DNA from: Candidatus Poribacteria bacterium
GTDB lineage: Bacteria; Poribacteria; WGA-4E; PCPOR2b
DNA length: 64,000 nt
Reading direction: 5' to 3'
Assembly (NCBI GenBank): GCA_022826645.1
Contig: JAJDUM010000053.1
Location: 1-64,000 of the forward strand
Part shown: piece by piece, positions 1 to 64,000 of the stretch
Layout: every line of letters begins with the position of its first letter
How positions within the stretch are numbered: the stretch's first letter is position 1
The notes under the pieces: model-generated
The model's input: only the letters and a program-made list of their open reading frames with translations
Databases searched by the model: none
What the model was told of the DNA's origin: nothing
Program-made: the position numbers and the translations under genes

Positions 1-63
1 GACTTTCTGCTTGAACGATTGACTATATCTCTTGAAGATACGATTTGCCAATGGATCAGACAT
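1..63 (-). CDS. Partial CDS (N-terminus only): possible transposase/HTH protein, runs off left edge
   Basis: Reverse complement of 1..63 reads MSDPLANRIFKRYSQSFKQKV, with an AAAGGAG Shine-Dalgarno just upstream of the ATG. 'RYSQSFKQKVV' resembles the start of IS3-type OrfA/HTH transposases. Too short to be sure. Confidence 0.4.
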   Translation of the reverse strand, partial: MSDPLANRIFKRYSQSFKQKV

Positions 64-341
64 CTGAATGCTCCTTTCTACATCTATAATAGTGTAGTAA
101 TCAAGAGCTATTCATGTAAAGCTTATTTAGGACGGGTCAGATAAACGGAACGGCGATTCCCATTTCCCACGAATGACTCGGTTCTGTTTTGCGGTAGGGG
201 GTCCACTCTTGGAGACTCGGTCGTGGCTGGGTGGATCGTGGTTCCGTGCAACTACTGCAAACAAAGGGTTGCCAACACAATCTGACCTTTATCGCTCCCA
301 AAGAACAAAAAAGTGATTTGACAACAGAGGAGGCATAGCAG

Positions 342-629
342 ATGCAACGCAGGCGCAATCTCGCATATTGCACTTTAGTTGGCATTGTCGTCTTGGGTCT
401 GACGCCGCTGATGGTGTGCGTTGATGCACAGGCACGGATTGCCTTCATGTCTAATAGGGATGGGAACTGGGAAATCTAAGTGATGGATAACCATGGGGAC
501 AATCAGCGAAATCTCACCAATAATCCCCATGACGACGCTGATCCCGCATGGTATAGCCCTACTTTTGCAGTTGCTCCCGTAGGTAAGAAATTCACAATGT
601 GGGGGTGGCTTAAACAAGTTGATCGGTAA
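342..629 (+). pseudogene. Degraded TolB/PD40-type beta-propeller gene fragment with in-frame TAA
   Basis: ATG at 342 gives MQRRRNLAYCTLVGIVVLGLTPLMVCVDAQARIAFMSNRDGNWEI-[TAA 477-479]-VMDNHGDNQRNLTNNPHDDADPAWYSP. This matches the 'NWEIYVMDxxGxNxxNLTxxPxxDxxPxWSPD' PD40 repeat of the intact paralogue at 23695..24708, with the stop replacing Tyr. Confidence 0.6.
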
Positions 630-645
630 CTGCCATTATTGAGAC

Positions 646-714
646 GGCTCATGTAAAAAGAAAATGCAAAATGCGAAACCTCGGTTTCTGTTGCACGATT
701 TCTTAACATAAACC
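646..714. repeat. MITE-like element family B, short copy
   Basis: GGCTCATGTAAAAAGAAAATGCAAAATGCGA...TTGCACGATTTCTTAACATAAACC: TIRs matching copy at 43685-43821. Confidence 0.5.
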
Positions 715-786
715 ATTGCGAAAACAGTGTTGCCGCAATCCGAATCCACTTTTCTGCTTCCAGTGTCACTATTCCACGTATTTATT

Positions 787-933
787 TATGGTGAATTCTA
801 AAAATAAATAAACACTTTCGCTCCCCATGCTTGGTAGGCGCTGTTTCCAACTGCGCCGATGCGGTGCGGGGAGAATACGCACCTACCGGGGTGATAGCCC
901 GGATTTTCCCATCCCCTGTACAGAGTGTCCAAT
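787..933. repeat. MITE-like element family A, copy 1 (approximate end)
   Basis: TATGGTGAATTCTAAAAATAAATAAACACTTTCGCTCC, shared with copies at 934, 17418 and 20470; internal GTGCGG...CGCACCTACCGGGG as in the other copies. Confidence 0.5.
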
Positions 934-1070
934 TATGGTGAATTCTATAATTACTTATACACTTTCGATACACAACCAACCCCCTAAATCCCCCTTATCA
1001 GGGGGACTTCATGAGGCCTCGATAAGAGGCACTATTGGTGAACGTCTACATATTTGTATTGTTCACCATA
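934..1070. repeat. MITE-like element family A, copy 2
   Basis: Terminal inverted repeats TATGGTGAA...TTCACCATA enclosing a non-coding interior. Confidence 0.55.
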
Positions 1071-1196
1071 ATTGAGGGGGATGCATAAATCGCTTTCGTG
1101 TGGGAGAGGCTTCTCCCGATACATCGGGCTGCTCGAAACGGCATCGGGACTAGATGCGTACGCCATCAGTTTAATCTCCGATTCAGACAAATGGCA

Positions 1197-1267
1197 CATG
1201 TCGCCCCGCTGGGGCTTGGGAGAAAGGACAGACTGCCCGGCTATAAACATGGCGCCCCGCTGGGGCT
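1197..1267. repeat. REP-like palindrome family C (two copies, inverted orientation)
   Basis: CATGTCGCCCCGCTGGGGCTT (1197-1217) and CTATAAACATGGCGCCCCGCTGGGGCT (about 1242-1267); reverse complements of AGCCCCAGCGGGGCGACATGTTTATAG found elsewhere in the window. Confidence 0.6.
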
Positions 1268-1406
1268 AAATGAACCAACGAACCTTTTCCCGTTTTCACG
1301 CATCAGGCACTCTATCCTGAAAATCCTTAAATCCTGAAAATCCTGATTCAGACAATAATGATGCACACCTCTCAGTTAATTCTAAACCTTACTATAGTAT
1401 GCCTTC

Positions 1407-4400
1407 TCATTTGATGACTGCAATCTTGCCAGTCTTTTTCAGTTCTTCAAATTGCATCACATAGATATAGATACCGCTCGTCACCTCTGTTGCCACATGA
1501 TTGAGAAGCGACCATTCGGTGCGACCAGCATCCGAGGTCGTGACTGTTAATCTATCAAGACGCTCCCCATTCGTATCATAAATTTCAATCGTTGTTCCGG
1601 TAGGAAGGCGATCGAATGTCACAGCAGCCTTGTGAAACTCGCTGGGGCGCACGGGATTTGGGTAGACTCTCACCTTTGAAAAATCCTTAAAATCATCGAA
1701 ATCAGTCTGGAGGGGCACATCAAATGTCTGCGTTGCCTCTAACAGATTTATCGGATTTCGATCCGTATCCCGCACGTCCGAAACGGTGATCTCATAGGTG
1801 CGACCGGGAACGAGATCGGCCGCTCGGAAGGTGAGGATGGCTCGCGTTCCCATCCGATCTCGAATTACGGATACCGGATTAACACCAGCGAGTTGTTTTG
1901 GCTCCCGCAGCAGATAGAGGCGTGAATTACCTGCGGAAGATCCCATCTGTTTATCATAGCTAACAGCAACCTGGTTATGTTGGATGTACGCAGCAGCAAT
2001 CAGTTTAGGTGGGGTGCGCGGCGTAACGAAAACCGGTTCAGACAGGGCGGATTCAACCCCAGCTTCATTCTTTGCGGAAACAGCATACCAATAGGTTACG
2101 TCCTTCGTCACTTTTCGATCGAGGAAACCAACGAAATTCAAGTCTTCGGCGATTGCTTCAAAGTCGGAGGGGGTTTCATCTGGATCCCCCACGGCTCGAT
2201 AGACAGTATAAGATACCGCCTCCTCCGGCGTTTCCCAGTCAATCCGAACTGCACGTGCACTGAGTGGTGTAGCAGACAGTTCATAGGGTTGGATGTTCAC
2301 AACGCTATTTGGATCGCTGGCATGGATGTGCGTGAATGTAAGCAGGTTCTCCTCGCTGTTAAGATATAGTTCGCTAAAGTTGTCTTTATTCAGGTCATCA
2401 AGGAGTAGGCGTGGTGTTTCCCACGCTTCGCGATGCCAGATCGGAACGAAGTCTGGCGAAGTACCATCCACACTTGAGCCGGGCATCCATTTGAACACAT
2501 AGACGCTTGGATTGGCAAGTATTACCAGTTCGTTCTGCAAGTCGCTATCAATATCACCAACCGCGATACTGTTCCCTTTCAGATTGAATGGTGTGATTGC
2601 CTGTGACCATATTAACTGATAGCGCGAGATACCCTTAGTTTGGGAAGTGGTGCCTGCGGGCGGGAAAGCGGTGAACAGATGATATTTCCAACGCGGCAGC
2701 ATCGACGGCAGATCTGCCCGCACTACTGTCCCTCCAACAATGAACTCAGGGGCCCCGTCCCCGGTAAGGTCGCCTGCCGCAAGCTGAAAGGCGTCTTCGA
2801 CATCGAGTTTCATCCGCCACGTTTCAACCAGCAGATTGTCGCCGACAGATTCGTAGACGAAGAGCTCACCCTCACTATCTCCTACCATTAACTCCAAGAT
2901 CCCGTTCGCATCGAAATCACCAATCGCAAATCGTTTGCCGAAAACATTGGAACCCTCTGTCTCATTCTTGATAATAAGAATCTCATCATAAGTGTCGTTT
3001 CCGCGGTTCTCAAAGATACGGATATTGTCGTTGAAATTGTCTGCTCCGATAATCTCCATCCTACCGTCATTGTCCAGATCGGCAATCTGCCCTGACGAGA
3101 GAAACGTGGATTCCCAGATAATTCTTTCCGGATAGCCGTTTGGCGTCACACTTTCGATAAGGAAGAGTCCGTTCCGTGTGCCAGATAGAATTTCTAACAA
3201 CCCATCTCCGTCGGTGTCTCCAACCGCTAATGGTTTAGAATTGATAGCACCGGTATGTCGAAGCTGATAGCCGGCACCCGTCCGTTCATGGATCTCAATC
3301 CCTTGGGTCCCGTCGTCGGCGATTGGAAGCCCGACGATTTCAAGCATGCCGTCCCGATCAAAATCTGCGGTCACACTGCCGAGGTGCATTGGTGGAAGTG
3401 TAGTTGATGTCTCAAGAAATCCGTTGGGCGAGACGGATCCGCTGGTAACCTCCGCCCGATAGAATTTTCCACCGTTGTCGTCGACCGTCTCCAACCCGAC
3501 ATCGTTACGGGAGGTGATAAACAGATCGTAGCTCCCTGTATCGAGTGATAGCGAGAAGAAATGTTCCCGGCTTGCAGCGTTTTCCTCAATCGGTCTGAAC
3601 GGAGCGGTCGCTTCACGCGCGCGTTGGCTCAATGTATTGATTGTGAAATCGTCTGTCGACCAAGAGACAGAGGTGGCGTAGCTGCCCCTTGTGAGCTGGT
3701 TTTGAACCGTTACATTCCGCACTTGGGGTGGCGTGCGATCTACGGAGACGACAACTTCATCACGCAGAACTTTCCCTTCCAGGTTAGTGACCTCAAGGCG
3801 AAGCGTGTAAATACCTTCCGTGACGGCGGACGTTTCCCAGATGAGTAGTGTTTCATTTATCTTTTGCTCCGAAGACGGCGCATTGATGGATTGAAACGTT
3901 GTTGGGACAGCCGAGGGTCCATATAGTAGCTGCCATGTATCAAATTTGAATCCACCTGCGGTCCCGACAATCTCGATCTGATCTGAGCCGCCGCTGTGAG
4001 TTTCCGGCGAAAGAATATTTGCTTGTAAGGAAGCGCTTGCCATCAGTGCCCGTGCTGCGTTCAGATTTCCCGCGCCAACGAGCTCTGGACTCTCTGTAAT
4101 CGGGTCAACGGCTGAAAGCAGAATCTGTCGGACCTCGCGATGTGTCAGGCTTGGACGCTTCGATATAATCAGCCCAGCAACTCCGGATACATGCGCCGTT
4201 GCCATTGATGTGCCGGAGAGAGGGCGATATCGGTTATTGATATGGGTACTTAAGATAACATTGCCCGGTGCACCGATGTCGATAGAGGCACCAAAGTTGG
4301 ATTGGTAAAATTTCTGTTTGTGTTGTTCGGTTGCAGCGACAGAGATGACCTTGCGATAACCGGCGGGGAAAATAGATGCACCCTCCGACTCGTTTCCCGA

Positions 4401-5516
4401 CGCAGCAACCATCAATACCCCTCTCGCGTAGGCGTAATCCACAGCGTCACGCAGCACGAAAGAACGTTCGCGCCCGCCCCAACTCATGTTGATAACCCGC
4501 GCACCGTTGTCCACAGCATAGATGATTGCGGCTGACGAACGGTCATCCCGTATCCCTTCCACACCGGCACCTCGGATTGGCATCAGTGTGCAGTCCCAAG
4601 CGATGCCAGCAATACCCACATCGTTGTCTACCGCGGCTCCAATAATCCCGGCAACATGTGTTCCGTGCCCTGATTCATCAATTGGATCGTTGTCGCCGTT
4701 CCGGGAGCTTCCATTTCCATCGCTATTCGATGGCTCGGAAAAATCCCAGCCGTGTACATCGTCGATGTATCCATTCTTGTCGTCATCAATCCCGTTATCC
4801 GGGATTTCACCAGAGTTAACCCAGGTCTGCGAAGCGAGATCTTCGTGGGTATAATCGAAACCTGTGTCCACAACGGCGACAATGACTTCCGGATCGCCTT
4901 TCTCAATCCCCCACGCCCCCGGCATATCGATCAACGCCAGATTCCATTGTTCATCGAAGTGCGGGTCGTTAGGAATAACTTCGGACGCCTGTGCTTGCCG
5001 GATGTAGTTGAATTGGGCTTCCTCGATCAATGGGTGTGCGGCGTAGTTCGCCCTGACGGTGTGTAGATCGGTGGGGATCTGAAAACGGAGCAGATAAATC
5101 CGTTCAAGGTTCCGGTTGGATTCTGGGTGAGCGATATGTGGAAAGAGGGGATAGATTGAGCGAACTCCCATCTGATTGTGGAGTTCTTGTAAAGGTGACT
5201 TGGCGTACAGTTGTTCCCATTCGGCTTGTGCCTGGGGCGTCACACGAATCAGGAGCTCTCCCTGTGTGAATTGGAGATCGTCGGTAATTGGGAGGGAAGA
5301 CGCGTTCCGTATACCAATAACTGTTGACAGGGAAAGGATTACTAATGTCAAAAGTAGGGCACGGCTCAACGACGGAGGTAGCGAGGAGGCGAGGAGGCGA
5401 GGAGACGAGAAGTTATTTAGATCTATTTGGTTGGAGTAACCGTTGATCAGGTTTATTTTCCATCGTAACGAGTTTGCCAACGATGTTATTGTATAGTTGG
5501 AAAAATTCACCACCAA
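1407..5516 (-). CDS. Subtilisin-like S8 serine protease with FG-GAP/VCBS-type repeats, FN3-like region and C-terminal secretion/sorting-type domain
   Basis: Catalytic motifs VAVVDTGFDYTHEDL (Asp), GHGTHVAGIIGA (His) and GTSMATAHVSGVAGL (Ser). Multiple DxDxDGxxE FG-GAP-like repeats. C-terminus VRVYPNPVRP...IEIYDTNGERLDRL...SGIYIYVMQFEELKKTGKIAVIK resembles the T9SS type A/FlgD-like sorting fold. Confidence 0.85.
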   Translation of the reverse strand: MVVNFSNYTITSLANSLRWKINLINGYSNQIDLNNFSSPRLLASSLPPSLSRALLLTLVILSLSTVIGIRNASSLPITDDLQFTQGELLIRVTPQAQAEWEQLYAKSPLQELHNQMGVRSIYPLFPHIAHPESNRNLERIYLLRFQIPTDLHTVRANYAAHPLIEEAQFNYIRQAQASEVIPNDPHFDEQWNLALIDMPGAWGIEKGDPEVIVAVVDTGFDYTHEDLASQTWVNSGEIPDNGIDDDKNGYIDDVHGWDFSEPSNSDGNGSSRNGDNDPIDESGHGTHVAGIIGAAVDNDVGIAGIAWDCTLMPIRGAGVEGIRDDRSSAAIIYAVDNGARVINMSWGGRERSFVLRDAVDYAYARGVLMVAASGNESEGASIFPAGYRKVISVAATEQHKQKFYQSNFGASIDIGAPGNVILSTHINNRYRPLSGTSMATAHVSGVAGLIISKRPSLTHREVRQILLSAVDPITESPELVGAGNLNAARALMASASLQANILSPETHSGGSDQIEIVGTAGGFKFDTWQLLYGPSAVPTTFQSINAPSSEQKINETLLIWETSAVTEGIYTLRLEVTNLEGKVLRDEVVVSVDRTPPQVRNVTVQNQLTRGSYATSVSWSTDDFTINTLSQRAREATAPFRPIEENAASREHFFSLSLDTGSYDLFITSRNDVGLETVDDNGGKFYRAEVTSGSVSPNGFLETSTTLPPMHLGSVTADFDRDGMLEIVGLPIADDGTQGIEIHERTGAGYQLRHTGAINSKPLAVGDTDGDGLLEILSGTRNGLFLIESVTPNGYPERIIWESTFLSSGQIADLDNDGRMEIIGADNFNDNIRIFENRGNDTYDEILIIKNETEGSNVFGKRFAIGDFDANGILELMVGDSEGELFVYESVGDNLLVETWRMKLDVEDAFQLAAGDLTGDGAPEFIVGGTVVRADLPSMLPRWKYHLFTAFPPAGTTSQTKGISRYQLIWSQAITPFNLKGNSIAVGDIDSDLQNELVILANPSVYVFKWMPGSSVDGTSPDFVPIWHREAWETPRLLLDDLNKDNFSELYLNSEENLLTFTHIHASDPNSVVNIQPYELSATPLSARAVRIDWETPEEAVSYTVYRAVGDPDETPSDFEAIAEDLNFVGFLDRKVTKDVTYWYAVSAKNEAGVESALSEPVFVTPRTPPKLIAAAYIQHNQVAVSYDKQMGSSAGNSRLYLLREPKQLAGVNPVSVIRDRMGTRAILTFRAADLVPGRTYEITVSDVRDTDRNPINLLEATQTFDVPLQTDFDDFKDFSKVRVYPNPVRPSEFHKAAVTFDRLPTGTTIEIYDTNGERLDRLTVTTSDAGRTEWSLLNHVATEVTSGIYIYVMQFEELKKTGKIAVIK

Positions 5517-5539
5517 CCTCCTTCATAATGATCCAAATC

Positions 5540-5564
5540 CGTAGGCGGGGCATCTTGCCCTGCC
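5540..5564. repeat. Short palindromic repeat family F
   Basis: CCGTAGGCGGGGCATCTTGCCCTGCC; near-identical copy at about 31585-31610. Confidence 0.5.
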
Positions 5565-5702
5565 GTAGCCTCAAACGGGAGATCGCGCTACGGGAGAATT
5601 CAATGACCCTACCTTTGACCAAATCGAGATTTACACCGCTAGCTTCAAGTGGTATAATTTAACATATCATAGCAAGAATTAGCAAAGGGAGATATAGATA
5701 TT

Positions 5703-7112
5703 ATGGAACTGTACGAAGCAGTTAGTCCTCTTGATTTCAGGTATTACGGGGGCAGTGAGGCGGTTATGAAGAAACTGCTGCCCTACGTCTCGGAAGCCGC
5801 CTACGTCAAATACCAAGCCAAAGTTGAGGCTGCATTGGTGCGAACGCTTGCCAAACACAACATCTGTTCCCATGAGATTGCCGATGAAGTTGAACGGGCA
5901 GCGGAAGAGGTAACAGCAGCAGAGGTTTACGAAGAGCAATCACGTATTCGACACAACATCCGTTCGCTCGTGAACGTGATGAGACGGAAGATTAGTCCAG
6001 ACGCGCGTCCGTATGTCCACCTGTTTGCAACATCCGCGGATATCCTTGATACTGCAACGGCGCTGCGCTTTAAGGAGTTGACCCAAAACGTGGTACTTCC
6101 AGATCTCATCGAACTTGAGAATCGGTTCATAGATCTCGCGCGTGAGCACGCAGGAACGGTGCAGATTGGTCGGACACATGGGCAACATGCCGAACCGATT
6201 ACCTTTGGCTACGCCATGGCACTTTACGTCAGTCGGATCGGAAACCGGATCGAACTGATAGACCGTGCAAGCCAAAACCTGCGCGGACAATTCTCGGGCG
6301 CAGTGGGCGCGTTCAACGGCCTTGCACTGATAGTGGAGCAACCGGAGCAGATGGAAGCAGACCTGCTCGCAGAGCTTGGCTTGAAACCGTCGGATACACA
6401 TACTTCGACGCAGTGCGTTGAACCTGAGTTTATCACCGACCTCGCTTATGCGATTACCTCCGCCTACACTATCCTCGCAAACTTTGCAGATGATATCCGG
6501 CATCTCTATCGCACGGAAATCGCAGAGATCAGCAAGCAGTATGACCCTCAGTTGGTTGGCTCATCCACGATGCCGCACAAGATCAACCCCGAAACATATG
6601 AGACGGTGAAGGGACTTTGGAAAGCGTATGTGCCGCGCATGACGACAGTGTTTATGGACCAGATTTTGGAGCATCAACGCGATCTTACCAATTCGGCATC
6701 GAGCCGCTTCCTGACGGAACTTTTCACCGCGTTTGACTATTCAATTTATCGTTTGATTCGCGCGTTAGGTGAGATGGATGTGAAAGTGGATAATATGGAG
6801 CGGAATCTTGAGGCGAGTGCCGGTGACACGGTGGCTGAACCGATCTATCTTTTGATGGCGTATTACGGGTTCCCTGATGCCTACGACCACACCCGCAAAC
6901 TGGTCGCTCAGGTGCATGAGACGGGGCGACAGCTGACGGAACTGTTATGGGCGGATGAGACACTGCAACCTTTCCTCGAAAATCTAACCCCCATACAGCA
7001 GGAAGCGCTCCGTGACCCGAAGAAATATATCGGGGTATCTGTGCAGCGGACACATGCAACCTGTGATGAATGGGAAGAACGGGTGCAGGAAGTTTTGACC
7101 ACGTGTGGATAG
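5703..7112 (+). CDS. purB: Adenylosuccinate lyase
   Basis: MELYEAVSPLDFRYYGG start; fumarase/aspartase-superfamily signature GSSTMPHKINPETYE; TSADILDTATALRF and GRTHGQHAEPITFG motifs. Confidence 0.9.
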   Translation: MELYEAVSPLDFRYYGGSEAVMKKLLPYVSEAAYVKYQAKVEAALVRTLAKHNICSHEIADEVERAAEEVTAAEVYEEQSRIRHNIRSLVNVMRRKISPDARPYVHLFATSADILDTATALRFKELTQNVVLPDLIELENRFIDLAREHAGTVQIGRTHGQHAEPITFGYAMALYVSRIGNRIELIDRASQNLRGQFSGAVGAFNGLALIVEQPEQMEADLLAELGLKPSDTHTSTQCVEPEFITDLAYAITSAYTILANFADDIRHLYRTEIAEISKQYDPQLVGSSTMPHKINPETYETVKGLWKAYVPRMTTVFMDQILEHQRDLTNSASSRFLTELFTAFDYSIYRLIRALGEMDVKVDNMERNLEASAGDTVAEPIYLLMAYYGFPDAYDHTRKLVAQVHETGRQLTELLWADETLQPFLENLTPIQQEALRDPKKYIGVSVQRTHATCDEWEERVQEVLTTCG

Positions 7113-7151
7113 GAAAATTCAGAAATCGTTTGTGTTAAGAAAGAGTGGACA

Positions 7152-7185
7152 GAAACCGAGTTTTTTCTTGAAAATTCGGTTTCTC
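7152..7185. terminator. Inverted repeat between convergent genes, possible bidirectional terminator
   Basis: AGAAACCGA-GTTTTTTCTTGAAAAT-TCGGTTTCT between convergent purB and the protease gene. The same motif recurs at about 32100, about 40991 and (variant) about 16160, so it may also be a repeat family. Confidence 0.5.
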
Positions 7186-7213
7186 TGAGCTGCGCTTCCT
7201 TTTGACATACCTC

Positions 7214-10200
7214 TCAGAAATTAACTCCAATCCCAATCTGTAAAGTGGTGACATCTTCATCACCTAAATACAATTTGCCGTATCCTGCCCTTAGTCCCAA
7301 TTCAGGGGTTATGTAGAAACGGATTCCCACTTCGTAGTGATAAAGATCTGTCGTGTCATAATCTGACCGCAATTTAAATGAACCGGCGGCGTCGATTACA
7401 ATCTTATCCTGCGGATAGAACTTCAACCCTCCACCAAAGATGGGTGTAGTATGAGTTGAACGAGGAGAATCCTCGTATGCTGCGATGCCACCCAGCAACG
7501 TAAACGCAACCTTGCTTTCTCTCAAAGCGGGGCCCCACTGAAACATCGCGCTCATGTGTGTACGATGTGGGGAAAAGTCGAGTTGTGCGCCTAATGTTGA
7601 TTGATTTTTCCCCTCACGCAGGTAAGCAAGTCTAAGCATATAGCTCCCGTCCGAACCAGAGATAAAGGCGTCGTCTACCGAAACACTTGCCCATATTCCC
7701 TGATATATTGGAGAGTTCTGGGGTTCGTCCTTATTGGTCGCCTCCTTTGAGTCCTCCGGTTTGTCGCCATCGGTTGATTCACCTAATTCTTCCGCATCAG
7801 TTGAGTCCTTTGGTTCGCCCTCATCGGTCGATTCCCCTGGTTGATCCCCATCAGACGAGTCCCTTGATTCACCTTCATCGGTTGATTCTCCTGGTCGATC
7901 CTCATCGGTCAGATCTTCTTTTGGTGGCTTCTCTCCCGGCCTAATTTCTATATACCTTGATTCCGACCTGCTTTCGTTGCCGTCCTCATCATCTGCGGTG
8001 AGGTAATACCGCATAACTACCATGTTGATGGGTGTGATATCTATGGTGTATATGTCTGAGGAACCTACTGCAAAAAGTTCTTCACTTTTTTGACTGTTGA
8101 ACGATGAAGCATGGATGTGAACATCTTTGACAGCGACATTGTCTGTGACCTCTGCTCTGATGGTAATTTCTTGATGAGCACCGAATTTGGCACCCTCAGG
8201 TGGATCTAGCAGGGATATTGTTGGAGCTTTATCATCGACTATAGAGATATAGTAATCACGAGGTTGAGTTCTTGGATATGTGAAAACCCCATGATCATCA
8301 TATTCGACTTTAACGTGGTATTCAATCGAACCGACGTGCTTTTGTGAGGGTAAACCCACATCGTAGATCCATGCTGATGACTCGGGTTGCTCGTCCAAGA
8401 GACGCATCTCCTGATTGTTCTGTTCTAATTCGCCGCCGTCTCTGTCGTAGGTTTTGTAGTAGATTTTAATGTGTTGAGGACCTTTGGAACTGATTAGATT
8501 CAATGTAAGTGGGATTTGTTCACCAACGGATACTCTTAAAGGAGAATTATGCTCCACAATGGGCGGTATCTCAAGATCTAGTACCTTATGGCGATCGAGT
8601 TCGATTGTAACCGTTTTCCTTTGGGATCCGCTTGCATAGGTGCCCTCTACGATGTAGTTACCCTTAAGTAGTCGACTGCGGACGATTCCGGTGCCCAATT
8701 TTTTCCTATCAGTTCCCGTGCCAAAGATCCAGATCTCTGTTTGTGGCAGCAAAGAAATTACGGTCAATTCACCTGTTGATTCTTTGCGTACTTCCTCGAT
8801 TAACTCAGCAAAAATTGGGTGATCTTTTCCTACCCTTGGTGGCAATTTTTGATTTGGGTTGCGGCGAATTGATTCTTGAAACTGTTTCTTCACTTTATCA
8901 TAGCTTTCTCCGAATCCCCTTTTTGAAACTCCTAAATAAAGGTAGGCTTCTGCTTGATATATTGGATTTTCAACCTCTTGTATGACCGACTTTAAGACTT
9001 CGATTGCCTCACTGTATCTTGCCTGTTCGTATAGTTTAATCCCTTTGGCAAGCATGACAGGTCGAGGACCGGGTTTCGGTGGTTCTGTCCTTGGTGGATC
9101 GGTTTGAGGTTTGACCTCCTTCGGTTCAGCAGGAGAAGGGTTGGTTTGAGGCGTGACAGGTGGCGGATCGACTTGAGGTCTAGTTGATTCTGGTTCGGCA
9201 GGAGGAGACTTAACCTCGGGTTTAACCGGTTCCGGTTTAGCAGGTGGTGGATCGGTCTGAGGCGTGCTCGGTTCCGGCTCGACACGTGGCGGCGTGGTGG
9301 GGATATTCGCCAGCCGTTTGAGATAATTTACAGGAACAGCAAAATTAAGGTTCTGCCCTTGTTCCATACCTCCAACAGAGATACCGATGACTTCACCGCT
9401 GTTGTTCAGCACAGGTCCGCCACTACTTCCCGGCGAAATCGGCGCTGTCATCTGGAAAAGCTTGTCGGCAGAATCGCCACGGATCCCACTGATAATACCA
9501 TCCGAGAATGTACCTTCCAATCCCTCTGGATTGCCTGCCACATAGATCTTTTCACCAATTTGAACCGTTTCACTATCGCCAAGGGGAAGTGCCGGCACAT
9601 TGATTCGTCTACCTTTTGCTTCTCGGACTTTTACTACTGCTAGATCTCGTTTGTTATTGTACACAATGACATTTTCAATAATGTATATTTCTTCCTGTCC
9701 AACCAACTTCGCTCCCCCGACCAGCGTATCTTTTCTAATTAGTAGATCCTCGATAACATGATAGTTAGTCGCAACCTGGTTGGGCATCACGAAGAATCCG
9801 CTACCAGTCCCATGAAGGTTCTCTTGAGCTCCATCGATGATAGCCACGTATACCGTAGAACCTAAAGCGATTTTAGCAATCTCTTGGGAGCTTAGAGTTA
9901 CCTTCGGCCCAACAGGAGGCGGAGCGACCTTGGGTTTGGCTGGCTCCCGTTTGGCAGGCGGTGGATTGGTTTGAGGTCTGGTTGGTTTCGGTTCAACGGG
10001 AGGTGAATCGACCTTAGGTTTGCCCTGTCGTGATTTGACAACTTCCGGAGTGATTGGTATATTAGCTAGTTGCCTGAGATGATTTACCGCAATGGCAAAA
10101 TTGAGATTCTGAGGGACATGACCATCCTCTTTGACGAAACCCTCCCCAGCAACAGAGATACCAATGACTTTTCCGTTGTCGTTTAGTACAGGACCTCCAC

Positions 10201-10741
10201 TACTCCCTTTAGAAATCGAAGCATTCATTTGAAGCACTTTGCCTCGTACCAGAGGGGGCATCCCCTCCGGTCGGATGGCGCTTATAATGCCATCCGACAA
10301 TGTGCCTTCCCATAACCTGCCTTGCAAACCTCCTGGATTGCTCATGACGTAAACCTTATCGCCAGGCTGCACCGCATCACTATCACCAAGAGGAAGCGCT
10401 GGAGCGTCAATTCCTACTGCTTTTACTATTGCCAAATCACGATCTTTATCAACGTTAAGGAGTTTGACACGGTACTTCTTTGCCTTTCCGACCAACTTCG
10501 CGTATCCAAATGACATATCATTGACAACGTGATAGTTGGTCGCAATTTGATCATCGTAAACAATGAAACCGCTACCCCTCCCACGGTTCCCCTTCGCATC
10601 TATGATCTCCAAGAGTACTGTAGAACGTTCAGCGATTTTATGAATTTCTTGGGGAGTCAAAGCAGTTGCTATAGTTATTCCGTAGAACAACATCAGTCCC
10701 CCAACCATAAAACTCAGTAATAATTTTTGCTGATCTTGCAT
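7214..10741 (-). CDS. Tandem double trypsin-like (HtrA-type) serine protease with PEGA-like domain, acidic linker and C-terminal outer-membrane beta-barrel-like region
   Basis: Two protease modules: RGSGFIVYDDQIATNYHVV...GSSGGPVLNDNGKVIGISV and GTGSGFFVMPNQVATNYHVI...GSSGGPVLNNSGEVIGISV. Pro-rich linkers, PEGA-like segment (GELTVISLLPQTEIWIFG...KGNYIVEG), STDEGE acidic repeats, and a C-terminus of alternating strands ending in GVNF. Confidence 0.82.
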   Translation of the reverse strand: MQDQQKLLLSFMVGGLMLFYGITIATALTPQEIHKIAERSTVLLEIIDAKGNRGRGSGFIVYDDQIATNYHVVNDMSFGYAKLVGKAKKYRVKLLNVDKDRDLAIVKAVGIDAPALPLGDSDAVQPGDKVYVMSNPGGLQGRLWEGTLSDGIISAIRPEGMPPLVRGKVLQMNASISKGSSGGPVLNDNGKVIGISVAGEGFVKEDGHVPQNLNFAIAVNHLRQLANIPITPEVVKSRQGKPKVDSPPVEPKPTRPQTNPPPAKREPAKPKVAPPPVGPKVTLSSQEIAKIALGSTVYVAIIDGAQENLHGTGSGFFVMPNQVATNYHVIEDLLIRKDTLVGGAKLVGQEEIYIIENVIVYNNKRDLAVVKVREAKGRRINVPALPLGDSETVQIGEKIYVAGNPEGLEGTFSDGIISGIRGDSADKLFQMTAPISPGSSGGPVLNNSGEVIGISVGGMEQGQNLNFAVPVNYLKRLANIPTTPPRVEPEPSTPQTDPPPAKPEPVKPEVKSPPAEPESTRPQVDPPPVTPQTNPSPAEPKEVKPQTDPPRTEPPKPGPRPVMLAKGIKLYEQARYSEAIEVLKSVIQEVENPIYQAEAYLYLGVSKRGFGESYDKVKKQFQESIRRNPNQKLPPRVGKDHPIFAELIEEVRKESTGELTVISLLPQTEIWIFGTGTDRKKLGTGIVRSRLLKGNYIVEGTYASGSQRKTVTIELDRHKVLDLEIPPIVEHNSPLRVSVGEQIPLTLNLISSKGPQHIKIYYKTYDRDGGELEQNNQEMRLLDEQPESSAWIYDVGLPSQKHVGSIEYHVKVEYDDHGVFTYPRTQPRDYYISIVDDKAPTISLLDPPEGAKFGAHQEITIRAEVTDNVAVKDVHIHASSFNSQKSEELFAVGSSDIYTIDITPINMVVMRYYLTADDEDGNESRSESRYIEIRPGEKPPKEDLTDEDRPGESTDEGESRDSSDGDQPGESTDEGEPKDSTDAEELGESTDGDKPEDSKEATNKDEPQNSPIYQGIWASVSVDDAFISGSDGSYMLRLAYLREGKNQSTLGAQLDFSPHRTHMSAMFQWGPALRESKVAFTLLGGIAAYEDSPRSTHTTPIFGGGLKFYPQDKIVIDAAGSFKLRSDYDTTDLYHYEVGIRFYITPELGLRAGYGKLYLGDEDVTTLQIGIGVNF

Positions 10742-10781
10742 AAAATTGCATCCCTTTGCAGCAGGAAACTCTTAAACGCTA

Positions 10782-11186
10782 TCATTGATTCAAGAAATCG
10801 TGTGAGATTGCCTTTCCGTCTTTCCATTCTTCGTAGGAGAAGATTTTCTCTCTACCACGATACATCAACTTAATTTCTGTGCCGATTGGGACTTTCAGAT
10901 CACCTGGTATCGGAGTAACATTAGAATCTCTCCCGTTAGGTTCAGAAGACACTGTGAAATGTGGTGCCCGTGGCTCCATGAAATAGTCGTTTTCAGGTAG
11001 CTTTATGAAAACCCTTGCCCATGGTATGGCATTAATGGAAACCAGCACAACTTCGGTTTCAGTTGCAGATGGTAACGAAACTGACCCCTCATCTTCAGAC
11101 CCCTTGGGTGGACCTACTATAAAAAAAATTAGGCCAGCGATGACAATGACGATAGCAATAGTGATAACTATAACCAATCTAACCAT
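10782..11186 (-). CDS. Hypothetical small single-pass membrane protein
   Basis: Intact 134-aa ORF with N-terminal hydrophobic helix VIVITIAIVIVIAGLIFFIVG; located just upstream of the protease gene on the same strand. Confidence 0.6.
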   Translation of the reverse strand: MVRLVIVITIAIVIVIAGLIFFIVGPPKGSEDEGSVSLPSATETEVVLVSINAIPWARVFIKLPENDYFMEPRAPHFTVSSEPNGRDSNVTPIPGDLKVPIGTEIKLMYRGREKIFSYEEWKDGKAISHDFLNQ

Positions 11187-11304
11187 ACCTAATTCTCCTT
11201 TGCTAAATGAGATCTGGTGTTATGGGGAAGTAGATGGTACGTTTAGATAACACCTGTTGAAAGGAGTTGATTCGCTTGGAAGTCGAAGTCTTCTGGGGTA
11301 ATAC

Positions 11305-12609
11305 CTACCGTTGATACCCCGACCGATCCGTATTCCCGCCGTACATCATCGTATAAATGAGCAGATTCGTCATAAAGCGATGGACATCTTTCGAGCGGCG
11401 CATCCGCAACATCGTTCGGCTTGAAATTTCTACTGTCTCCATCGCACACAAATAGTCTTTGCGATTATAGACCACCCCAAGCCGATTATTGATAGTAATA
11501 CCCTTTTGATATTTGAATTTCGATGGTTTCGCCTTATTCTCAGACTTCCAGAAGACATCACCGCCTGTCGGTGGACGGGGGAGATCGTAGTAGATGCTGT
11601 AAATCTCATGATCGTGCATCAGATTTTCTAGGAGATACTCGGGAAAGATTCTAGTTAACTCATGCTGAACCGTTGCGGCTAACGTGCCGTTGAATCCGCA
11701 GTCATCGAAAAATAGCATTCCGCCCCGCTCCACGATATACTTCCGTAGTGCTGCGCGTTCTGCTGAGGTAAAGTGTGGTGCCAATGGTGTGTTTTTGCGA
11801 TTCGGTGAAGTGAGATTACGTCCAACGGTGACATCCTTATCGTGTCCCGTCATGATAACCATCGGCGCACTAAGGATGCGCGGATCGGTCAGAGGAAGCG
11901 CGCCTCCCGCATATTTCATATCGGCGCGGAGATCAGTATTCTCTTCGAGCCATTTTGCAAAACTCGGTATCGCACTTGGATCTTGCCACCAGTCGGAAAG
12001 GGAGTGCTTAAGTCGAATCAAGCGAATATGCCCACGGATCTCCATACCTTTCCCCTCCAAAACCGCTCCCAAGCGATCTTCAGGGACTAAATTTTCCTCC
12101 GATAACTCAAGCAGTTCCTCTGGCGCAAGTGTTACATCCCCACTTCCCTCCTTGTCCGTGTCGTCAATAATCGGACTACCTGTATCTCGTCCTCGCGGAG
12201 AACGGGTATAACCTCCCCGATCAATACTGCTAGTCGGGGAGTTATGGAGACGCGTTTCGGTATCACCCACCGATTCTACGATCTTCACAGCCAGAGGATC
12301 CTCCGTTTCTAATGGTGGAGGTTCTTCGGTGTTCGTTGCTGATACCCCTGGTACCACTACCTGCACTCGAGTAGGCGCTGTTTTTGTGTCGGTACGAGCT
12401 TTGACCGGCTGAATCTGACGAGATCTCACCAATGTGCGAGCCGGTGGCGGTAATTCAACCCACTCTATTTGAATGGCATCCTCTTCCACAGTATGCTCTC
12501 GGATTGACTGTATCACAAAAAAAGCCACAACCAGATGCAATAGGAAAGTGATAACCAATGCCCATCTGTTTTGTCGGCGCGATACGGTTCGACGAGCATC
12601 ATAGTGCAT
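11305..12609 (-). CDS. DUF4159 domain-containing protein with N-terminal TonB-like membrane anchor
   Basis: Start placed at MHYDARRTVSRRQ. TM segment WALVITFLLHLVVAFFVI. DUF4159-like core ILSAPMVIMTGHDKDV...YIVERGGMLFFDDCGFNGTLAATVQHELTRIFPEY. Confidence 0.7.
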   Translation of the reverse strand: MHYDARRTVSRRQNRWALVITFLLHLVVAFFVIQSIREHTVEEDAIQIEWVELPPPARTLVRSRQIQPVKARTDTKTAPTRVQVVVPGVSATNTEEPPPLETEDPLAVKIVESVGDTETRLHNSPTSSIDRGGYTRSPRGRDTGSPIIDDTDKEGSGDVTLAPEELLELSEENLVPEDRLGAVLEGKGMEIRGHIRLIRLKHSLSDWWQDPSAIPSFAKWLEENTDLRADMKYAGGALPLTDPRILSAPMVIMTGHDKDVTVGRNLTSPNRKNTPLAPHFTSAERAALRKYIVERGGMLFFDDCGFNGTLAATVQHELTRIFPEYLLENLMHDHEIYSIYYDLPRPPTGGDVFWKSENKAKPSKFKYQKGITINNRLGVVYNRKDYLCAMETVEISSRTMLRMRRSKDVHRFMTNLLIYTMMYGGNTDRSGYQR

Positions 12610-12947
12610 CTTGAATGCTGGCAAATGTCTGATTTCTTGCGTTTGTACCCCCGTTTCTGAAACACGGGCGCGGACACGGATCCGTGGTAGGTCTCTGGTT
12701 GCTCGCCTTTGTCCTTGCAATGTGTGCCCTTTCCAAACGAGATTGGCTCAAGCGATCTTGCCGGCAAACTGTAAAAATCTTGGCAAAAATTATAGCACTC
12801 CTGCCAAACAAGTGTCAATTGATTCTAGGTTCTCCTTCGGTTGATCGTAATAGCATCCTTTCATCAAATCATGCTATAATATCTCTGTATTGATAATAAT
12901 GGACAGCAGATTGAACAAGAGGAGATTTCGAGGAGAGGAAGACAGTC

Positions 12948-14012
12948 ATGTCAAACACACTATTTCCCACAACCGTCATCGGTAGCCTGCCAAGACCGGC
13001 GTGGGTGCGGGAGCTTATCCTTGATCGAAAAGATGGGAAGATATCGGAGGAGGAAACCGATCGGCTGCTTGACCCGGCGATCGAAACGGCGCTGCACCTT
13101 CAAGAACGGGCGGGGATGGATGAGCTTACCGATGGCGAATGGCGGCGGGAAAGTTACGTCAAGGTCTTTGCTGATCGGGTACGGGGTTTCCAAGCGGACC
13201 TCAATCCCAGCGGAGGCCTGCCATACCCCGCAGTGGTAGAACCGATTGAGTCCTATCGGCCGTTGGTGGTTGATGAGATCCGCTACATCCGAGGACGCAC
13301 CCAGCGACGCATTAAGGCGACCCTGCCTGCCCCCTACATCATCGGTCGCCGGATGTGGCATCCGGAACACTCAAAGGCCGCCTATCCAACTCGCGAAAAG
13401 TTGATGGCTGATTGTGTGCCGATTCTGCGGCAGGAGATTGAGCTGCTCCGCGAAGCGGGTGCGGATACGATACAACTCGATGAACCGTGGCTGAGCACCA
13501 TGGTGGATCCCGACTTTCGAGAACGGGAGGGTGTGGACAATGTTCAGTATGAGATGGATCAGTGTGTGGATTTTATTAACCAAACGCTGGACGGAATAGA
13601 AGGTGTTGAAACAGGGATGCATCTGTGTCACGCACACTTCGACCGTGAACATGGCACAGAGGGACCCTACCACCTAATCATGCCCGCGTTGGCAAAGGTT
13701 CGGGTTGGCACAATCTCAATGGAATATGCCACCCCCGTTGCAGGTGGTTTAGCGTCGCTGGGTCAGTTCCCTGAAAATGTCCGACTGGGACTTGGGTGTA
13801 TCGACCATTGTGACCGGCAGGTCGAAACACCCGAAGATGTGATAGTCCGCGTAGAGGAGGCTATGCAGTACGTGGACAAAGAACGCATTACGCTGCATCC
13901 GGATTGCGGATTCTCACCATCGGTTCAAAACCCCATGGATTTAGATGAAGCGTATCTGAAGCTAAAGTCGATGTGTCAGGCAGCACAGCTGCTCCGTGAA
14001 AAGTACGCCTGA
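12948..14012 (+). CDS. Cobalamin-independent methionine synthase (MetE C-terminal)-like protein
   Basis: LFPTTVIGSLPRPAWVRELI, DELTDGEWRRESYVKVFADRV, DTIQLDEPWLS, GMHLCHAHF, ITLHPDCGFSP: UROD/MetE-like TIM barrel with Cys/His metal-binding motifs. Confidence 0.8.
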   Translation: MSNTLFPTTVIGSLPRPAWVRELILDRKDGKISEEETDRLLDPAIETALHLQERAGMDELTDGEWRRESYVKVFADRVRGFQADLNPSGGLPYPAVVEPIESYRPLVVDEIRYIRGRTQRRIKATLPAPYIIGRRMWHPEHSKAAYPTREKLMADCVPILRQEIELLREAGADTIQLDEPWLSTMVDPDFREREGVDNVQYEMDQCVDFINQTLDGIEGVETGMHLCHAHFDREHGTEGPYHLIMPALAKVRVGTISMEYATPVAGGLASLGQFPENVRLGLGCIDHCDRQVETPEDVIVRVEEAMQYVDKERITLHPDCGFSPSVQNPMDLDEAYLKLKSMCQAAQLLREKYA

Positions 14013-14036
14013 TAGCAACCCTGAAGGGAGACCGAA

Positions 14037-15059
14037 ATGACAACGCCAGAGACGGACACTGCAAATCAACTTTACAAAGAAGCGGTTGTAATAGATTGCC
14101 TGAATGTGAGCAATTGGGAAAGCCCGGCTGTGTTCCAGAGTTTGCACGCTGGAGGTGTAACAGCCATCAACGCCACCGTTGCGACGTGGGAAAATTATCA
14201 GGAGACCTTGGACAATATCGCTGCTTGGTTTCGTCGGCTTCGGGAATACAGCGCTATCCTTGTACAGGTAAAGACTGTAGACGAACTGCTCCAAGCCAAG
14301 CAGGAAGGCAAGGTTGGTATAATTTTCGGGTCTCAGAACGCTTCTCCTATCGAGAACGACCTTGATCGGCTCGCGCTGTTTCATGCGTTGGGGATGCGGG
14401 TCATCCAGGTGACCTACCACGAACGCAACCTGCTGGGAAATGGGTGCTGGGAGCGTAGAGACGAAGGTTTGAGTAACTTTGGGGTTGACGCGGTTCGGGA
14501 GATGAATGCACTCGGCATCGTGATAGATCTTTCTCACGTCGGCGACCGTACCACACTGGAGGCGATAGAGGTATCCGAAAAACCTGTCGCGATTACCCAC
14601 GCAAACGCCCGTTCCTATTTCAATCATCCTCGGAACAAGACCGACGATGCGCTGAAACTGTTGGTGGAGCGGAATGGCGTGATCGGCGCAACGTCCATCA
14701 CCTCTTTCTTGCCTACCGAGTTTGAGTCCACCTTAGAAGACTATGTGGATGCAATAGATGACATGGTGGAACGGGTGGGAATTGACCATGTGGGAGTCGG
14801 GACCGACTTTACCCAAGATCAACCGGTCTCTTTCTGGGAATATATTGGCGCGCAGCAGGGCACGAAATACCCGTCTACCTTTGTAGATCCAGCCGTGCGT
14901 TACGATCTGTTACCGATGTCTCCCAAGGGCTTTGAAACACCCGACAAATTTCCGGACTTGGGAGCGGCGCTCCTAAAACGAGGTTACAAACCTGGCGAGG
15001 TTACCAAAATCCTTGGTGGAAATTGGCTTCGACTCTTTCGGGAAGTTTGGGTAGAATAG
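14037..15059 (+). CDS. Membrane (renal-type) dipeptidase, peptidase M19 family
   Basis: VIQVTYHERNLLGNGCWERRDEGLSNFG, LGIVIDLSHVGDRTTLEAIEVSEKPVAITHANA, DHVGVGTDF, ILGGNWLRLF are characteristic of M19. Confidence 0.85.
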   Translation: MTTPETDTANQLYKEAVVIDCLNVSNWESPAVFQSLHAGGVTAINATVATWENYQETLDNIAAWFRRLREYSAILVQVKTVDELLQAKQEGKVGIIFGSQNASPIENDLDRLALFHALGMRVIQVTYHERNLLGNGCWERRDEGLSNFGVDAVREMNALGIVIDLSHVGDRTTLEAIEVSEKPVAITHANARSYFNHPRNKTDDALKLLVERNGVIGATSITSFLPTEFESTLEDYVDAIDDMVERVGIDHVGVGTDFTQDQPVSFWEYIGAQQGTKYPSTFVDPAVRYDLLPMSPKGFETPDKFPDLGAALLKRGYKPGEVTKILGGNWLRLFREVWVE

Positions 15060-15129
15060 GCCGGAAGGATATACGAATCTAATAAAGACAGGTCATTGTG
15101 TACGGCAAAAAGAGGGGGCAGGAAGGTCA

Positions 15130-16029
15130 ATGGACTCAAGCCAGAGAATATATCAGGATAGCGAGGGCATCTCGTTTGCCGATGTCGCGCTACGCCATCA
15201 AGATGGGCGGTCATTGGGGTATGTCCGGGTTCGGACAGCCGGACATACCCACACGGGTGTCGCCAGTTTTGTCGCTGCGGACGAAGGACTTGAACTGGTT
15301 TACGAGGATGGATCATGGGATTGTCGGGAATGGCAGTGGTGGCAGGATCACGGTCGTGGGGATGAAAAGTGGCCACGGTTAGTGGCAGCAACTTCCGGTT
15401 ACGAGGAACGGGGAAACGAGATCTGCGTCACGAGTCAATATATATGCGACAACGTCCAAACCTATCAAGAGTGGTTCTTCCGACCTCAAGACCGTGATGA
15501 CGTGCTCACATACAACTGTCGACAAACGATCCAAAATTGCGGTCCGGTCGACTTGGTTGAGTATGCCCAATTTTTCGCCTGCTATACCGAAACGAACAGA
15601 GAACAGAGCCAATTCTATTGGTCAGCGGACAAAGGGTTCAAGAGTTTTGAAAGCCTCGGCGGAAAACATCTGGACGCTTACATCGTTGCGCCTGGATCAA
15701 CCTTCAAGCGACTCGGAGTCATCCCACACGCGCTGAGGGGCGGTGGCAAGGTTGCAGATACGTGGCATCGGCCGGTGTTGGTTGGTCAACCCAGCCCAAA
15801 AGGCTGGCGCCATATCGTACTCACTGAACCTGCTGTGACAGCCGGACTTGCTTCCGGTATGGGTGGTATTGCGATGGACTACATCGCCTATCCGGGAACG
15901 GATACCTTTAAGCGGAACGAATCCTTTTCGATTCGCATCCGACACCATATCGCCAAGATGCCCAATGCAATTCGGGTAGATTTGGTCGAGGAACTTTGGG
16001 AAGGGTTTGCGGCGGATCTCGTGGAATAA
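15130..16029 (+). CDS. Conserved hypothetical protein
   Basis: 299-aa intact ORF in the same directional cluster; no family confidently recognised. Confidence 0.6.
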   Translation: MDSSQRIYQDSEGISFADVALRHQDGRSLGYVRVRTAGHTHTGVASFVAADEGLELVYEDGSWDCREWQWWQDHGRGDEKWPRLVAATSGYEERGNEICVTSQYICDNVQTYQEWFFRPQDRDDVLTYNCRQTIQNCGPVDLVEYAQFFACYTETNREQSQFYWSADKGFKSFESLGGKHLDAYIVAPGSTFKRLGVIPHALRGGGKVADTWHRPVLVGQPSPKGWRHIVLTEPAVTAGLASGMGGIAMDYIAYPGTDTFKRNESFSIRIRHHIAKMPNAIRVDLVEELWEGFAADLVE

Positions 16030-16243
16030 CCTTGCGGGCTTACGTATAGATTTTACAATAGAAACGTGCTATAATAAGCCAAGCTGCTTGACTCGCAGAT
16101 CGAGTACACACCTCGCCCCGCCCCTACAATTTAGATGTCTGTGTGCTGTGGCGGTCACAGAGAAACGGAGTTTTGCCGAAAAAACTCCGTTTCATCACTT
16201 GTTCACCAATGTCCGCGGTTTCCCGTTAGAATGGAGCATACGA

Positions 16244-17368
16244 ATGGAAACAAACCTTCAGGGACAAAGAGAGCGACTCATGCGGGAGGGATACGTCATT
16301 GTACGGAACATAATTCCGCCCGACGAATTGGGACGATTGCGCCAAAGTGTTGATACCATTATCGATAAAGCACCGCCTTCCAGCCGGGTAGCGGTAACCG
16401 AATGGGTGGACAAACAAACTGCCAACGCTGTAGAGTTCTATTTCGACGATCGCACCCTCGGCTTCACCCGCAGATTGATGGACGCGCCCGATGTCGCCCC
16501 ACAGGGGATGTGGGTTTTGTGTCAGTCGGGCACAGGTTGGCACCGTGACATCCATCCAATTGATATGGCACCGCTTGATGGATTGCAAGAGGATATCCGG
16601 CTCAACGGTCCGCCCTACCTGCAATGGAATCTTCCGTTGTATGATGATAGCTACTTGCACGTAATTCCCGGCAGCCATCTGCGGCGTAATAATGAAGCGG
16701 AAAGCAAGAAGGAACGTCGTATGGGTGTTGTTCCCTTGCCGGGAGCGATTACGGTAGATATGAAAGCCGGTGATGGCCTCGTCTATATCAACGGCATCCT
16801 GCATAGTGCCACACCAAACGGGGATGTCAAGCGACGGACGCTTCACTTCGGCTATCAGTCATTCGGTGCCAAGGGATTCTCCCATTTCTTCCTCCCTGCG
16901 ACAATCGGTGTTGATTTTGTAGAGCATCTATCACCACGAGCTGCTGAACAGTGCCACCACTTTGAGGAACTCCACGCAAAACGACATGACGACATTGCAT
17001 TCACACTCCGCGCTATCCTTGAGAAAGATGCAAATGCTTTTACAGAAGGATTGGACAGGATTCATCGCAGCGAACACGCCCGCATGACCACGTTAGTTGT
17101 CCTGTCAAAGATCACTTACATGATTCGTAAATACAAAGCTTCTGACGCAGCAGAAAATACGGATAGTCCCTGCATCCAACGCATGGCAGACCGTTTTACT
17201 AGCGACGAATTGGATCGGCTCTGGAAGCGATTCGCCGTCCTTGACCGCAAACTGCAATCCGATACGGAACAGTACGAACCGCTGTTTCAGAGTGTTCCGA
17301 TGAAATACTTCTTTTACGATATGCCTCAAGATTTTGGCGTTGACGACTTCATCGCCAGTTGGAACTGA
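16244..17368 (+). CDS. Phytanoyl-CoA dioxygenase (PhyH) family protein
   Basis: Start placed at METNLQGQRERLMREGYVIVRNIIPPDELGRLRQSVD. GTGWHRDIHPID (HxD iron motif), LHVIPGSHLRRNNEAE, VYINGILHSATPNGDVKRRTLHFGYQ. Confidence 0.8.
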   Translation: METNLQGQRERLMREGYVIVRNIIPPDELGRLRQSVDTIIDKAPPSSRVAVTEWVDKQTANAVEFYFDDRTLGFTRRLMDAPDVAPQGMWVLCQSGTGWHRDIHPIDMAPLDGLQEDIRLNGPPYLQWNLPLYDDSYLHVIPGSHLRRNNEAESKKERRMGVVPLPGAITVDMKAGDGLVYINGILHSATPNGDVKRRTLHFGYQSFGAKGFSHFFLPATIGVDFVEHLSPRAAEQCHHFEELHAKRHDDIAFTLRAILEKDANAFTEGLDRIHRSEHARMTTLVVLSKITYMIRKYKASDAAENTDSPCIQRMADRFTSDELDRLWKRFAVLDRKLQSDTEQYEPLFQSVPMKYFFYDMPQDFGVDDFIASWN

Positions 17369-17417
17369 TAGCTGTCAGCCGATCGAGGTTTCTACCGTTT
17401 ACAGTAGGTATAACATT

Positions 17418-17549
17418 TATGGTGAATTCTAAAAACAGATAGACACTTTCGCTCCCGGTAGGTGCGGTTTTCAACCGCACCGGTGCCGACTTAGCCTGCC
17501 CCGATAAATCGGGATTTGGAGTGTCTCATTAATTCTAACGTCCACCATA
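17418..17549. repeat. MITE-like element family A, copy 3
   Basis: TATGGTGAATTCTAAAAACAGATAGACACTTTC... ...GGAGTGTCTCATTAATTCTAACGTCCACCATA: imperfect terminal inverted repeats, non-coding interior containing GTAGGTGCGGTTTTCAACCGCACCGG. Confidence 0.65.
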
Positions 17550-17566
17550 GTAAAGGAGGCCCCATC

Positions 17567-18505
17567 ATGTCTCAACGTCTGGTCTATTTCAACGGGGAGT
17601 TCATCCCTGAACGCGAAGCACGCATCTCCATCTTTGACTCTGCGCTGATGTTCGGGGATATGGTTTTTGAAGTGACTCGTTCCTTCAATCAGAAACCCTT
17701 CCGTCTGCGGGAACATTTGGATCGACTCTACGGGTCAATACGTTATGCGGAAATTGATTGTGGTCTTACCATAGACGAAATGGAAGCCGCTACCTATGAG
17801 ACCATTGAGAGGAACTTACCTGCGCTCGATGACTTGGACTTCCAGATTATGCACGATGTGACCCGTGGCGGTTTGCCGCTCTACGATAGCCTCATCAACG
17901 AGGGTGCCTCGCCCATCGTATCCATCAATGTCATCCCCCTCATCCGTCACATTGGCAACCAAGCTGACAAGTATGAAACGGGATCGCACTTTGTCATTAC
18001 GCCACAGCAGTCAGTACCTTCGCGGTATATCGATCCCAAGGCTAAAAACCGGAGCCGCATCTTCTACAAAATCGCAGAGCTTCACGCGACTCGACTGGAG
18101 GAGGGGGCAATGGCGTTGCTGACGGACGAGCATGGGTTCATCACCGAGGGGACAGGCAACAACTTCTTCATCGCTCGGGATGGCGAAATTTTTACATCAA
18201 AGCCCAACGATATCCTACGTGGTGTATCTCGGCACGCTTGCATGGACCTCGCTTCTACACTCGGCATCCCTGTCCACGAAACTGACATCGAACCGTACGA
18301 TGTACGGGAGGCGGATGAAGCCTGGTGGACCAGTACCACCATCTGTATGATGCCAGTCACCCGTTTCAACTTCCAACCAATCGGCGAGGGAAAACCCGGA
18401 CCCATTTATCTGAGACTGCTCGATGCTTGGTCAAAGGAAGTTGGGGTGAACATCCCAGACCAAGCCCGTGAATACGCAGAACTTGCTAAAACTTGGACAC
18501 CGTAA
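17567..18505 (+). CDS. Class IV aminotransferase (branched-chain/D-amino-acid aminotransferase-like)
   Basis: AAAGGAGG Shine-Dalgarno upstream of ATG 17567. MSQRLVYFNGEFIPEREARISIFDSALMFGDMVFEVTRSF, GFITEGTGNNFFIARDGEIFTSKPNDILRGVSR. Confidence 0.85.
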   Translation: MSQRLVYFNGEFIPEREARISIFDSALMFGDMVFEVTRSFNQKPFRLREHLDRLYGSIRYAEIDCGLTIDEMEAATYETIERNLPALDDLDFQIMHDVTRGGLPLYDSLINEGASPIVSINVIPLIRHIGNQADKYETGSHFVITPQQSVPSRYIDPKAKNRSRIFYKIAELHATRLEEGAMALLTDEHGFITEGTGNNFFIARDGEIFTSKPNDILRGVSRHACMDLASTLGIPVHETDIEPYDVREADEAWWTSTTICMMPVTRFNFQPIGEGKPGPIYLRLLDAWSKEVGVNIPDQAREYAELAKTWTP

Positions 18506-18645
18506 TTTCGCTCTTTGAAACCCTTTGATGAATGCCATCAATCCCAAGAGAAGCACTGCTATATGCTTAACAACCAACGGTGCTAGTTTGCAGCTATTGA
18601 TAACGTGATGCGTGAAACGTGAAAACCATTAGCTTATCGGTTTTT

Positions 18646-18720
18646 AGCCCCAGCGGGGCGACATGTTTATAGGACACCGACAAACAGATACCCTAAAGCC
18701 CCAGCGGGGCGACATGTGTA
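18646..18720. repeat. REP-like palindrome family C (two copies)
   Basis: AGCCCCAGCGGGGCGACATGTTTATAG (18646-18672) and AAGCCCCAGCGGGGCGACATGTGTA (18696-18720). Confidence 0.65.
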
Positions 18721-18839
18721 TCCGAAGGATGGAATGTAAGAAGAATGAATGAACTAATCAATCAATGAATTCTTGGACAATGTGGAAACAACTTTCTCAC
18801 TAACCAGCACCAAAGGTTAATAGAAAGGATCCAATTACA

Positions 18840-19175
18840 ATGAAAAAGGTTTTTACCGTGCAAGAGGTTTCCAAGATTTTGCACGTTGCGCCTGCGACGA
18901 TTTATGCGGAGTTGAAACATGGAAAACTACCACACAGCCGTGTTGGTCGGAAGTATCTAATTACCCGGCAGAATCTTGAGGAATACCTCTCGCCGGAGGT
19001 CGTTCAAGAGCTGCTAGACACAGAAACTGAAAAAATCGGTGCTACTTGGCTTGATATAACCACTGAAGATATGGCAAAAGGCATTGCTGCTGCGGAGGCA
19101 GATGTTCCCGTTGATGAGTTTTCTGCTTGGCACAAACTGATGCAAGCCGCTGTCAAGCCTTTGGAAAAGTCATGA
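18840..19175 (+). CDS. Excisionase-type helix-turn-helix DNA-binding protein, putative antitoxin
   Basis: MKKVFTVQEVSKILHVAPATIYAELKHGKLPHSRVGRKYLITRQNLEEYL = HTH_17/excisionase-family domain. Stop overlaps the start of the downstream MazF gene. Confidence 0.8.
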   Translation: MKKVFTVQEVSKILHVAPATIYAELKHGKLPHSRVGRKYLITRQNLEEYLSPEVVQELLDTETEKIGATWLDITTEDMAKGIAAAEADVPVDEFSAWHKLMQAAVKPLEKS

Positions 19176-19552
19176 TGAGTCCTAGCGTTCAATTCGATAT
19201 CGGTGAAATTCTGTGGGTTGACTTCCCGCAGCGGATTCCACCGGGGCATGAGCAACTTGGACGGCGTCCTGTTATTGTCGTCGGAATTCCTCAACTCGTG
19301 CAGCCAGTTCCGTATCGTGTGCTTCTCGTTGTGCCGCTGACTCGTACCCGATTTCAGGGACCCCTATTTCCACTGATTCCGGCCGGTATAGGTGGGCTCC
19401 CTGCTGACAGTACGGTATTGATTTATCAAATTGGCGCAATTGATGCACGGCGAGTTGTTGGACATTTGGGGGATCTGTCGAGCACAGAAATGGTTCCAGT
19501 CTGGGCTGGATTGAAGTTAATGTTTGGATTTCGTGAGGAGGTGGAGTTATGA
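19172..19552 (+). CDS. MazF/PemK-family type II toxin (predicted endoribonuclease)
   Basis: FDIGEILWVDFPQRIPPGHEQLGRRPVIVVG...VVPLTR...STVLIYQIGAIDARRVVGHLGDLS. ATGA overlap (ATG 19172, upstream TGA 19173-19175). Confidence 0.8.
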   Translation: MMSPSVQFDIGEILWVDFPQRIPPGHEQLGRRPVIVVGIPQLVQPVPYRVLLVVPLTRTRFQGPLFPLIPAGIGGLPADSTVLIYQIGAIDARRVVGHLGDLSSTEMVPVWAGLKLMFGFREEVEL

Positions 19553-19609
19553 CGGCAAACGAAATGAAAATAACGATACTATTGAAGTTTCTTTAAGGAG
19601 AACAAAATA

Positions 19610-20434
19610 GTGGTAAGATTAAACAGCACAACGAAGGTTCCCGAATCGGGTGAAGGACCGGGGCAACTCTTAAAGCGTCGATTGCAAAACGGCGATGTCC
19701 TCGTCGGTGGTATGGTTGCCGAGCATCTCCGACCGTCGCTGGTAAAGTTGTATGTGCAGGCGGGATTCGACTTTATGTATATCGAGTACGAGCACGGTTT
19801 CTTCGAGATGACCACATTTGCAGATTCGGTCCTATGCGCCCGCGACAACAACCTTCCCGTCATCGCCAAGACACCGCAGCTGGAACGCGCCGAGGTCGCA
19901 AAGCTGCTGGAGTGCGGCGTTGTTGGAATCCAGCTCCCCCGTACCGAGACCCGAGCAGAGGTCGAAACGCTTTGCAGCTACCTCAAGTTTCCGCCAGCCG
20001 GCACGCGGGCGGTCGCGCCCGGATATGGTAACAGCAGCTACCTTCAGCCAGCAGATTGGAAAACATGGATGGCAGATCAAGACGAACAAACAACGCTGGT
20101 TGTTCATATCGAAACGCGACGCGCTTACGAAAACGCCGAAGAGATCATCAGTACGCCGGGGGTAGACATGGTTTATGTAGGCCCCGGTGATTTCTCTATC
20201 GAGATGGGACACCCCGGCGACTACGACCATCCGGAGGTGGTGGGTCCAATGGGAGAGATTCTCCAGATCTGTCAGAAACATGGTGTCTACTTCGGCACGA
20301 CTGCATCTGACGCAAATGCGGCGCGAGAATGGGTGGGGCGGGGGGCACAGTTCTTTGAGACAGCAGATGAATTGGCTTTCATCCATGAGGCGGCTTCCAA
20401 CTTGGTGAATGAGTATCGGCAATTTACGCCGTAA
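19610..20434 (+). CDS. HpcH/HpaI aldolase/citrate lyase family protein (GTG start)
   Basis: AAGGAG RBS then GTG. FMYIEYEHGFFEMTTFADSVLCARDNNLPVIAKTPQ, GVVGIQLPRTETRAEVE, GVDMVYVGPGDFSIEMG. Confidence 0.82.
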   Translation: MVRLNSTTKVPESGEGPGQLLKRRLQNGDVLVGGMVAEHLRPSLVKLYVQAGFDFMYIEYEHGFFEMTTFADSVLCARDNNLPVIAKTPQLERAEVAKLLECGVVGIQLPRTETRAEVETLCSYLKFPPAGTRAVAPGYGNSSYLQPADWKTWMADQDEQTTLVVHIETRRAYENAEEIISTPGVDMVYVGPGDFSIEMGHPGDYDHPEVVGPMGEILQICQKHGVYFGTTASDANAAREWVGRGAQFFETADELAFIHEAASNLVNEYRQFTP

Positions 20435-20469
20435 TCCTAATGCACCCTCAATCCCATTTTCAAGCAACG

Positions 20470-20686
20470 ATGGTGAATTCTAAAAATATAGTAAATCCTA
20501 AAAACAGATAGACGCTTTCGCTCCTCGTGTCCTGTCCCGTGCCGTACATCCCGATTACATCGGGACCTGCTCCCGATGTAATCGGGGACTCGTCGAGATG
20601 CGGTGCGGTTAGAAACCGCACCTACCGGGACTGGGGGCAATGCGGTTCAATTTGGAGTGTCTAAATAATTTCAAAATCTACTATAT
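20470..20686. repeat. MITE-like element family A, copy 4
   Basis: ATGGTGAATTCTAAAAATATAGTAAATCCTAAAAACAGATAGACGCTTTCGCTCC... ...TTTGGAGTGTCTAAATAATTTCAAAATCTACTATAT; same core as copy 3. Confidence 0.55.
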
Positions 20687-20723
20687 ATCTGACAGATTAT
20701 CCATTATGGAAGGACATCAACCG

Positions 20724-21956
20724 ATGAACATCCACCCGGAACATACATGGGGACACACCCTCCCGTTCGGGGAAGAGTATTACCAAAACGCGGTCAAGCT
20801 GCTACGGGAAATTCGCGATGATGCAGCGATTATGGCTGAAGTAGCGACAAAGGCAGCCGATGCCATCCGGGCAGGGAACACGGTCTATGCTAACATAACG
20901 ACGGGGCACATGCCGAGCTATGAATTGTTGAACGACCGCGAGGGCAATCCTGCACAGTTCGAGTTTACTGGAGCGGATACGTGCACGCCGGAGCAATTTG
21001 CGGCGATGCGATCGGGCGATGTACTGCTGACCAACCACGTCAGCGAAGCGGTGCGCGATGCTCGTGACGCCGGCGTATATGTGGTTGTGTTCACCACCTG
21101 CTACGTCAATAACCGGGATACACCTCCGGGCAAGGTTCTGCCGAACCCGAATGATTGGGTGCCGGAGGATGTAGCATCGCGTGTAATCGATTCGCACATT
21201 CCGTGGCATCAGGGATTGGTGCACGCGCCGGAAATTCCAGAGATGGAAATTTGCCCGGGATCGGCGAACGGATCATGTGCGATCCACTGGATGATTACTG
21301 CTGAAGTCGCGCATTCATTGGCAACAGATCAGCCACCGACGGGGACCATCGGTCGTCAATATGTGGACATTCTTCTAGATCGACTTGCCGATGTCCATGC
21401 TCAAGACTTGGATCACATCAACGAAATTGCCGTGGTAATCGCGAAACGGATCATCGGCGGTGGGCATTACTACGTGCGGAGCCGTAACGAGGGGATCCAG
21501 AGCGAGGCGAGTGGGGTGGCACAAGGGTTGATGATGTGTAATGCGTTTGAACCGCGCCCTGCGAGCGAGGGCGGTGATAAGGATGTCTTTCTGATTGCCG
21601 CAGTCAGTGCAAACGACCCGCAAGATCTTGCTTGGGCAGACGAAGCGCAAGCCAACGGTAACTACCTCGTGGGTATCGGTCCCTCCAATAACGATGGGCT
21701 GCGTGATCGCTGCGATGTCTACTTCGACAACCGTTGTGATGAGGCAGCGGGTGTTATCCCTATCCCCGGTCAGCCTGACAAAGTATGCCCTGCCACCGGT
21801 ATTCTCAACAATATCATCATGTACGTGCTCACAGCGCAGTTTGTGGATGAGATGTGTCGTCGTGGCGCTGTTCCCTACTTCCTGATGGGAGCATACCGTG
21901 ACGGCAGCGCTTATAACAGTGTGATGCGTGAGTTCTGCTTGGAACGCGGATATTAG
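20724..21956 (+). CDS. Conserved hypothetical, possible SIS-type sugar-phosphate-binding protein
   Basis: DAIRAGNTVYANITTGHMPSYELL...SGDVLLTNHVSEAVRDARDAGVYVVVFTT suggests a SIS-like alpha/beta fold. Start could be 20706 or 20724. Confidence 0.55.
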   Translation: MNIHPEHTWGHTLPFGEEYYQNAVKLLREIRDDAAIMAEVATKAADAIRAGNTVYANITTGHMPSYELLNDREGNPAQFEFTGADTCTPEQFAAMRSGDVLLTNHVSEAVRDARDAGVYVVVFTTCYVNNRDTPPGKVLPNPNDWVPEDVASRVIDSHIPWHQGLVHAPEIPEMEICPGSANGSCAIHWMITAEVAHSLATDQPPTGTIGRQYVDILLDRLADVHAQDLDHINEIAVVIAKRIIGGGHYYVRSRNEGIQSEASGVAQGLMMCNAFEPRPASEGGDKDVFLIAAVSANDPQDLAWADEAQANGNYLVGIGPSNNDGLRDRCDVYFDNRCDEAAGVIPIPGQPDKVCPATGILNNIIMYVLTAQFVDEMCRRGAVPYFLMGAYRDGSAYNSVMREFCLERGY

Positions 21957-22010
21957 TGAAACAGGTCTAAAACGACAGCACATGCTGCACACCAAAGGAG
22001 ATTGACCGAG

Positions 22011-23438
22011 ATGTCTTATGGACTAACTGAAGTGGAGGAGGTCAACGCAAAAGCGTTTGATAAACTTATCGCGGGAGAGATATTCACTTCAACTGAGGTT
22101 CAGACGAATCTCGAAATCCTTTGTGATGATTTGGGTAGCCGATTTGCAGGGACACCGGCGGAAGCGGAAGCCGCTCAGTTTCTGCAAGCGACGTTACAGC
22201 GATACCAACTCACGGATGTCCGCAGTGAACCGTTCGAGTACAACGGTTGGACGCGTGGAACGGCTAAATTGACTGTCACCTCCCCTTGGCAACGGGATCT
22301 ACCGTGTCTGTCCATGCCGATGTCACCGTCAGGAAAGTGCACCGGAAAAATAATCGACCTCGGACTGGGTTCGCCTGAAACCTTTGAAACTTCGCAGACG
22401 GAACTAAAAGGTAACATTGCACTCGTCAACATCGCAAACCCAGCTTCGGCGGGCCGTTGGGTACCTCGGACGGAAAAGTACAATAGATCCACCCTCGCGG
22501 GTGCCCAAGCGTTTATCTTTGTGGGAAATCAGGATGGCTACGGACCGATTACCGGCACGTTAGGTTTCAATCGGTGGGGACTGATACCCGGAATTATGAT
22601 CTCCAAAGAAACAGGAACACTCCTCCAACGAGCAATTCGGAGAAGTGGTTCTGTGGAGGTTGAAATCGAAACTACCGATACCCTTGCCAAGAAAACCTCG
22701 TGGAACATTATCGGAGACGTAAAGGGCAGCGCGGCAGCCGATGATATGGTCCTCATCGGTGTTCACTACGATGGCCACGATATTTCTCAAGGTGCGGAAG
22801 ATCCAGCTTCGGGATTGGTTGCGGGATTAGAGGTTGCACGGGTTCTTGGCATTCACGCTGACAAGTTGAAACGGGACGTGCGTTTTGTACTATTCGGCGT
22901 TGAGGAACTGGGGCTTATCGGCGCACATGCGTATGTCAACACCCATCCAGAGGATATTGCAAAGACGCGGTTCATGTTCAATTTGGACTCAGCCGGCGGT
23001 GGCGGTGGGAAAGGGTTGATGGTTTATGGACAAGACTCGAGGGCTTATTTCCGCGGGATGGGGCGGCAGATGGATGAGAACCTCATGGTAGACTTCGATG
23101 CGTCTCCGCTGCGCGAACCTGACCATCTCTCCTCCGATCACTACCCTTTCATGGCAAAGGGTGTTGCGTGCGGGTTCATCAGGGATCCATACAGCTACAC
23201 GTGGCCCGGATTCTACCATACCGCACACGATACAGTGGATAAAGTTGATCTTCTCAAGGTAAAGGAAGCTGCATTTCTATGCACTCGGTTGGCTTGGAGA
23301 GTCGCAAACGACGATGATTGGCATTTCAAACGGATGAGCGAGCAAGAACTGACGGATCAGAAGCAAACACAAGATGTACGCGAGGTTCAACGGATTGAAA
23401 AAGCAGTTGAGATGCTCCGACGACAAACCCAACAATAA
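22011..23438 (+). CDS. M28 family zinc metallopeptidase
   Basis: DMVLIGVHYDGHDISQGAEDPASGLVAGLEVARVL, VRFVLFGVEELGLIGAHAYV, MFNLDSAGGGG, SDHYPFMAKGVACGFI, HTAHDTVDKVD. Confidence 0.88.
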   Translation: MSYGLTEVEEVNAKAFDKLIAGEIFTSTEVQTNLEILCDDLGSRFAGTPAEAEAAQFLQATLQRYQLTDVRSEPFEYNGWTRGTAKLTVTSPWQRDLPCLSMPMSPSGKCTGKIIDLGLGSPETFETSQTELKGNIALVNIANPASAGRWVPRTEKYNRSTLAGAQAFIFVGNQDGYGPITGTLGFNRWGLIPGIMISKETGTLLQRAIRRSGSVEVEIETTDTLAKKTSWNIIGDVKGSAAADDMVLIGVHYDGHDISQGAEDPASGLVAGLEVARVLGIHADKLKRDVRFVLFGVEELGLIGAHAYVNTHPEDIAKTRFMFNLDSAGGGGGKGLMVYGQDSRAYFRGMGRQMDENLMVDFDASPLREPDHLSSDHYPFMAKGVACGFIRDPYSYTWPGFYHTAHDTVDKVDLLKVKEAAFLCTRLAWRVANDDDWHFKRMSEQELTDQKQTQDVREVQRIEKAVEMLRRQTQQ

Positions 23439-23694
23439 ACGATTAAGGCTCATGTAAAAGGCAAGTGCAAAGCGTAACTATAAGCCGTAAAAGTCTCCGC
23501 CAATCCACGCGAATCACCATGAATTTATTAATGCTGAACAAATACTGACAGTAATCGAGTCGAGTCGGTTGGGTCATATTCATCTCCATACCGCTCATTC
23601 TACTGTTTTTCACGCCTCATGTCTATTGATTTTGCGTAAGTCCTAAAGGGTTCTTATTTTTTTATGACAATCTGAATTCAGAAGGATTTCCATT

Positions 23695-24708
23695 GTGAAA
23701 GTTGAACCCACTTCCCTGCTTTTTGTGATACTTATCGCTATATTGTATGGGCTGTTCGGGGCACAAGATTCCACCGCTGTTCCAAAAGGTACAATTGCAT
23801 TTCTATCCAATCGAAATAGTGCACCGCCAAGGAAAGGCCGGCACACAACGATTTATCGGATTAACACCAATGGGAGTAATGAACGTATCTGGCTGGAGGA
23901 TCCGAAGGTTGCGTTCGGCAAGATGGCTTTATCCCCTGATAGCAAACAGATTGCTCTCGACATCATGACCGATTTTTCGCGCCATGTTTATGTGATAGAC
24001 ATCACTACAGATCAACGCCAAAACTTAACCGAACCTTTTGGAGAGCATCAGTTGTTTGCCACGCCTACTTGGTCTGGCGATGGAAAGTGGCTCGCCTCTG
24101 TATGCTTTCAACCGGGTGAACACAATGATGTCTGCATCATGGACCTCGCGGGGAAGGTGTTAAGGAATTTGACGCGGAGAGCAGACGATTCTGATGGCTC
24201 ACCGTCCTGGTCACCGGATTCCTCAAAAATCGCGTATTACTCGCGTCGGGGCGCAGGACGTGCGGACTGGAATACGGAAATCTACGTGATGGATATCAAT
24301 GGTAGAAATCAGACCAATTTGACAAATCATCCTGCATGGGACTATTATCCTAGATGGTCTCCTAATGGCCAGCAAATTCTGTTCTACTCTAATCGAGAAG
24401 GAAATCAGGACGACATCTACGTGATGAACACCGATGGAACCGATGTAGCCAATCTGACCCGTCACCCATTGGAAGACCGTATGCCTGCCTGGTCTCCCGA
24501 TGGAAGCTGGATTGCGTTTATGTCGACCCGAGATGGAAACTGGAATATTTATATCATGGAGGCTAACGGCGAAAATCAGACGCGGGTCACCCACCATCCA
24601 AGCGTTGACTCTTCCCCAATCTGGGTCGATTTTGATACGACCTTTTCAGTGACAGCCCAAGGTAAGCTGTCAATCATTTGGGGAGATCTAAAAGCGGAGA
24701 CAAGATGA
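23695..24708 (+). CDS. TolB-like PD40 beta-propeller protein (GTG start)
   Basis: Repeated motifs EIYVMDINGRNQTNLTNHPAWDYYPRWSPNGQQILFYSNREGNQDDIYVMNTDGTDVANLTRHP. Confidence 0.85.
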   Translation: MKVEPTSLLFVILIAILYGLFGAQDSTAVPKGTIAFLSNRNSAPPRKGRHTTIYRINTNGSNERIWLEDPKVAFGKMALSPDSKQIALDIMTDFSRHVYVIDITTDQRQNLTEPFGEHQLFATPTWSGDGKWLASVCFQPGEHNDVCIMDLAGKVLRNLTRRADDSDGSPSWSPDSSKIAYYSRRGAGRADWNTEIYVMDINGRNQTNLTNHPAWDYYPRWSPNGQQILFYSNREGNQDDIYVMNTDGTDVANLTRHPLEDRMPAWSPDGSWIAFMSTRDGNWNIYIMEANGENQTRVTHHPSVDSSPIWVDFDTTFSVTAQGKLSIIWGDLKAETR

Positions 24709-24864
24709 AGCACCGATTAGAAAAAAGTGGTGAGAGTCCTAAATGAATTGGTGTAGATTCGCGTGGATTCGTGGATAAGAAGGAGAAGGAAATCCGTTAA
24801 TCGGTTTCTGTCGCACAACTGGTTAACATGAGCTACGACTAACAGTGTAAAGAAGGCATGTTCT

Positions 24865-25758
24865 ATGTTTGACAATTTCACCAAAACCCAAATCAAAGCC
24901 AATGGTGTTTCTATCAACCTCGTGTACGGTGGGAATGGTCCACCCCTGTTGTTGCTGCACGGCTATCCCCAAACCCATGTCGAGTGGCACAAGATTGCAC
25001 CCAAACTCGCCGAGCATTACACCGTCGTAGCCCCGGACCTGCGCGGCTACGGTGACAGTGAAAAGCCGCCCGCATCAAAAGGTGATTTAAGTGTCTATTG
25101 CAAACGCACGACCGCACAGGACCAGGTAGAGGTAATGACAGAACTCGGCTTTGAATCGTTCCATGTTGTTGGACACGATCGCGGCGCCCGCGTTGGGCAT
25201 CGGATGGCACTTGATCATTCAGAACGGGTGAGAACCTTCACTTCGCTTGACGTTGTGCCCTCGCAGGCGGCTTTCGATCATATGGACAGCCAGCTCTCCT
25301 TCGCCTGGTTCCATTGGCATCTGATGCGTCAACCGTCGCCTCTACCGGAAACCTTAATCGGTAACAGCGCCAAGGTCTACCTGGACTTCCTCCTTGAGCA
25401 GTGGACTGCAATTGATGGTTCAATTACAGATGAGGCATACGCAGAATATCTCCGTTGTTTCAATAACCCTGAAACCATCCGCGCTACTTGCCTAGACTAC
25501 CGGGGTATAGAACTTGACCTGATCCACGACGAAGCTGACCGTGGCAACAAACTCACCTGCCCGGTGCTGTTGCTCTGGGGTAGCAACATGGCGAAGCGTC
25601 CGGGTTGGCAGACCGGTGCAAGCCTTGACATGCTCACTGTATGGCGGGAACGCGCCGTTGATGTGCGTGGAAAACCGCTTGACTGCGGCCATTTTTTGCC
25701 CGAAGAACTACCGGAGGAAACAACGGCTGAACTCTTGGCGTTCCTTTCCACCCATTAG
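24865..25758 (+). CDS. Alpha/beta hydrolase, fluoroacetate/haloacetate dehalogenase-like
   Basis: [103 protein letters not shown]. Confidence 0.82.
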
Positions 25759-25777
25759 AACCCAGTCCCAATCCCAA

Positions 25778-26521
25778 TTGACCAAAGAATCTCCCAATCC
25801 CACATCTTCCGTAAACTCACCTGCCTCGCTGGTCCGATTAGATCGCTTGAGCAAAGCCTACAACGAAGCAGGGCAAAGCCGCGTTGTACTGAACCAAGTG
25901 AACCAAGAATTTTATGCGGGCGAGTTCGTCTGTCTGTTGGGTAAGTCGGGTAGTGGCAAAAGTACCCTGCTTAACCTGATCTCCGGCATTGATGCGCCAA
26001 GCAGCGGTCATGTGTTCATTCGGGAAGGCGACAGAGAAATTGATCTGACTCGTCTGAACGAACATCAGCGCACCCTCTTCCGTCGTCGCCATATCGGGAT
26101 TATCTTCCAATTTTTCAATCTCATCCCAACTTTGACAGTTCTGGAAAATGTGATTCTGCCGCTTGAGCTCACACGTACTTCTGAGTCTCAAAGTGATCGC
26201 CGAATTCATGCGGAGACACTGCTCGAACAGGTTGGTCTTGATGATAGATTCAACACCTATCCAGATAAGCTGAGTGGCGGTGAACAGCAGCGGGTGGCTA
26301 TCGCGCGCGCGCTCGTTCATGATCCTCTGATGCTGCTCGCTGATGAACCGACAGGTAATCTGGATACGGAGATTGGTGAGACTGTCCTGTCGCTCCTGTT
26401 GAAGTTGACGCACGGAGCGGGAAAAATGCTATTGATGGCGACTCACGCGCTGGAGATTGCCAATCATGCCGATCGGGTGCTCCACATCACCGATGGGGTA
26501 CTGGTCAACGAAACCGTGTAA
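25778..26521 (+). CDS. ABC transporter ATP-binding protein (LolD/MacB-type), possible TTG start
   Basis: Walker [17 protein letters not shown], signature [15 protein letters not shown], Walker [12 protein letters not shown]. The listed ORF start at 25541 overlaps the upstream hydrolase gene; an in-frame TTG at 25778 is a more plausible start. Confidence 0.85.
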
Positions 26522-26647
26522 TAACCTTTGGTGTGTAGGGAACAATGATCGTTATTCCGTACTGAGGATGTCGTTTCCACATCGTTCAAAAGTTCATTAG
26601 TACATGAGTTCACTAGTTCATTTAACGGACCGATTTCACGTTTCACT

Positions 26648-29206
26648 ATGCAATTATCAATTACTCTTGCTTGGCGTCATGCTTGGCGTCGTCCCACTCA
26701 AAGCATTTTCTTCATTATTGGCGTGGGATTGGGTGTCGCAATGATTGTCGCAATCGATCTCGCCACCGGTGCCGCTAACCGTGCTTTCTCGCTCAGCACC
26801 GAGGCCGTGGCAGGCAGAACCACTCACCAGATTGTTGGCGGCCCCACTGGGCTGGATGAGGGTGTTTATGTTGCGTTGCGGCAACGGTTAGGGTATCGAC
26901 TCAGTGCGCCGATTGTGGAGGGCTATGTCGTTCCCGAAGAATTAGATATGCAGCCCATGCGTCTGCTGGGTGTGGATAGTTTTGCGGAATCTCCGTTTCG
27001 GAATTATCTGAATGACAGCAACACCGGCTTTGGAGACAACAATGGATTCGCCGCGTTTATGGTTCAACCGGATACCGTTTTGCTCAGTGACGTACTTGCC
27101 GACCAATACGACCTCAATGCGGGCGATGCGATCCACATACAGGTGGGGAGCCGACGTCAAACGCTGCAGATTGTGTCTGTGCTGCGGTCTGACGAGAAAA
27201 ACGAGCAGCGCGGACTTGATGGGCTGCTAATCACGGACATCGGGACCGCCCAAGAGATATTGGGCAAAGTGGGAACGCTCGACCGAATTGATCTGATTAT
27301 TCCGGAAAGCGTACAGGGCAAAGCAGCGCTTGAACGCATTATCAGCATTCTGCCTCCCGGCACCCGGGTTGAGACAGTGACGGATTCGACTGTGGAGGAG
27401 ATGACGGCTGCGTTTCGATTGAACCTGACGGCTCTCAGCACACTCGCGCTGTTGGTCGGGATGTTCCTGATCTATAACACCGTTGTCTTTGGCGTGGTAC
27501 AGCGGCGGTCGGTGCTCGGCAGCCTACGTGCGTTGGGGATGACACGGGGCGAGATTTTCTCAATAATTCTCATCGAGGCGGGATTGCTTGGGACGATCGG
27601 CACAGCCCTCGGACTTGGGTTGGGATACCTGTTAGGCCGTGGTGCGGTAGGAATGGTTACGACCAGTATCAATGATCTCTTTTTTGTTGTGACTGTGCGC
27701 CATATCGACTTCCCGTCCCTGACAATGCTCAAAGGAGGTATCAGTGGCATCGCCGCAGCGTTGGCCGCCGCCGCACTCCCGGCTTATGAAGCGACCAATG
27801 TGCACGCCGCCTCTGCACTCCAACGCAGCAATATTGAAGAACGCACACGGGCGGCGCTAAACTGGGTGAGTGTGGTTGGGGGAGTGATTGTACTGTTGGG
27901 GGTTGGCATGCTGATACCCGAATGGCACCTGGGCATCACGTTTGTTGGTATCTTCGCCATTATTATCGGGATTAGCTTGCTTACGCCCACGCTGACTTTA
28001 GGGCTGATGCACATACTTTCAAGATTGATTAGGCTTTTAGGTGACCTCCTTAGTCCCTTAATTCGGCTTGCAATTCGCGACATTACGCGCTCGTTGAGTC
28101 GTACCTCCATCGCTATTGCGGCGTTGATGGTTGCGGTCAGTGTGATTGTTGGTGTTGGTCTGATGGTCAGCAGTTTCCGTCTGACCGTTGAGCAGTGGTT
28201 GACGGACCTCTTGCAGGCGGATGTCTTCATTTCGTCACCGGGTCTCATCTCGGATCAAACAACCTACCCGCTCGCGCCCGGTGTGATGGAGAAGTTGGGG
28301 ACGTTTCCCGGTGTTGATCGGGTCGCAACGAGCCGCATAGTCGACGTCAGTAGCGGCGACCTGGGGATTGTCCAGTTGGTTGCAGTCAGCATGGACATCG
28401 CCGGTGAAAAACGTCACTATAAGGCATCAGTAGGGGACCTCGCTACAACCTGGGGGGCATTGGAGGCAGGAGGGCTTATCATCAATGAACCGTTGTCAAA
28501 TCGATTCAAACTTGGCGTTGGCGACAAGGTCACACTTTTTACAGACCGAGGTGAGCAGCGGTTTCCGGTTGTGGCTATCGCCTATGATTTCGACGTACAG
28601 CCGGGCGCACTTATCGCTGATGCGGTCTACCGTACATTTTGGGACGATGCTGATCTGTCAGGTGTCGCACTTTTTCTGAAGCCCGGTGTTGATGTGGATG
28701 GCAAGATCAACGAACTGCGAGCCGCGTTTGCCGGTGAAGCTGAGTTGATAATCCGCTCCAGCCGCGCTTTGCGGGAACACTCGCTCGCTATTTTCGATCG
28801 CAGTTTTAGCGTAACCGTTGCGCTGCAAATGCTCGCCATGCTGGTAGCTTTCGTTGGTATACTGAGCGCGCTGATGAGTCTGCAACTGGAGCGACGTCGC
28901 GAGATCGGGACATTGCGGGCTATTGGCATGACACGGAGACAGTTGTGGAAGCTGACACTGGTGGAAACAGGGTTAATGGGCACGACTGCGGGGATCATCG
29001 CCATGCCAACCGGCTTTGTCCTCGCACTCATTCTCATCTATATCATCAATCTTCGCTCATTCGGCTGGACATTGCAGATGCACCTACAACCGATCTATTT
29101 CCTACAAGCCCTCGTCGTTGCGCTGGTTGCGGCGCTGTTAGCGGGGATTTATCCTGCATGGCGCGTCGGAGGGATGCAGCCGGCAGACGCGTTGCGGGAG
29201 GAGTAG
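26648..29206 (+). CDS. ABC transporter permease, FtsX-like (MacB/LolC-type, two FtsX domains)
   Basis: 852 aa. Two FtsX modules (VVQRRSVLGSLRALGMTRGEIFSIILIEAGLLGTIGTALGLGLGYLLG and QLERRREIGTLRAIGMTRRQLWKLTLVETGLMG). C-terminus ALLAGIYPAWRVGGMQPADALREE. Confidence 0.9.
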   Translation: MQLSITLAWRHAWRRPTQSIFFIIGVGLGVAMIVAIDLATGAANRAFSLSTEAVAGRTTHQIVGGPTGLDEGVYVALRQRLGYRLSAPIVEGYVVPEELDMQPMRLLGVDSFAESPFRNYLNDSNTGFGDNNGFAAFMVQPDTVLLSDVLADQYDLNAGDAIHIQVGSRRQTLQIVSVLRSDEKNEQRGLDGLLITDIGTAQEILGKVGTLDRIDLIIPESVQGKAALERIISILPPGTRVETVTDSTVEEMTAAFRLNLTALSTLALLVGMFLIYNTVVFGVVQRRSVLGSLRALGMTRGEIFSIILIEAGLLGTIGTALGLGLGYLLGRGAVGMVTTSINDLFFVVTVRHIDFPSLTMLKGGISGIAAALAAAALPAYEATNVHAASALQRSNIEERTRAALNWVSVVGGVIVLLGVGMLIPEWHLGITFVGIFAIIIGISLLTPTLTLGLMHILSRLIRLLGDLLSPLIRLAIRDITRSLSRTSIAIAALMVAVSVIVGVGLMVSSFRLTVEQWLTDLLQADVFISSPGLISDQTTYPLAPGVMEKLGTFPGVDRVATSRIVDVSSGDLGIVQLVAVSMDIAGEKRHYKASVGDLATTWGALEAGGLIINEPLSNRFKLGVGDKVTLFTDRGEQRFPVVAIAYDFDVQPGALIADAVYRTFWDDADLSGVALFLKPGVDVDGKINELRAAFAGEAELIIRSSRALREHSLAIFDRSFSVTVALQMLAMLVAFVGILSALMSLQLERRREIGTLRAIGMTRRQLWKLTLVETGLMGTTAGIIAMPTGFVLALILIYIINLRSFGWTLQMHLQPIYFLQALVVALVAALLAGIYPAWRVGGMQPADALREE

Positions 29207-29221
29207 TATATCAATCTATCT

Positions 29222-30088
29222 ATGCACAATTCTAATATTACCGACGTTCTTAACCCATCCGACTGGATCACGATCGTTTATCTCGCACTCACCGGTATCC
29301 TTGTCTGCATTTTTCACAAGAACTTGCGGTGGTGGGGCATCTATGCAGTGTGTCGCGTGGGTGTCATATACGGTATTCTCTGGCTAGCTCTCATTCCCGA
29401 AGATTCTTTGTCGTTACCGCTGCAAGTATTACGCGATTGGTATCCGATTTCGACGATTTTGGTCTTCTACTTGGAGATACCGCCGCTGGCAAAAATGGCA
29501 CGACAAAGATATCTGGACGACAAGGTTATGGAATTTGAGGGACGACTGTTCAACGGCCAGCCGAGCATGTATCTGAGCGAGCGCTTTTCGTCCAAGTGGC
29601 TTTCGGAACTTTTACACCTGTGCTATTTCAGCTATTATCCCATTGTTTTCGGACTTGCCGGGATACTTTACTTTCAGGGTAGGTATGAAGCGTTTCACGA
29701 AGTCGTTTTTGCGGAGATACTGACCTTCAATTTATGTCTCAGTTGGTATATTGTGATGCCGGTCCTGGGACCGTACTACGTGTTTGAGAAAATCAGGGGG
29801 TCTATCGCGGAGGGACTTTTTTTTAGACTGGTACACATGATCCTTGCTACCGCAGCATCTAAAGGCACAGCGTTCCCAAGTTCCCACTGCGCGATCGGTG
29901 TGATTGTCGTCCTCTACGCCGCCCGTTATGACCCGGTTGCTTTTGCGATTATGTGCCCATTGGGTGTGGGGTTGGTGGTCTCGACAGTCTACGCCCGGAT
30001 GCACTACTTAGTTGACGCCATCCTTGGAACGGTAGTGGCAATAGTCGTCTTTGGGGCTGCGCCGTATCTCTATCGTATGCTAGTGTAA
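29222..30088 (+). CDS. PAP2-superfamily phosphatase / inositol phosphorylceramide synthase-like membrane protein
   Basis: GTAFPSSHCAIGVIVVLYAARYD...STVYARMHYLVDAILGTVVA are PAP2 motifs; multiple hydrophobic segments. Confidence 0.78.
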   Translation: MHNSNITDVLNPSDWITIVYLALTGILVCIFHKNLRWWGIYAVCRVGVIYGILWLALIPEDSLSLPLQVLRDWYPISTILVFYLEIPPLAKMARQRYLDDKVMEFEGRLFNGQPSMYLSERFSSKWLSELLHLCYFSYYPIVFGLAGILYFQGRYEAFHEVVFAEILTFNLCLSWYIVMPVLGPYYVFEKIRGSIAEGLFFRLVHMILATAASKGTAFPSSHCAIGVIVVLYAARYDPVAFAIMCPLGVGLVVSTVYARMHYLVDAILGTVVAIVVFGAAPYLYRMLV

Positions 30089-30212
30089 TCTAAGTCACCG
30101 CATGTCAGATTTGCTCGCTCTGGGTAAACATATCCAAGCCATCTTTGCGCGTATACAGTCCGCAGGTTGGGTCGAACGGGCACCGTGAATCCAACGCTTC
30201 AACGTGCCACCC

Positions 30213-30240
30213 TAGCCCCAGAGGGGCGACATGTTTATAG
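30213..30240. repeat. REP-like palindrome family C
   Basis: TAGCCCCAGAGGGGCGACATGTTTATAG. Confidence 0.6.
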
Positions 30241-30288
30241 ATGGGTGATAGCACGTGGCAACCAAAGCCCCAGTTATAAATCTCGAAG

Positions 30289-30395
30289 TTCATGTAAAAA
30301 GAAAGTGTAAAATGCGAAGCGAAATCGTAGGGGCGGGGTTTCCCCGCCCGCAGTAAGGGTTGGGCAACCCAACCCCTACAAAAATTCGGTTGTTC
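30289..30395. repeat. MITE-like element family B, copy 2 (right end degenerate)
   Basis: GTTCATGTAAAAAGAAAGTGTAAAATGCGAAGCGAAATCGTAGGGGCGGGGTTTCCCCGCCCGCAGTAAGGGTTGGGCAACCCAACCCCTAC; near-identical interior at 43685-43821. Confidence 0.55.
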
Positions 30396-30555
30396 TAATA
30401 ACTATCGAGTATGAAAACTCAATCCACATGCTACCTGACAGCTCAGGTTAATACGACAAAAATACTTGATTTCCACACTTAGTTCGGTGTATGCTATGGG
30501 AAATTTACAGCCAGATTTATCCATCATTTCAATTTGTAGAGGCAGGTAAAAAAAC

Positions 30556-31557
30556 ATGAGACTAATACAATATTATCAACCAGGTCAAGGCAAGCGCGTA
30601 GGTGTTGTGACGCGAAGCGATGTTGTTACCGATATGAGCAGCGACGGGGATCGCGGCCTACTCAGCCGATCCGTAGAACCAGACGATATTGTGATTGATG
30701 TAACAAGCGATGAATCACCGGGGGTGTTAGAATTAATTGAACTCTCCTACAAGGAGGGGGTGAGCATGGGCATTCTGCTTGCCGACATCCAAGAGCGTGT
30801 TTCAGGTGAGACAAGCCATGGTACCCTACCGGGGCAACCGGACGAAGGCAAACTCAAATTTGCCACACTCGATGTGCCGCCAGATCCGGACGTGCCTCAC
30901 CTGTTATCGCCGCTTGACTCACCAGAGGTGTGGGGCTGTGGTGTGACCTATAAACGCAGCGCGGATATGCGGGATGACGACAGTGAGCAGGATATTTACA
31001 GCCGTGTCTACAACGCGGATAGGCCTGAGATCTTCTTCAAAGCAACGCCAGCCCGGTGCGTCGGTCCGAACGGCTTTATCGGTATCCGGAGCGACTCCGT
31101 ACTCACAGCGACCGAACCGGAGTTGGCGTACGTCCTCGGGGAAGATGGAGAAATTGTCGGTTACACACTCTGTAACGATGTGTCCGCGTGGGACATTGAG
31201 CGGGACAACCCGCTTTATCTACCGCAGTCGAAAGTTTTTTATGGATGCTGTGCGCTCGGACCTATGTTCGTGACCGCCTCCGAAGTTGATGATCCTTATA
31301 ATCTCAACATCAAATGCACAGTCATCCGAGACGAGAAGCCAATCTACAAAGGTGGCGTGAATACCTCCCAAATTAATTGGAAGTTTGAGGAACTTACCGA
31401 ATTCCTTTGCAGAGATAATCCCGTCCCCGTTGGAACGATTGTCTCCACCGGCACCGGCATCATTGTCCCCAATGATCTGCCGTTAGCACCCGGTGATATT
31501 GTAGAGATCGAGGCGGATGGGCTCGGTACGCTCTCCAATCCTGTTAAGCAGCTTTAG
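30556..31557 (+). CDS. Fumarylacetoacetate hydrolase (FAH) family protein
   Basis: WGCGVTYKRSADMRD, RPEIFFKATPARCVGPN, TEPELAYVLGEDGEIVGYTLCNDVSAWDIE, GTIVSTGTGIIVPNDLPLAPGDIVEIEADGLGTLSN. Confidence 0.85.
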   Translation: MRLIQYYQPGQGKRVGVVTRSDVVTDMSSDGDRGLLSRSVEPDDIVIDVTSDESPGVLELIELSYKEGVSMGILLADIQERVSGETSHGTLPGQPDEGKLKFATLDVPPDPDVPHLLSPLDSPEVWGCGVTYKRSADMRDDDSEQDIYSRVYNADRPEIFFKATPARCVGPNGFIGIRSDSVLTATEPELAYVLGEDGEIVGYTLCNDVSAWDIERDNPLYLPQSKVFYGCCALGPMFVTASEVDDPYNLNIKCTVIRDEKPIYKGGVNTSQINWKFEELTEFLCRDNPVPVGTIVSTGTGIIVPNDLPLAPGDIVEIEADGLGTLSNPVKQL

Positions 31558-31584
31558 AAACTTAACACGGAAACCATACCAACC

Positions 31585-31610
31585 CCGTAGGCGGGGCATC
31601 CTGCCCCGCC
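31585..31610. repeat. Short palindromic repeat family F, second copy
   Basis: CCCGTAGGCGGGGCATCCTGCCCCGCC, matching 5540-5564. Confidence 0.5.
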
Positions 31611-31719
31611 CTTAACGCCTTCACCGTCATTACACTCTGTTTTTACATGAGCCAACAACTTTGGAGATTCGGAAGAGAAAACTGGAACAAATTCAAGTCT
31701 CACAGACGAGGAGTATATC

Positions 31720-32064
31720 GTGGAACTCGCAAATACCTTTGAATTTATTACCCCAGAGAGGATTCGGATCAAAGGGACACGAGTCGGCATCGAAGTTGTA
31801 ATCGAGAAATTTCTTGAAGGTGCCAGCCCGGAGGAGATTCAACGACACCATCCACATCTGACCTTAAAGCAGATCTATGCAACGATTACCTATTACCTTT
31901 TCAATAGAGCGGAGATCGATGCCTATATCAAAGCCGGGCACAAACGGGTTGAAGCCGCTTACGAGGAACAGCGAAGAAATCCCTCGCCCGGTGTGAAGCG
32001 ACTCATAAAAGTAAAAGAACAGCGTGAGGCTTCAGGGCTGCAATTCCATGAAGAAGCACAGTGA
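31720..32064 (+). CDS. DUF433 domain-containing protein (VapB-like antitoxin family), GTG start
   Basis: FITPERIRIKGTRVGIEVVIEKFLEGASPEEIQRHHPHLTLKQIYATITYYLFNRAEIDAYI is DUF433-like. Confidence 0.75.
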   Translation: MELANTFEFITPERIRIKGTRVGIEVVIEKFLEGASPEEIQRHHPHLTLKQIYATITYYLFNRAEIDAYIKAGHKRVEAAYEEQRRNPSPGVKRLIKVKEQREASGLQFHEEAQ

Positions 32065-32224
32065 ACTTGGGCAGCTCTCTATAATTGTTGCCATAATAGA
32101 GAAACCGAGTTTTTTCCTCAAAACTCGGTTTCTGTTGCATGATCTCTTTACATGAGTCATGATGTTTTGTTTCCACTCCACAAATCCGCCGAAAAAAAGA
32201 ACTGACAGCGAGAGGAGACTCCCC

Positions 32225-33331
32225 ATGAACCCCAAATACGTCGTCGCAACCCTCACATTCCTAATCTTCCTCTTCGCAGACCCACTGACCCAATCAAGTC
32301 CTGCGCGCTCCATTACAGATCTAACTGAACTGATAAAGCAGAACCCACTAAATGCCAGCGCCTATTTCGTGCGCGGCGTGGCTTACGTTCAAGAAAGTGA
32401 CTATGACAGCGCTATCAAAGAGTTTACTAAAGCCATAACTCTGAAACCCGACTACACCGATGCCTACTATTTTCGTGGAAAGGCTTACCTTTCAAGGGGT
32501 ACGACAGGCGATGCAAATCGCGCCATTTCAGATCTGACCAAAGTAATAAAACATGATCCTAATCATACCATCGCCTATCCCTTGCGTGGAGAAGCCCACC
32601 ATGCAAAAGGGGATTATGACAACGCCATCTCAGATCTGACGGAAGCGATACTGCTGAATCCCAGTTATGCCGGTAACTATTTATCGCGTGGGTTAGCTTA
32701 CAGGGAGAGGGATGATAGGAAGAGGGATGATTATGACAATGCCCTCCAAGACTTTACCAAAGCCGTGGCGCTAAAACCTGATTTCACCGAAGCCTATCTC
32801 AAGCGTGGGAAGGTTTATCATGACAAACGCGATTATAAGAGAGCAGTTGCTGACTTCACCAAGTTGGTAGAGCTGAAACCCGACGATGCCCATGCCTACG
32901 CCTTACGCGGAGGAGCTTACTTCAAAAAAGGCAGTTACTACCGCGCCGTTTTCGATTTTACCGACGCAATAGCACTAAAGCCTGATTATGCGGACGCCTA
33001 TGCTGGGCGTGGACGGGCTTACCAACTAAGGAGCAGTAAAGGAGACGAGGAGAGAGCCTTTGCTGACTTTAACAAAGTAATAGAACTGGATTCAAACCGT
33101 GCCGTAGCCTATGCCGGGCGTGGAAGAGCTTACCTGTTCATGGGCGATTATGACAAAGCTATTGCTGACTTGACCCAAGCAATACAATTAAAATCCGATG
33201 ATTTCAGCGTCCACTTTGCCTATCAGTGGCGTGCGCTGGCTTATGGCTCCAAAGGTGATATGAAACGTGCCAAGGCAGATCGTGCCAAAGCAGAAGGAGC
33301 ACTTGAAAACATACAAAAGAAAAAAGACTGA
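32225..33331 (+). CDS. TPR repeat protein, secreted or membrane-anchored
   Basis: Signal-like N-terminus YVVATLTFLIFLFADPLTQSSPA followed by successive TPR units (YDSAIKEFTKAITLKPDYTDAYYFRGKAYLSRG...). Confidence 0.85.
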   Translation: MNPKYVVATLTFLIFLFADPLTQSSPARSITDLTELIKQNPLNASAYFVRGVAYVQESDYDSAIKEFTKAITLKPDYTDAYYFRGKAYLSRGTTGDANRAISDLTKVIKHDPNHTIAYPLRGEAHHAKGDYDNAISDLTEAILLNPSYAGNYLSRGLAYRERDDRKRDDYDNALQDFTKAVALKPDFTEAYLKRGKVYHDKRDYKRAVADFTKLVELKPDDAHAYALRGGAYFKKGSYYRAVFDFTDAIALKPDYADAYAGRGRAYQLRSSKGDEERAFADFNKVIELDSNRAVAYAGRGRAYLFMGDYDKAIADLTQAIQLKSDDFSVHFAYQWRALAYGSKGDMKRAKADRAKAEGALENIQKKKD

Positions 33332-33391
33332 AAGAAGGATTAGGAACTGACACTACCAAATTGTCACCCATTGGAAAACCATTGCCCTCCC

Positions 33392-33415
33392 AAGCCCCAG
33401 CGGGGCGACATGTGC
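33392..33415. repeat. REP-like palindrome family C
   Basis: AAGCCCCAGCGGGGCGACATGTGC. Confidence 0.6.
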
Positions 33416-33572
33416 ATTGCGTTATAATACGTAATGCGTAAGAAGCAGCTTAACCTTTTGCCCGGTTGGGAATTCAGCGAAGGTTGGAAAACGGGGAGTC
33501 GGGAAAACCAAATCTAATTTATCACAGGGACCCAGAGGAAGGCAACGAGTTTTCCAAAAAGACTTAGGGGCA

Positions 33573-33618
33573 TTTAGTTCTTCTGTAGGAGGGATTTCCA
33601 AATCCCGACACTTCGCTC
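33573..33618. repeat. Short repeat family E, copy 1
   Basis: TTTAGTTCTTCTGTAGGAGGGATTTCCAAATCCCGACACTTCGCT; inverted near-copy at about 55142-55179. Confidence 0.45.
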
Positions 33619-33775
33619 TAAGAGCGACTTACCGACTCTGACTTTTCAAACAAAATCCGTAATAAGCCTAAAACTGAATAGTGGAGCATAATCATCGTTG
33701 TTTTTGTGTACAAGTGTTCTACCTCTGATCAATGGAAAGCGACAAAAATCGTTAATCTTTCGTGAGGAAATAGAA

Positions 33776-36700
33776 ATGTCAGAAACACCACAACTTTACC
33801 TCGGATTAGAATCGGAAAGCGAGGAAGCGGCGACCGGATTCCAAGGGGTATTGAACCAACTTCGTGAATCTGCCACCTCCACATACCTCATCGGTAATGA
33901 GTTTGAACGACTCATGAAGCAATATCTCTCTATAGACCCCCTCTACAAAGAGCGGTTTACCGATGTCTACCTGTGGAAAGAGTGGGCGGCACTCCATACA
34001 GAATACGACGGGGTCGATATCGGAATTGACCTCGTCGCACGAGAGAGCAGCGGCGAATACTGTGCCATTCAGTGCAAATGTTTTGCGGAAGACACGCGGG
34101 TTTCAAAGCGACAAATAGACTCATTCATAGCCGCTTCAGCAGGCGAGTTGTTCACAAAGCGAATCCTCGTCCATACGGGCGCTGAATTAGGTCCAAATGT
34201 ACGCCGAACCATTGAGCCGTTGGGTGCCGACTTTCAAGTTATCGGCTATGGCCATCTTGCGAGCCGTCCAATTGATTGGCCCGACCTGCGCCAAGAGGCA
34301 CCGGAGCAACTGGACTATCGGCCAGAGCAGTTCAGTCTGAGACCGCATCAACAAGACGCGTTTAATGACGTTATCAACGGCTTCAAAGATTCAGATCGGG
34401 GCAAACTGATCATGGCATGCGGCACCGGCAAAACCTTCACCGCCTTGAGAATCGCGGAGGAGATTGCGCGTATCGGCGGGCGGGTGCTCTATCTCGTTCC
34501 GTCTATCGGTCTGTTTTCACAGGCGATGCGAGAATGGGTAGAGCAGCAGGAAGTTCCGCACCGCTATATCGGGATTTGCTCCGATACCAGTGCCGGAAAA
34601 AAGAGTGAGGATGTGCCCATTCAGGAGTTGGAGATACCAGTCACCACAGATCCGCAAAATATTTCTGAAGCACTGAGAACAACAGGCGAGGACGCGATGA
34701 TGGTGGTCTTTTGCACCTATCATTCGCTTCCCATTGTCGAGGAAGCACAAGATAAAGGAGCACCGGCGTTTGACCTCGTACTCTGCGATGAAGCACACAG
34801 AACCACTGGTATTGAGGGGGCTGACGATAAAACAAAAACATCCCCATTTGTGCTGGTGCACAACGCCGACCGCATCCGTGCAAAGAAACGGCTCTATATG
34901 ACCGCAACCCCACGGCTGTACACCGAAGTCGCGAAAGCAAAAGCCGCCCGCCATGACATCGAAGTGTTCTCCATGGACGACCCCGCCACCTACGGACCTG
35001 AGTTTCACCGCCTCCCCTTCTCCAGAGCCGTCGAGCGAGATCTGCTATCCGACTACAAAGTGGTAATCTTGACCATGTACGAGCCGGATGTGGACGCGGG
35101 GCTGCAAGGATTTGTCGGGAAGGGCGGAAGCGAGATAAACATCACCGATGCGACCAAAATCATCGGCTCTTGGCGGGCACTACAAAACCCAGAAGGGAAG
35201 TCCAATGGCGACGGGACAATCGAACCTCTGAGACGTGCAATTGCATTTAACAATACCATCCGCAACTCAAAACGTCTCACCGAACATTGGAATGCAGTGG
35301 TTGACAGTGCCATCGAACAGATGCCGGAAGACCAACGCCCGACTGATTTCATAGTTGAAACGCAGCATGTCGATGGACAGCATAACGCCTTCGATCGAAA
35401 AACCCGAATCGAATGGCTAAAGGGCAGCGCAAACAATAGCTGCCGTATCCTCTCAAATGCACGCTGCCTCTCCGAGGGAATCGACGTCCCCGCGCTCGAC
35501 GCGGTGCTCTTCATGACCCCCAGGAGTTCCCATGTTGACATCGTGCAAGCGGTGGGCCGCGTCATGCGAAAAACGGAAGGCAAACAGTACGGCTATATCA
35601 TCCTGCCGGTAGCAATCCCCCCCGGCACAGATCCCGCCGATGCTCTCAACAACAATGAACGGTTCGCCGCGGTCTGGAATGTCCTACGCGCCCTGCGTTC
35701 CCACGATGACAGACTCAACGCCGAAATCAACAAAATTGACCTCAACAAGACCGCTACCGATCAAATAATCTTCGTTGGTGGGGACGGGGATGGGGACGAG
35801 GAAGATCTACAACAGCGGATTTCGTTCGGCCTTGCCGAAATTCCACCCCAAGACATCTACGCCAAAATTGTGGAGAAGTGTGGCGACCGGAAATATTGGG
35901 AGAGTTGGGCGAAGGACGTCGCAGATATCTTCCAGCGAGTCGTCGTCCGTATTGAGAACCTACTGGACAACCTCGACAACGATGCGCTGCGCGAATGGTT
36001 CGACGCTTTCCACGCGGAGTTGCAAAGTTCAATAAATCCATCGGTGACTCGAAACGACGCGATTGATATGATGGCACAGCACATCTTGACGCGCCCGGTC
36101 TTTGAGGCGCTGTTTGAAAATTACGACTTTGCATCCCGCAACCCTGTGTCAATCGCGTTAGACAACCTGCGGAGAGATTTTGGGGAGTTCGGGCTTGAGG
36201 ACGAAACGCGGGATTTGGAGGGGTTCTACGAAAGCGTTCGGATGCGCGCCCACGGCATTGATAACAGCGAAGGACGGCAACGGGTCCTGCTGGAGCTATA
36301 CGAAAAGTTTTTCGCCAATGCCTTGAAAAAGGACGCGGAACGGCTCGGCATTGTCTACACGCCGGTTGAGGTAGTAGACTTCATCCTACACAGTGCCGAT
36401 GAGGTATTACAGCAGGAGTTCGGCAAAAGCCTGAGCGACGAAGGGGTACACGTGCTTGATCCATTCACCGGTGCCGGGGTATTCCTCGCCCGCCTGCTTC
36501 AATCGGACCTTATCCAAGCATCCGATTTGGAGCGAAAATACCGCCACGAACTACACGCGAATGAGATTGTCCTCCTCGCCTACTATATCGCAGCGGTCAA
36601 TATCGAAGAAGCCTACCGCGGTGAGCACAGAGAAGGGGGAGGCTATGAACCGTTCAACGGCATCGTATTGACCGATACGTTCAATCTGAATAAAGAGGGA

Positions 36701-38590
36701 GAAACTACCCTTTTTCCGAAAGAGTGGATGCCGGAAAACAACGCACGCGCCGAGCGTCAACAGAACCTACCGATTCAGGTCATCGTTGGCAACCCGCCCT
36801 ATTCGGCAAAGCAGAAGAGTGCAGCGGATAACAACCCCAACGTGAATTACCCCGCATTGAAATCGCGCATTGAAGAAACCTATGCTGATCGTTCTACAGT
36901 GACAAATAAAACTAGCCTCTACGACACGTACAAGATGGCAATCCGCTGGGCATCGGACAGAATTAAAGAACAAGGTATTATTGCCTTTGTTACCAACGGT
37001 TCATGGATTGATGGAAATGCTGATTCGGGGGTTCGCGCATGTTTGGCGGAGGAATTTAGTTCAATCTATGTCTTGAACCTACGAGGAAATCAGCGAACTC
37101 AGGGGGAACAATCACGTCGTGAGGGTGGTAAGGTGTTCGGTTCTGGTTCAAGGGCACCTGTTGCTATCACAATCTTAGTCAAGAACCCGCATGCCTCACA
37201 CGATGGATGTTACATCCGTTACAAAGACATTGGTGACTATCTCACCCGCGAAGATAAGTTGGAGATACTCCACAAAGCAGGGGCAATTTCAAGAGTCAGT
37301 GATTGGAAGACAATTAGGCCCGATAAACATCACGATTGGATTGGACAACGCAATGATGCGTTCGCCCAGTTCTACCCACTCGGATCGAAAGAGGCAAGGA
37401 CCGGCAACGTGAACAATACGATATTTGGATTGTACTCGCAGGGGCTAAAGACGGGTAGAGATGCGTACATCTACAACTTCTCACGCAACACCTGCGCCGG
37501 AAATGCACGGAAAATGATCAAGGACTATCTCGCCGCCCTTTCCGAAATGCAAGCGAATTCTCAACTCTTGGCGGATGAGGTAACGCGTTCTCACTCATCA
37601 AATCTCAAGTGGGATGGGTCACTCAAAGACAATTTGAAGCGGAAGAAAGAAACTCGATTTAATGAGAATTACCTCCGTAAAAATTTGTACCGCCCATTCG
37701 TTGCGACGAATTGTTATACTGACTACACCTTCGTACAGGGTAAGTACCAGATAGATAGGATTTTCCCAGATAGGGCTAGCGAAAATCGTATTATCTGTGT
37801 ACCTGGCCTCAGTTCAAAAAAGCCTTTTTCCGCGTTAATGACTAATATAATGCCGGATGTCAATCTTAATGAAGCAGGCGCACAATGTTTCCCTCGTTAC
37901 TGCTATCCGAAGCCAGGGGAGGAGTCAAATACCACGAGCACACTTCAAGGGATTGAAGATGAACCGAATCGTATTGACAACATTTCAGACACAGCATTGA
38001 ACACCTTACGTAAACACTACCGTGACGACACAATCACGAAGGATATGATTTTCGACTACGTCTATGGAATTCTACACGCGCCAAGCTACCAAGAAGCGTT
38101 CGCAAGCGATTTGTCGAAGGAGATACCGCGCATCCCATTTGCACCCGATTTCCATGCCTTCGCAGAAGCGGGGAAAAACCTCGCAACCCTCCACCTCAAT
38201 TATGAGACATGCGAACAGTATCCGCTTTCTGTAGTGTTTGCTCATGACGGTGAGCCGCAACCAGACCATTTTCAATTGACAGAGAAGGCGATGCGTTTCG
38301 CTACCCCTGCCAAAACGACGCTCATCATCAACGAGCACCTACTCCTAACCGGCATCCCAGAGGCAGCGCATCGGTACGTCGTCAACGGCAGAACGCCGCT
38401 GGAATGGTTCATTGACCGTTACAAGATCAAGCGCGACAAGGAGAGCGGCATCCGCAACGACCCCAACGGCTGGTTTGAAAACCCACAAGATCTAATCGCA
38501 GCAATCGAGCGCATCGTCCATGTGAGCGTAGAATCCACTCGGATTATTGAGGGCTTGCCTACTCAGATAACTGATAATACGCAGGGGTAA
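33776..38590 (+). CDS. Single-chain Type ISP-like restriction-modification enzyme (Mrr-like nuclease, SF2 helicase, N6-adenine methyltransferase, TRD)
   Basis: N-terminal Mrr-like YDGVDIGIDLVARESSGEYCAIQCKC; helicase motifs MACGTGKTF, LVLCDEAHRTTG, YMTATPRLY, QAVGRVMRK; MTase motif I VLDPFTGAGVFLARLL and motif IV VGNPPYS; long C-terminal region consistent with target recognition. Start placed at MSETPQLYLG. Confidence 0.88.
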   Translation: MSETPQLYLGLESESEEAATGFQGVLNQLRESATSTYLIGNEFERLMKQYLSIDPLYKERFTDVYLWKEWAALHTEYDGVDIGIDLVARESSGEYCAIQCKCFAEDTRVSKRQIDSFIAASAGELFTKRILVHTGAELGPNVRRTIEPLGADFQVIGYGHLASRPIDWPDLRQEAPEQLDYRPEQFSLRPHQQDAFNDVINGFKDSDRGKLIMACGTGKTFTALRIAEEIARIGGRVLYLVPSIGLFSQAMREWVEQQEVPHRYIGICSDTSAGKKSEDVPIQELEIPVTTDPQNISEALRTTGEDAMMVVFCTYHSLPIVEEAQDKGAPAFDLVLCDEAHRTTGIEGADDKTKTSPFVLVHNADRIRAKKRLYMTATPRLYTEVAKAKAARHDIEVFSMDDPATYGPEFHRLPFSRAVERDLLSDYKVVILTMYEPDVDAGLQGFVGKGGSEINITDATKIIGSWRALQNPEGKSNGDGTIEPLRRAIAFNNTIRNSKRLTEHWNAVVDSAIEQMPEDQRPTDFIVETQHVDGQHNAFDRKTRIEWLKGSANNSCRILSNARCLSEGIDVPALDAVLFMTPRSSHVDIVQAVGRVMRKTEGKQYGYIILPVAIPPGTDPADALNNNERFAAVWNVLRALRSHDDRLNAEINKIDLNKTATDQIIFVGGDGDGDEEDLQQRISFGLAEIPPQDIYAKIVEKCGDRKYWESWAKDVADIFQRVVVRIENLLDNLDNDALREWFDAFHAELQSSINPSVTRNDAIDMMAQHILTRPVFEALFENYDFASRNPVSIALDNLRRDFGEFGLEDETRDLEGFYESVRMRAHGIDNSEGRQRVLLELYEKFFANALKKDAERLGIVYTPVEVVDFILHSADEVLQQEFGKSLSDEGVHVLDPFTGAGVFLARLLQSDLIQASDLERKYRHELHANEIVLLAYYIAAVNIEEAYRGEHREGGGYEPFNGIVLTDTFNLNKEGETTLFPKEWMPENNARAERQQNLPIQVIVGNPPYSAKQKSAADNNPNVNYPALKSRIEETYADRSTVTNKTSLYDTYKMAIRWASDRIKEQGIIAFVTNGSWIDGNADSGVRACLAEEFSSIYVLNLRGNQRTQGEQSRREGGKVFGSGSRAPVAITILVKNPHASHDGCYIRYKDIGDYLTREDKLEILHKAGAISRVSDWKTIRPDKHHDWIGQRNDAFAQFYPLGSKEARTGNVNNTIFGLYSQGLKTGRDAYIYNFSRNTCAGNARKMIKDYLAALSEMQANSQLLADEVTRSHSSNLKWDGSLKDNLKRKKETRFNENYLRKNLYRPFVATNCYTDYTFVQGKYQIDRIFPDRASENRIICVPGLSSKKPFSALMTNIMPDVNLNEAGAQCFPRYCYPKPGEESNTTSTLQGIEDEPNRIDNISDTALNTLRKHYRDDTITKDMIFDYVYGILHAPSYQEAFASDLSKEIPRIPFAPDFHAFAEAGKNLATLHLNYETCEQYPLSVVFAHDGEPQPDHFQLTEKAMRFATPAKTTLIINEHLLLTGIPEAAHRYVVNGRTPLEWFIDRYKIKRDKESGIRNDPNGWFENPQDLIAAIERIVHVSVESTRIIEGLPTQITDNTQG

Positions 38591-38613
38591 GTCTCTTATT
38601 GAGGACAGAGAGT

Positions 38614-39462
38614 ATGGCAGAAAAAAAGTTGCGCCGTTTCAAAACCCTGAGTGGTTTTATGAAATGGGCAGCACAATTTAACAGTAGAGAATATCTGTTT
38701 CGGGGAGTTTCAAACGACTCTTACGAAATTGAAGCATCTGCCTGTCGCCGCTTGCCAGAAGTGGAGAGAAGCAATCCGTATAGTCTCCTCCGAATCAATG
38801 AGCGACTGATAGAAGAAGCACGTCTTCTGGGCCACGATCAGAAAAACGGACGACCGCTCTCGGATCTAGATCTCCTTGCAGAACTTCAGCACTTTGGCGC
38901 AGCCACATGCCTGATAGATTTTACCCGCAACGCATTAATAGCCCTCTGGTTTGCTTGCCAGCAGAGTTCTACAGAGGAGAAAGCGACAAATGGTAAAGTA
39001 TTCGCTGTTCCTCGAGCCAACGTGGGACGTTTTGAAACGGTTGATACTAAAATGAGAGAGAAAGATATTGACCATTTTTTTCAACCGGATGAGGACGGTA
39101 CGTATAAGCTATATCAATGGGAACCCAAACTTCAAAATAACCGCATTATCGCCCAACATTCAGTTTTTCTATTTAGTGGGGACCCAATAAAAGCAGCGGA
39201 TGAATGCGTCATCATGAAAAGTAGCAAGCCGAAAATTTTGGAATCGCTGGAGCAACTATCAGATATCACTGAAGCAAGTATGTATCCTGACTTTGATGGC
39301 TTTGCTCGCCTACATGCCCACAATAAATCTTACATTGAACCCGATGCTTTAGACTTGATGCAACGCGGTGTTGAAGTGCACCAAAGAGGGGAAGTAGATA
39401 GTGCTATAAACTACTACGATCAAGTTATCTCGTTGCTCGATCCAGAAGGAGATTTAGAATGA
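38614..39462 (+). CDS. FRG-domain protein with C-terminal TPR-like segment
   Basis: YLFRGVSNDSYEIEASACRR...LLAELQHFGAATCLIDFTRNALIALWFACQ is the FRG-domain pattern. C-terminus MQRGVEVHQRGEVDSAINYYDQVISLL is TPR-like. Confidence 0.82.
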   Translation: MAEKKLRRFKTLSGFMKWAAQFNSREYLFRGVSNDSYEIEASACRRLPEVERSNPYSLLRINERLIEEARLLGHDQKNGRPLSDLDLLAELQHFGAATCLIDFTRNALIALWFACQQSSTEEKATNGKVFAVPRANVGRFETVDTKMREKDIDHFFQPDEDGTYKLYQWEPKLQNNRIIAQHSVFLFSGDPIKAADECVIMKSSKPKILESLEQLSDITEASMYPDFDGFARLHAHNKSYIEPDALDLMQRGVEVHQRGEVDSAINYYDQVISLLDPEGDLE

Positions 39463-40958
39463 ATTCACAAAGCATGGCCTCCTACCCTGAAATCAACTCG
39501 TTACAGCCAGATAAGCTCACTCTTGCCAAGGCCTACTACAATCGCGGCATTGCTTACGCTAGCAAAAGTGATTTTGACCGGGCTATTGATGACTTTACTA
39601 AAGCGATACAACTTAAATCTGATGATGCCAATGTTTATCACGAGCGCGGGATAGTTCATAGACAAAGAAACGAATATGTCCGTGCCATTGCAGACTTCGG
39701 TAAAGCGATAGAGTTGAATCCCGATTATGTCACTGCCTATAACAATCGTGGAGCAACCTACCACAGCCAAGGCGATTATGCTCGTGCCATCACAGATTAC
39801 ACTAAGGCGATAGAGTTGAATCCTAATTATGCCACCGCCTATAGCAATCGTGGGGTCGTTCACCACGACCAAGGCGATTTAGATCGCGCTATGGCAGATT
39901 ATGCTAAGGCAATGGAGTTGAATCCCAGTTATGCCACCGTGCATAATAATCGTGGGGCTGTTTACCACGACCAAGGCGATTTGAAGCGCGCTATGGCAGA
40001 TTACACTAAAGCGATAGACCTTAAATCCGATTATCCTGAGGCCTATAACAATCGTGGGATGGTTTACCGCGACCAAGGCGATTTGAATCGTGCTATGGCA
40101 GATTACACTAAGGCGATAAACCTCAAATCCGATTATGCCACTGCTTATAACAATCGTGGGGCTGTTTACCACGACCAAGGTGATTTGAAGCGCGCCATTG
40201 CGGATTTTGACAAAGCGATAGAGTTGAATCCCGATTATGCCACTGCTTATAACAATCGTAGTAGTGTTTACCGTGACCAAGGTGATTTGAAGCACGCCAT
40301 TGCGGATTTTGACAAAGCGATAGAGTTGAATCCCAATTATGCCACTGCCTATAACAATCGTGGTAGTGTTTACCACAGCCAAGGCAATTTGGATCGCGCT
40401 ATAGCAGATTATACTAAGGCGATAGAGTTGGATCCCGATTATGCCGAAGCCTATAATAATCGCGCTAGTGTGTACCACAACCAAGGCAATTTGGATCGCG
40501 CTATAGCAGATTATACTAAGGCGATAGAGTTGGATCCCGATTATGCCACTGCCTATAACAATCGTGGGATGGCTTACCACAACCAAGGCGATTATGAACA
40601 TGCGATTGTAAATCTTGATAAGGCAATAGAGTTGGATCCCAATTATGCCACTGCCTATAACAATCGCGGGGTGGCTCATGGTACAGAGAAAGAATATGCC
40701 TGTGCCATTGAAGACTTTGACAAAGCAATAGAGTTGAATCCCAATTATGTTAATGCCTATCACAATCGCGGCGAGACCTGGTTACAAATGGGAGAATGGG
40801 AAAAAGCCAAATCAGATCTGACAACTGCTAAGGAAAAGGGAGTAAATATCGTCGATGCGTTTCGTAACAACTATGGGAGCATTCATGCCTTTGAAGAGAG
40901 ATATGGTATTCGGTTTCCGGCAGATATCGTCGAAATGTTGACCCCTAGACGCTCATAA
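39459..40958 (+). CDS. TPR repeat protein with about 12-13 highly similar 34-aa repeats
   Basis: Repeats of consensus NRGxVYHDQGDLDRAIADYTKAIELNPDYATAYN. ATG at 39459 overlaps the TGA (39460-39462) of the FRG gene. Unique C-terminus AFRNNYGSIHAFEERYGIRFPADIVEMLTPRRS. Confidence 0.88.
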   Translation: MNSQSMASYPEINSLQPDKLTLAKAYYNRGIAYASKSDFDRAIDDFTKAIQLKSDDANVYHERGIVHRQRNEYVRAIADFGKAIELNPDYVTAYNNRGATYHSQGDYARAITDYTKAIELNPNYATAYSNRGVVHHDQGDLDRAMADYAKAMELNPSYATVHNNRGAVYHDQGDLKRAMADYTKAIDLKSDYPEAYNNRGMVYRDQGDLNRAMADYTKAINLKSDYATAYNNRGAVYHDQGDLKRAIADFDKAIELNPDYATAYNNRSSVYRDQGDLKHAIADFDKAIELNPNYATAYNNRGSVYHSQGNLDRAIADYTKAIELDPDYAEAYNNRASVYHNQGNLDRAIADYTKAIELDPDYATAYNNRGMAYHNQGDYEHAIVNLDKAIELDPNYATAYNNRGVAHGTEKEYACAIEDFDKAIELNPNYVNAYHNRGETWLQMGEWEKAKSDLTTAKEKGVNIVDAFRNNYGSIHAFEERYGIRFPADIVEMLTPRRS

Positions 40959-41079
40959 AGGATTTGGCTCATCTAAAAAGAGAGCACGAAGAGAAACTGA
41001 ATTTTGAAGAAAAAACTCGGTTTCTGTCCCTTTCAGAGAAGCGGAGATTATAGGAAACAGCGATCATTACCAAGCATTG

Positions 41080-41156
41080 CTATATACATTGCGCTCCTCT
41101 GGAGCGCGGGAATTGGACGTATCACCCTTCTATAGACATTGCGCTCCTCTGGAGCG
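41080..41156. repeat. Two copies of a short palindromic repeat
   Basis: CTATATACATTGCGCTCCTCTGGAGCG (about 41080-41106) and CTATAGACATTGCGCTCCTCTGGAGCG (about 41130-41156). Confidence 0.5.
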
Positions 41157-41516
41157 AAAAAACATCTATGCACTCATCGCTCCGCTGTAACTTTGAATCA
41201 GGGCAGTTCGGCAGTCTTTAATCCGTGCAATCTGTGCCATCCGTTTAATCTGTGATTCAGACAATACAATGAAAAATCGCTCATATTAAGAAATTGTGCA
41301 AAGCCCCCGAGTTTTTCCCAAGTACGGAACGCAGATCTGCGTTCCCTACGAAACAGAACCGGCACCGAAGGGCTTACTTTAGTTACCCGATTCATCGGGT
41401 GTTGAGGGTTCAGTTGACCCGTTCCCCCGCTTGCGGGGGATAAAGGGGGGTTGTGACTCTGAGCGTTCAACTGCGTCAGTCCTACGGCATCCGATGAGAG
41501 AATAGGAGACAAACCG

Positions 41517-42629
41517 ATGTCAGCACCCAACCCCGATGTGTTTATTGGCATCCCCAAAGAAGATATTGATACCCCGGCGCTGCTAATCGATGTGGATATT
41601 ATGGAAGCCAATATCCAGAAGATGGCGGACTATTTCAAGACGGTCAACGCGGATCTTCGTCCGCACGTCAAGACGCACAAGACCCCAATTATCGCGCATA
41701 AACAGATGGAGGCGGGTGCGATCGGTATGACCTGTGCCAAACTCGGCGAGGCGGAAGCGATGATCCATGCGGGTATCCGCGACGTGCTGATTGCCAATCA
41801 GATTGTCGGGAGACAGAAGATTGCGCGTCTGATTAACCTTGCCAAACACTCGGATATTATGGTTGCTGTTGATGATCCGGATAATGTCGATCAGCTTTCC
41901 GCGGCTGCGGAGGCAAAAGGCACCACGTTGCGCGTCCTGATTGAAGTCAACTCCGGCATGAACCGCTGCGGGACCGAGCCGGGGCAACCGACACTCGATC
42001 TGGCGCATCATATCCTGCAATCAAAGGGACTCAAGTTTGAAGGATTGATGGGTTATGAGGGGCATACCGTCATCACGCCAACCTTTGCCGAGCGCAAAAC
42101 TTTAACGAGCGAGTCCGTTGATATGCTGGTCGGGAGCAGACAGTACCTTGAGCAGAACGGCGTTCCCGTGAAGATTCTGAGCGGCGGCGGCACAGGCACG
42201 TATGCGATCACCGGCGCCTACCCGGAGATGACAGAGATCCAAGCGGGGTCTTACGTCTTTATCGACTCAAGCTATCGGACGGTCGAGGGTATCGGTGAGG
42301 AGTTTGGCTGCGCCCTGACTATGTTGACAACGGTGGTAAGTCGTCCGCAGCCCACACGCGTGATCGTCGATGCAGGGGCAAAGGTGCTGACGAGTGACTC
42401 TGGTACACCGCAGCCGGTGGGGATTGAAGGCTTAGAAATGCGAGGGTTATCGGAGGAACACGGGAACCTGACAGCAGACTCAAACGTTACGCTCAAGCCC
42501 GGCGACAAGATCGAGCTCCTACCAACGCACTGCTGCACGACAGTGAATCTGCACGACCGGTATTATGCGGTTCGTAACGGGATTGTCGAGGATGTTTGGG
42601 AGATCGCTGCAAGAGGCAAATCACAGTAA
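41517..42629 (+). CDS. PLP-dependent D-threonine aldolase / DSD1-type alanine racemase-fold protein
   Basis: DTPALLIDVDIMEANIQKMADYFKTVNADLRPHVKTHKTPIIAHKQMEAGAIGMTCAKLGEAEAMIHAGIRDVLIANQIVG; C-terminal metal-binding-type LPTHCCTTVNLHDRYY. Confidence 0.87.
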   Translation: MSAPNPDVFIGIPKEDIDTPALLIDVDIMEANIQKMADYFKTVNADLRPHVKTHKTPIIAHKQMEAGAIGMTCAKLGEAEAMIHAGIRDVLIANQIVGRQKIARLINLAKHSDIMVAVDDPDNVDQLSAAAEAKGTTLRVLIEVNSGMNRCGTEPGQPTLDLAHHILQSKGLKFEGLMGYEGHTVITPTFAERKTLTSESVDMLVGSRQYLEQNGVPVKILSGGGTGTYAITGAYPEMTEIQAGSYVFIDSSYRTVEGIGEEFGCALTMLTTVVSRPQPTRVIVDAGAKVLTSDSGTPQPVGIEGLEMRGLSEEHGNLTADSNVTLKPGDKIELLPTHCCTTVNLHDRYYAVRNGIVEDVWEIAARGKSQ

Positions 42630-42639
42630 CCCAATAAGG

Positions 42640-42803
42640 TAGTGCTCTGTCATATAAATCATGATAAGTCTCTCACCGCTCGGCTCCGTTCCGAGAGTCC
42701 GAGACTTGGATAGCCGTATCCAAGCCCGAATTGCGGCGGTGTTGTGGATTTGTCAATCCACAACGAGCGGAGGCATTAACAATTATCTGACAATGTAGTA
42801 GTA
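42640..42803. repeat. MITE-like element family D, copy 1
   Basis: TAGTGCTCTGTCATATAAATCATG...CTCACCGCTCGGCT...TTGTGGATTTGTCAATCCACAACGAGCGG...TCTGACAATGTAGTA; related copy at 54922-55087. Confidence 0.55.
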
Positions 42804-42875
42804 TGGTGCTAATTAGTGAGTCTGCCCTTTCCACATCTGTCCGTTTTTCGATTTTCACGTTTCACGCGTCACGTT

Positions 42876-43658
42876 TCATTCTTTGAATATATCCGACGTT
42901 ATCCCAAGCACACGGCGACGCGGCAAGAGCCGAGACAGATTCGCCAGCAGATAATTGACACGCCTCCCCGGAACCACATAATTCCGTCCCTTCAAAAAAG
43001 CCCTCAAACCTGCCTCTACCACCGTTTCAGGGGTTTCCGCTCTGGTCATCCGTGTCACGTCCGCGTTGGCGACATCAGCGAAGTTTGTGGCGGTGTTGCC
43101 GGGACAGAGCGCGAGCACCGTCAACCCCTGTTCGTGATACTCTCCCCAAAGTGATTCTGAGAAACCCAAGACAAACGCCTTCGTGGCGCAGTAGGTAGCG
43201 AGGTAGGGAATTGGCTGGAACGCCGCTGTCGACGCGACATTGATAACCCCACCGTCCCCTTTCTCCAACATTGAGGGCAGAAAGAGATGCGTTAACCCCA
43301 CCAATGCTTTGACGTTGAGATTCAGCATATCTTGGTAGCTTTGGTAATCGTATGCAAGGAAAGGCCCGCACCTTCCGAAACCGGCGTTATTTATCAGCAC
43401 ATCGACTGAGAGCGACGCGGCTTGAATCTGTTCCCACAGTTGTTGCGGGGTATCCGGTTGGCTGAGATCCCCGGGAAACACATCGACTTGGACGGTGTGT
43501 CTTTCCGACAACTCTTCAGCGATCTGACGGAGCTTATCCTCTGATCGCGCTGTCAGGATTAAATTAGCCCCTCGATTTGCAAGGTTATAGGCAAACGCTT
43601 CGCCGATACCGGATGAAGCACCGGTGACCAAGACAGTTGCGCCTTTGAAAGATTTCAT
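42876..43658 (-). CDS. Short-chain dehydrogenase/reductase (SDR) family oxidoreductase
   Basis: ATVLVTGASSGIGEAFAYNLA (TGxxxGIG), NNAGFG, YCATKAFVLGF (YxxxK). Confidence 0.88.
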   Translation of the reverse strand: MKSFKGATVLVTGASSGIGEAFAYNLANRGANLILTARSEDKLRQIAEELSERHTVQVDVFPGDLSQPDTPQQLWEQIQAASLSVDVLINNAGFGRCGPFLAYDYQSYQDMLNLNVKALVGLTHLFLPSMLEKGDGGVINVASTAAFQPIPYLATYCATKAFVLGFSESLWGEYHEQGLTVLALCPGNTATNFADVANADVTRMTRAETPETVVEAGLRAFLKGRNYVVPGRRVNYLLANLSRLLPRRRVLGITSDIFKE

Positions 43659-43684
43659 CGTTGTATTCTCAAGCTAATTATTGT

Positions 43685-43821
43685 GGCTCATGTTAAAAGA
43701 AAGTGCAAAACGCGTAGCGAAATCGTAGGGGCGGGGTCTCCCCGCCCGCAGTCAGTAAGGGTTGGGGGACCCAACCCCTACGAAAATTCGGTTGCTATTG
43801 CGTGCTTTCTTAACATGAACC
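43685..43821. repeat. MITE-like element family B, complete copy
   Basis: TIRs GGCTCATGTTAAAAGAAAGTGCAAAACGCG / GCGTGCTTTCTTAACATGAACC; interior GTAGGGGCGGGG...CCCCGCCC and GGGTTGGGGGACCCAACCC palindromes. Confidence 0.65.
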
Positions 43822-43828
43822 GTTACTG

Positions 43829-44836
43829 TTATTGAGCAAGCGCGGTTGCGCGAAGGGTTGGACTGGTCAGGACCTCGGGATTGACCACCGATTCGGGCAT
43901 CTGTCCTGTTAAGACCCGTGCGACCTCCGCTGCGGCGGTCACCTCGAGGTCATAGGTCGATTCTTCAGAGGTAAACGCAGCATGAGGCGTCACGACCACA
44001 TTGTCCAGCGTAAGTAGCGGATCGTTAGACTGCGGAGGTTCTTCCACGAAAACATCCAATCCTGATCCGGCGATCTCCCCTGTCGTAAGTGCGTTGTACA
44101 GCGCAGTAGGTTCGATGATTCCGCCCCGGGATGTATTGAGGACGTAGGCTGTCGACTTCATCCGCCGGAACGCGTCTTCGTTCAACAGGTCCTGTGTCTC
44201 AGGGGTCAGCGGTGCATGGATGGTGATATAATCAGACTCCGCCAAAAGTTCAGGGAAATCGACCAATGTTACCCCATGTTCGTCCGCCATCTCCTGAGTG
44301 GCTCGTGGCGAGTATACCAAGACCTCCAGCCCGAATGCCTGCGCTTTCGGCACAACTGCCTTCCCAATTTTTCCCAACCCGATGATTCCCAATTTTTGTC
44401 CACGAATCCGCCGCATGGAAGGTCCCACATCTCGCGTCCAGTGTCCGCCTTTAAGCGTGCGATCGAGCAGGTTAATGTTCCGAGCACATGACAGCAGCAA
44501 CGCCATTGTGTGATCAGAAACTTCGTCGATGCAGTAGGCGGGCACATTTGTTACAACCATTCCGAGAGCGGTTGCAGTCTCTACATCAATGTTGTCCAAC
44601 CCAATTCCACACCGACCGATGACCTTGCACTGTTGGGCGGCTTCGACAACCGCTGTGGTCACATTGAGCCAGCAGGTAAGGATACCGTCGACTTGCGGTG
44701 CCAAGTCGATAAATTCCGCTTCCGTTCCACTCTCCGCAACGATTAGTTCCGCACCAATCTCCTCCAAGACCCCTCGCTCCGGCTCGACGGAGGGCCACGC
44801 GTAATCTGTCATCATCACTTTATATTTGTAAGCCAT
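43829..44836 (-). CDS. D-isomer-specific 2-hydroxyacid dehydrogenase (phosphoglycerate dehydrogenase / CtBP-like)
   Basis: Start placed at MAYKYKVMMTDYAWPSVEPERGVLEE. GRCGIGLDNIDVETATALGMVVTNVPAYCIDEVSDHTMALLL, LGIIGLGKIGKAVVPKAQAFGLEVLVYSP, YVLNTSRGGIIEPTALYNAL. Confidence 0.87.
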   Translation of the reverse strand: MAYKYKVMMTDYAWPSVEPERGVLEEIGAELIVAESGTEAEFIDLAPQVDGILTCWLNVTTAVVEAAQQCKVIGRCGIGLDNIDVETATALGMVVTNVPAYCIDEVSDHTMALLLSCARNINLLDRTLKGGHWTRDVGPSMRRIRGQKLGIIGLGKIGKAVVPKAQAFGLEVLVYSPRATQEMADEHGVTLVDFPELLAESDYITIHAPLTPETQDLLNEDAFRRMKSTAYVLNTSRGGIIEPTALYNALTTGEIAGSGLDVFVEEPPQSNDPLLTLDNVVVTPHAAFTSEESTYDLEVTAAAEVARVLTGQMPESVVNPEVLTSPTLRATALAQ

Positions 44837-45036
44837 AACCGTAGATCCTTCCCGGTGTATAATTTCTCTCTTCATTTGAAATAAATACTTGACTGAATCG
44901 ACTATACCATAACACAAACACGATAAAAAAACAATCGTGAGGACACACAATTCTATTCTCTTGAAAAGGTTCCGGTTTTGTGGTATTATGCTGAAAATTG
45001 GCAATATCAATCAATACTTCATCTTGGAGGTTTATC

Positions 45037-45822
45037 ATGGGAAATTCTGCGGTTCTACCTGATGATTTCGGAGATTACCTCACCATCGAAAACGCGCCAC
45101 AACGATTCAAAGAAGCATCAGAAGTAGCCCAAAAAGTCACCGCAGCGGGGGTTCAACTGTACCCCAATCTTGATCACGCTGCAATCTTTTGTGACCCGCC
45201 ATATATCGTCGCGGGACCGTTAAAACAACTCGGCTATATCTCCGGTTGGGATGCCCGTTGCTATCCCTCACCGGTCGACGAGTGTGACTATATCAACGTT
45301 TCGGCAAGATTGCCGGAGGACAGTGCAGAGCGAGGCAAAGGTTGGTTCGATTATGTCGCGGTTGTCCACCCTGTTGATAACCAAGCCCTGGATCATATGC
45401 TAAGTCAGGGGTATGGTAATCCGTTCATCCACCATTTAACGTGGGGCATTGTCCCACCGGAACGTAACGGCAAGAGCGATTTCGATTACGCGGGTCAGGT
45501 TGTGCGTTTTATGGTTAGCACCCGAACGGTGATTGCAGATGCTATAGGCGACGAACCCGGCACACTGGTTATCGCATTGCCCCAAGAAGTAATAGATCAC
45601 CCCGATTTCGCTGACACGGTTCCGAAATGGGTCGATGGATTAGAATCGGATCAGTATCAGGTCGAGTCGATGCAGGGCGGTGGATTCTTAATTCAGTTTT
45701 TCGTATTGACCGGCGGAAGAATTGAAGTTGCACTGCGATCTGAAACAACGCAGACATTCAACCCCAAAAGCGTCCACAAGATCTCCAGAGACGAAATCAG
45801 CGCGATCCAGGATGATGGATAA
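45037..45822 (+). CDS. Conserved hypothetical protein
   Basis: Intact ORF with GGAGG upstream of ATG 45037; no family confidently recognised. Confidence 0.6.
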   Translation: MGNSAVLPDDFGDYLTIENAPQRFKEASEVAQKVTAAGVQLYPNLDHAAIFCDPPYIVAGPLKQLGYISGWDARCYPSPVDECDYINVSARLPEDSAERGKGWFDYVAVVHPVDNQALDHMLSQGYGNPFIHHLTWGIVPPERNGKSDFDYAGQVVRFMVSTRTVIADAIGDEPGTLVIALPQEVIDHPDFADTVPKWVDGLESDQYQVESMQGGGFLIQFFVLTGGRIEVALRSETTQTFNPKSVHKISRDEISAIQDDG

Positions 45823-45841
45823 ACCGTAAAGGAAAAATCAG

Positions 45842-46570
45842 ATGAGCAAACCGATCCGAGTTACTGTTTGGAACGAATATCGCCACGAAAAAACCAACGA
45901 GCAGATTGGGCAGATCTACCCTGATGGTATGCACAACGCAATCGGAAACTACTTAAAAGAGCAGTCGGGGTTTGAGGTGCGTACCGCGACGTTAGATGAG
46001 CCGGAACATGGTCTGACAGAAGCGGTTCTGGCCGAAACAGATGTCCTGATTTGGTGGGGTCACGGAGCACATGGAGAGGTATCGGACGAGGTTGTTGACA
46101 GAATGCACGTCCGTATCCTTGATGGCATGGGCTTAATCTGCTTGCACTCGTCTCACTACTCCAAGATTTTTACCAAGCTGATGGGAACATCGTGCAGCCT
46201 TAAATGGCGGGAATCGGGCGAGAAAGAGCGGCTCTGGGTTATAGAGCATGGCCACCCAATTGTGGAAGGGATCGGCGAGTATTTCGAGATTGAGCACGCA
46301 GAAATGTACGGTGAACCTTTCGATATCCCTGAACCGGACACATTGATTTTCGTCAGTTGGTTCCCGGGCGGCGAGGTATTCCGCAGCGGTTGTTGTTATC
46401 TCCGTGGCAAGGGAAAGATATTTTATTTTCGCCCCGGACACGAAACCTATCCAATTTATCACAATCCAGACGTTCTGCGCGTTATTGCTAATGCGGCGGG
46501 TTGGGCTGCACCGATTGACGGACCACAACCTGTTTTTGGACACTCACAACCGATAGAGAATCTGGAATAA
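45842..46570 (+). CDS. ThuA-family (trehalose utilization-like) protein
   Basis: [54 protein letters not shown]...[45 protein letters not shown]. Confidence 0.85.
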
Positions 46571-46571
46571 G

Positions 46572-47618
46572 TTACGATGGCTGTGGGGAGTTAATGGAAG
46601 TTCCCCCTGATAGAACCTGTACATCATAAATTTCCTCCACACCTGTCTCATACCTGAGGTGTTCAACGATACGTCCTTCGGATAGAGACACGGCCACAAT
46701 GCCGCTGAAAAGTGCTTGATCGGAGATTGGCAGCGCTGCGAAGGTCGAACTTGACTTTCGCAGCTTTGACAGTCCCACAAACAGATAATCACCACAACGT
46801 GCCATTCCACGCACGAAGCCGGGCAGCTGTGCAACCACCTCGTACCCGCCCGTTTCTGGCTCGGCACGCACCAACTCACCCGTCCCGGAGAGCAGCAAGT
46901 AGAGTTTCCCGTCATAGACCCGCGGGGAGTGCGGCATAGGTAATCCTTCCAACACAATCTCTCCGCTGGAAACGTCCATCACAATCCCACCCGATATCCT
47001 GTTCTCACGCCAACCCTCAAACGTGTCCACCTCCCCAAACGCTGTCACATATTCAGGTTGACCGTCCACCATCGCCACACTGTTCAGATGGCAACGATCT
47101 TCCGGCGCTATATCGCTGACGAATGGAGGCCGCCATTGCGCTTCGAAACTGGAATCATTGTCTGCCAGAGACATTGATGAGAGGAGGGTGTTGATTGCCC
47201 ACAAGCCGTCCTTTCCCCAAGCGAGATCATGGGTGTCAATCTCTCCGCTAAAATAGGTTTTCTCAGGGACATAGGTGTCTTCTGCCGCGCCGACCAGAAT
47301 ACCTGAATCGACATGCTGTGACTCAGGGGATCCCGTTTGGTAGACGCTGTTTCCAACTGCGCCGGTCACTGAAGTATTGGTAAGGACTACGACCTCCTCC
47401 CGTGTGGCTACCGCAATGCGCTGATCGGAAACCGCCAATCCCATCGGTCGAGGAAAATCCAAGGCGTGCTGCTCAATCTTGTCCGGGCTTGTGGCGCGGA
47501 TAAAGATAACCTTACCCGCTTGATAGGTGCTAAAGACCAGCGTACACCCCAATTGCCAGAGCAGTTTAGGTAGAGTTGGCGAATGGGCGTAACGGAACGA
47601 AGTAGGCAGTGCTTGCAT
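46572..47618 (-). CDS. TIGR03032 family (DUF4915-like) protein
   Basis: LPKLLWQLGCTLVFSTYQAGKVIFI...FPRPMGLAVSDQRIAVATREEVVVL...HDLAWGKDGLWAINTLLSSMSLADNDSSFEAQWRPPFVSDIAPEDRCHLNSVAM pattern. Confidence 0.75.
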   Translation of the reverse strand: MQALPTSFRYAHSPTLPKLLWQLGCTLVFSTYQAGKVIFIRATSPDKIEQHALDFPRPMGLAVSDQRIAVATREEVVVLTNTSVTGAVGNSVYQTGSPESQHVDSGILVGAAEDTYVPEKTYFSGEIDTHDLAWGKDGLWAINTLLSSMSLADNDSSFEAQWRPPFVSDIAPEDRCHLNSVAMVDGQPEYVTAFGEVDTFEGWRENRISGGIVMDVSSGEIVLEGLPMPHSPRVYDGKLYLLLSGTGELVRAEPETGGYEVVAQLPGFVRGMARCGDYLFVGLSKLRKSSSTFAALPISDQALFSGIVAVSLSEGRIVEHLRYETGVEEIYDVQVLSGGTSINSPQPS

Positions 47619-47690
47619 AGGATTTCGCCTCCGTCGTCTGACATCATAAAGTGTCGCTGTTTCCAGAGACTTTTCGACACACTTCCTGCG

Positions 47691-49751
47691 TTAGTGAATC
47701 GGTGATCTCTCTACAAGGACAGGGGTTTGGGAAGAGGTTAATGTCGTGTTTTGCACTTCACGAAAATCTATAGTTTTGAGGCTCATCTTGGACAACTGGT
47801 AGATCCTGGACCACTCAGCCTTCTTCGGCTCTATAAGTGCCTCTATGTTGATCGGTTCACTTGCTATGGATTCTGGTCCGCCGTGCAGTAACAGCGTATA
47901 AGTCGAGGTGTCTGTCGAAAGCTGTAAAGCCTTAAAACCGTTCACCTGCTTCAATTCAAGTTGATGCTTTGAAAACTTCCGCGGTTGGCTGTACAGGATC
48001 GTGTTGAGCGATTGCAGGACCGAACTTGTGGGACGCGGATTGCAAAGTGTATCAAGCAGCCCATGTGTAATATCCATCGTCCGATCGAAATCGCTAAGAG
48101 GTTCAAAGTAGATACGACTCCCCGGCAGCATACCCACGACAAGCAGTGCTTCCGCCGCCAGGTTTGCGTTGGTGTGGTCATCTGTTGCCGAGAATTCAAG
48201 ACTGAAATCTACGTTCGAAATCTGGCTGAGAGGACTTATTTCCACAATTTTCTGAATCTGATCGGACAGTGGTTCGCTGTTATTTAGTTTGCAAATGACC
48301 CTCTCCACCTTCACTCGGTTTTCTGCCAGAGATTCGTTAAGCACCGCAATTTCCCCGGGTGTGACCCCAAGACGAAAGCGGGGAAACTGCTTTCCCGAAG
48401 TAACCTCTCTGCACACAATTGGTGATAACGTCACGGACAGATCAAAGCGTTCCTTAATGACTTTGATGCTATCAATACACTTCTCCGATGGAAAAAACTC
48501 TCCCGGCGTTTGGATTTCTAATCCGTCAATCCTTGGCTCAACTTGAGACACCGCATCTATAATATTGACCTCTTCAGAGAGAATGGCAATGGCACTAAGA
48601 TTCACACCCTCCTTGCGCAAGATCTCCAGACGACTCGCCTGAAAAGAGTCCTGGAAATCTGTCAATGGCGCACGGAGATATTCAACCCCCATTTGAACGC
48701 AGGAAAGTAGTGGGTAGTCATTTCTCACTTTCTCCCGTATCGCAGCGGGCCAAGCACGCGGGATTTCGGCAACCGTTGCCAACGGTTGACTCAGTGTGAC
48801 ACCCAGCGGAGAGTGGGGTAGCGTACCGCTCACGCGTGTGATGAGCCGCTGTTCCGTACTTGGTAGAGTCTTTTCAGCACCAGCTGTCCGAATAAAATGG
48901 ATATCCGTTTTCTCGGCTCTCACTCTCATCAAATAAAATCCGAATTTTGGGACATCATTTCGTCCGCGTTCAGGGGGAGGCGGACCAGCAAACAGACAAG
49001 AAAACCCGGGACGGGTAAAGACGGGGGAGGCTAAAACCGCGTATCGGGTCCCCACAAGGTGATCAAAGAAGGCGAAGTGAACGTGTCCAGCGATGAGCAT
49101 TTCGACTTTGTAGACCCGCGCCAGATCGAGCAGCCAAGTCCTTGCAGGATTTGCGATATTATCATAGTGCCCGATCGAAGGTTCGGTTTCATCGAACAGA
49201 TAGGGCGGCAGGTGTAGGACTATGAATAGGCGTTTGATCGCATTCTCCGCTAAGTCTTTTTCTACCCATGCCTCCTGTTCCATAGCATCGGGGAGTTTAC
49301 TATTCATGATTTGTGAATTGAGTACCACAAAATGGCAATCACCTTGATCAAAGCTGTACCACGACTTTCCGAACGTTTGATGATACCAGTCCAACACCTC
49401 TCGGCTAACGGGCGAAGCGGGGGCGGTCGGATCGGGCTTATCGCCGATGTCATGATTTCCCGCAACATAATAAGGCTCAATCCGACATGCGCGCACCTGC
49501 TCAAGCGATTCGTCCATCGACTTATAAAAACTCTCTAAGTTATCGGGATATTCCTGAACCATATCCCCGTTATGGAGGACGAATTGAGGTTCAAGTGCCG
49601 CTGCCATACGGAGGGCGATTTCTCGGCGAGTGGATTGCTTACGACGGTTTTCAAATTCGAGCGATGCACCGCCGGGGTCGAGCATATAGTGGGAATCGGA
49701 GATAACGACGAATTCAAAGAGTGCCTTCGGCAAAAAGGATTTGTTAAACAT
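47691..49751 (-). CDS. Calcineurin-like metallophosphoesterase with large uncharacterised C-terminal domain
   Basis: FVVISDSHYML, LHNGDMVQEY, YVAGNHDIGD, EMLIAGHVHFAFFD. C-terminal about 380 aa not recognised, possibly TIM-barrel-like. Confidence 0.8.
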   Translation of the reverse strand: MFNKSFLPKALFEFVVISDSHYMLDPGGASLEFENRRKQSTRREIALRMAAALEPQFVLHNGDMVQEYPDNLESFYKSMDESLEQVRACRIEPYYVAGNHDIGDKPDPTAPASPVSREVLDWYHQTFGKSWYSFDQGDCHFVVLNSQIMNSKLPDAMEQEAWVEKDLAENAIKRLFIVLHLPPYLFDETEPSIGHYDNIANPARTWLLDLARVYKVEMLIAGHVHFAFFDHLVGTRYAVLASPVFTRPGFSCLFAGPPPPERGRNDVPKFGFYLMRVRAEKTDIHFIRTAGAEKTLPSTEQRLITRVSGTLPHSPLGVTLSQPLATVAEIPRAWPAAIREKVRNDYPLLSCVQMGVEYLRAPLTDFQDSFQASRLEILRKEGVNLSAIAILSEEVNIIDAVSQVEPRIDGLEIQTPGEFFPSEKCIDSIKVIKERFDLSVTLSPIVCREVTSGKQFPRFRLGVTPGEIAVLNESLAENRVKVERVICKLNNSEPLSDQIQKIVEISPLSQISNVDFSLEFSATDDHTNANLAAEALLVVGMLPGSRIYFEPLSDFDRTMDITHGLLDTLCNPRPTSSVLQSLNTILYSQPRKFSKHQLELKQVNGFKALQLSTDTSTYTLLLHGGPESIASEPINIEALIEPKKAEWSRIYQLSKMSLKTIDFREVQNTTLTSSQTPVLVERSPIH

Positions 49752-49798
49752 TTCTTATTGGCAAGTTTCGGAGAACTGACAGGGAACCACGGTATTGT

Positions 49799-52033
49799 TC
49801 AGAAACGTCGCACCACCTCCAGTCCCCAGAACCGGGGTTCATTGACAAAGCTGGTCAGGTTGTTGAAGTCGATGCCGCCGGTGGGAGAGGTATCGTTGAG
49901 GATATTGCGTCCTATAACCGCCACTTCCGTGTCGCCGTAAGGCAGTAGACAAGCCAGACGAAGGCCACCCTCCAAGAGCGAATCATCGGCGTATTCTACG
50001 GAATCGTAGAGAAAGAACCGTACACGACTCCGATACGCCCAATCTGTAGAAGCGATCAGGCGCACACCCCCCGGAAGATCAAGCGCATAACGCAGCGTCA
50101 CATCTGCTATCCAACCCGGCGCCTGCGGCAGACTGTTACCGTCGATAGAAAAAGTTCCTTCAGCAGATGCGGGCGAATCCAGAACCGTGCACGGCGCACC
50201 GCAGCCCTGTATAGCCAAATCCGGATCGTCAAGGCGCGTTTGGTTATAGCTGAGTCCCGCCGTAACCTCTAATGCGGTGCTCGGTGCGAAGACTAACTCT
50301 GTTTCAACACCGCGCCCAATGGTGCTTTCAGCGTTTAACAGGCGGTTGAAATTGGTCTCTCCACCGACCGCAGTGAGTTGCTGATCCTGCATAAAGTAGT
50401 GGAATATAGCTGTATCCAAGTGCAGGCGCTGTCCCCATAAGCGCAATTTTGTACCGCCTTCGACTGACAGAATAGTTTCCGTGTCCGCCACCGTTACCTC
50501 ATTGCCGAATAACAGGCGTCCTTGTATGCTGGGAGCACGAAACCCGCGCGCTGCACGTAGATATGTCTGCACATTCGGAGTGATCCGATAACGTAGACTC
50601 AGATCTCCGCTCCACACTGTGGCTTGCGGATTCTCTTGGATGGGACCGAGCGGACCTGCCTCCGTAACAGCGGGAGCCTCGTCCCGCCACGCTGTGTAGT
50701 CCTTCGTGTCATGAGACAATCGTAAGCCCGTTCCCAGTTCCAGATCTTCCATTAATCGAATGGTCGATGCTACAAACGCTGCCCCTGCGGTGGCGAGTTG
50801 CTCTTGACGCACCTTCCCATCTTGCTCGCCTCCAGCCAAGGTATTGTAGTTGAAATCCTCCATCTCGACAAACTCGCGGAAATAGTACAGACCGAACTGA
50901 TAGGCAAAACGGTAGCGTTCTGTGCTCACCAAGCGGACCTCTTGACTGAACTGGCGCAACTTAGGAATGCCGGACGCGGTTTCGGAAGGAAAAGGAATCT
51001 CACCGGGACCACTCTGCGGGGTGAAGATAGCGCCATATCCGCCGTCGATGTCTCCGCGCGAAAAGGTGGTGAGTCGCTCCATCCCCGTCAGTGAAACCAG
51101 CTGGAAATCCCCTATGTCGTAACGGATCTCAGCCGCCAAGCCCTGTGTGCTCAAGGTCTGTTCATTCCGCCCGTCGTGCGCGATACGAGTTCGGTCAAAA
51201 TCTGACACGAAATCTCCCTGCCCCTTCGACAGGGTATTGGCGCGAAACAGACGGGCAGTACCGTCGAGATCGCGGGCATGGAGCTTGACCCATGCTTCCA
51301 GTTCCGGGGTAGGTGTCCACAAAAACTGTAGGCGTCCCGCCATATCCCGATATCCGCCCACGGCATCATCTTCGCCTGTGTGTGCGTTATCTATCCAGTC
51401 GCCCCGGCGCTGGTCGAGCAGCGATAGTCTAGCGGACAGCACCGACGGAACGATGGGACCAGACAACGCACCCTCAAAATTACTGCTACTAAACTGACCA
51501 TAACTCAACCGACCATACGCTTCCAATGTCTGTGTGGGACGGGCGGATTCAAACTTAACAATACCCGCGGGCGTATTGCGCCCAAACAGTGTGCCTTGTG
51601 GTCCGCGTAGTACCTCAATTCGATCCAGATCAAAAGCGGGAAATCCCTTTAACAGCGCATTCTCGAGCACAATTCCATCGTAAAGGACGGAGACTGGCTG
51701 CGAAGCATTGAGGTCAAAATCCGTATTGCCTAAACCTCGGATATAGAAGCGAGGGAAGACACGCCCAAACGACGATTCCATCTGCAAACTCGGCGTACGG
51801 TTCGACAGGAAACGCACATCCATACCAGATGAGCGCAAAGCGTCGGATTTTTCGCCCTGCAGCGTCGAAATGGAGAGCGGCACATCAAAAGACTGTTGCT
51901 CACGTTTTTGGGCAGTAACCACGACCTCCTCCATCATAACAACCTCTTCGATCTCTTCATCGGCAAGAACTGTGATGGATGTACATAACATCGCCGAGAA
52001 AGCCAAAGCACACAACCGCCTACCAAAACCCAT
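49799..52033 (-). CDS. TonB-dependent outer-membrane receptor
   Basis: Start placed at MGFGRRLCALAFSAMLCTSITVLADEE (signal peptide). TonB-box/plug MEEVVVTAQKREQQSFDVPLSISTLQG, FYIRGLGNTDFDLN, VLRGPQGTLFGRNTPAGIVKF; beta-barrel C-terminus ending RF. Confidence 0.87.
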   Translation of the reverse strand: MGFGRRLCALAFSAMLCTSITVLADEEIEEVVMMEEVVVTAQKREQQSFDVPLSISTLQGEKSDALRSSGMDVRFLSNRTPSLQMESSFGRVFPRFYIRGLGNTDFDLNASQPVSVLYDGIVLENALLKGFPAFDLDRIEVLRGPQGTLFGRNTPAGIVKFESARPTQTLEAYGRLSYGQFSSSNFEGALSGPIVPSVLSARLSLLDQRRGDWIDNAHTGEDDAVGGYRDMAGRLQFLWTPTPELEAWVKLHARDLDGTARLFRANTLSKGQGDFVSDFDRTRIAHDGRNEQTLSTQGLAAEIRYDIGDFQLVSLTGMERLTTFSRGDIDGGYGAIFTPQSGPGEIPFPSETASGIPKLRQFSQEVRLVSTERYRFAYQFGLYYFREFVEMEDFNYNTLAGGEQDGKVRQEQLATAGAAFVASTIRLMEDLELGTGLRLSHDTKDYTAWRDEAPAVTEAGPLGPIQENPQATVWSGDLSLRYRITPNVQTYLRAARGFRAPSIQGRLLFGNEVTVADTETILSVEGGTKLRLWGQRLHLDTAIFHYFMQDQQLTAVGGETNFNRLLNAESTIGRGVETELVFAPSTALEVTAGLSYNQTRLDDPDLAIQGCGAPCTVLDSPASAEGTFSIDGNSLPQAPGWIADVTLRYALDLPGGVRLIASTDWAYRSRVRFFLYDSVEYADDSLLEGGLRLACLLPYGDTEVAVIGRNILNDTSPTGGIDFNNLTSFVNEPRFWGLEVVRRF

Positions 52034-52067
52034 ATTTTTCCTCCGAAACTGAACGTCAACATTTTTC

Positions 52068-53801
52068 CTACATCTGCCAGCCCTGATGCCATTCGGAATC
52101 ATGTCCAATCCCTTCTCGCGCCACAACGACATCAAGTAGATACGGTCGATTTTCTTTGGTGGTACAGTTAATCCCTCGCTTGAGTGCCGATTCCAACTCT
52201 GACGGATCGGTAACCCGTTCGCCATCTACACCCTGAGAGCGAGCAAGACCAGCGTAATCAATTGAGGGACCTCCAAGGAAAAGTCCGGGATATTTGCCCT
52301 CCTGCACCATCTGGCTGTCCGGCATCTCCCGCGCCCAATTTATCCGCACCACCTGATAACTCTCGTTATTCGAAACAACTGTCAGCACAGGGGTCTTATA
52401 CCGAGCCATCGACCAGAATCCCGCTGCACTATAGGTGAGCGAACCATCGCCGATGCTCAACACGACGGGCCTCTCGTCTCCGATTCCGATCTTTGCGCCG
52501 ATCGCACCGCCGACCGCCCATCCGAGCGAGCCGCCACCGCCGCCGAACCGCCACATCTGTTCATGTCCAAACGGCAGCAGTGTTGTGCGAGCCGTTGGAT
52601 TTTCGCCAATGATTATCGAGTCTTTTGGCAGGAGCGTTGCCATCTGTGCTTCTAACAGACTGGGGTGAATCACCTCGTCGTCCGCATGTTCCCGCACCAC
52701 CGCCTCCTCGCGTTCAAGCAGACGTTTTGCGTAGGTTGAGACTTTGGCGCGCTGGTTCCGCCACAATTCAATGGTATCCGCCCCGTACAGGTTGGTGATC
52801 GCCTCACAAAGAAGGGGTAAAGTATCCTTTAGGTTACATTGGGCAGCCAGATCGAGTGGGTAATGTCGTCCCATCAGCGTTGGGTTAGGACCAATCTGTA
52901 TCACAGTCGGCTCCTCCGCACCCCCATGAAGCCCTCGGCAACCGACCATGAACAGGAGATCGGGCTGCAGCCCTGTTACTTCAGAAAATTCCTTTTCCAC
53001 GGGGTAGCCACCGCAGGACAACGGATGGTGCGTCGGGAAGTTAGCGTTGGTTTGCCGACTACTGAAAACCGGTGCGCCAATCAATTCCGCCAGCTGTATC
53101 GCTTCGGCTTGTGCGTTTTGGTTCCAGACATCATCGCCAAACATCAAGGCAGGGCAGCTACACTCGCCCAGTTTCCGTGCAATCGCTTCAATAGTTTGAG
53201 GGCGTGCCGCTCCCGGACCTTCAATCCGATAACCTGCGCCTTCTCCGATCTCCGCCTCAAGGCCCTCCTGCTGGAACAGATTCGCGTTGACCGAAATAAA
53301 AACAGGACCCGTGGGTGGGTTCGTCGCCTCCCGCATTGCTCTCGCTGTTGCGACCGTAAGCGCCTCCGGTTGATAGCTCACTTGATAGGCACAACGTGCC
53401 TCTTTGGTCACACCGCGCATCAACTCCGCCTGACTCAGGCCCGGAAAGGGTGTTAACCCTCGAAAATCCTGGACCTCCATTGTCCAATCTCCAGCGATGA
53501 CAACTACCGCCGACCCCGCCATCTGGGCGTTGTAGAGCTGACCCGCCATCTGAAGCGAACCGCCGGTCACGTGGGCGATAGCCACCCCTACTTTGCCACT
53601 GGTACGATAGTACCCATCCGCCATGGCGGAAACTAGTCCCTCGTGCTTCGCCATAGCAATCCTCAAATCTCCGTCCTCCGCGACAGCTGCAAATAGTCCC
53701 GTTTCTGCCGAGCCAGGATTGGTGAAAAGATATTCGACGCCGCACTCCTTGAGCATTTTGGTTAGAATCATACCGCCTGTACCGCTAATCGTTTTTCGCA
53801 T
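52068..53801 (-). CDS. Thiamine pyrophosphate-dependent enzyme (acetolactate synthase / benzoylformate decarboxylase-like)
   Basis: MILTKMLKECGVEYLFTNPGSAETGLFAAV...AKHEGLVSAMADGYYRTSGKVGVAIAHVTGG; TPP motif VVLSIGDGSLTYSAAGFWSMARYKTPVLTVVSNN. Confidence 0.85.
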   Translation of the reverse strand: MRKTISGTGGMILTKMLKECGVEYLFTNPGSAETGLFAAVAEDGDLRIAMAKHEGLVSAMADGYYRTSGKVGVAIAHVTGGSLQMAGQLYNAQMAGSAVVVIAGDWTMEVQDFRGLTPFPGLSQAELMRGVTKEARCAYQVSYQPEALTVATARAMREATNPPTGPVFISVNANLFQQEGLEAEIGEGAGYRIEGPGAARPQTIEAIARKLGECSCPALMFGDDVWNQNAQAEAIQLAELIGAPVFSSRQTNANFPTHHPLSCGGYPVEKEFSEVTGLQPDLLFMVGCRGLHGGAEEPTVIQIGPNPTLMGRHYPLDLAAQCNLKDTLPLLCEAITNLYGADTIELWRNQRAKVSTYAKRLLEREEAVVREHADDEVIHPSLLEAQMATLLPKDSIIIGENPTARTTLLPFGHEQMWRFGGGGGSLGWAVGGAIGAKIGIGDERPVVLSIGDGSLTYSAAGFWSMARYKTPVLTVVSNNESYQVVRINWAREMPDSQMVQEGKYPGLFLGGPSIDYAGLARSQGVDGERVTDPSELESALKRGINCTTKENRPYLLDVVVAREGIGHDSEWHQGWQM

Positions 53802-54051
53802 TGAGTCCTCCGGTATGTCTGAAAAATGGGTTTATGATTCGGTTCTGTTTTCGGGTATAATAGCAAAGTCCCCCCAATTCTGCAACGATAAAGTCGCACG
53901 TCTCATAGATGGCTCTTGAGGATAAAAAAGGGCGAGTAAATTTTTGTCTCTTTTCGCTATGACAATCGGTTATAATGGAAAAAGATCTATTATCGAATCC
54001 CAACCTTTTTGCTTGGGAGAACTTCCCCATTTGGTAAGGAGCGCATCAGAC

Positions 54052-54912
54052 ATGAAATTGATTCTCAGTAGAAAAGGATTCGATTCACAATCAGGAGGCT
54101 GTCCCAGTCCTATTTTCCCTGACGGTACGCTGTATTCTCTGCCAATACCTTACGACCCGTCAGAAATCACCTATGGAGATCTTTGGCATGGCGACACGAA
54201 TATTGGGGCGGTGGTTGCAAATCTCACCCACGACAGGTTTGGAGCCACGACCCCTGCCCACTTAGACCCGGATATCAATCGCTCCGCTTTCTCGCCACGA
54301 AAAAAGGGTTGGCGACCCCTATTTGGTCAGTCAGGCGCAGCCCAAGGTCATCTGTGCAACCAAGATGTAAAAGACAAGGATTTGTTCCTGTTTTTCGGAA
54401 TCTTCCGAAAGGTTGAGAAAACTTCTGGAAGGTGGTGCTTTGTAAAAGGAACGCAGCCAAAACACATCCTTTGGGGTTGGCTTCAGATTGGCGAAATTCG
54501 CAAGGTCGATGAAATACCAAAGGAGGCTCTTCCATGGGCGCGCTACCATCCACACCTACATCCCTCACGGGGCAAACATCGCAGTAATACACTCTATATT
54601 GCGTCTGGGCAACTAGACTTAGGTGGTGGACCGATAGCACCGGGTGCGGGGTGTTTCCCAAAGTTTCACGAACGGTTGGTGTTGACAGATCCAGAAGGAT
54701 CCGGGGTGACCGATTGGCGCTTACCTCGGTCTTTCTACCCTGATAACGGCAAGACCCGACTTACCTACCACCCTAAACTTGACCGCTGGAATCATAATGA
54801 GGAGTATGCCTACCTGCGAAGCGTTGGTCGGGGACAGGAATTTGTTTTAGATCTCGATCAATATCCCGGTGTAACGGATTGGCTTGTGCAAACCATCTTT
54901 ACCTGTGACTAG
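54052..54912 (+). CDS. Nucleotide-modification-associated domain 3 (Nmad3)-like protein
   Basis: MKLILSRKGFDSQSGGCPSPIFPDGTLYSLPIPYD...THDRFGATTPAHLDPDI...FGQSGAAQGHLCNQDVKDKDLFLFFGIFRKVE matches my recollection of the Nmad3 family; not confirmed by search. Confidence 0.65.
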   Translation: MKLILSRKGFDSQSGGCPSPIFPDGTLYSLPIPYDPSEITYGDLWHGDTNIGAVVANLTHDRFGATTPAHLDPDINRSAFSPRKKGWRPLFGQSGAAQGHLCNQDVKDKDLFLFFGIFRKVEKTSGRWCFVKGTQPKHILWGWLQIGEIRKVDEIPKEALPWARYHPHLHPSRGKHRSNTLYIASGQLDLGGGPIAPGAGCFPKFHERLVLTDPEGSGVTDWRLPRSFYPDNGKTRLTYHPKLDRWNHNEEYAYLRSVGRGQEFVLDLDQYPGVTDWLVQTIFTCD

Positions 54913-54921
54913 TACTGTGAC

Positions 54922-55087
54922 TAGTACTTCGTCAAATAAATTGTGACAAGCCACTCACCGCTCGGCTTGGATAGACATATCCAAGCCATAAATACCCGGA
55001 CGATAGCGCAATGTGATAGGTATCTGTGTAGTGGATTTGTCAATCCACTACGAGCAGGACCATTAGCATTTACTTGACAGTGTACTA
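54922..55087. repeat. MITE-like element family D, copy 2
   Basis: TAGTACTTCGTCAAATAAATTGTGACAAG...CTCACCGCTCGGCTTGGATAGACATATCCAAGCC...GTGGATTTGTCAATCCACTACGAGC...ATTTACTTGACAGTGTACTA. Confidence 0.6.
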
Positions 55088-55141
55088 GGGCGATTTAGTT
55101 TTCGTTTTTCTCCCTATCTGAGTAGAAAGTGAGGATCGAGA

Positions 55142-55179
55142 GGTCGGGATTCGGAGATCCCTCCTACAGGAGAACTAAA
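55142..55179. repeat. Short repeat family E, copy 2 (inverted relative to 33573)
   Basis: GGTCGGGATTCGGAGATCCCTCCTACAGGAGAACTAAA. Confidence 0.45.
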
Positions 55180-55205
55180 TTTCCTTAACCCAAATGAGGA
55201 GGAAT

Positions 55206-55988
55206 ATGAGAGACAGCAAAACACTAGAGAAAATCCGTCAAAACCGATGTGCACGTGTGTGTGGGTTGGGACACTACCTTCCATTTTTTGTGCGTTATGC
55301 CGCACATTTTGGCTACGATGTGATATGGTTGGACTTAGAGCACCGGGCGATGACCGATCGTGAGGTCCAGAGCCTGTTGAGCCTGTGTTACCACAACGAC
55401 ATTGACTGCATGGTACGTCCACCTACCCAAGAACGGACGAGGCTGTATAGGTATTTTGAAGACGGTGCGACAGGTTTGATGATGCCGTTGGTTTCAGATG
55501 CGGAGGAGGCACAGCGTATTGTGACCGCTGTGAAATTTCCGCCGATAGGAAACCGTGGCATGGACGGGGCCGGTCTGGATGGCGATTATGGCATTGAGGT
55601 GTGGCAACCCAACAGCACTTATACCGATGACGCCAATAGAGAGTCGTTCATCGCGATTCAAATCGAGACACCGGAGGCGCTTGAGAATGTCGAAGAGATT
55701 GCGGCTGTGACGGGAGTGGATGCGCTTTTCGTCGGTCCGGGGGACCTCGGGCTACGCCTGAACCAAAGTGAAGGTGGCTCACAGATTAGCCTTGATGAAG
55801 CTATTGCTCAAGTTGCGGAAACAGCCAGAAGACAGGGTATCGCTTGGGGCATTCCCGCCGGAACGCCTGAGTTGATTAAAAAGTACCGTGGAATGGGAGC
55901 GCAGTTACTAGCTTATGGCGGAGACTTCACACTCGCCGCTGTATTGGAGAGCAGTAGCCAAGACTTTAACGAAGCCTTGGGAGAGTGA
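55206..55988 (+). CDS. HpcH/HpaI aldolase family protein (second paralogue)
   Basis: FGYDVIWLDLEHRAMTDREVQSLLSLCYHNDIDCMVRPP, GATGLMMPLVSDAEEAQ, GVDALFVGPGDLGLRL. Confidence 0.83.
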   Translation: MRDSKTLEKIRQNRCARVCGLGHYLPFFVRYAAHFGYDVIWLDLEHRAMTDREVQSLLSLCYHNDIDCMVRPPTQERTRLYRYFEDGATGLMMPLVSDAEEAQRIVTAVKFPPIGNRGMDGAGLDGDYGIEVWQPNSTYTDDANRESFIAIQIETPEALENVEEIAAVTGVDALFVGPGDLGLRLNQSEGGSQISLDEAIAQVAETARRQGIAWGIPAGTPELIKKYRGMGAQLLAYGGDFTLAAVLESSSQDFNEALGE

Positions 55989-56023
55989 TACCAAGTTTTG
56001 GCAACTGATACAAGGAGGCAATC

Positions 56024-57097
56024 ATGGCTATACTAACCATTCATGTGGGCTGCACCCATTTCGCCATTGGACGGCTTCAAGCCTTGGTCAATTGTGAGGG
56101 GTTGTCCCCCGTCGCTTGCGTGGACATTAATCTCGATGAAGCGCGAGAAGGAGTAGCATCGTTGGAGGGCGATGTGCCTGAAGGGCTTGGCGAGCATATT
56201 TACACCACGATCACCGAGGCACGAGAGCGACATGGTGCGGAAGCGTGCCTCATCTACGCCTCGACGCCGGTGCACGCACAACTGGTCGTCGAAAGTCTGA
56301 ATCTTGGGATGCATACGCTGTGTGTCAAACCGATTGCAACAACGTCGGAGGAGTTCCGAGAAATTATCAAGACGCACAATGCCCATCCGGATTTGATATT
56401 GGTACAAGGTCAAAATAAGCGCTGGAATCCCGCCGCCTCTAAGATGCGCGAATGGCTTCGCGGGTCGGACGGTATCGGTGAAATGCTCGGTGGGGAATGT
56501 CGATTCTGGATCCGTCAAAATCTTTGGCGAGCGGATAATTCACGTTATCCGGACTCCTATGTTGAAGGGATCTTTTTCCACGCTGCCACAGCACATCAAC
56601 TGGACCAACTCGTTGCAGCGAAAGGGCTCCCGAAATATGTGACAGCACGAATTCATCAACGAGAAGACCGCGAGATTGCTCAGACCGGTGTTTGGGGAAC
56701 GGCAGGTGCTCAGGCTTTACTGGAATACCCAAACGGCGCACCTTTCTGCTATACGGGGACTAACGCCTCACATGCAAACCCATTCGGCTGGAGCGGTCAT
56801 TGGACATTTCTTGGGGAAAATGGAGATATTCGACGGGATGCGGGGCATCTCCAACTTTTCCGTAAGGGCGAATGTGTTGAAGAACACCAACTTCAAGACC
56901 TCCATCCCGGACTCGTTGAAGATGATCGGCTTCAGTTCGATGCCTTTGCAGACGCCATCTCCACCGGCAAGGATCGGGAGTGGTTACAGGAAAGCACGTT
57001 GGCGACATGGATATTGATGGAGGCGTGTATTGCGTCAGCGCGAAGTAGCACTCGTGTTGATGTCCAATGCTTGAGGGCGGAGCTGATGGACATTTAG
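56024..57097 (+). CDS. Gfo/Idh/MocA family oxidoreductase
   Basis: PVACVDINLDEA, CLIYASTPVHAQLVVESLNLGMHTLCVKPIATTSEEFREII, LVQGQNKRWNPAASKMREWL. Confidence 0.8.
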   Translation: MAILTIHVGCTHFAIGRLQALVNCEGLSPVACVDINLDEAREGVASLEGDVPEGLGEHIYTTITEARERHGAEACLIYASTPVHAQLVVESLNLGMHTLCVKPIATTSEEFREIIKTHNAHPDLILVQGQNKRWNPAASKMREWLRGSDGIGEMLGGECRFWIRQNLWRADNSRYPDSYVEGIFFHAATAHQLDQLVAAKGLPKYVTARIHQREDREIAQTGVWGTAGAQALLEYPNGAPFCYTGTNASHANPFGWSGHWTFLGENGDIRRDAGHLQLFRKGECVEEHQLQDLHPGLVEDDRLQFDAFADAISTGKDREWLQESTLATWILMEACIASARSSTRVDVQCLRAELMDI

Positions 57098-57122
57098 CCG
57101 TATTCAGGGAAAAACACACAAT

Positions 57123-58166
57123 TCAGGTTAGTGACACCGAGGCAAGGTAAACGTTGGAACCGCTGTTATTCCCGGGCGGATATTCGTGGGACGAATAGTA
57201 TGCGATAAGCGCTTGGTCATCGCTGACAGGGAGTACCCCACCGTAGCCGGTATCTCCGCCACTGGGAAGTACCGTGTGTAGACGGATATCACCATCTTCA
57301 TATAGGAAGACCCCAGTTCTGAGTTGGGTCTGGTCGTGGTGGCTGAACCTATCGTTGAACCGATTTTCTGTGGCGCGAACACCTTCATTGGCGAAACTTC
57401 TGCCGGTGACGATAATACCCTCACCGACTCTAGCGACAGCGGATCCGTAGCAACGAGATTCGCGGGAAAGATAGCGTTCCCATCGGTCATAAGGCGGTTC
57501 TGAGGTGGAGAGCAATGCACAGTGCCCTCGTGCCCGTGTGATTGTTAATAGGCGCCCATCATTAAAGAAACAGAGGGAGGTTTCACTTGGTGAGGGTGTT
57601 CCAAAATGGATACCTGTTGTATCGTAGTATGCGGGACCATCGGATCCGTGTGCGATCTCCGTGACCCACTCCCATCCTTCGCCGTCCTCCGAAGTGAGCA
57701 GATCGACCGAATTGTGATTGCCGGGCGGTGCATGTCCGGTCGTATCACACGCTACATAATAGCGCCCACCAAATTCGGTTGGATGCCAGAAATCGTGATT
57801 CCTTAGAAAGCATCTCTTGGGTGCTGCCCAAGTTGCTCCGTCCTCGGTCCATGTCACTACCTGCTGAGACGGGAAACCGAAGTCAGAATCCTCTGTGCTC
57901 TCATACTCCTTAACCCCATATAACAAGAGTTTGTTACCGACGGGGAGAAGGTTTGGATCGATTGTCTTCTTTCCAATGGCAATCTGGGACGTCCAATTTA
58001 TTAGGTCCGTGGAAGCGCACACCCTGATTTGGGAATCCTCGGTGCCGTGACCTGTTCCATCAACAAAACAGATGTAATACACCCCTCTCCACCGCACCAT
58101 ATTGCCCACATGCCAACCCCTGCCGTTACTATAAACCGTTCTTACCCAATTCACGTCTACTTTCAT
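57123..58166 (-). CDS. Beta-propeller protein, sialidase/GH43-like
   Basis: GNMVRWRGVYYICFVDGTGHGTEDSQIRVCASTDLINWTSQIAIGKKTIDPNLLPVGNKLLLYG: repeated Asp-box/five-bladed-propeller-like pattern. Confidence 0.6.
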   Translation of the reverse strand: MKVDVNWVRTVYSNGRGWHVGNMVRWRGVYYICFVDGTGHGTEDSQIRVCASTDLINWTSQIAIGKKTIDPNLLPVGNKLLLYGVKEYESTEDSDFGFPSQQVVTWTEDGATWAAPKRCFLRNHDFWHPTEFGGRYYVACDTTGHAPPGNHNSVDLLTSEDGEGWEWVTEIAHGSDGPAYYDTTGIHFGTPSPSETSLCFFNDGRLLTITRARGHCALLSTSEPPYDRWERYLSRESRCYGSAVARVGEGIIVTGRSFANEGVRATENRFNDRFSHHDQTQLRTGVFLYEDGDIRLHTVLPSGGDTGYGGVLPVSDDQALIAYYSSHEYPPGNNSGSNVYLASVSLT

Positions 58167-58341
58167 GAAGAGTGTCTTTCTGCAATTGAAGTATGTTGAT
58201 AGTCCATTGCTGTGAGATCAGCGGGTGATGTCATAACCGCTGTTATTGACAACCTAAAGTTAAATCCTATTTGACATATCCGATGTTTTCACATACAATG
58301 GGTAGGCACTCAATTAAGTTCTGAAAGGAGGTGTAACCCAA

Positions 58342-58725
58342 ATGCGTATACTAAAACTCACACTAATTTGCTGCGTTGCAATTCTGCTTGCTATCGGCTG
58401 TGCTTCAGAGAAGGCGATGGAAAAGGCGGCTGAGACAGCGGAGCCAGCAATGACAAAAGCCGAAACCGCTTCAAGCACCGATATGTCCGAAGCAGCTCCA
58501 GCGGCTTACGAACAGGTCACATTAGACGTTGATGGGCTGGCGTGAGGGAGCTGTGTAGCCAAAGTGCGGTCCGCACTTACAAACGTTCCTGGTGTGATTA
58601 GTGCCGATGTTTCCCAAGCAGATGGTACAGCCGTCGTTAAGCTGGAAAAAGGTAAAGCCACTGATGTCCAATTGGCTGATGCTGTCAAAAACGCAGGTTT
58701 TAGCGCAAAAACCGCAACAAATTAA
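58342..58725 (+). CDS. Putative selenocysteine-containing HMA (heavy-metal-associated) domain lipoprotein; in-frame TGA at 58543-58545 predicted as Sec (UxxC)
   Basis: AAAGGAGG upstream of ATG. Lipoprotein-like leader LTLICCVAILLAIGC. The frame continues through the TGA as ...YEQVTLDVDGLA-U-GSCVAKVRSALTNVPGVISADVSQADGTAVVKLEKGKATDVQLADAVKNAGFSAKTATN-TAA, an HMA domain whose first CxxC cysteine is the TGA. Downstream hairpin AAGTGC-GGTCC-GCACTT. Confidence 0.8.
58562..58578 (+). promoter_or_regulatory. Putative bacterial SECIS element
   Basis: AAGUGC-GGUCC-GCACUU: 6 bp perfect stem (7 bp if G58568-C58572 pairs), loop starting with GG. The loop starts 22 nt after the TGA, fitting the general bSECIS geometry (G in first loop positions, loop roughly 16-37 nt from UGA). 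Confidence 0.68.
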
Positions 58726-58746
58726 CCGGTCCCTACGGTTAAATCG

Positions 58747-58789
58747 AGAACGGAAGGTTTCGAATCAACGAACCGACACCTTCCGTTCT
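58747..58789. terminator. Bidirectional intrinsic terminator-like hairpin
   Basis: Perfect 12-bp stem AGAACGGAAGGT...ACCTTCCGTTCT, followed by T-rich sequence, 21 nt after the TAA of the HMA gene and between convergent genes. Confidence 0.6.
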
Positions 58790-58854
58790 TGCCCTTCCTT
58801 TTCCCGCCCATCACAACATCGTTCGGTGGTCCTTTGATAAGACCTGTCCTCACA

Positions 58855-60822
58855 TCACTGCATCCCACCCATTTGCTGCAGCCCGATAAGCATAATGATG
58901 ATTTCCTTGAAATCGCCGAGCGAGATAAATAGCTCCCCTGCAATTCCTTCATCCCGATTTTGGCTGGCAATACCGATGCTGTAGGTTTCGGGGATGTTAA
59001 CTAAAAACATCTGGATCACGCCAACGTTTGGATCTAGCTGACCAAAAATCTGTACGAGGTTCTTGATTGCTGTGACAGGTGAGATCGCAAAAAGCATGTT
59101 GTTTTCCAACGTCAATGCGTCCGCCAGTTTAGTATAGCCCGCTCCCTGATCAAAACCTGCGCTCATACCGGCCATTCGGTCTAGGGCATTCTTCACCGGT
59201 TGAGCATTGCCCGCCATCCCGTAGAGCATTTTCCCGCCGCTAATAGCGTAGTAGACGTTCCACTGTTCTGGGGCGACCCCTGCCATTTCGGGCGGAAGTT
59301 CACCGAGACTGGAGGTGATATTCGGAAGGAGGTAACTTCTGATTTCCACACCGTTGTATATCTCAGGGGGACCCGCCGACACGTCCGCGTACATGCTAGC
59401 GAATTCCTGACCGGCTCCCATCGCTTTGACAAGTCCCATCGAGGCTCCGAAATATTCAATGAAACCTTCTTCCATATACGATTTAACCAGCTCTTCGTCC
59501 GTTACATCGTAGATATACAGTATATCGGGCATTATGCTATCGCTGAAATTAAAGGAAAGAGCTTGCCCATCTCCCAAGCCTTCGTAGAACTCTATAAAGG
59601 CTTCATTCAACGCCTCAGACGCGGTTTGGATCCCCGTTGTATCCGCGTTCGGATCCGAGGGGACAAACAACTTCATCATTGTCTGCGTAAGACTAATGAG
59701 CGTCTCTTTCTGAAATTGCATTTCACCGTTGACAAACGCATTTTGAGGCAGGTATTTGAGATGTGTTAGCTCTTGTGGTCCTTGGCGAATGTATGTTTGG
59801 ACTGCACTATCCCGCTTAAATTTGAGGAACGGAGAGATCTGTAGGTCGCTGCCGTTGAGTTGCAGCGTAAGACTGAGGGTTCTTGACTGATCGAGCAACC
59901 ATATACCACCGTCAATCAAACTTTCAGTATACTTTAAGCCAACGCTAAGCTCTGGATCTGATTCCGCGCTTGCCTCCATCTCCGTCTTTAACCCCTCTGC
60001 CTTACCCGTCAGCATGGGGCGGAGATCATCTACGATAGTATCCATCGCAAAATAGGCAATCACATCATTTGCCCCAGATGTAGTATCGAGTTCGAGCGAT
60101 TGGAAATCTGTATTGGCTGCGATCGATGGCATCATCTTCTTTTGGGTATCAATCACTTTTTCGCAGACCGCTGCCGAGTTTGAGTACACCATCACATCGT
60201 CCATTAGAACGAATGCGCCCTCCTCACCTGTGGTGTGATATGTTACACCGTTATGGGTGACGGCGCTGCTGCTTTCTGCCTCCATTTCAATGAGTTGTTT
60301 GACGCTTTCGGCATCCTTAACGTGAACCGCTGCGGAAGGCATTGGTGGATTGGCACTGGAGAGAAACACCGCGAAGTCCCTCCGCATGTCTAAGCCCAGT
60401 TCTTCCAATTCTGCGAGCGTCTCAAAACCTGCGCCAAAAGTCTCTGCTAAGATCTGAGCAAGTATTTCCTGCGGTGGATCTGAAGGAACCATCTCCACCA
60501 TAAGTGCGTTGATTTCGTCATTGAGGCCGAGTAAGCTGGGTATGTAAATAAGCCCAACAGTGTCTTGGGGTATAACATTCAAGACGCTATCGGGAGCGAT
60601 ATCTACAGCAACGTCTACGGCAGTATCGGAAGCGACATCTGCGCTATCAGACGCGACATCTGCACTCTCGGAAGCGACATCTGCACTCTCAGATATAACC
60701 TCTGCATCGCTAACGGGCGTGACCTGAGCGGGTGTTGCCATTTCTTTACTGCTGCAATTCGACACCATGATGCAAGCCACCAAGATTAGGATTGCGATAG
60801 TTAAACGACAGGACGTTTTCAT
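58855..60822 (-). CDS. Lipoprotein, DUF3352-like
   Basis: Lipobox-type leader LTIAILILVACIMVSNC; VLNVIPQDTVGLIYIPSLLGLNDEINAL...DFAVFLSSANPPMPSAAVHVKDAESVKQLIE resembles DUF3352 architecture. Confidence 0.65.
   Translation of the reverse strand: MKTSCRLTIAILILVACIMVSNCSSKEMATPAQVTPVSDAEVISESADVASESADVASDSADVASDTAVDVAVDIAPDSVLNVIPQDTVGLIYIPSLLGLNDEINALMVEMVPSDPPQEILAQILAETFGAGFETLAELEELGLDMRRDFAVFLSSANPPMPSAAVHVKDAESVKQLIEMEAESSSAVTHNGVTYHTTGEEGAFVLMDDVMVYSNSAAVCEKVIDTQKKMMPSIAANTDFQSLELDTTSGANDVIAYFAMDTIVDDLRPMLTGKAEGLKTEMEASAESDPELSVGLKYTESLIDGGIWLLDQSRTLSLTLQLNGSDLQISPFLKFKRDSAVQTYIRQGPQELTHLKYLPQNAFVNGEMQFQKETLISLTQTMMKLFVPSDPNADTTGIQTASEALNEAFIEFYEGLGDGQALSFNFSDSIMPDILYIYDVTDEELVKSYMEEGFIEYFGASMGLVKAMGAGQEFASMYADVSAGPPEIYNGVEIRSYLLPNITSSLGELPPEMAGVAPEQWNVYYAISGGKMLYGMAGNAQPVKNALDRMAGMSAGFDQGAGYTKLADALTLENNMLFAISPVTAIKNLVQIFGQLDPNVGVIQMFLVNIPETYSIGIASQNRDEGIAGELFISLGDFKEIIIMLIGLQQMGGMQ
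60631..60693. repeat. 21-bp tandem repeat (3 units) within the lipoprotein gene
   Basis: agcgacatctgcgctatcaga / cgcgacatctgcactctcgga / agcgacatctgcactctcaga, encoding the (S-A-D-V-A-S-E/D)n segment after the lipobox. Confidence 0.7.
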
Positions 60823-60996
60823 AATTTACTTCTCCTTTGTAAAGGTGAGTAGGGAGTACATGGAGTTGATTTTAGCATCATGCTGCGTCGCAACACATTT
60901 TGGAATTAGATACAATAAATACATTGATGTCCGCTGACATATTTTTTTAAATCATCAGAACGTGTCACGTACCACGCGACAGGCAACTATCGTGCC

Positions 60997-63570
60997 TTAG
61001 GCATTACGAATAATACTAATGACACGCTTGTCCAGTGGTAGGTACGCATTGGCAGCGTGTCGAATGGCTTCTTTGGAAACGGCGGTAATCTTTGTTTCGT
61101 ATCGGTTCGCATAATCGTAACCGAGTCCGCAGAGTTCATCCAGCACAGCGATTGACGCCTGAACACCCGCCGTTTGGGTACCAAGCAGATAGTTTGTCAG
61201 GCACATCTGTTTTCCACGCTCTAACTCTGCGTCAGAGATATCGTGGTGCTGTAGGTCCAAAATTTCGTCGTCAATCAAGTCTATCAAGGATTCGATGTGA
61301 TTTGGCGTCGTACTGCCACAAATTGCAAGGTAGCCACAATCAGGACCAAAATATGGATAGCCGTGAAGATGATAGACCGATTGCTCATTGCGGAGACGCT
61401 TATACAACCGTCCCCCTGGTTGCCCGATACCGAAGAGCAAACTGCTAAGGACTTCAACGACTTCACGATCAGAATGTTGACTAGAAATGCCCGGATATCC
61501 CTGAAAGATGACGGCTTGTGCCAAGTTCTTATGTCGTTCGACACAACGGACATCGCATAGCGGCGGTTCGATTGGTACTGTTGGAAATTCGAATTCGACC
61601 GGCAAGAGCGGTCCGAAATACCGTTTAACGAGGTCTCGGGTGTAATCCGGCTTCACATCGCCAAAGACGCCGATTACCATGTTGTTGGGCACACAGTAAC
61701 GCTGATAACAGGCTAACACATCTTCACGAGATAACTGTTTAATTGATGAAACAGATCCGGCTGCGCGGAGCCGATGCGGATGGACTTGAAACATCGCTTC
61801 AAGAAACTGACGCCTACCTGAAGCGTACCAATCATCCTCCTCCGCGTGAATGCCAACGATTGTCTCTGATTTTAATTTTTCAAGTACCCCTGTATCAAAA
61901 ACCGGATTGAGAAGCACGTCTGCCAAGCACTCTAAGCCGTATTCTATATCTTGGCGAAGCAAATTCAGCGTAATACCGAACGCATTATGTCCGGCTACTG
62001 CCCCTGCGCTGCCACCTCTTGCTTCAATTTCTTCAAAAAGCGTCTCTGCGGAACAGTTTTCTGTTCCTTTTAGCAAGAGATTTGTCATGAGGTGGAAGAC
62101 GCCGTTATTCGCTTCTGTTTCAAATCGCGCGCCTCCGAGAAACATTGCTTGGATGGAGAGGATCGGTGCAGTATCAATAGATTTCGTAATCAGACGCAGC
62201 CCGTTCGGAAACAGATGCTTCTCAACATCCGATATCGCCGATCGTGTTTTAGGAACACAGATTGACGACCGATTTTCGTTCGGCCGAATTGTAACCGTGG
62301 TGAGATTCTCTGGACGAAAATAGGTGTGGGCTACCCGCTGTATGTCCTCTGGCGTCACGGCACAGATCTGTTGGAGGTATTTCTCATGAAACCCATAATC
62401 GCCCGTCGTGAGTTGGTCAACACCGAGCATCGTGCCTTGCTCTTCCACAAATTGTAACGCAAAGAAATAGTCGCTTGTTTCAATGGTTTGGGCGCGTCGT
62501 AATTCGCGTTCTGACACCGGTTCAGATTTCAGTCGTTCGATCTCTTCGAGCAATCTTATTTCCGCTTCGGCTGACTTGTCATGCACAAGTTCTGCTTCAA
62601 CGCCAAAACAACCGCCATCGTAGCGAGGCGTATCTGACCAAGCTTGGACGTTGTAAACAAGCTGACATTGATTTCTCAGGGTCTGAATAAGCCTCGAACT
62701 CTCCCCGCTGCTTAACACCGTTGCAATAAGGTCTAATACCGGTGCATCTTCGTGATCGATACTGATACCATGATATCCCATTGCAAGATACGTCAATTCC
62801 ACATCCATCTGCCGTTCAGCGCGTCGAGCGACAAGTTGGCGGCGCTCACGGGGAAGCTCTATCGTAGGCGGACTACGGCGCGGAAAATCTTGAAACGCTT
62901 TGTCAATCCGTTCCAGCATCTCCTCCAACTGAAAATCGCCGGTAGCCACAAAGATTAGATTATCAGGAACATAGTGTTGCTGATAGAATTCAACGAGATC
63001 ATTTCGTGCCAACGCTACAAACAGTTCTTTGTATCCGCCCACCGGGAAGCGCACGGGATGTTCACGAAATGCCGTCTCATAATAGAGGTCGGACAGCACC
63101 TGAGTCGGTTCGTCGAGTTCGCCATTCAGTTCGTTCCAGATGACCCCGCGCTGAATCTCAACCTCATCGGGTGGAAACGTGGACTGCTTGATGCAGTCAG
63201 AGAGGAGATCAAGGGCGTCGATTAAATATTGACGGGAAGTGGTGATGTGATATTGGGAGTGGTCTTTCGTCGTATAAGCGTTCGAGGCATTTCCCATCGC
63301 TTCAACGAGATTATCAATTTCCTCGCGCGTTCGTCGTTCAGTTCCATCATCAATCAGATGTTCGATAAAATGGGAGATGCCTGTGCCTAAATACTTCCCT
63401 TCGTGGATGCTCCCAACTTTGACATAAGCTTGAAAAGAAACGATTGGAGCATGATGAATTTCTTTCAGAATCACTGTCATGCCGTTATCCAAGACAACCC
63501 GGACTGCCTCGATTGGCGAGATTGGGTTGGGACTCCGACCCAGATTAGTTATTTCTCTTTGTCGCTTCAA
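60997..63570 (-). CDS. M16 (insulinase/pitrilysin-like) zinc peptidase, full-length double-domain
   Basis: Inverted zinc motif HFIEH (HxxEH) in GTGISHFIEHLIDDGTE; VIWNELNGELDEP; second inactive-type half ARFETEANNGVFHLMTNLLLKGTE. Confidence 0.87.
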   Translation of the reverse strand: MKRQREITNLGRSPNPISPIEAVRVVLDNGMTVILKEIHHAPIVSFQAYVKVGSIHEGKYLGTGISHFIEHLIDDGTERRTREEIDNLVEAMGNASNAYTTKDHSQYHITTSRQYLIDALDLLSDCIKQSTFPPDEVEIQRGVIWNELNGELDEPTQVLSDLYYETAFREHPVRFPVGGYKELFVALARNDLVEFYQQHYVPDNLIFVATGDFQLEEMLERIDKAFQDFPRRSPPTIELPRERRQLVARRAERQMDVELTYLAMGYHGISIDHEDAPVLDLIATVLSSGESSRLIQTLRNQCQLVYNVQAWSDTPRYDGGCFGVEAELVHDKSAEAEIRLLEEIERLKSEPVSERELRRAQTIETSDYFFALQFVEEQGTMLGVDQLTTGDYGFHEKYLQQICAVTPEDIQRVAHTYFRPENLTTVTIRPNENRSSICVPKTRSAISDVEKHLFPNGLRLITKSIDTAPILSIQAMFLGGARFETEANNGVFHLMTNLLLKGTENCSAETLFEEIEARGGSAGAVAGHNAFGITLNLLRQDIEYGLECLADVLLNPVFDTGVLEKLKSETIVGIHAEEDDWYASGRRQFLEAMFQVHPHRLRAAGSVSSIKQLSREDVLACYQRYCVPNNMVIGVFGDVKPDYTRDLVKRYFGPLLPVEFEFPTVPIEPPLCDVRCVERHKNLAQAVIFQGYPGISSQHSDREVVEVLSSLLFGIGQPGGRLYKRLRNEQSVYHLHGYPYFGPDCGYLAICGSTTPNHIESLIDLIDDEILDLQHHDISDAELERGKQMCLTNYLLGTQTAGVQASIAVLDELCGLGYDYANRYETKITAVSKEAIRHAANAYLPLDKRVISIIRNA

Positions 63571-64000
63571 TATTTTCTGCTAACCTCTCAATCGCTGCGT
63601 TAGAAGTCAGAACACCAATTTCAACTTCATAATGTCTGCGTCCACCCGGTTCAAGAAATTCGAGCGTCCCCCGTTCTCGCTCCTTTGACCTGCCATCAAC
63701 CCAACAGTTCGCCGGTTCCAAACCGATGACATAGAGCCCTTCACCGTTCATTTTCCACTGCACGAATTTCGGCAGTTGGGTCTGGTGATATCTTACATAG
63801 AGGCCAATCCCCTGCCCGTTGTTGAAGGATCTATTAACTAGAGCAACATAGATATGGTTATCCTCGTCCGCTTGCATTTCATGATAGTATACTTCCTCAC
63901 GAAAATCGACGGTAGGTGCTTCGCATCGCGCATGGTCATTCAATTTTCCTTCTGAGTGTTCATCTATGGGAATGACTTGCGATGAAGGAGCAATCAACTC
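63545..64000 (-). CDS. DUF4432-like (aldose epimerase-fold) protein, C-terminal part; runs off right edge
   Basis: QWKMNGEGLYVIGLEPANCWVDGRSKERERGTLEFLEPGGRRHYEVEIGVL resembles the DUF4432 C-terminus; frame open to the window edge. Confidence 0.65.
   Translation of the reverse strand, partial: ELIAPSSQVIPIDEHSEGKLNDHARCEAPTVDFREEVYYHEMQADEDNHIYVALVNRSFNNGQGIGLYVRYHQTQLPKFVQWKMNGEGLYVIGLEPANCWVDGRSKERERGTLEFLEPGGRRHYEVEIGVLTSNAAIERLAENIEATKRNN

What the first reader, a model, noticed from the sequence alone, without database searches (positions are those of the whole stretch)
58342..58725. Probable new selenoprotein: HMA-domain lipoprotein with UGA at the first Cys of CxxC, plus a bSECIS-like hairpin
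The track ends this ORF at 58545. The same frame continues past TGA for 59 more codons to a TAA, and the continuation completes a canonical HMA domain. The TGA falls exactly where HMA domains have the first cysteine (GMxCxxC; here GLA-[UGA]-GSC), giving a UxxC motif. After the TGA the mRNA has AAGUGC-GGUCC-GCACUU, a perfect 6-7 bp stem with a GG-starting loop 22 nt from the UGA, consistent with bacterial SECIS geometry (as in fdhF, whose loop also contains GGUC). TGA is used as a normal stop by neighbouring genes (e.g. the HTH and FRG genes), so this is not global recoding. A lipoprotein-anchored Sec-HMA could bind mercury, copper or another soft metal, or be redox active. Related HMA/MerP-type selenoproteins may have been reported; novelty needs checking.
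Basis: partly seen in the sequence, partly recalled or inferred. Interest (0 to 1): 0.88.

Follow-up and report, generated by a model that had tools for sequence, protein, structure and literature searches.

The report
Selenium-containing metal-binding surface lipoprotein
A sponge-associated type of bacterium (Poribacteria) makes a small membrane-anchored metal-binding protein in which one of the two metal-gripping sulfur amino acids is replaced by selenocysteine, and the same design recurs in several other bacterial phyla although gene-finding software would cut the protein short at that position.

Summary
Confirmed and extended. The window lies in a Candidatus Poribacteria genome. Gene 58342-58725 encodes a 127-aa lipoprotein-HMA protein with UGA (58543-58545) at the first Cys of the CxxC motif. 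The genome has selA-selB-tRNA-Sec(UCA) in one cluster and a selD that itself carries an in-frame TGA. All six genomes of the genus keep the UGA; across relatives, 89 distinct HMA ORFs have TGA there and 5 distinct proteins have TGC/TGT. Downstream amino acids are under purifying selection (dN/dS about 0.25-0.30). A hairpin 22 nt after UGA has nearly frozen synonymous sites: Ala codon 10 is GCA in 80/80 Sec forms and 0/5 Cys forms; Val codon 7 is GTG in 81/82. One scan for UGA plus hairpin in public genomes returned 116 loci: 114 HMA selenoproteins (96 in Poribacteria, 18 in Planctomycetes, Acidobacteria, Latescibacterota, Verrucomicrobia and others) and 2 chance hits. Relatives include tandem lipoproteins, proteins with three UGA-HMA domains, and cytochrome-WD40 proteins ending in a Sec-HMA. 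HMA-type selenoproteins were already reported (MerP, UxxU, MerT/CopZ), so this is a new variant, apparently undescribed as a family. Function is inferred: soft-metal capture outside the cytoplasm. No mer operon was found; mercury specificity is unsupported.

The parts
58271..58299 (+). sigma-70-like promoter TTGACA-17-TACAAT (11 of 12 matches)
   Evidence: 0.7 expected by chance in this region, so a consensus match only
58324..58333 (+). Shine-Dalgarno AAAGGAGGTG, 8 nt before the ATG
   Evidence: sequence
58342..58725 (+). selenoprotein gene: 127 aa, ATG to TAA, UGA read as Sec at codon 68
58342..58401 (+). signal peptide and lipobox LAIG-C (lipidated Cys20), then a low-complexity linker of about 35 aa
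   Evidence: sequence; C20 nearly invariant in alignment A1; helix 4-17 then disorder in the AlphaFold model
58519..58701 (+). HMA domain (residues 60-120), complete only if the UGA is read through
58543..58545 (+). in-frame UGA = selenocysteine 68, first residue of the U-G-S-C metal-binding motif
   Evidence: TGA in all six genomes of the genus; TGC/TGT in Cys homologues; Cys in PDB homologues
58562..58578 (+). bSECIS hairpin AAGUGC-GGUCC-GCACUU
   Evidence: core 4 bp intact in 82/82 Sec sequences, third codon positions nearly frozen, A-U/G-C exchange at the loop-closing pair
58747..58789 (+). 12-bp inverted repeat AGAACGGAAGGT...ACCTTCCGTTCT followed by a T-rich tract, after the TAA: likely transcription end
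   Evidence: read from the sequence; loop too long for the terminator scan

Best explanation
The gene encodes a selenoprotein. SelB carrying Sec-tRNA(UCA) recognises the hairpin at 58562-58578 and reads UGA 58543 as selenocysteine, so translation runs to the TAA and completes an HMA (ferredoxin-like) domain. The protein is exported, lipidated at Cys20 and held on the periplasmic face of a membrane by a flexible linker. There the U-x-x-C site binds a soft metal ion; the selenolate binds Cu(I), Hg(II), Ag(I) or Cd(II) more tightly than a thiolate would, so the protein scavenges or carries such an ion outside the cytoplasm. Shown by sequence evidence: Sec coding, the SECIS-like element, the HMA fold, the Sec machinery, family conservation. 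Inferred: export and lipidation (lipobox), metal binding (HMA homology), which metal, and any partner. Confidence is about 0.97 for the Sec part and about 0.6 for metal capture as the main role.
For: Sec machinery: selA 3349-4797, selB 4813-6735 and tRNA-Sec with TCA anticodon 6772-6865 on one contig; selD on another contig with its own in-frame TGA, TCGUAAK. Conservation: TGA in every copy of the genus at 75-94% identity, and in the great majority of order-level homologues; Cys proteins CxxC in the same column. Coding after UGA: dN/dS 0.30, or 0.25 without the hairpin codons, against 0.21 before it. SECIS: core pairs intact 82/82; GCA 80/80 at codon 10 against 20/133 Ala codons elsewhere in the same stretch; GTG 81/82 at codon 7 against 38/243 elsewhere; no synonymous change in the hairpin codons within the genus; A-U to G-C exchange at the loop-closing pair; one G-C to A-U exchange (L040) that costs an Ala-to-Val change. 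Cross-phylum: 114 of 116 loci from the pattern scan are HMA domains, and 16 of the 18 non-poribacterial genomes have SelB over the cut-off. Fold: pLDDT 94-98 over most of the HMA domain; best PDB matches MerP and CopZ, rmsd 0.9-1.2 A. Metal partner candidate: a P1B-type Cu ATPase with two CxxC HMA domains in the same genome.
Against: No experiment shows selenium in the protein. The hairpin is not significant in a single sequence. Nine of 73 order-level genomes lack a full-length SelA; five of those have tRNA-Sec above the cut-off, four show neither, all being fragmented assemblies. Two of five Cys proteins keep a G-U version of the core stem, so loss of the hairpin in Cys forms is not clean. 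No conserved metal-handling neighbour gene was found, so metal capture rests on domain homology.
Confidence: 0.85

Rival explanations
1. Sec is used for redox chemistry: the U-x-x-C pair forms a selenenylsulfide and the lipoprotein acts as a thiol oxidoreductase or peroxide/electrophile scavenger at the membrane, with the HMA fold reused.
For: UxxC is a common redox motif, and most known selenoproteins with UxxC are redox proteins (PMC1088965). A related family fuses the Sec-HMA to a cytochrome c and WD40 protein, which would fit electron transfer. The metal-related gene neighbourhood expected for a chaperone is missing.
Against: The whole fold and the GMTUxxC surroundings are those of metal-binding HMA domains, not thioredoxin-like ones. 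HMA domains with several tandem sites in one protein (L175, L180, L206) resemble metal-binding arrays such as ATP7B.
Confidence: 0.27
2. Mercury-resistance protein: a Sec version of periplasmic MerP passing Hg(II) to MerT and MerA.
For: MerP is the best PDB fold match; a Sec-containing MerP was reported in the GOS metagenome (PMC2398784); selenols bind Hg(II) very tightly (general knowledge).
Against: MerP model score 48.5, cut-off 92.55. MerA-like hits are below the cut-off and end without the vicinal Cys pair, so they are dihydrolipoamide-dehydrogenase-like. No MerT was found, though that search's control was silent and it is inconclusive. No mer operon next to the gene. Lipid anchor instead of a soluble periplasmic form.
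Confidence: 0.1
3. UGA is a true stop and the gene makes a 67-aa lipopeptide; the downstream frame is a decayed remnant or a sequencing error.
For: Stop-to-stop read-through alone is not rare (88 of 1205 TGAs).
Against: The TGA is identical in many independent genomes, purifying selection continues after it, no other stop occurs downstream, the hairpin's synonymous sites are nearly frozen, and the Sec machinery is complete.
Confidence: 0.02
4. UGA read as Trp, Cys or Gly by a reassigned code or near-cognate read-through rather than Sec.
For: The codon position is conserved.
Against: TGA terminates 12 of 37 long ORFs in the window; UGA aligns with a metal-ligand Cys; tRNA-Sec, SelA, SelB and SelD are present; a hairpin follows at bSECIS distance.
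Confidence: 0.01

Closest known systems
NF041115 UxxU metal-binding (seleno)protein
   Same: Small HMA-type protein with Sec in the metal motif; matched by all 20 scanned family members; listed as 'metal-binding protein (putative mercuric reductase)', UxxU, in PMC13188914.
   Different: Two Sec residues in a UxxU motif and a 74-position model; the window protein has UxxC, a signal peptide and lipobox, and scores 57 against a cut-off of 95.
Sec-containing MerP and putative Sec mercuric transport proteins (GOS, Carboxydothermus)
   Same: Extracytoplasmic HMA protein with Sec predicted (two MerP sequences, one cluster, in GOS; PMC2398784).
   Different: Linked by name to mercury transport; the genome here shows no MerA and no MerT was found.
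NF045683 MerT/CopZ fusion selenoprotein
   Same: HMA domain with selenium-based metal handling.
   Different: A membrane MerT fusion; the window protein matches only its C-terminal HMA (31 bits, cut-off 375).
CopZ / Atox1 / MerP metallochaperones (PF00403)
   Same: Fold, GMTCxxC motif, domain length.
   Different: Cys-only, and free cytosolic or periplasmic proteins rather than lipoproteins.
Cation-transporting ATPase E1-E2 with UxxC (ABB15669, PMC13188914)
   Same: UxxC motif in a metal-handling protein.
   Different: Attached to a P-type ATPase, not a lipoprotein.

Membership tests
Bacterial selenoproteins | In-frame UGA aligned with Cys in homologues and conserved in independent genomes | tested here: met
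   89 distinct TGA ORFs and 5 distinct TGC/TGT proteins (6 ORFs, one listed twice); all six genomes of the genus
Bacterial selenoproteins | bSECIS hairpin immediately downstream of the UGA with a small apical loop containing G | tested here: met
   6-7 bp stem, loop GGUCC 22 nt after the UGA; family-wide constraint and pair exchange; definition in PMC1088965
Bacterial selenoproteins | SelA, SelB, tRNA-Sec and SelD in the same genome | tested here: met
Bacterial selenoproteins | Selenium shown in the purified protein | not testable with these tools
   needs 75Se labelling or mass spectrometry; known only from metagenome assemblies
HMA domain (PF00403) | Profile score above the gathering cut-off and beta-alpha-beta-beta-alpha-beta fold | tested here: met
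   49.2 against 24.8 bits; E-H-E-E-H-E order, PDB matches
HMA domain (PF00403) | CxxC metal motif | tested here: met
   UxxC, conservative replacement of the first Cys
MerP (TIGR02052) | Curated score cut-off | tested here: not met
   48.5 against 92.55 bits
MerP (TIGR02052) | Works with MerT and MerA | tested here: inconclusive
   MerA not met; MerT search negative but its control was silent
NF041115 UxxU metal-binding (seleno)protein | Curated score cut-off | tested here: not met
   57 against 95 bits
NF041115 UxxU metal-binding (seleno)protein | UxxU motif | tested here: not met
   second position is Cys in the window protein and in the 82 aligned UxxC sequences
Bacterial lipoprotein | Signal peptide with lipobox | tested here: met
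   LLAIG-C20; C20 nearly invariant; lipobox-like motif in 84 of 98 short family members
Bacterial lipoprotein | Lipidation and membrane location | not testable with these tools
   needs palmitate labelling or fractionation

The most novel reading that the evidence does not exclude
Poribacteria and scattered members of several other phyla use selenocysteine as a routine surface metal ligand: a widespread, unnamed family of extracytoplasmic Sec-HMA proteins (single and tandem lipoproteins, triple-Sec arrays, cytochrome-WD40-HMA fusions) forms a selenium-based metal-capture layer, possibly spread between phyla together with its SECIS.
Probability: 0.35. Interest if true: 0.8.

Novelty: new variant of a known kind. 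Interest (0 to 1): 0.62.

Why it matters
Most selenoproteins use Sec for redox catalysis; families in which Sec is plausibly a metal ligand are few and little tested. This one is common, has natural Cys counterparts in the same genomes' relatives, and is small enough to express, so whether evolution uses selenium to grip metal is directly testable. It also adds a selenoprotein family to Poribacteria and several other phyla, where standard annotation would truncate it at the UGA.

Tried and rejected
Rfam gathering-threshold scan of the window: nothing. Single-sequence folding of the hairpin: not significant (z -0.35), so it was not used as evidence alone. First reading of the long HMA proteins as mercuric reductases, from their length, was wrong: they are PSCyt1-WD40-HMA. 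Neighbour-gene clustering around 114 loci gave no metal partner for the lipoprotein; the cytochrome-WD40 genes often sit near sulfatase-like genes. MerT search: negative with a silent control, so not conclusive. Generic stem finder: many Cys forms also reach 6-7 bp by G-U or other registers, so only the fixed-register comparison was used. Pattern hits L118 (Acidimicrobiaceae) and L211 (Nocardia) are chance matches, not HMA.

Full report
OBSERVATION. The sequence at 58342-58725 is as described. Without read-through the gene stops at 67 aa; with UGA read, it gives MRILKLTLICCVAILLAIGC(20)...DVDGLA-U(68)-GSC-VAKVRSAL... (127 aa). Pfam HMA scores 49.2 bits against a cut-off of 24.8. An open frame after a TGA is common by itself (88 of 1205 TGAs on the plus strand are followed by at least 59 open codons), and a hairpin of this size appears in about 5% of random synonymous recodings. 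The finding therefore needed outside evidence.

GENOME. The window lies in contig 120 of a 6.04-Mb assembly, 94% complete. Its close relatives appear in the named collection as Candidatus Poribacteria. Sec machinery: selA, selB and tRNA-Sec with a UCA anticodon lie together on contig 2; selD lies on contig 13 and has an in-frame TGA at ...AKTCGUAAKVSP..., so SelD is itself probably a selenoprotein. TGA is an ordinary stop for 12 of 37 long ORFs in the window.

HOMOLOGUES. Of 98 genomes searched, 88 have matches; every copy of the lipoprotein in the genus and nearly all in the order carry exactly one TGA, at the HMA position. Among distinct ORFs read out, 89 have TGA and 6 ORFs (5 proteins) have TGC or TGT at that codon. 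No other residue was seen there. Solved HMA proteins have Cys there. In the genus, dN/dS is 0.21 before the UGA and 0.30 after it (0.25 leaving out the hairpin codons): the part after the UGA is under protein-level selection.

THE HAIRPIN. In 82 distinct UxxC sequences collected by protein similarity (not by the hairpin pattern), the core pairs of the stem GUGC/GCAC are intact in all 82. The Ala codon in the 3' arm is GCA 80/80, while Ala codons elsewhere in the first 20 codons are GCA 20 of 133; the Val codon in the 5' arm is GTG 81/82, elsewhere 38 of 243. Within the genus there is no synonymous change in the hairpin codons although synonymous divergence elsewhere after the UGA is 28%. The loop-closing pair switches between A-U (73) and G-C (7), and L040 has GTAC...GTAC in place of GTGC...GCAC, a two-sided change that costs an Ala-to-Val substitution. 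The five Cys proteins have GCG, GCG, GCG, GCT and GCC at the Ala codon; two break one core pair, one breaks two, and two keep a G-U version. This is what a bSECIS under selection should look like; PMC1088965 gives the general definition.

SPREAD. Of these 114 are HMA domains with U-x-x-C: 96 in Poribacteria, the other 18 in assemblies labelled Planctomycetes, Acidobacteria, Latescibacterota, Akkermansiaceae and bacterium BMS3Bbin03. Two are chance hits (L118, L211). About two chance hits were expected from the pattern's length (own estimate). Of the 18 non-poribacterial genomes 16 have SelB above the cut-off. Some record titles (Kuenenia, Singulisphaera) may be misassigned bins. Most short members have a signal peptide with a lipobox-like Cys (84 of 98).

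ARCHITECTURES. (a) Single lipoprotein (window genus). (b) Two adjacent Sec-HMA lipoproteins (many genomes of family f3). (c) Proteins with three Sec-HMA domains in one ORF (L175, L180/L070, L206). (d) PSCyt1-WD40 proteins ending in an HMA domain, Sec in family f3 and Cys in the window's genus. (e) A U-x-x-x-C variant, GMTUGISC, in G011, G014 and G016.

STRUCTURE. AlphaFold with 20 homologues gives block-mean pLDDT of 94-98 over residues 61-120, strand-helix-strand-strand-helix-strand, with a disordered linker 20-51. Best PDB matches are MerP (1osd), a copper-ATPase domain (3dxs) and CopZ (6ff2), rmsd 0.9-1.2 A. The truncated 67-aa product would hold only the first strand of the domain.

FUNCTION. 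Inferred. A lipidated, extracytoplasmic HMA domain with a selenol at the metal site should hold soft metals. The own genome has one P1B copper ATPase with two CxxC HMA domains. MerA-like hits are below the family cut-off and lack the C-terminal Cys pair; MerT was not found, with a silent control. I therefore favour copper or general soft-metal capture over mercury resistance. A redox role is the main rival.

NOVELTY. Reviews list Sec in a mercuric transport protein, an E1-E2 ATPase (UxxC) and the UxxU metal-binding protein NF041115 (PMC13188914, PMC9312934); GOS had two Sec MerP sequences (PMC2398784). NCBIfam has a MerT/CopZ Sec fusion. The window protein fails the cut-offs of the NCBIfam models tested. 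I found no paper in the searched library on Sec-HMA lipoproteins or on Poribacteria selenoproteins; the library misses most subscription journals. Hence: a new variant of a known kind.

LIMITS. No experiment; MAG-based genomes (nine order-level genomes lack full SelA, four of them also tRNA-Sec); the cross-phylum set was selected by the hairpin pattern and was not used for the hairpin statistics.

Noticed in passing
L059:2895-3956 (G000 contig 13): selD of the same genome has an in-frame TGA (TCGUAAK), so SelD is itself probably a selenoprotein.
   Followed up: partly
L060:3894-5630 (G000 contig 7); L066:577-2235: PSCyt1-WD40 proteins with a C-terminal HMA domain: Cys form in the window's genus, UGA form in related families, often near sulfatase-like genes.
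   Followed up: partly
L175, L180 (same place as L070), L206: Single ORFs with three HMA domains each with its own UGA and hairpin: multi-Sec metal-binding arrays.
   Followed up: partly
L083, L086, L097: Variant motif U-x-x-x-C (GMTUGISC) with one extra residue between Sec and Cys, hairpin kept.
   Followed up: no
L073: A class-level relative (G075) has the Sec-HMA frame interrupted by an extra TAG, a possible pseudogene or assembly error.
   Followed up: no
window 58855-60822 (-): Neighbouring large lipoprotein-like gene with a low-complexity repeat (SADVASESADVASDSADVASD) after its signal peptide.
   Followed up: no
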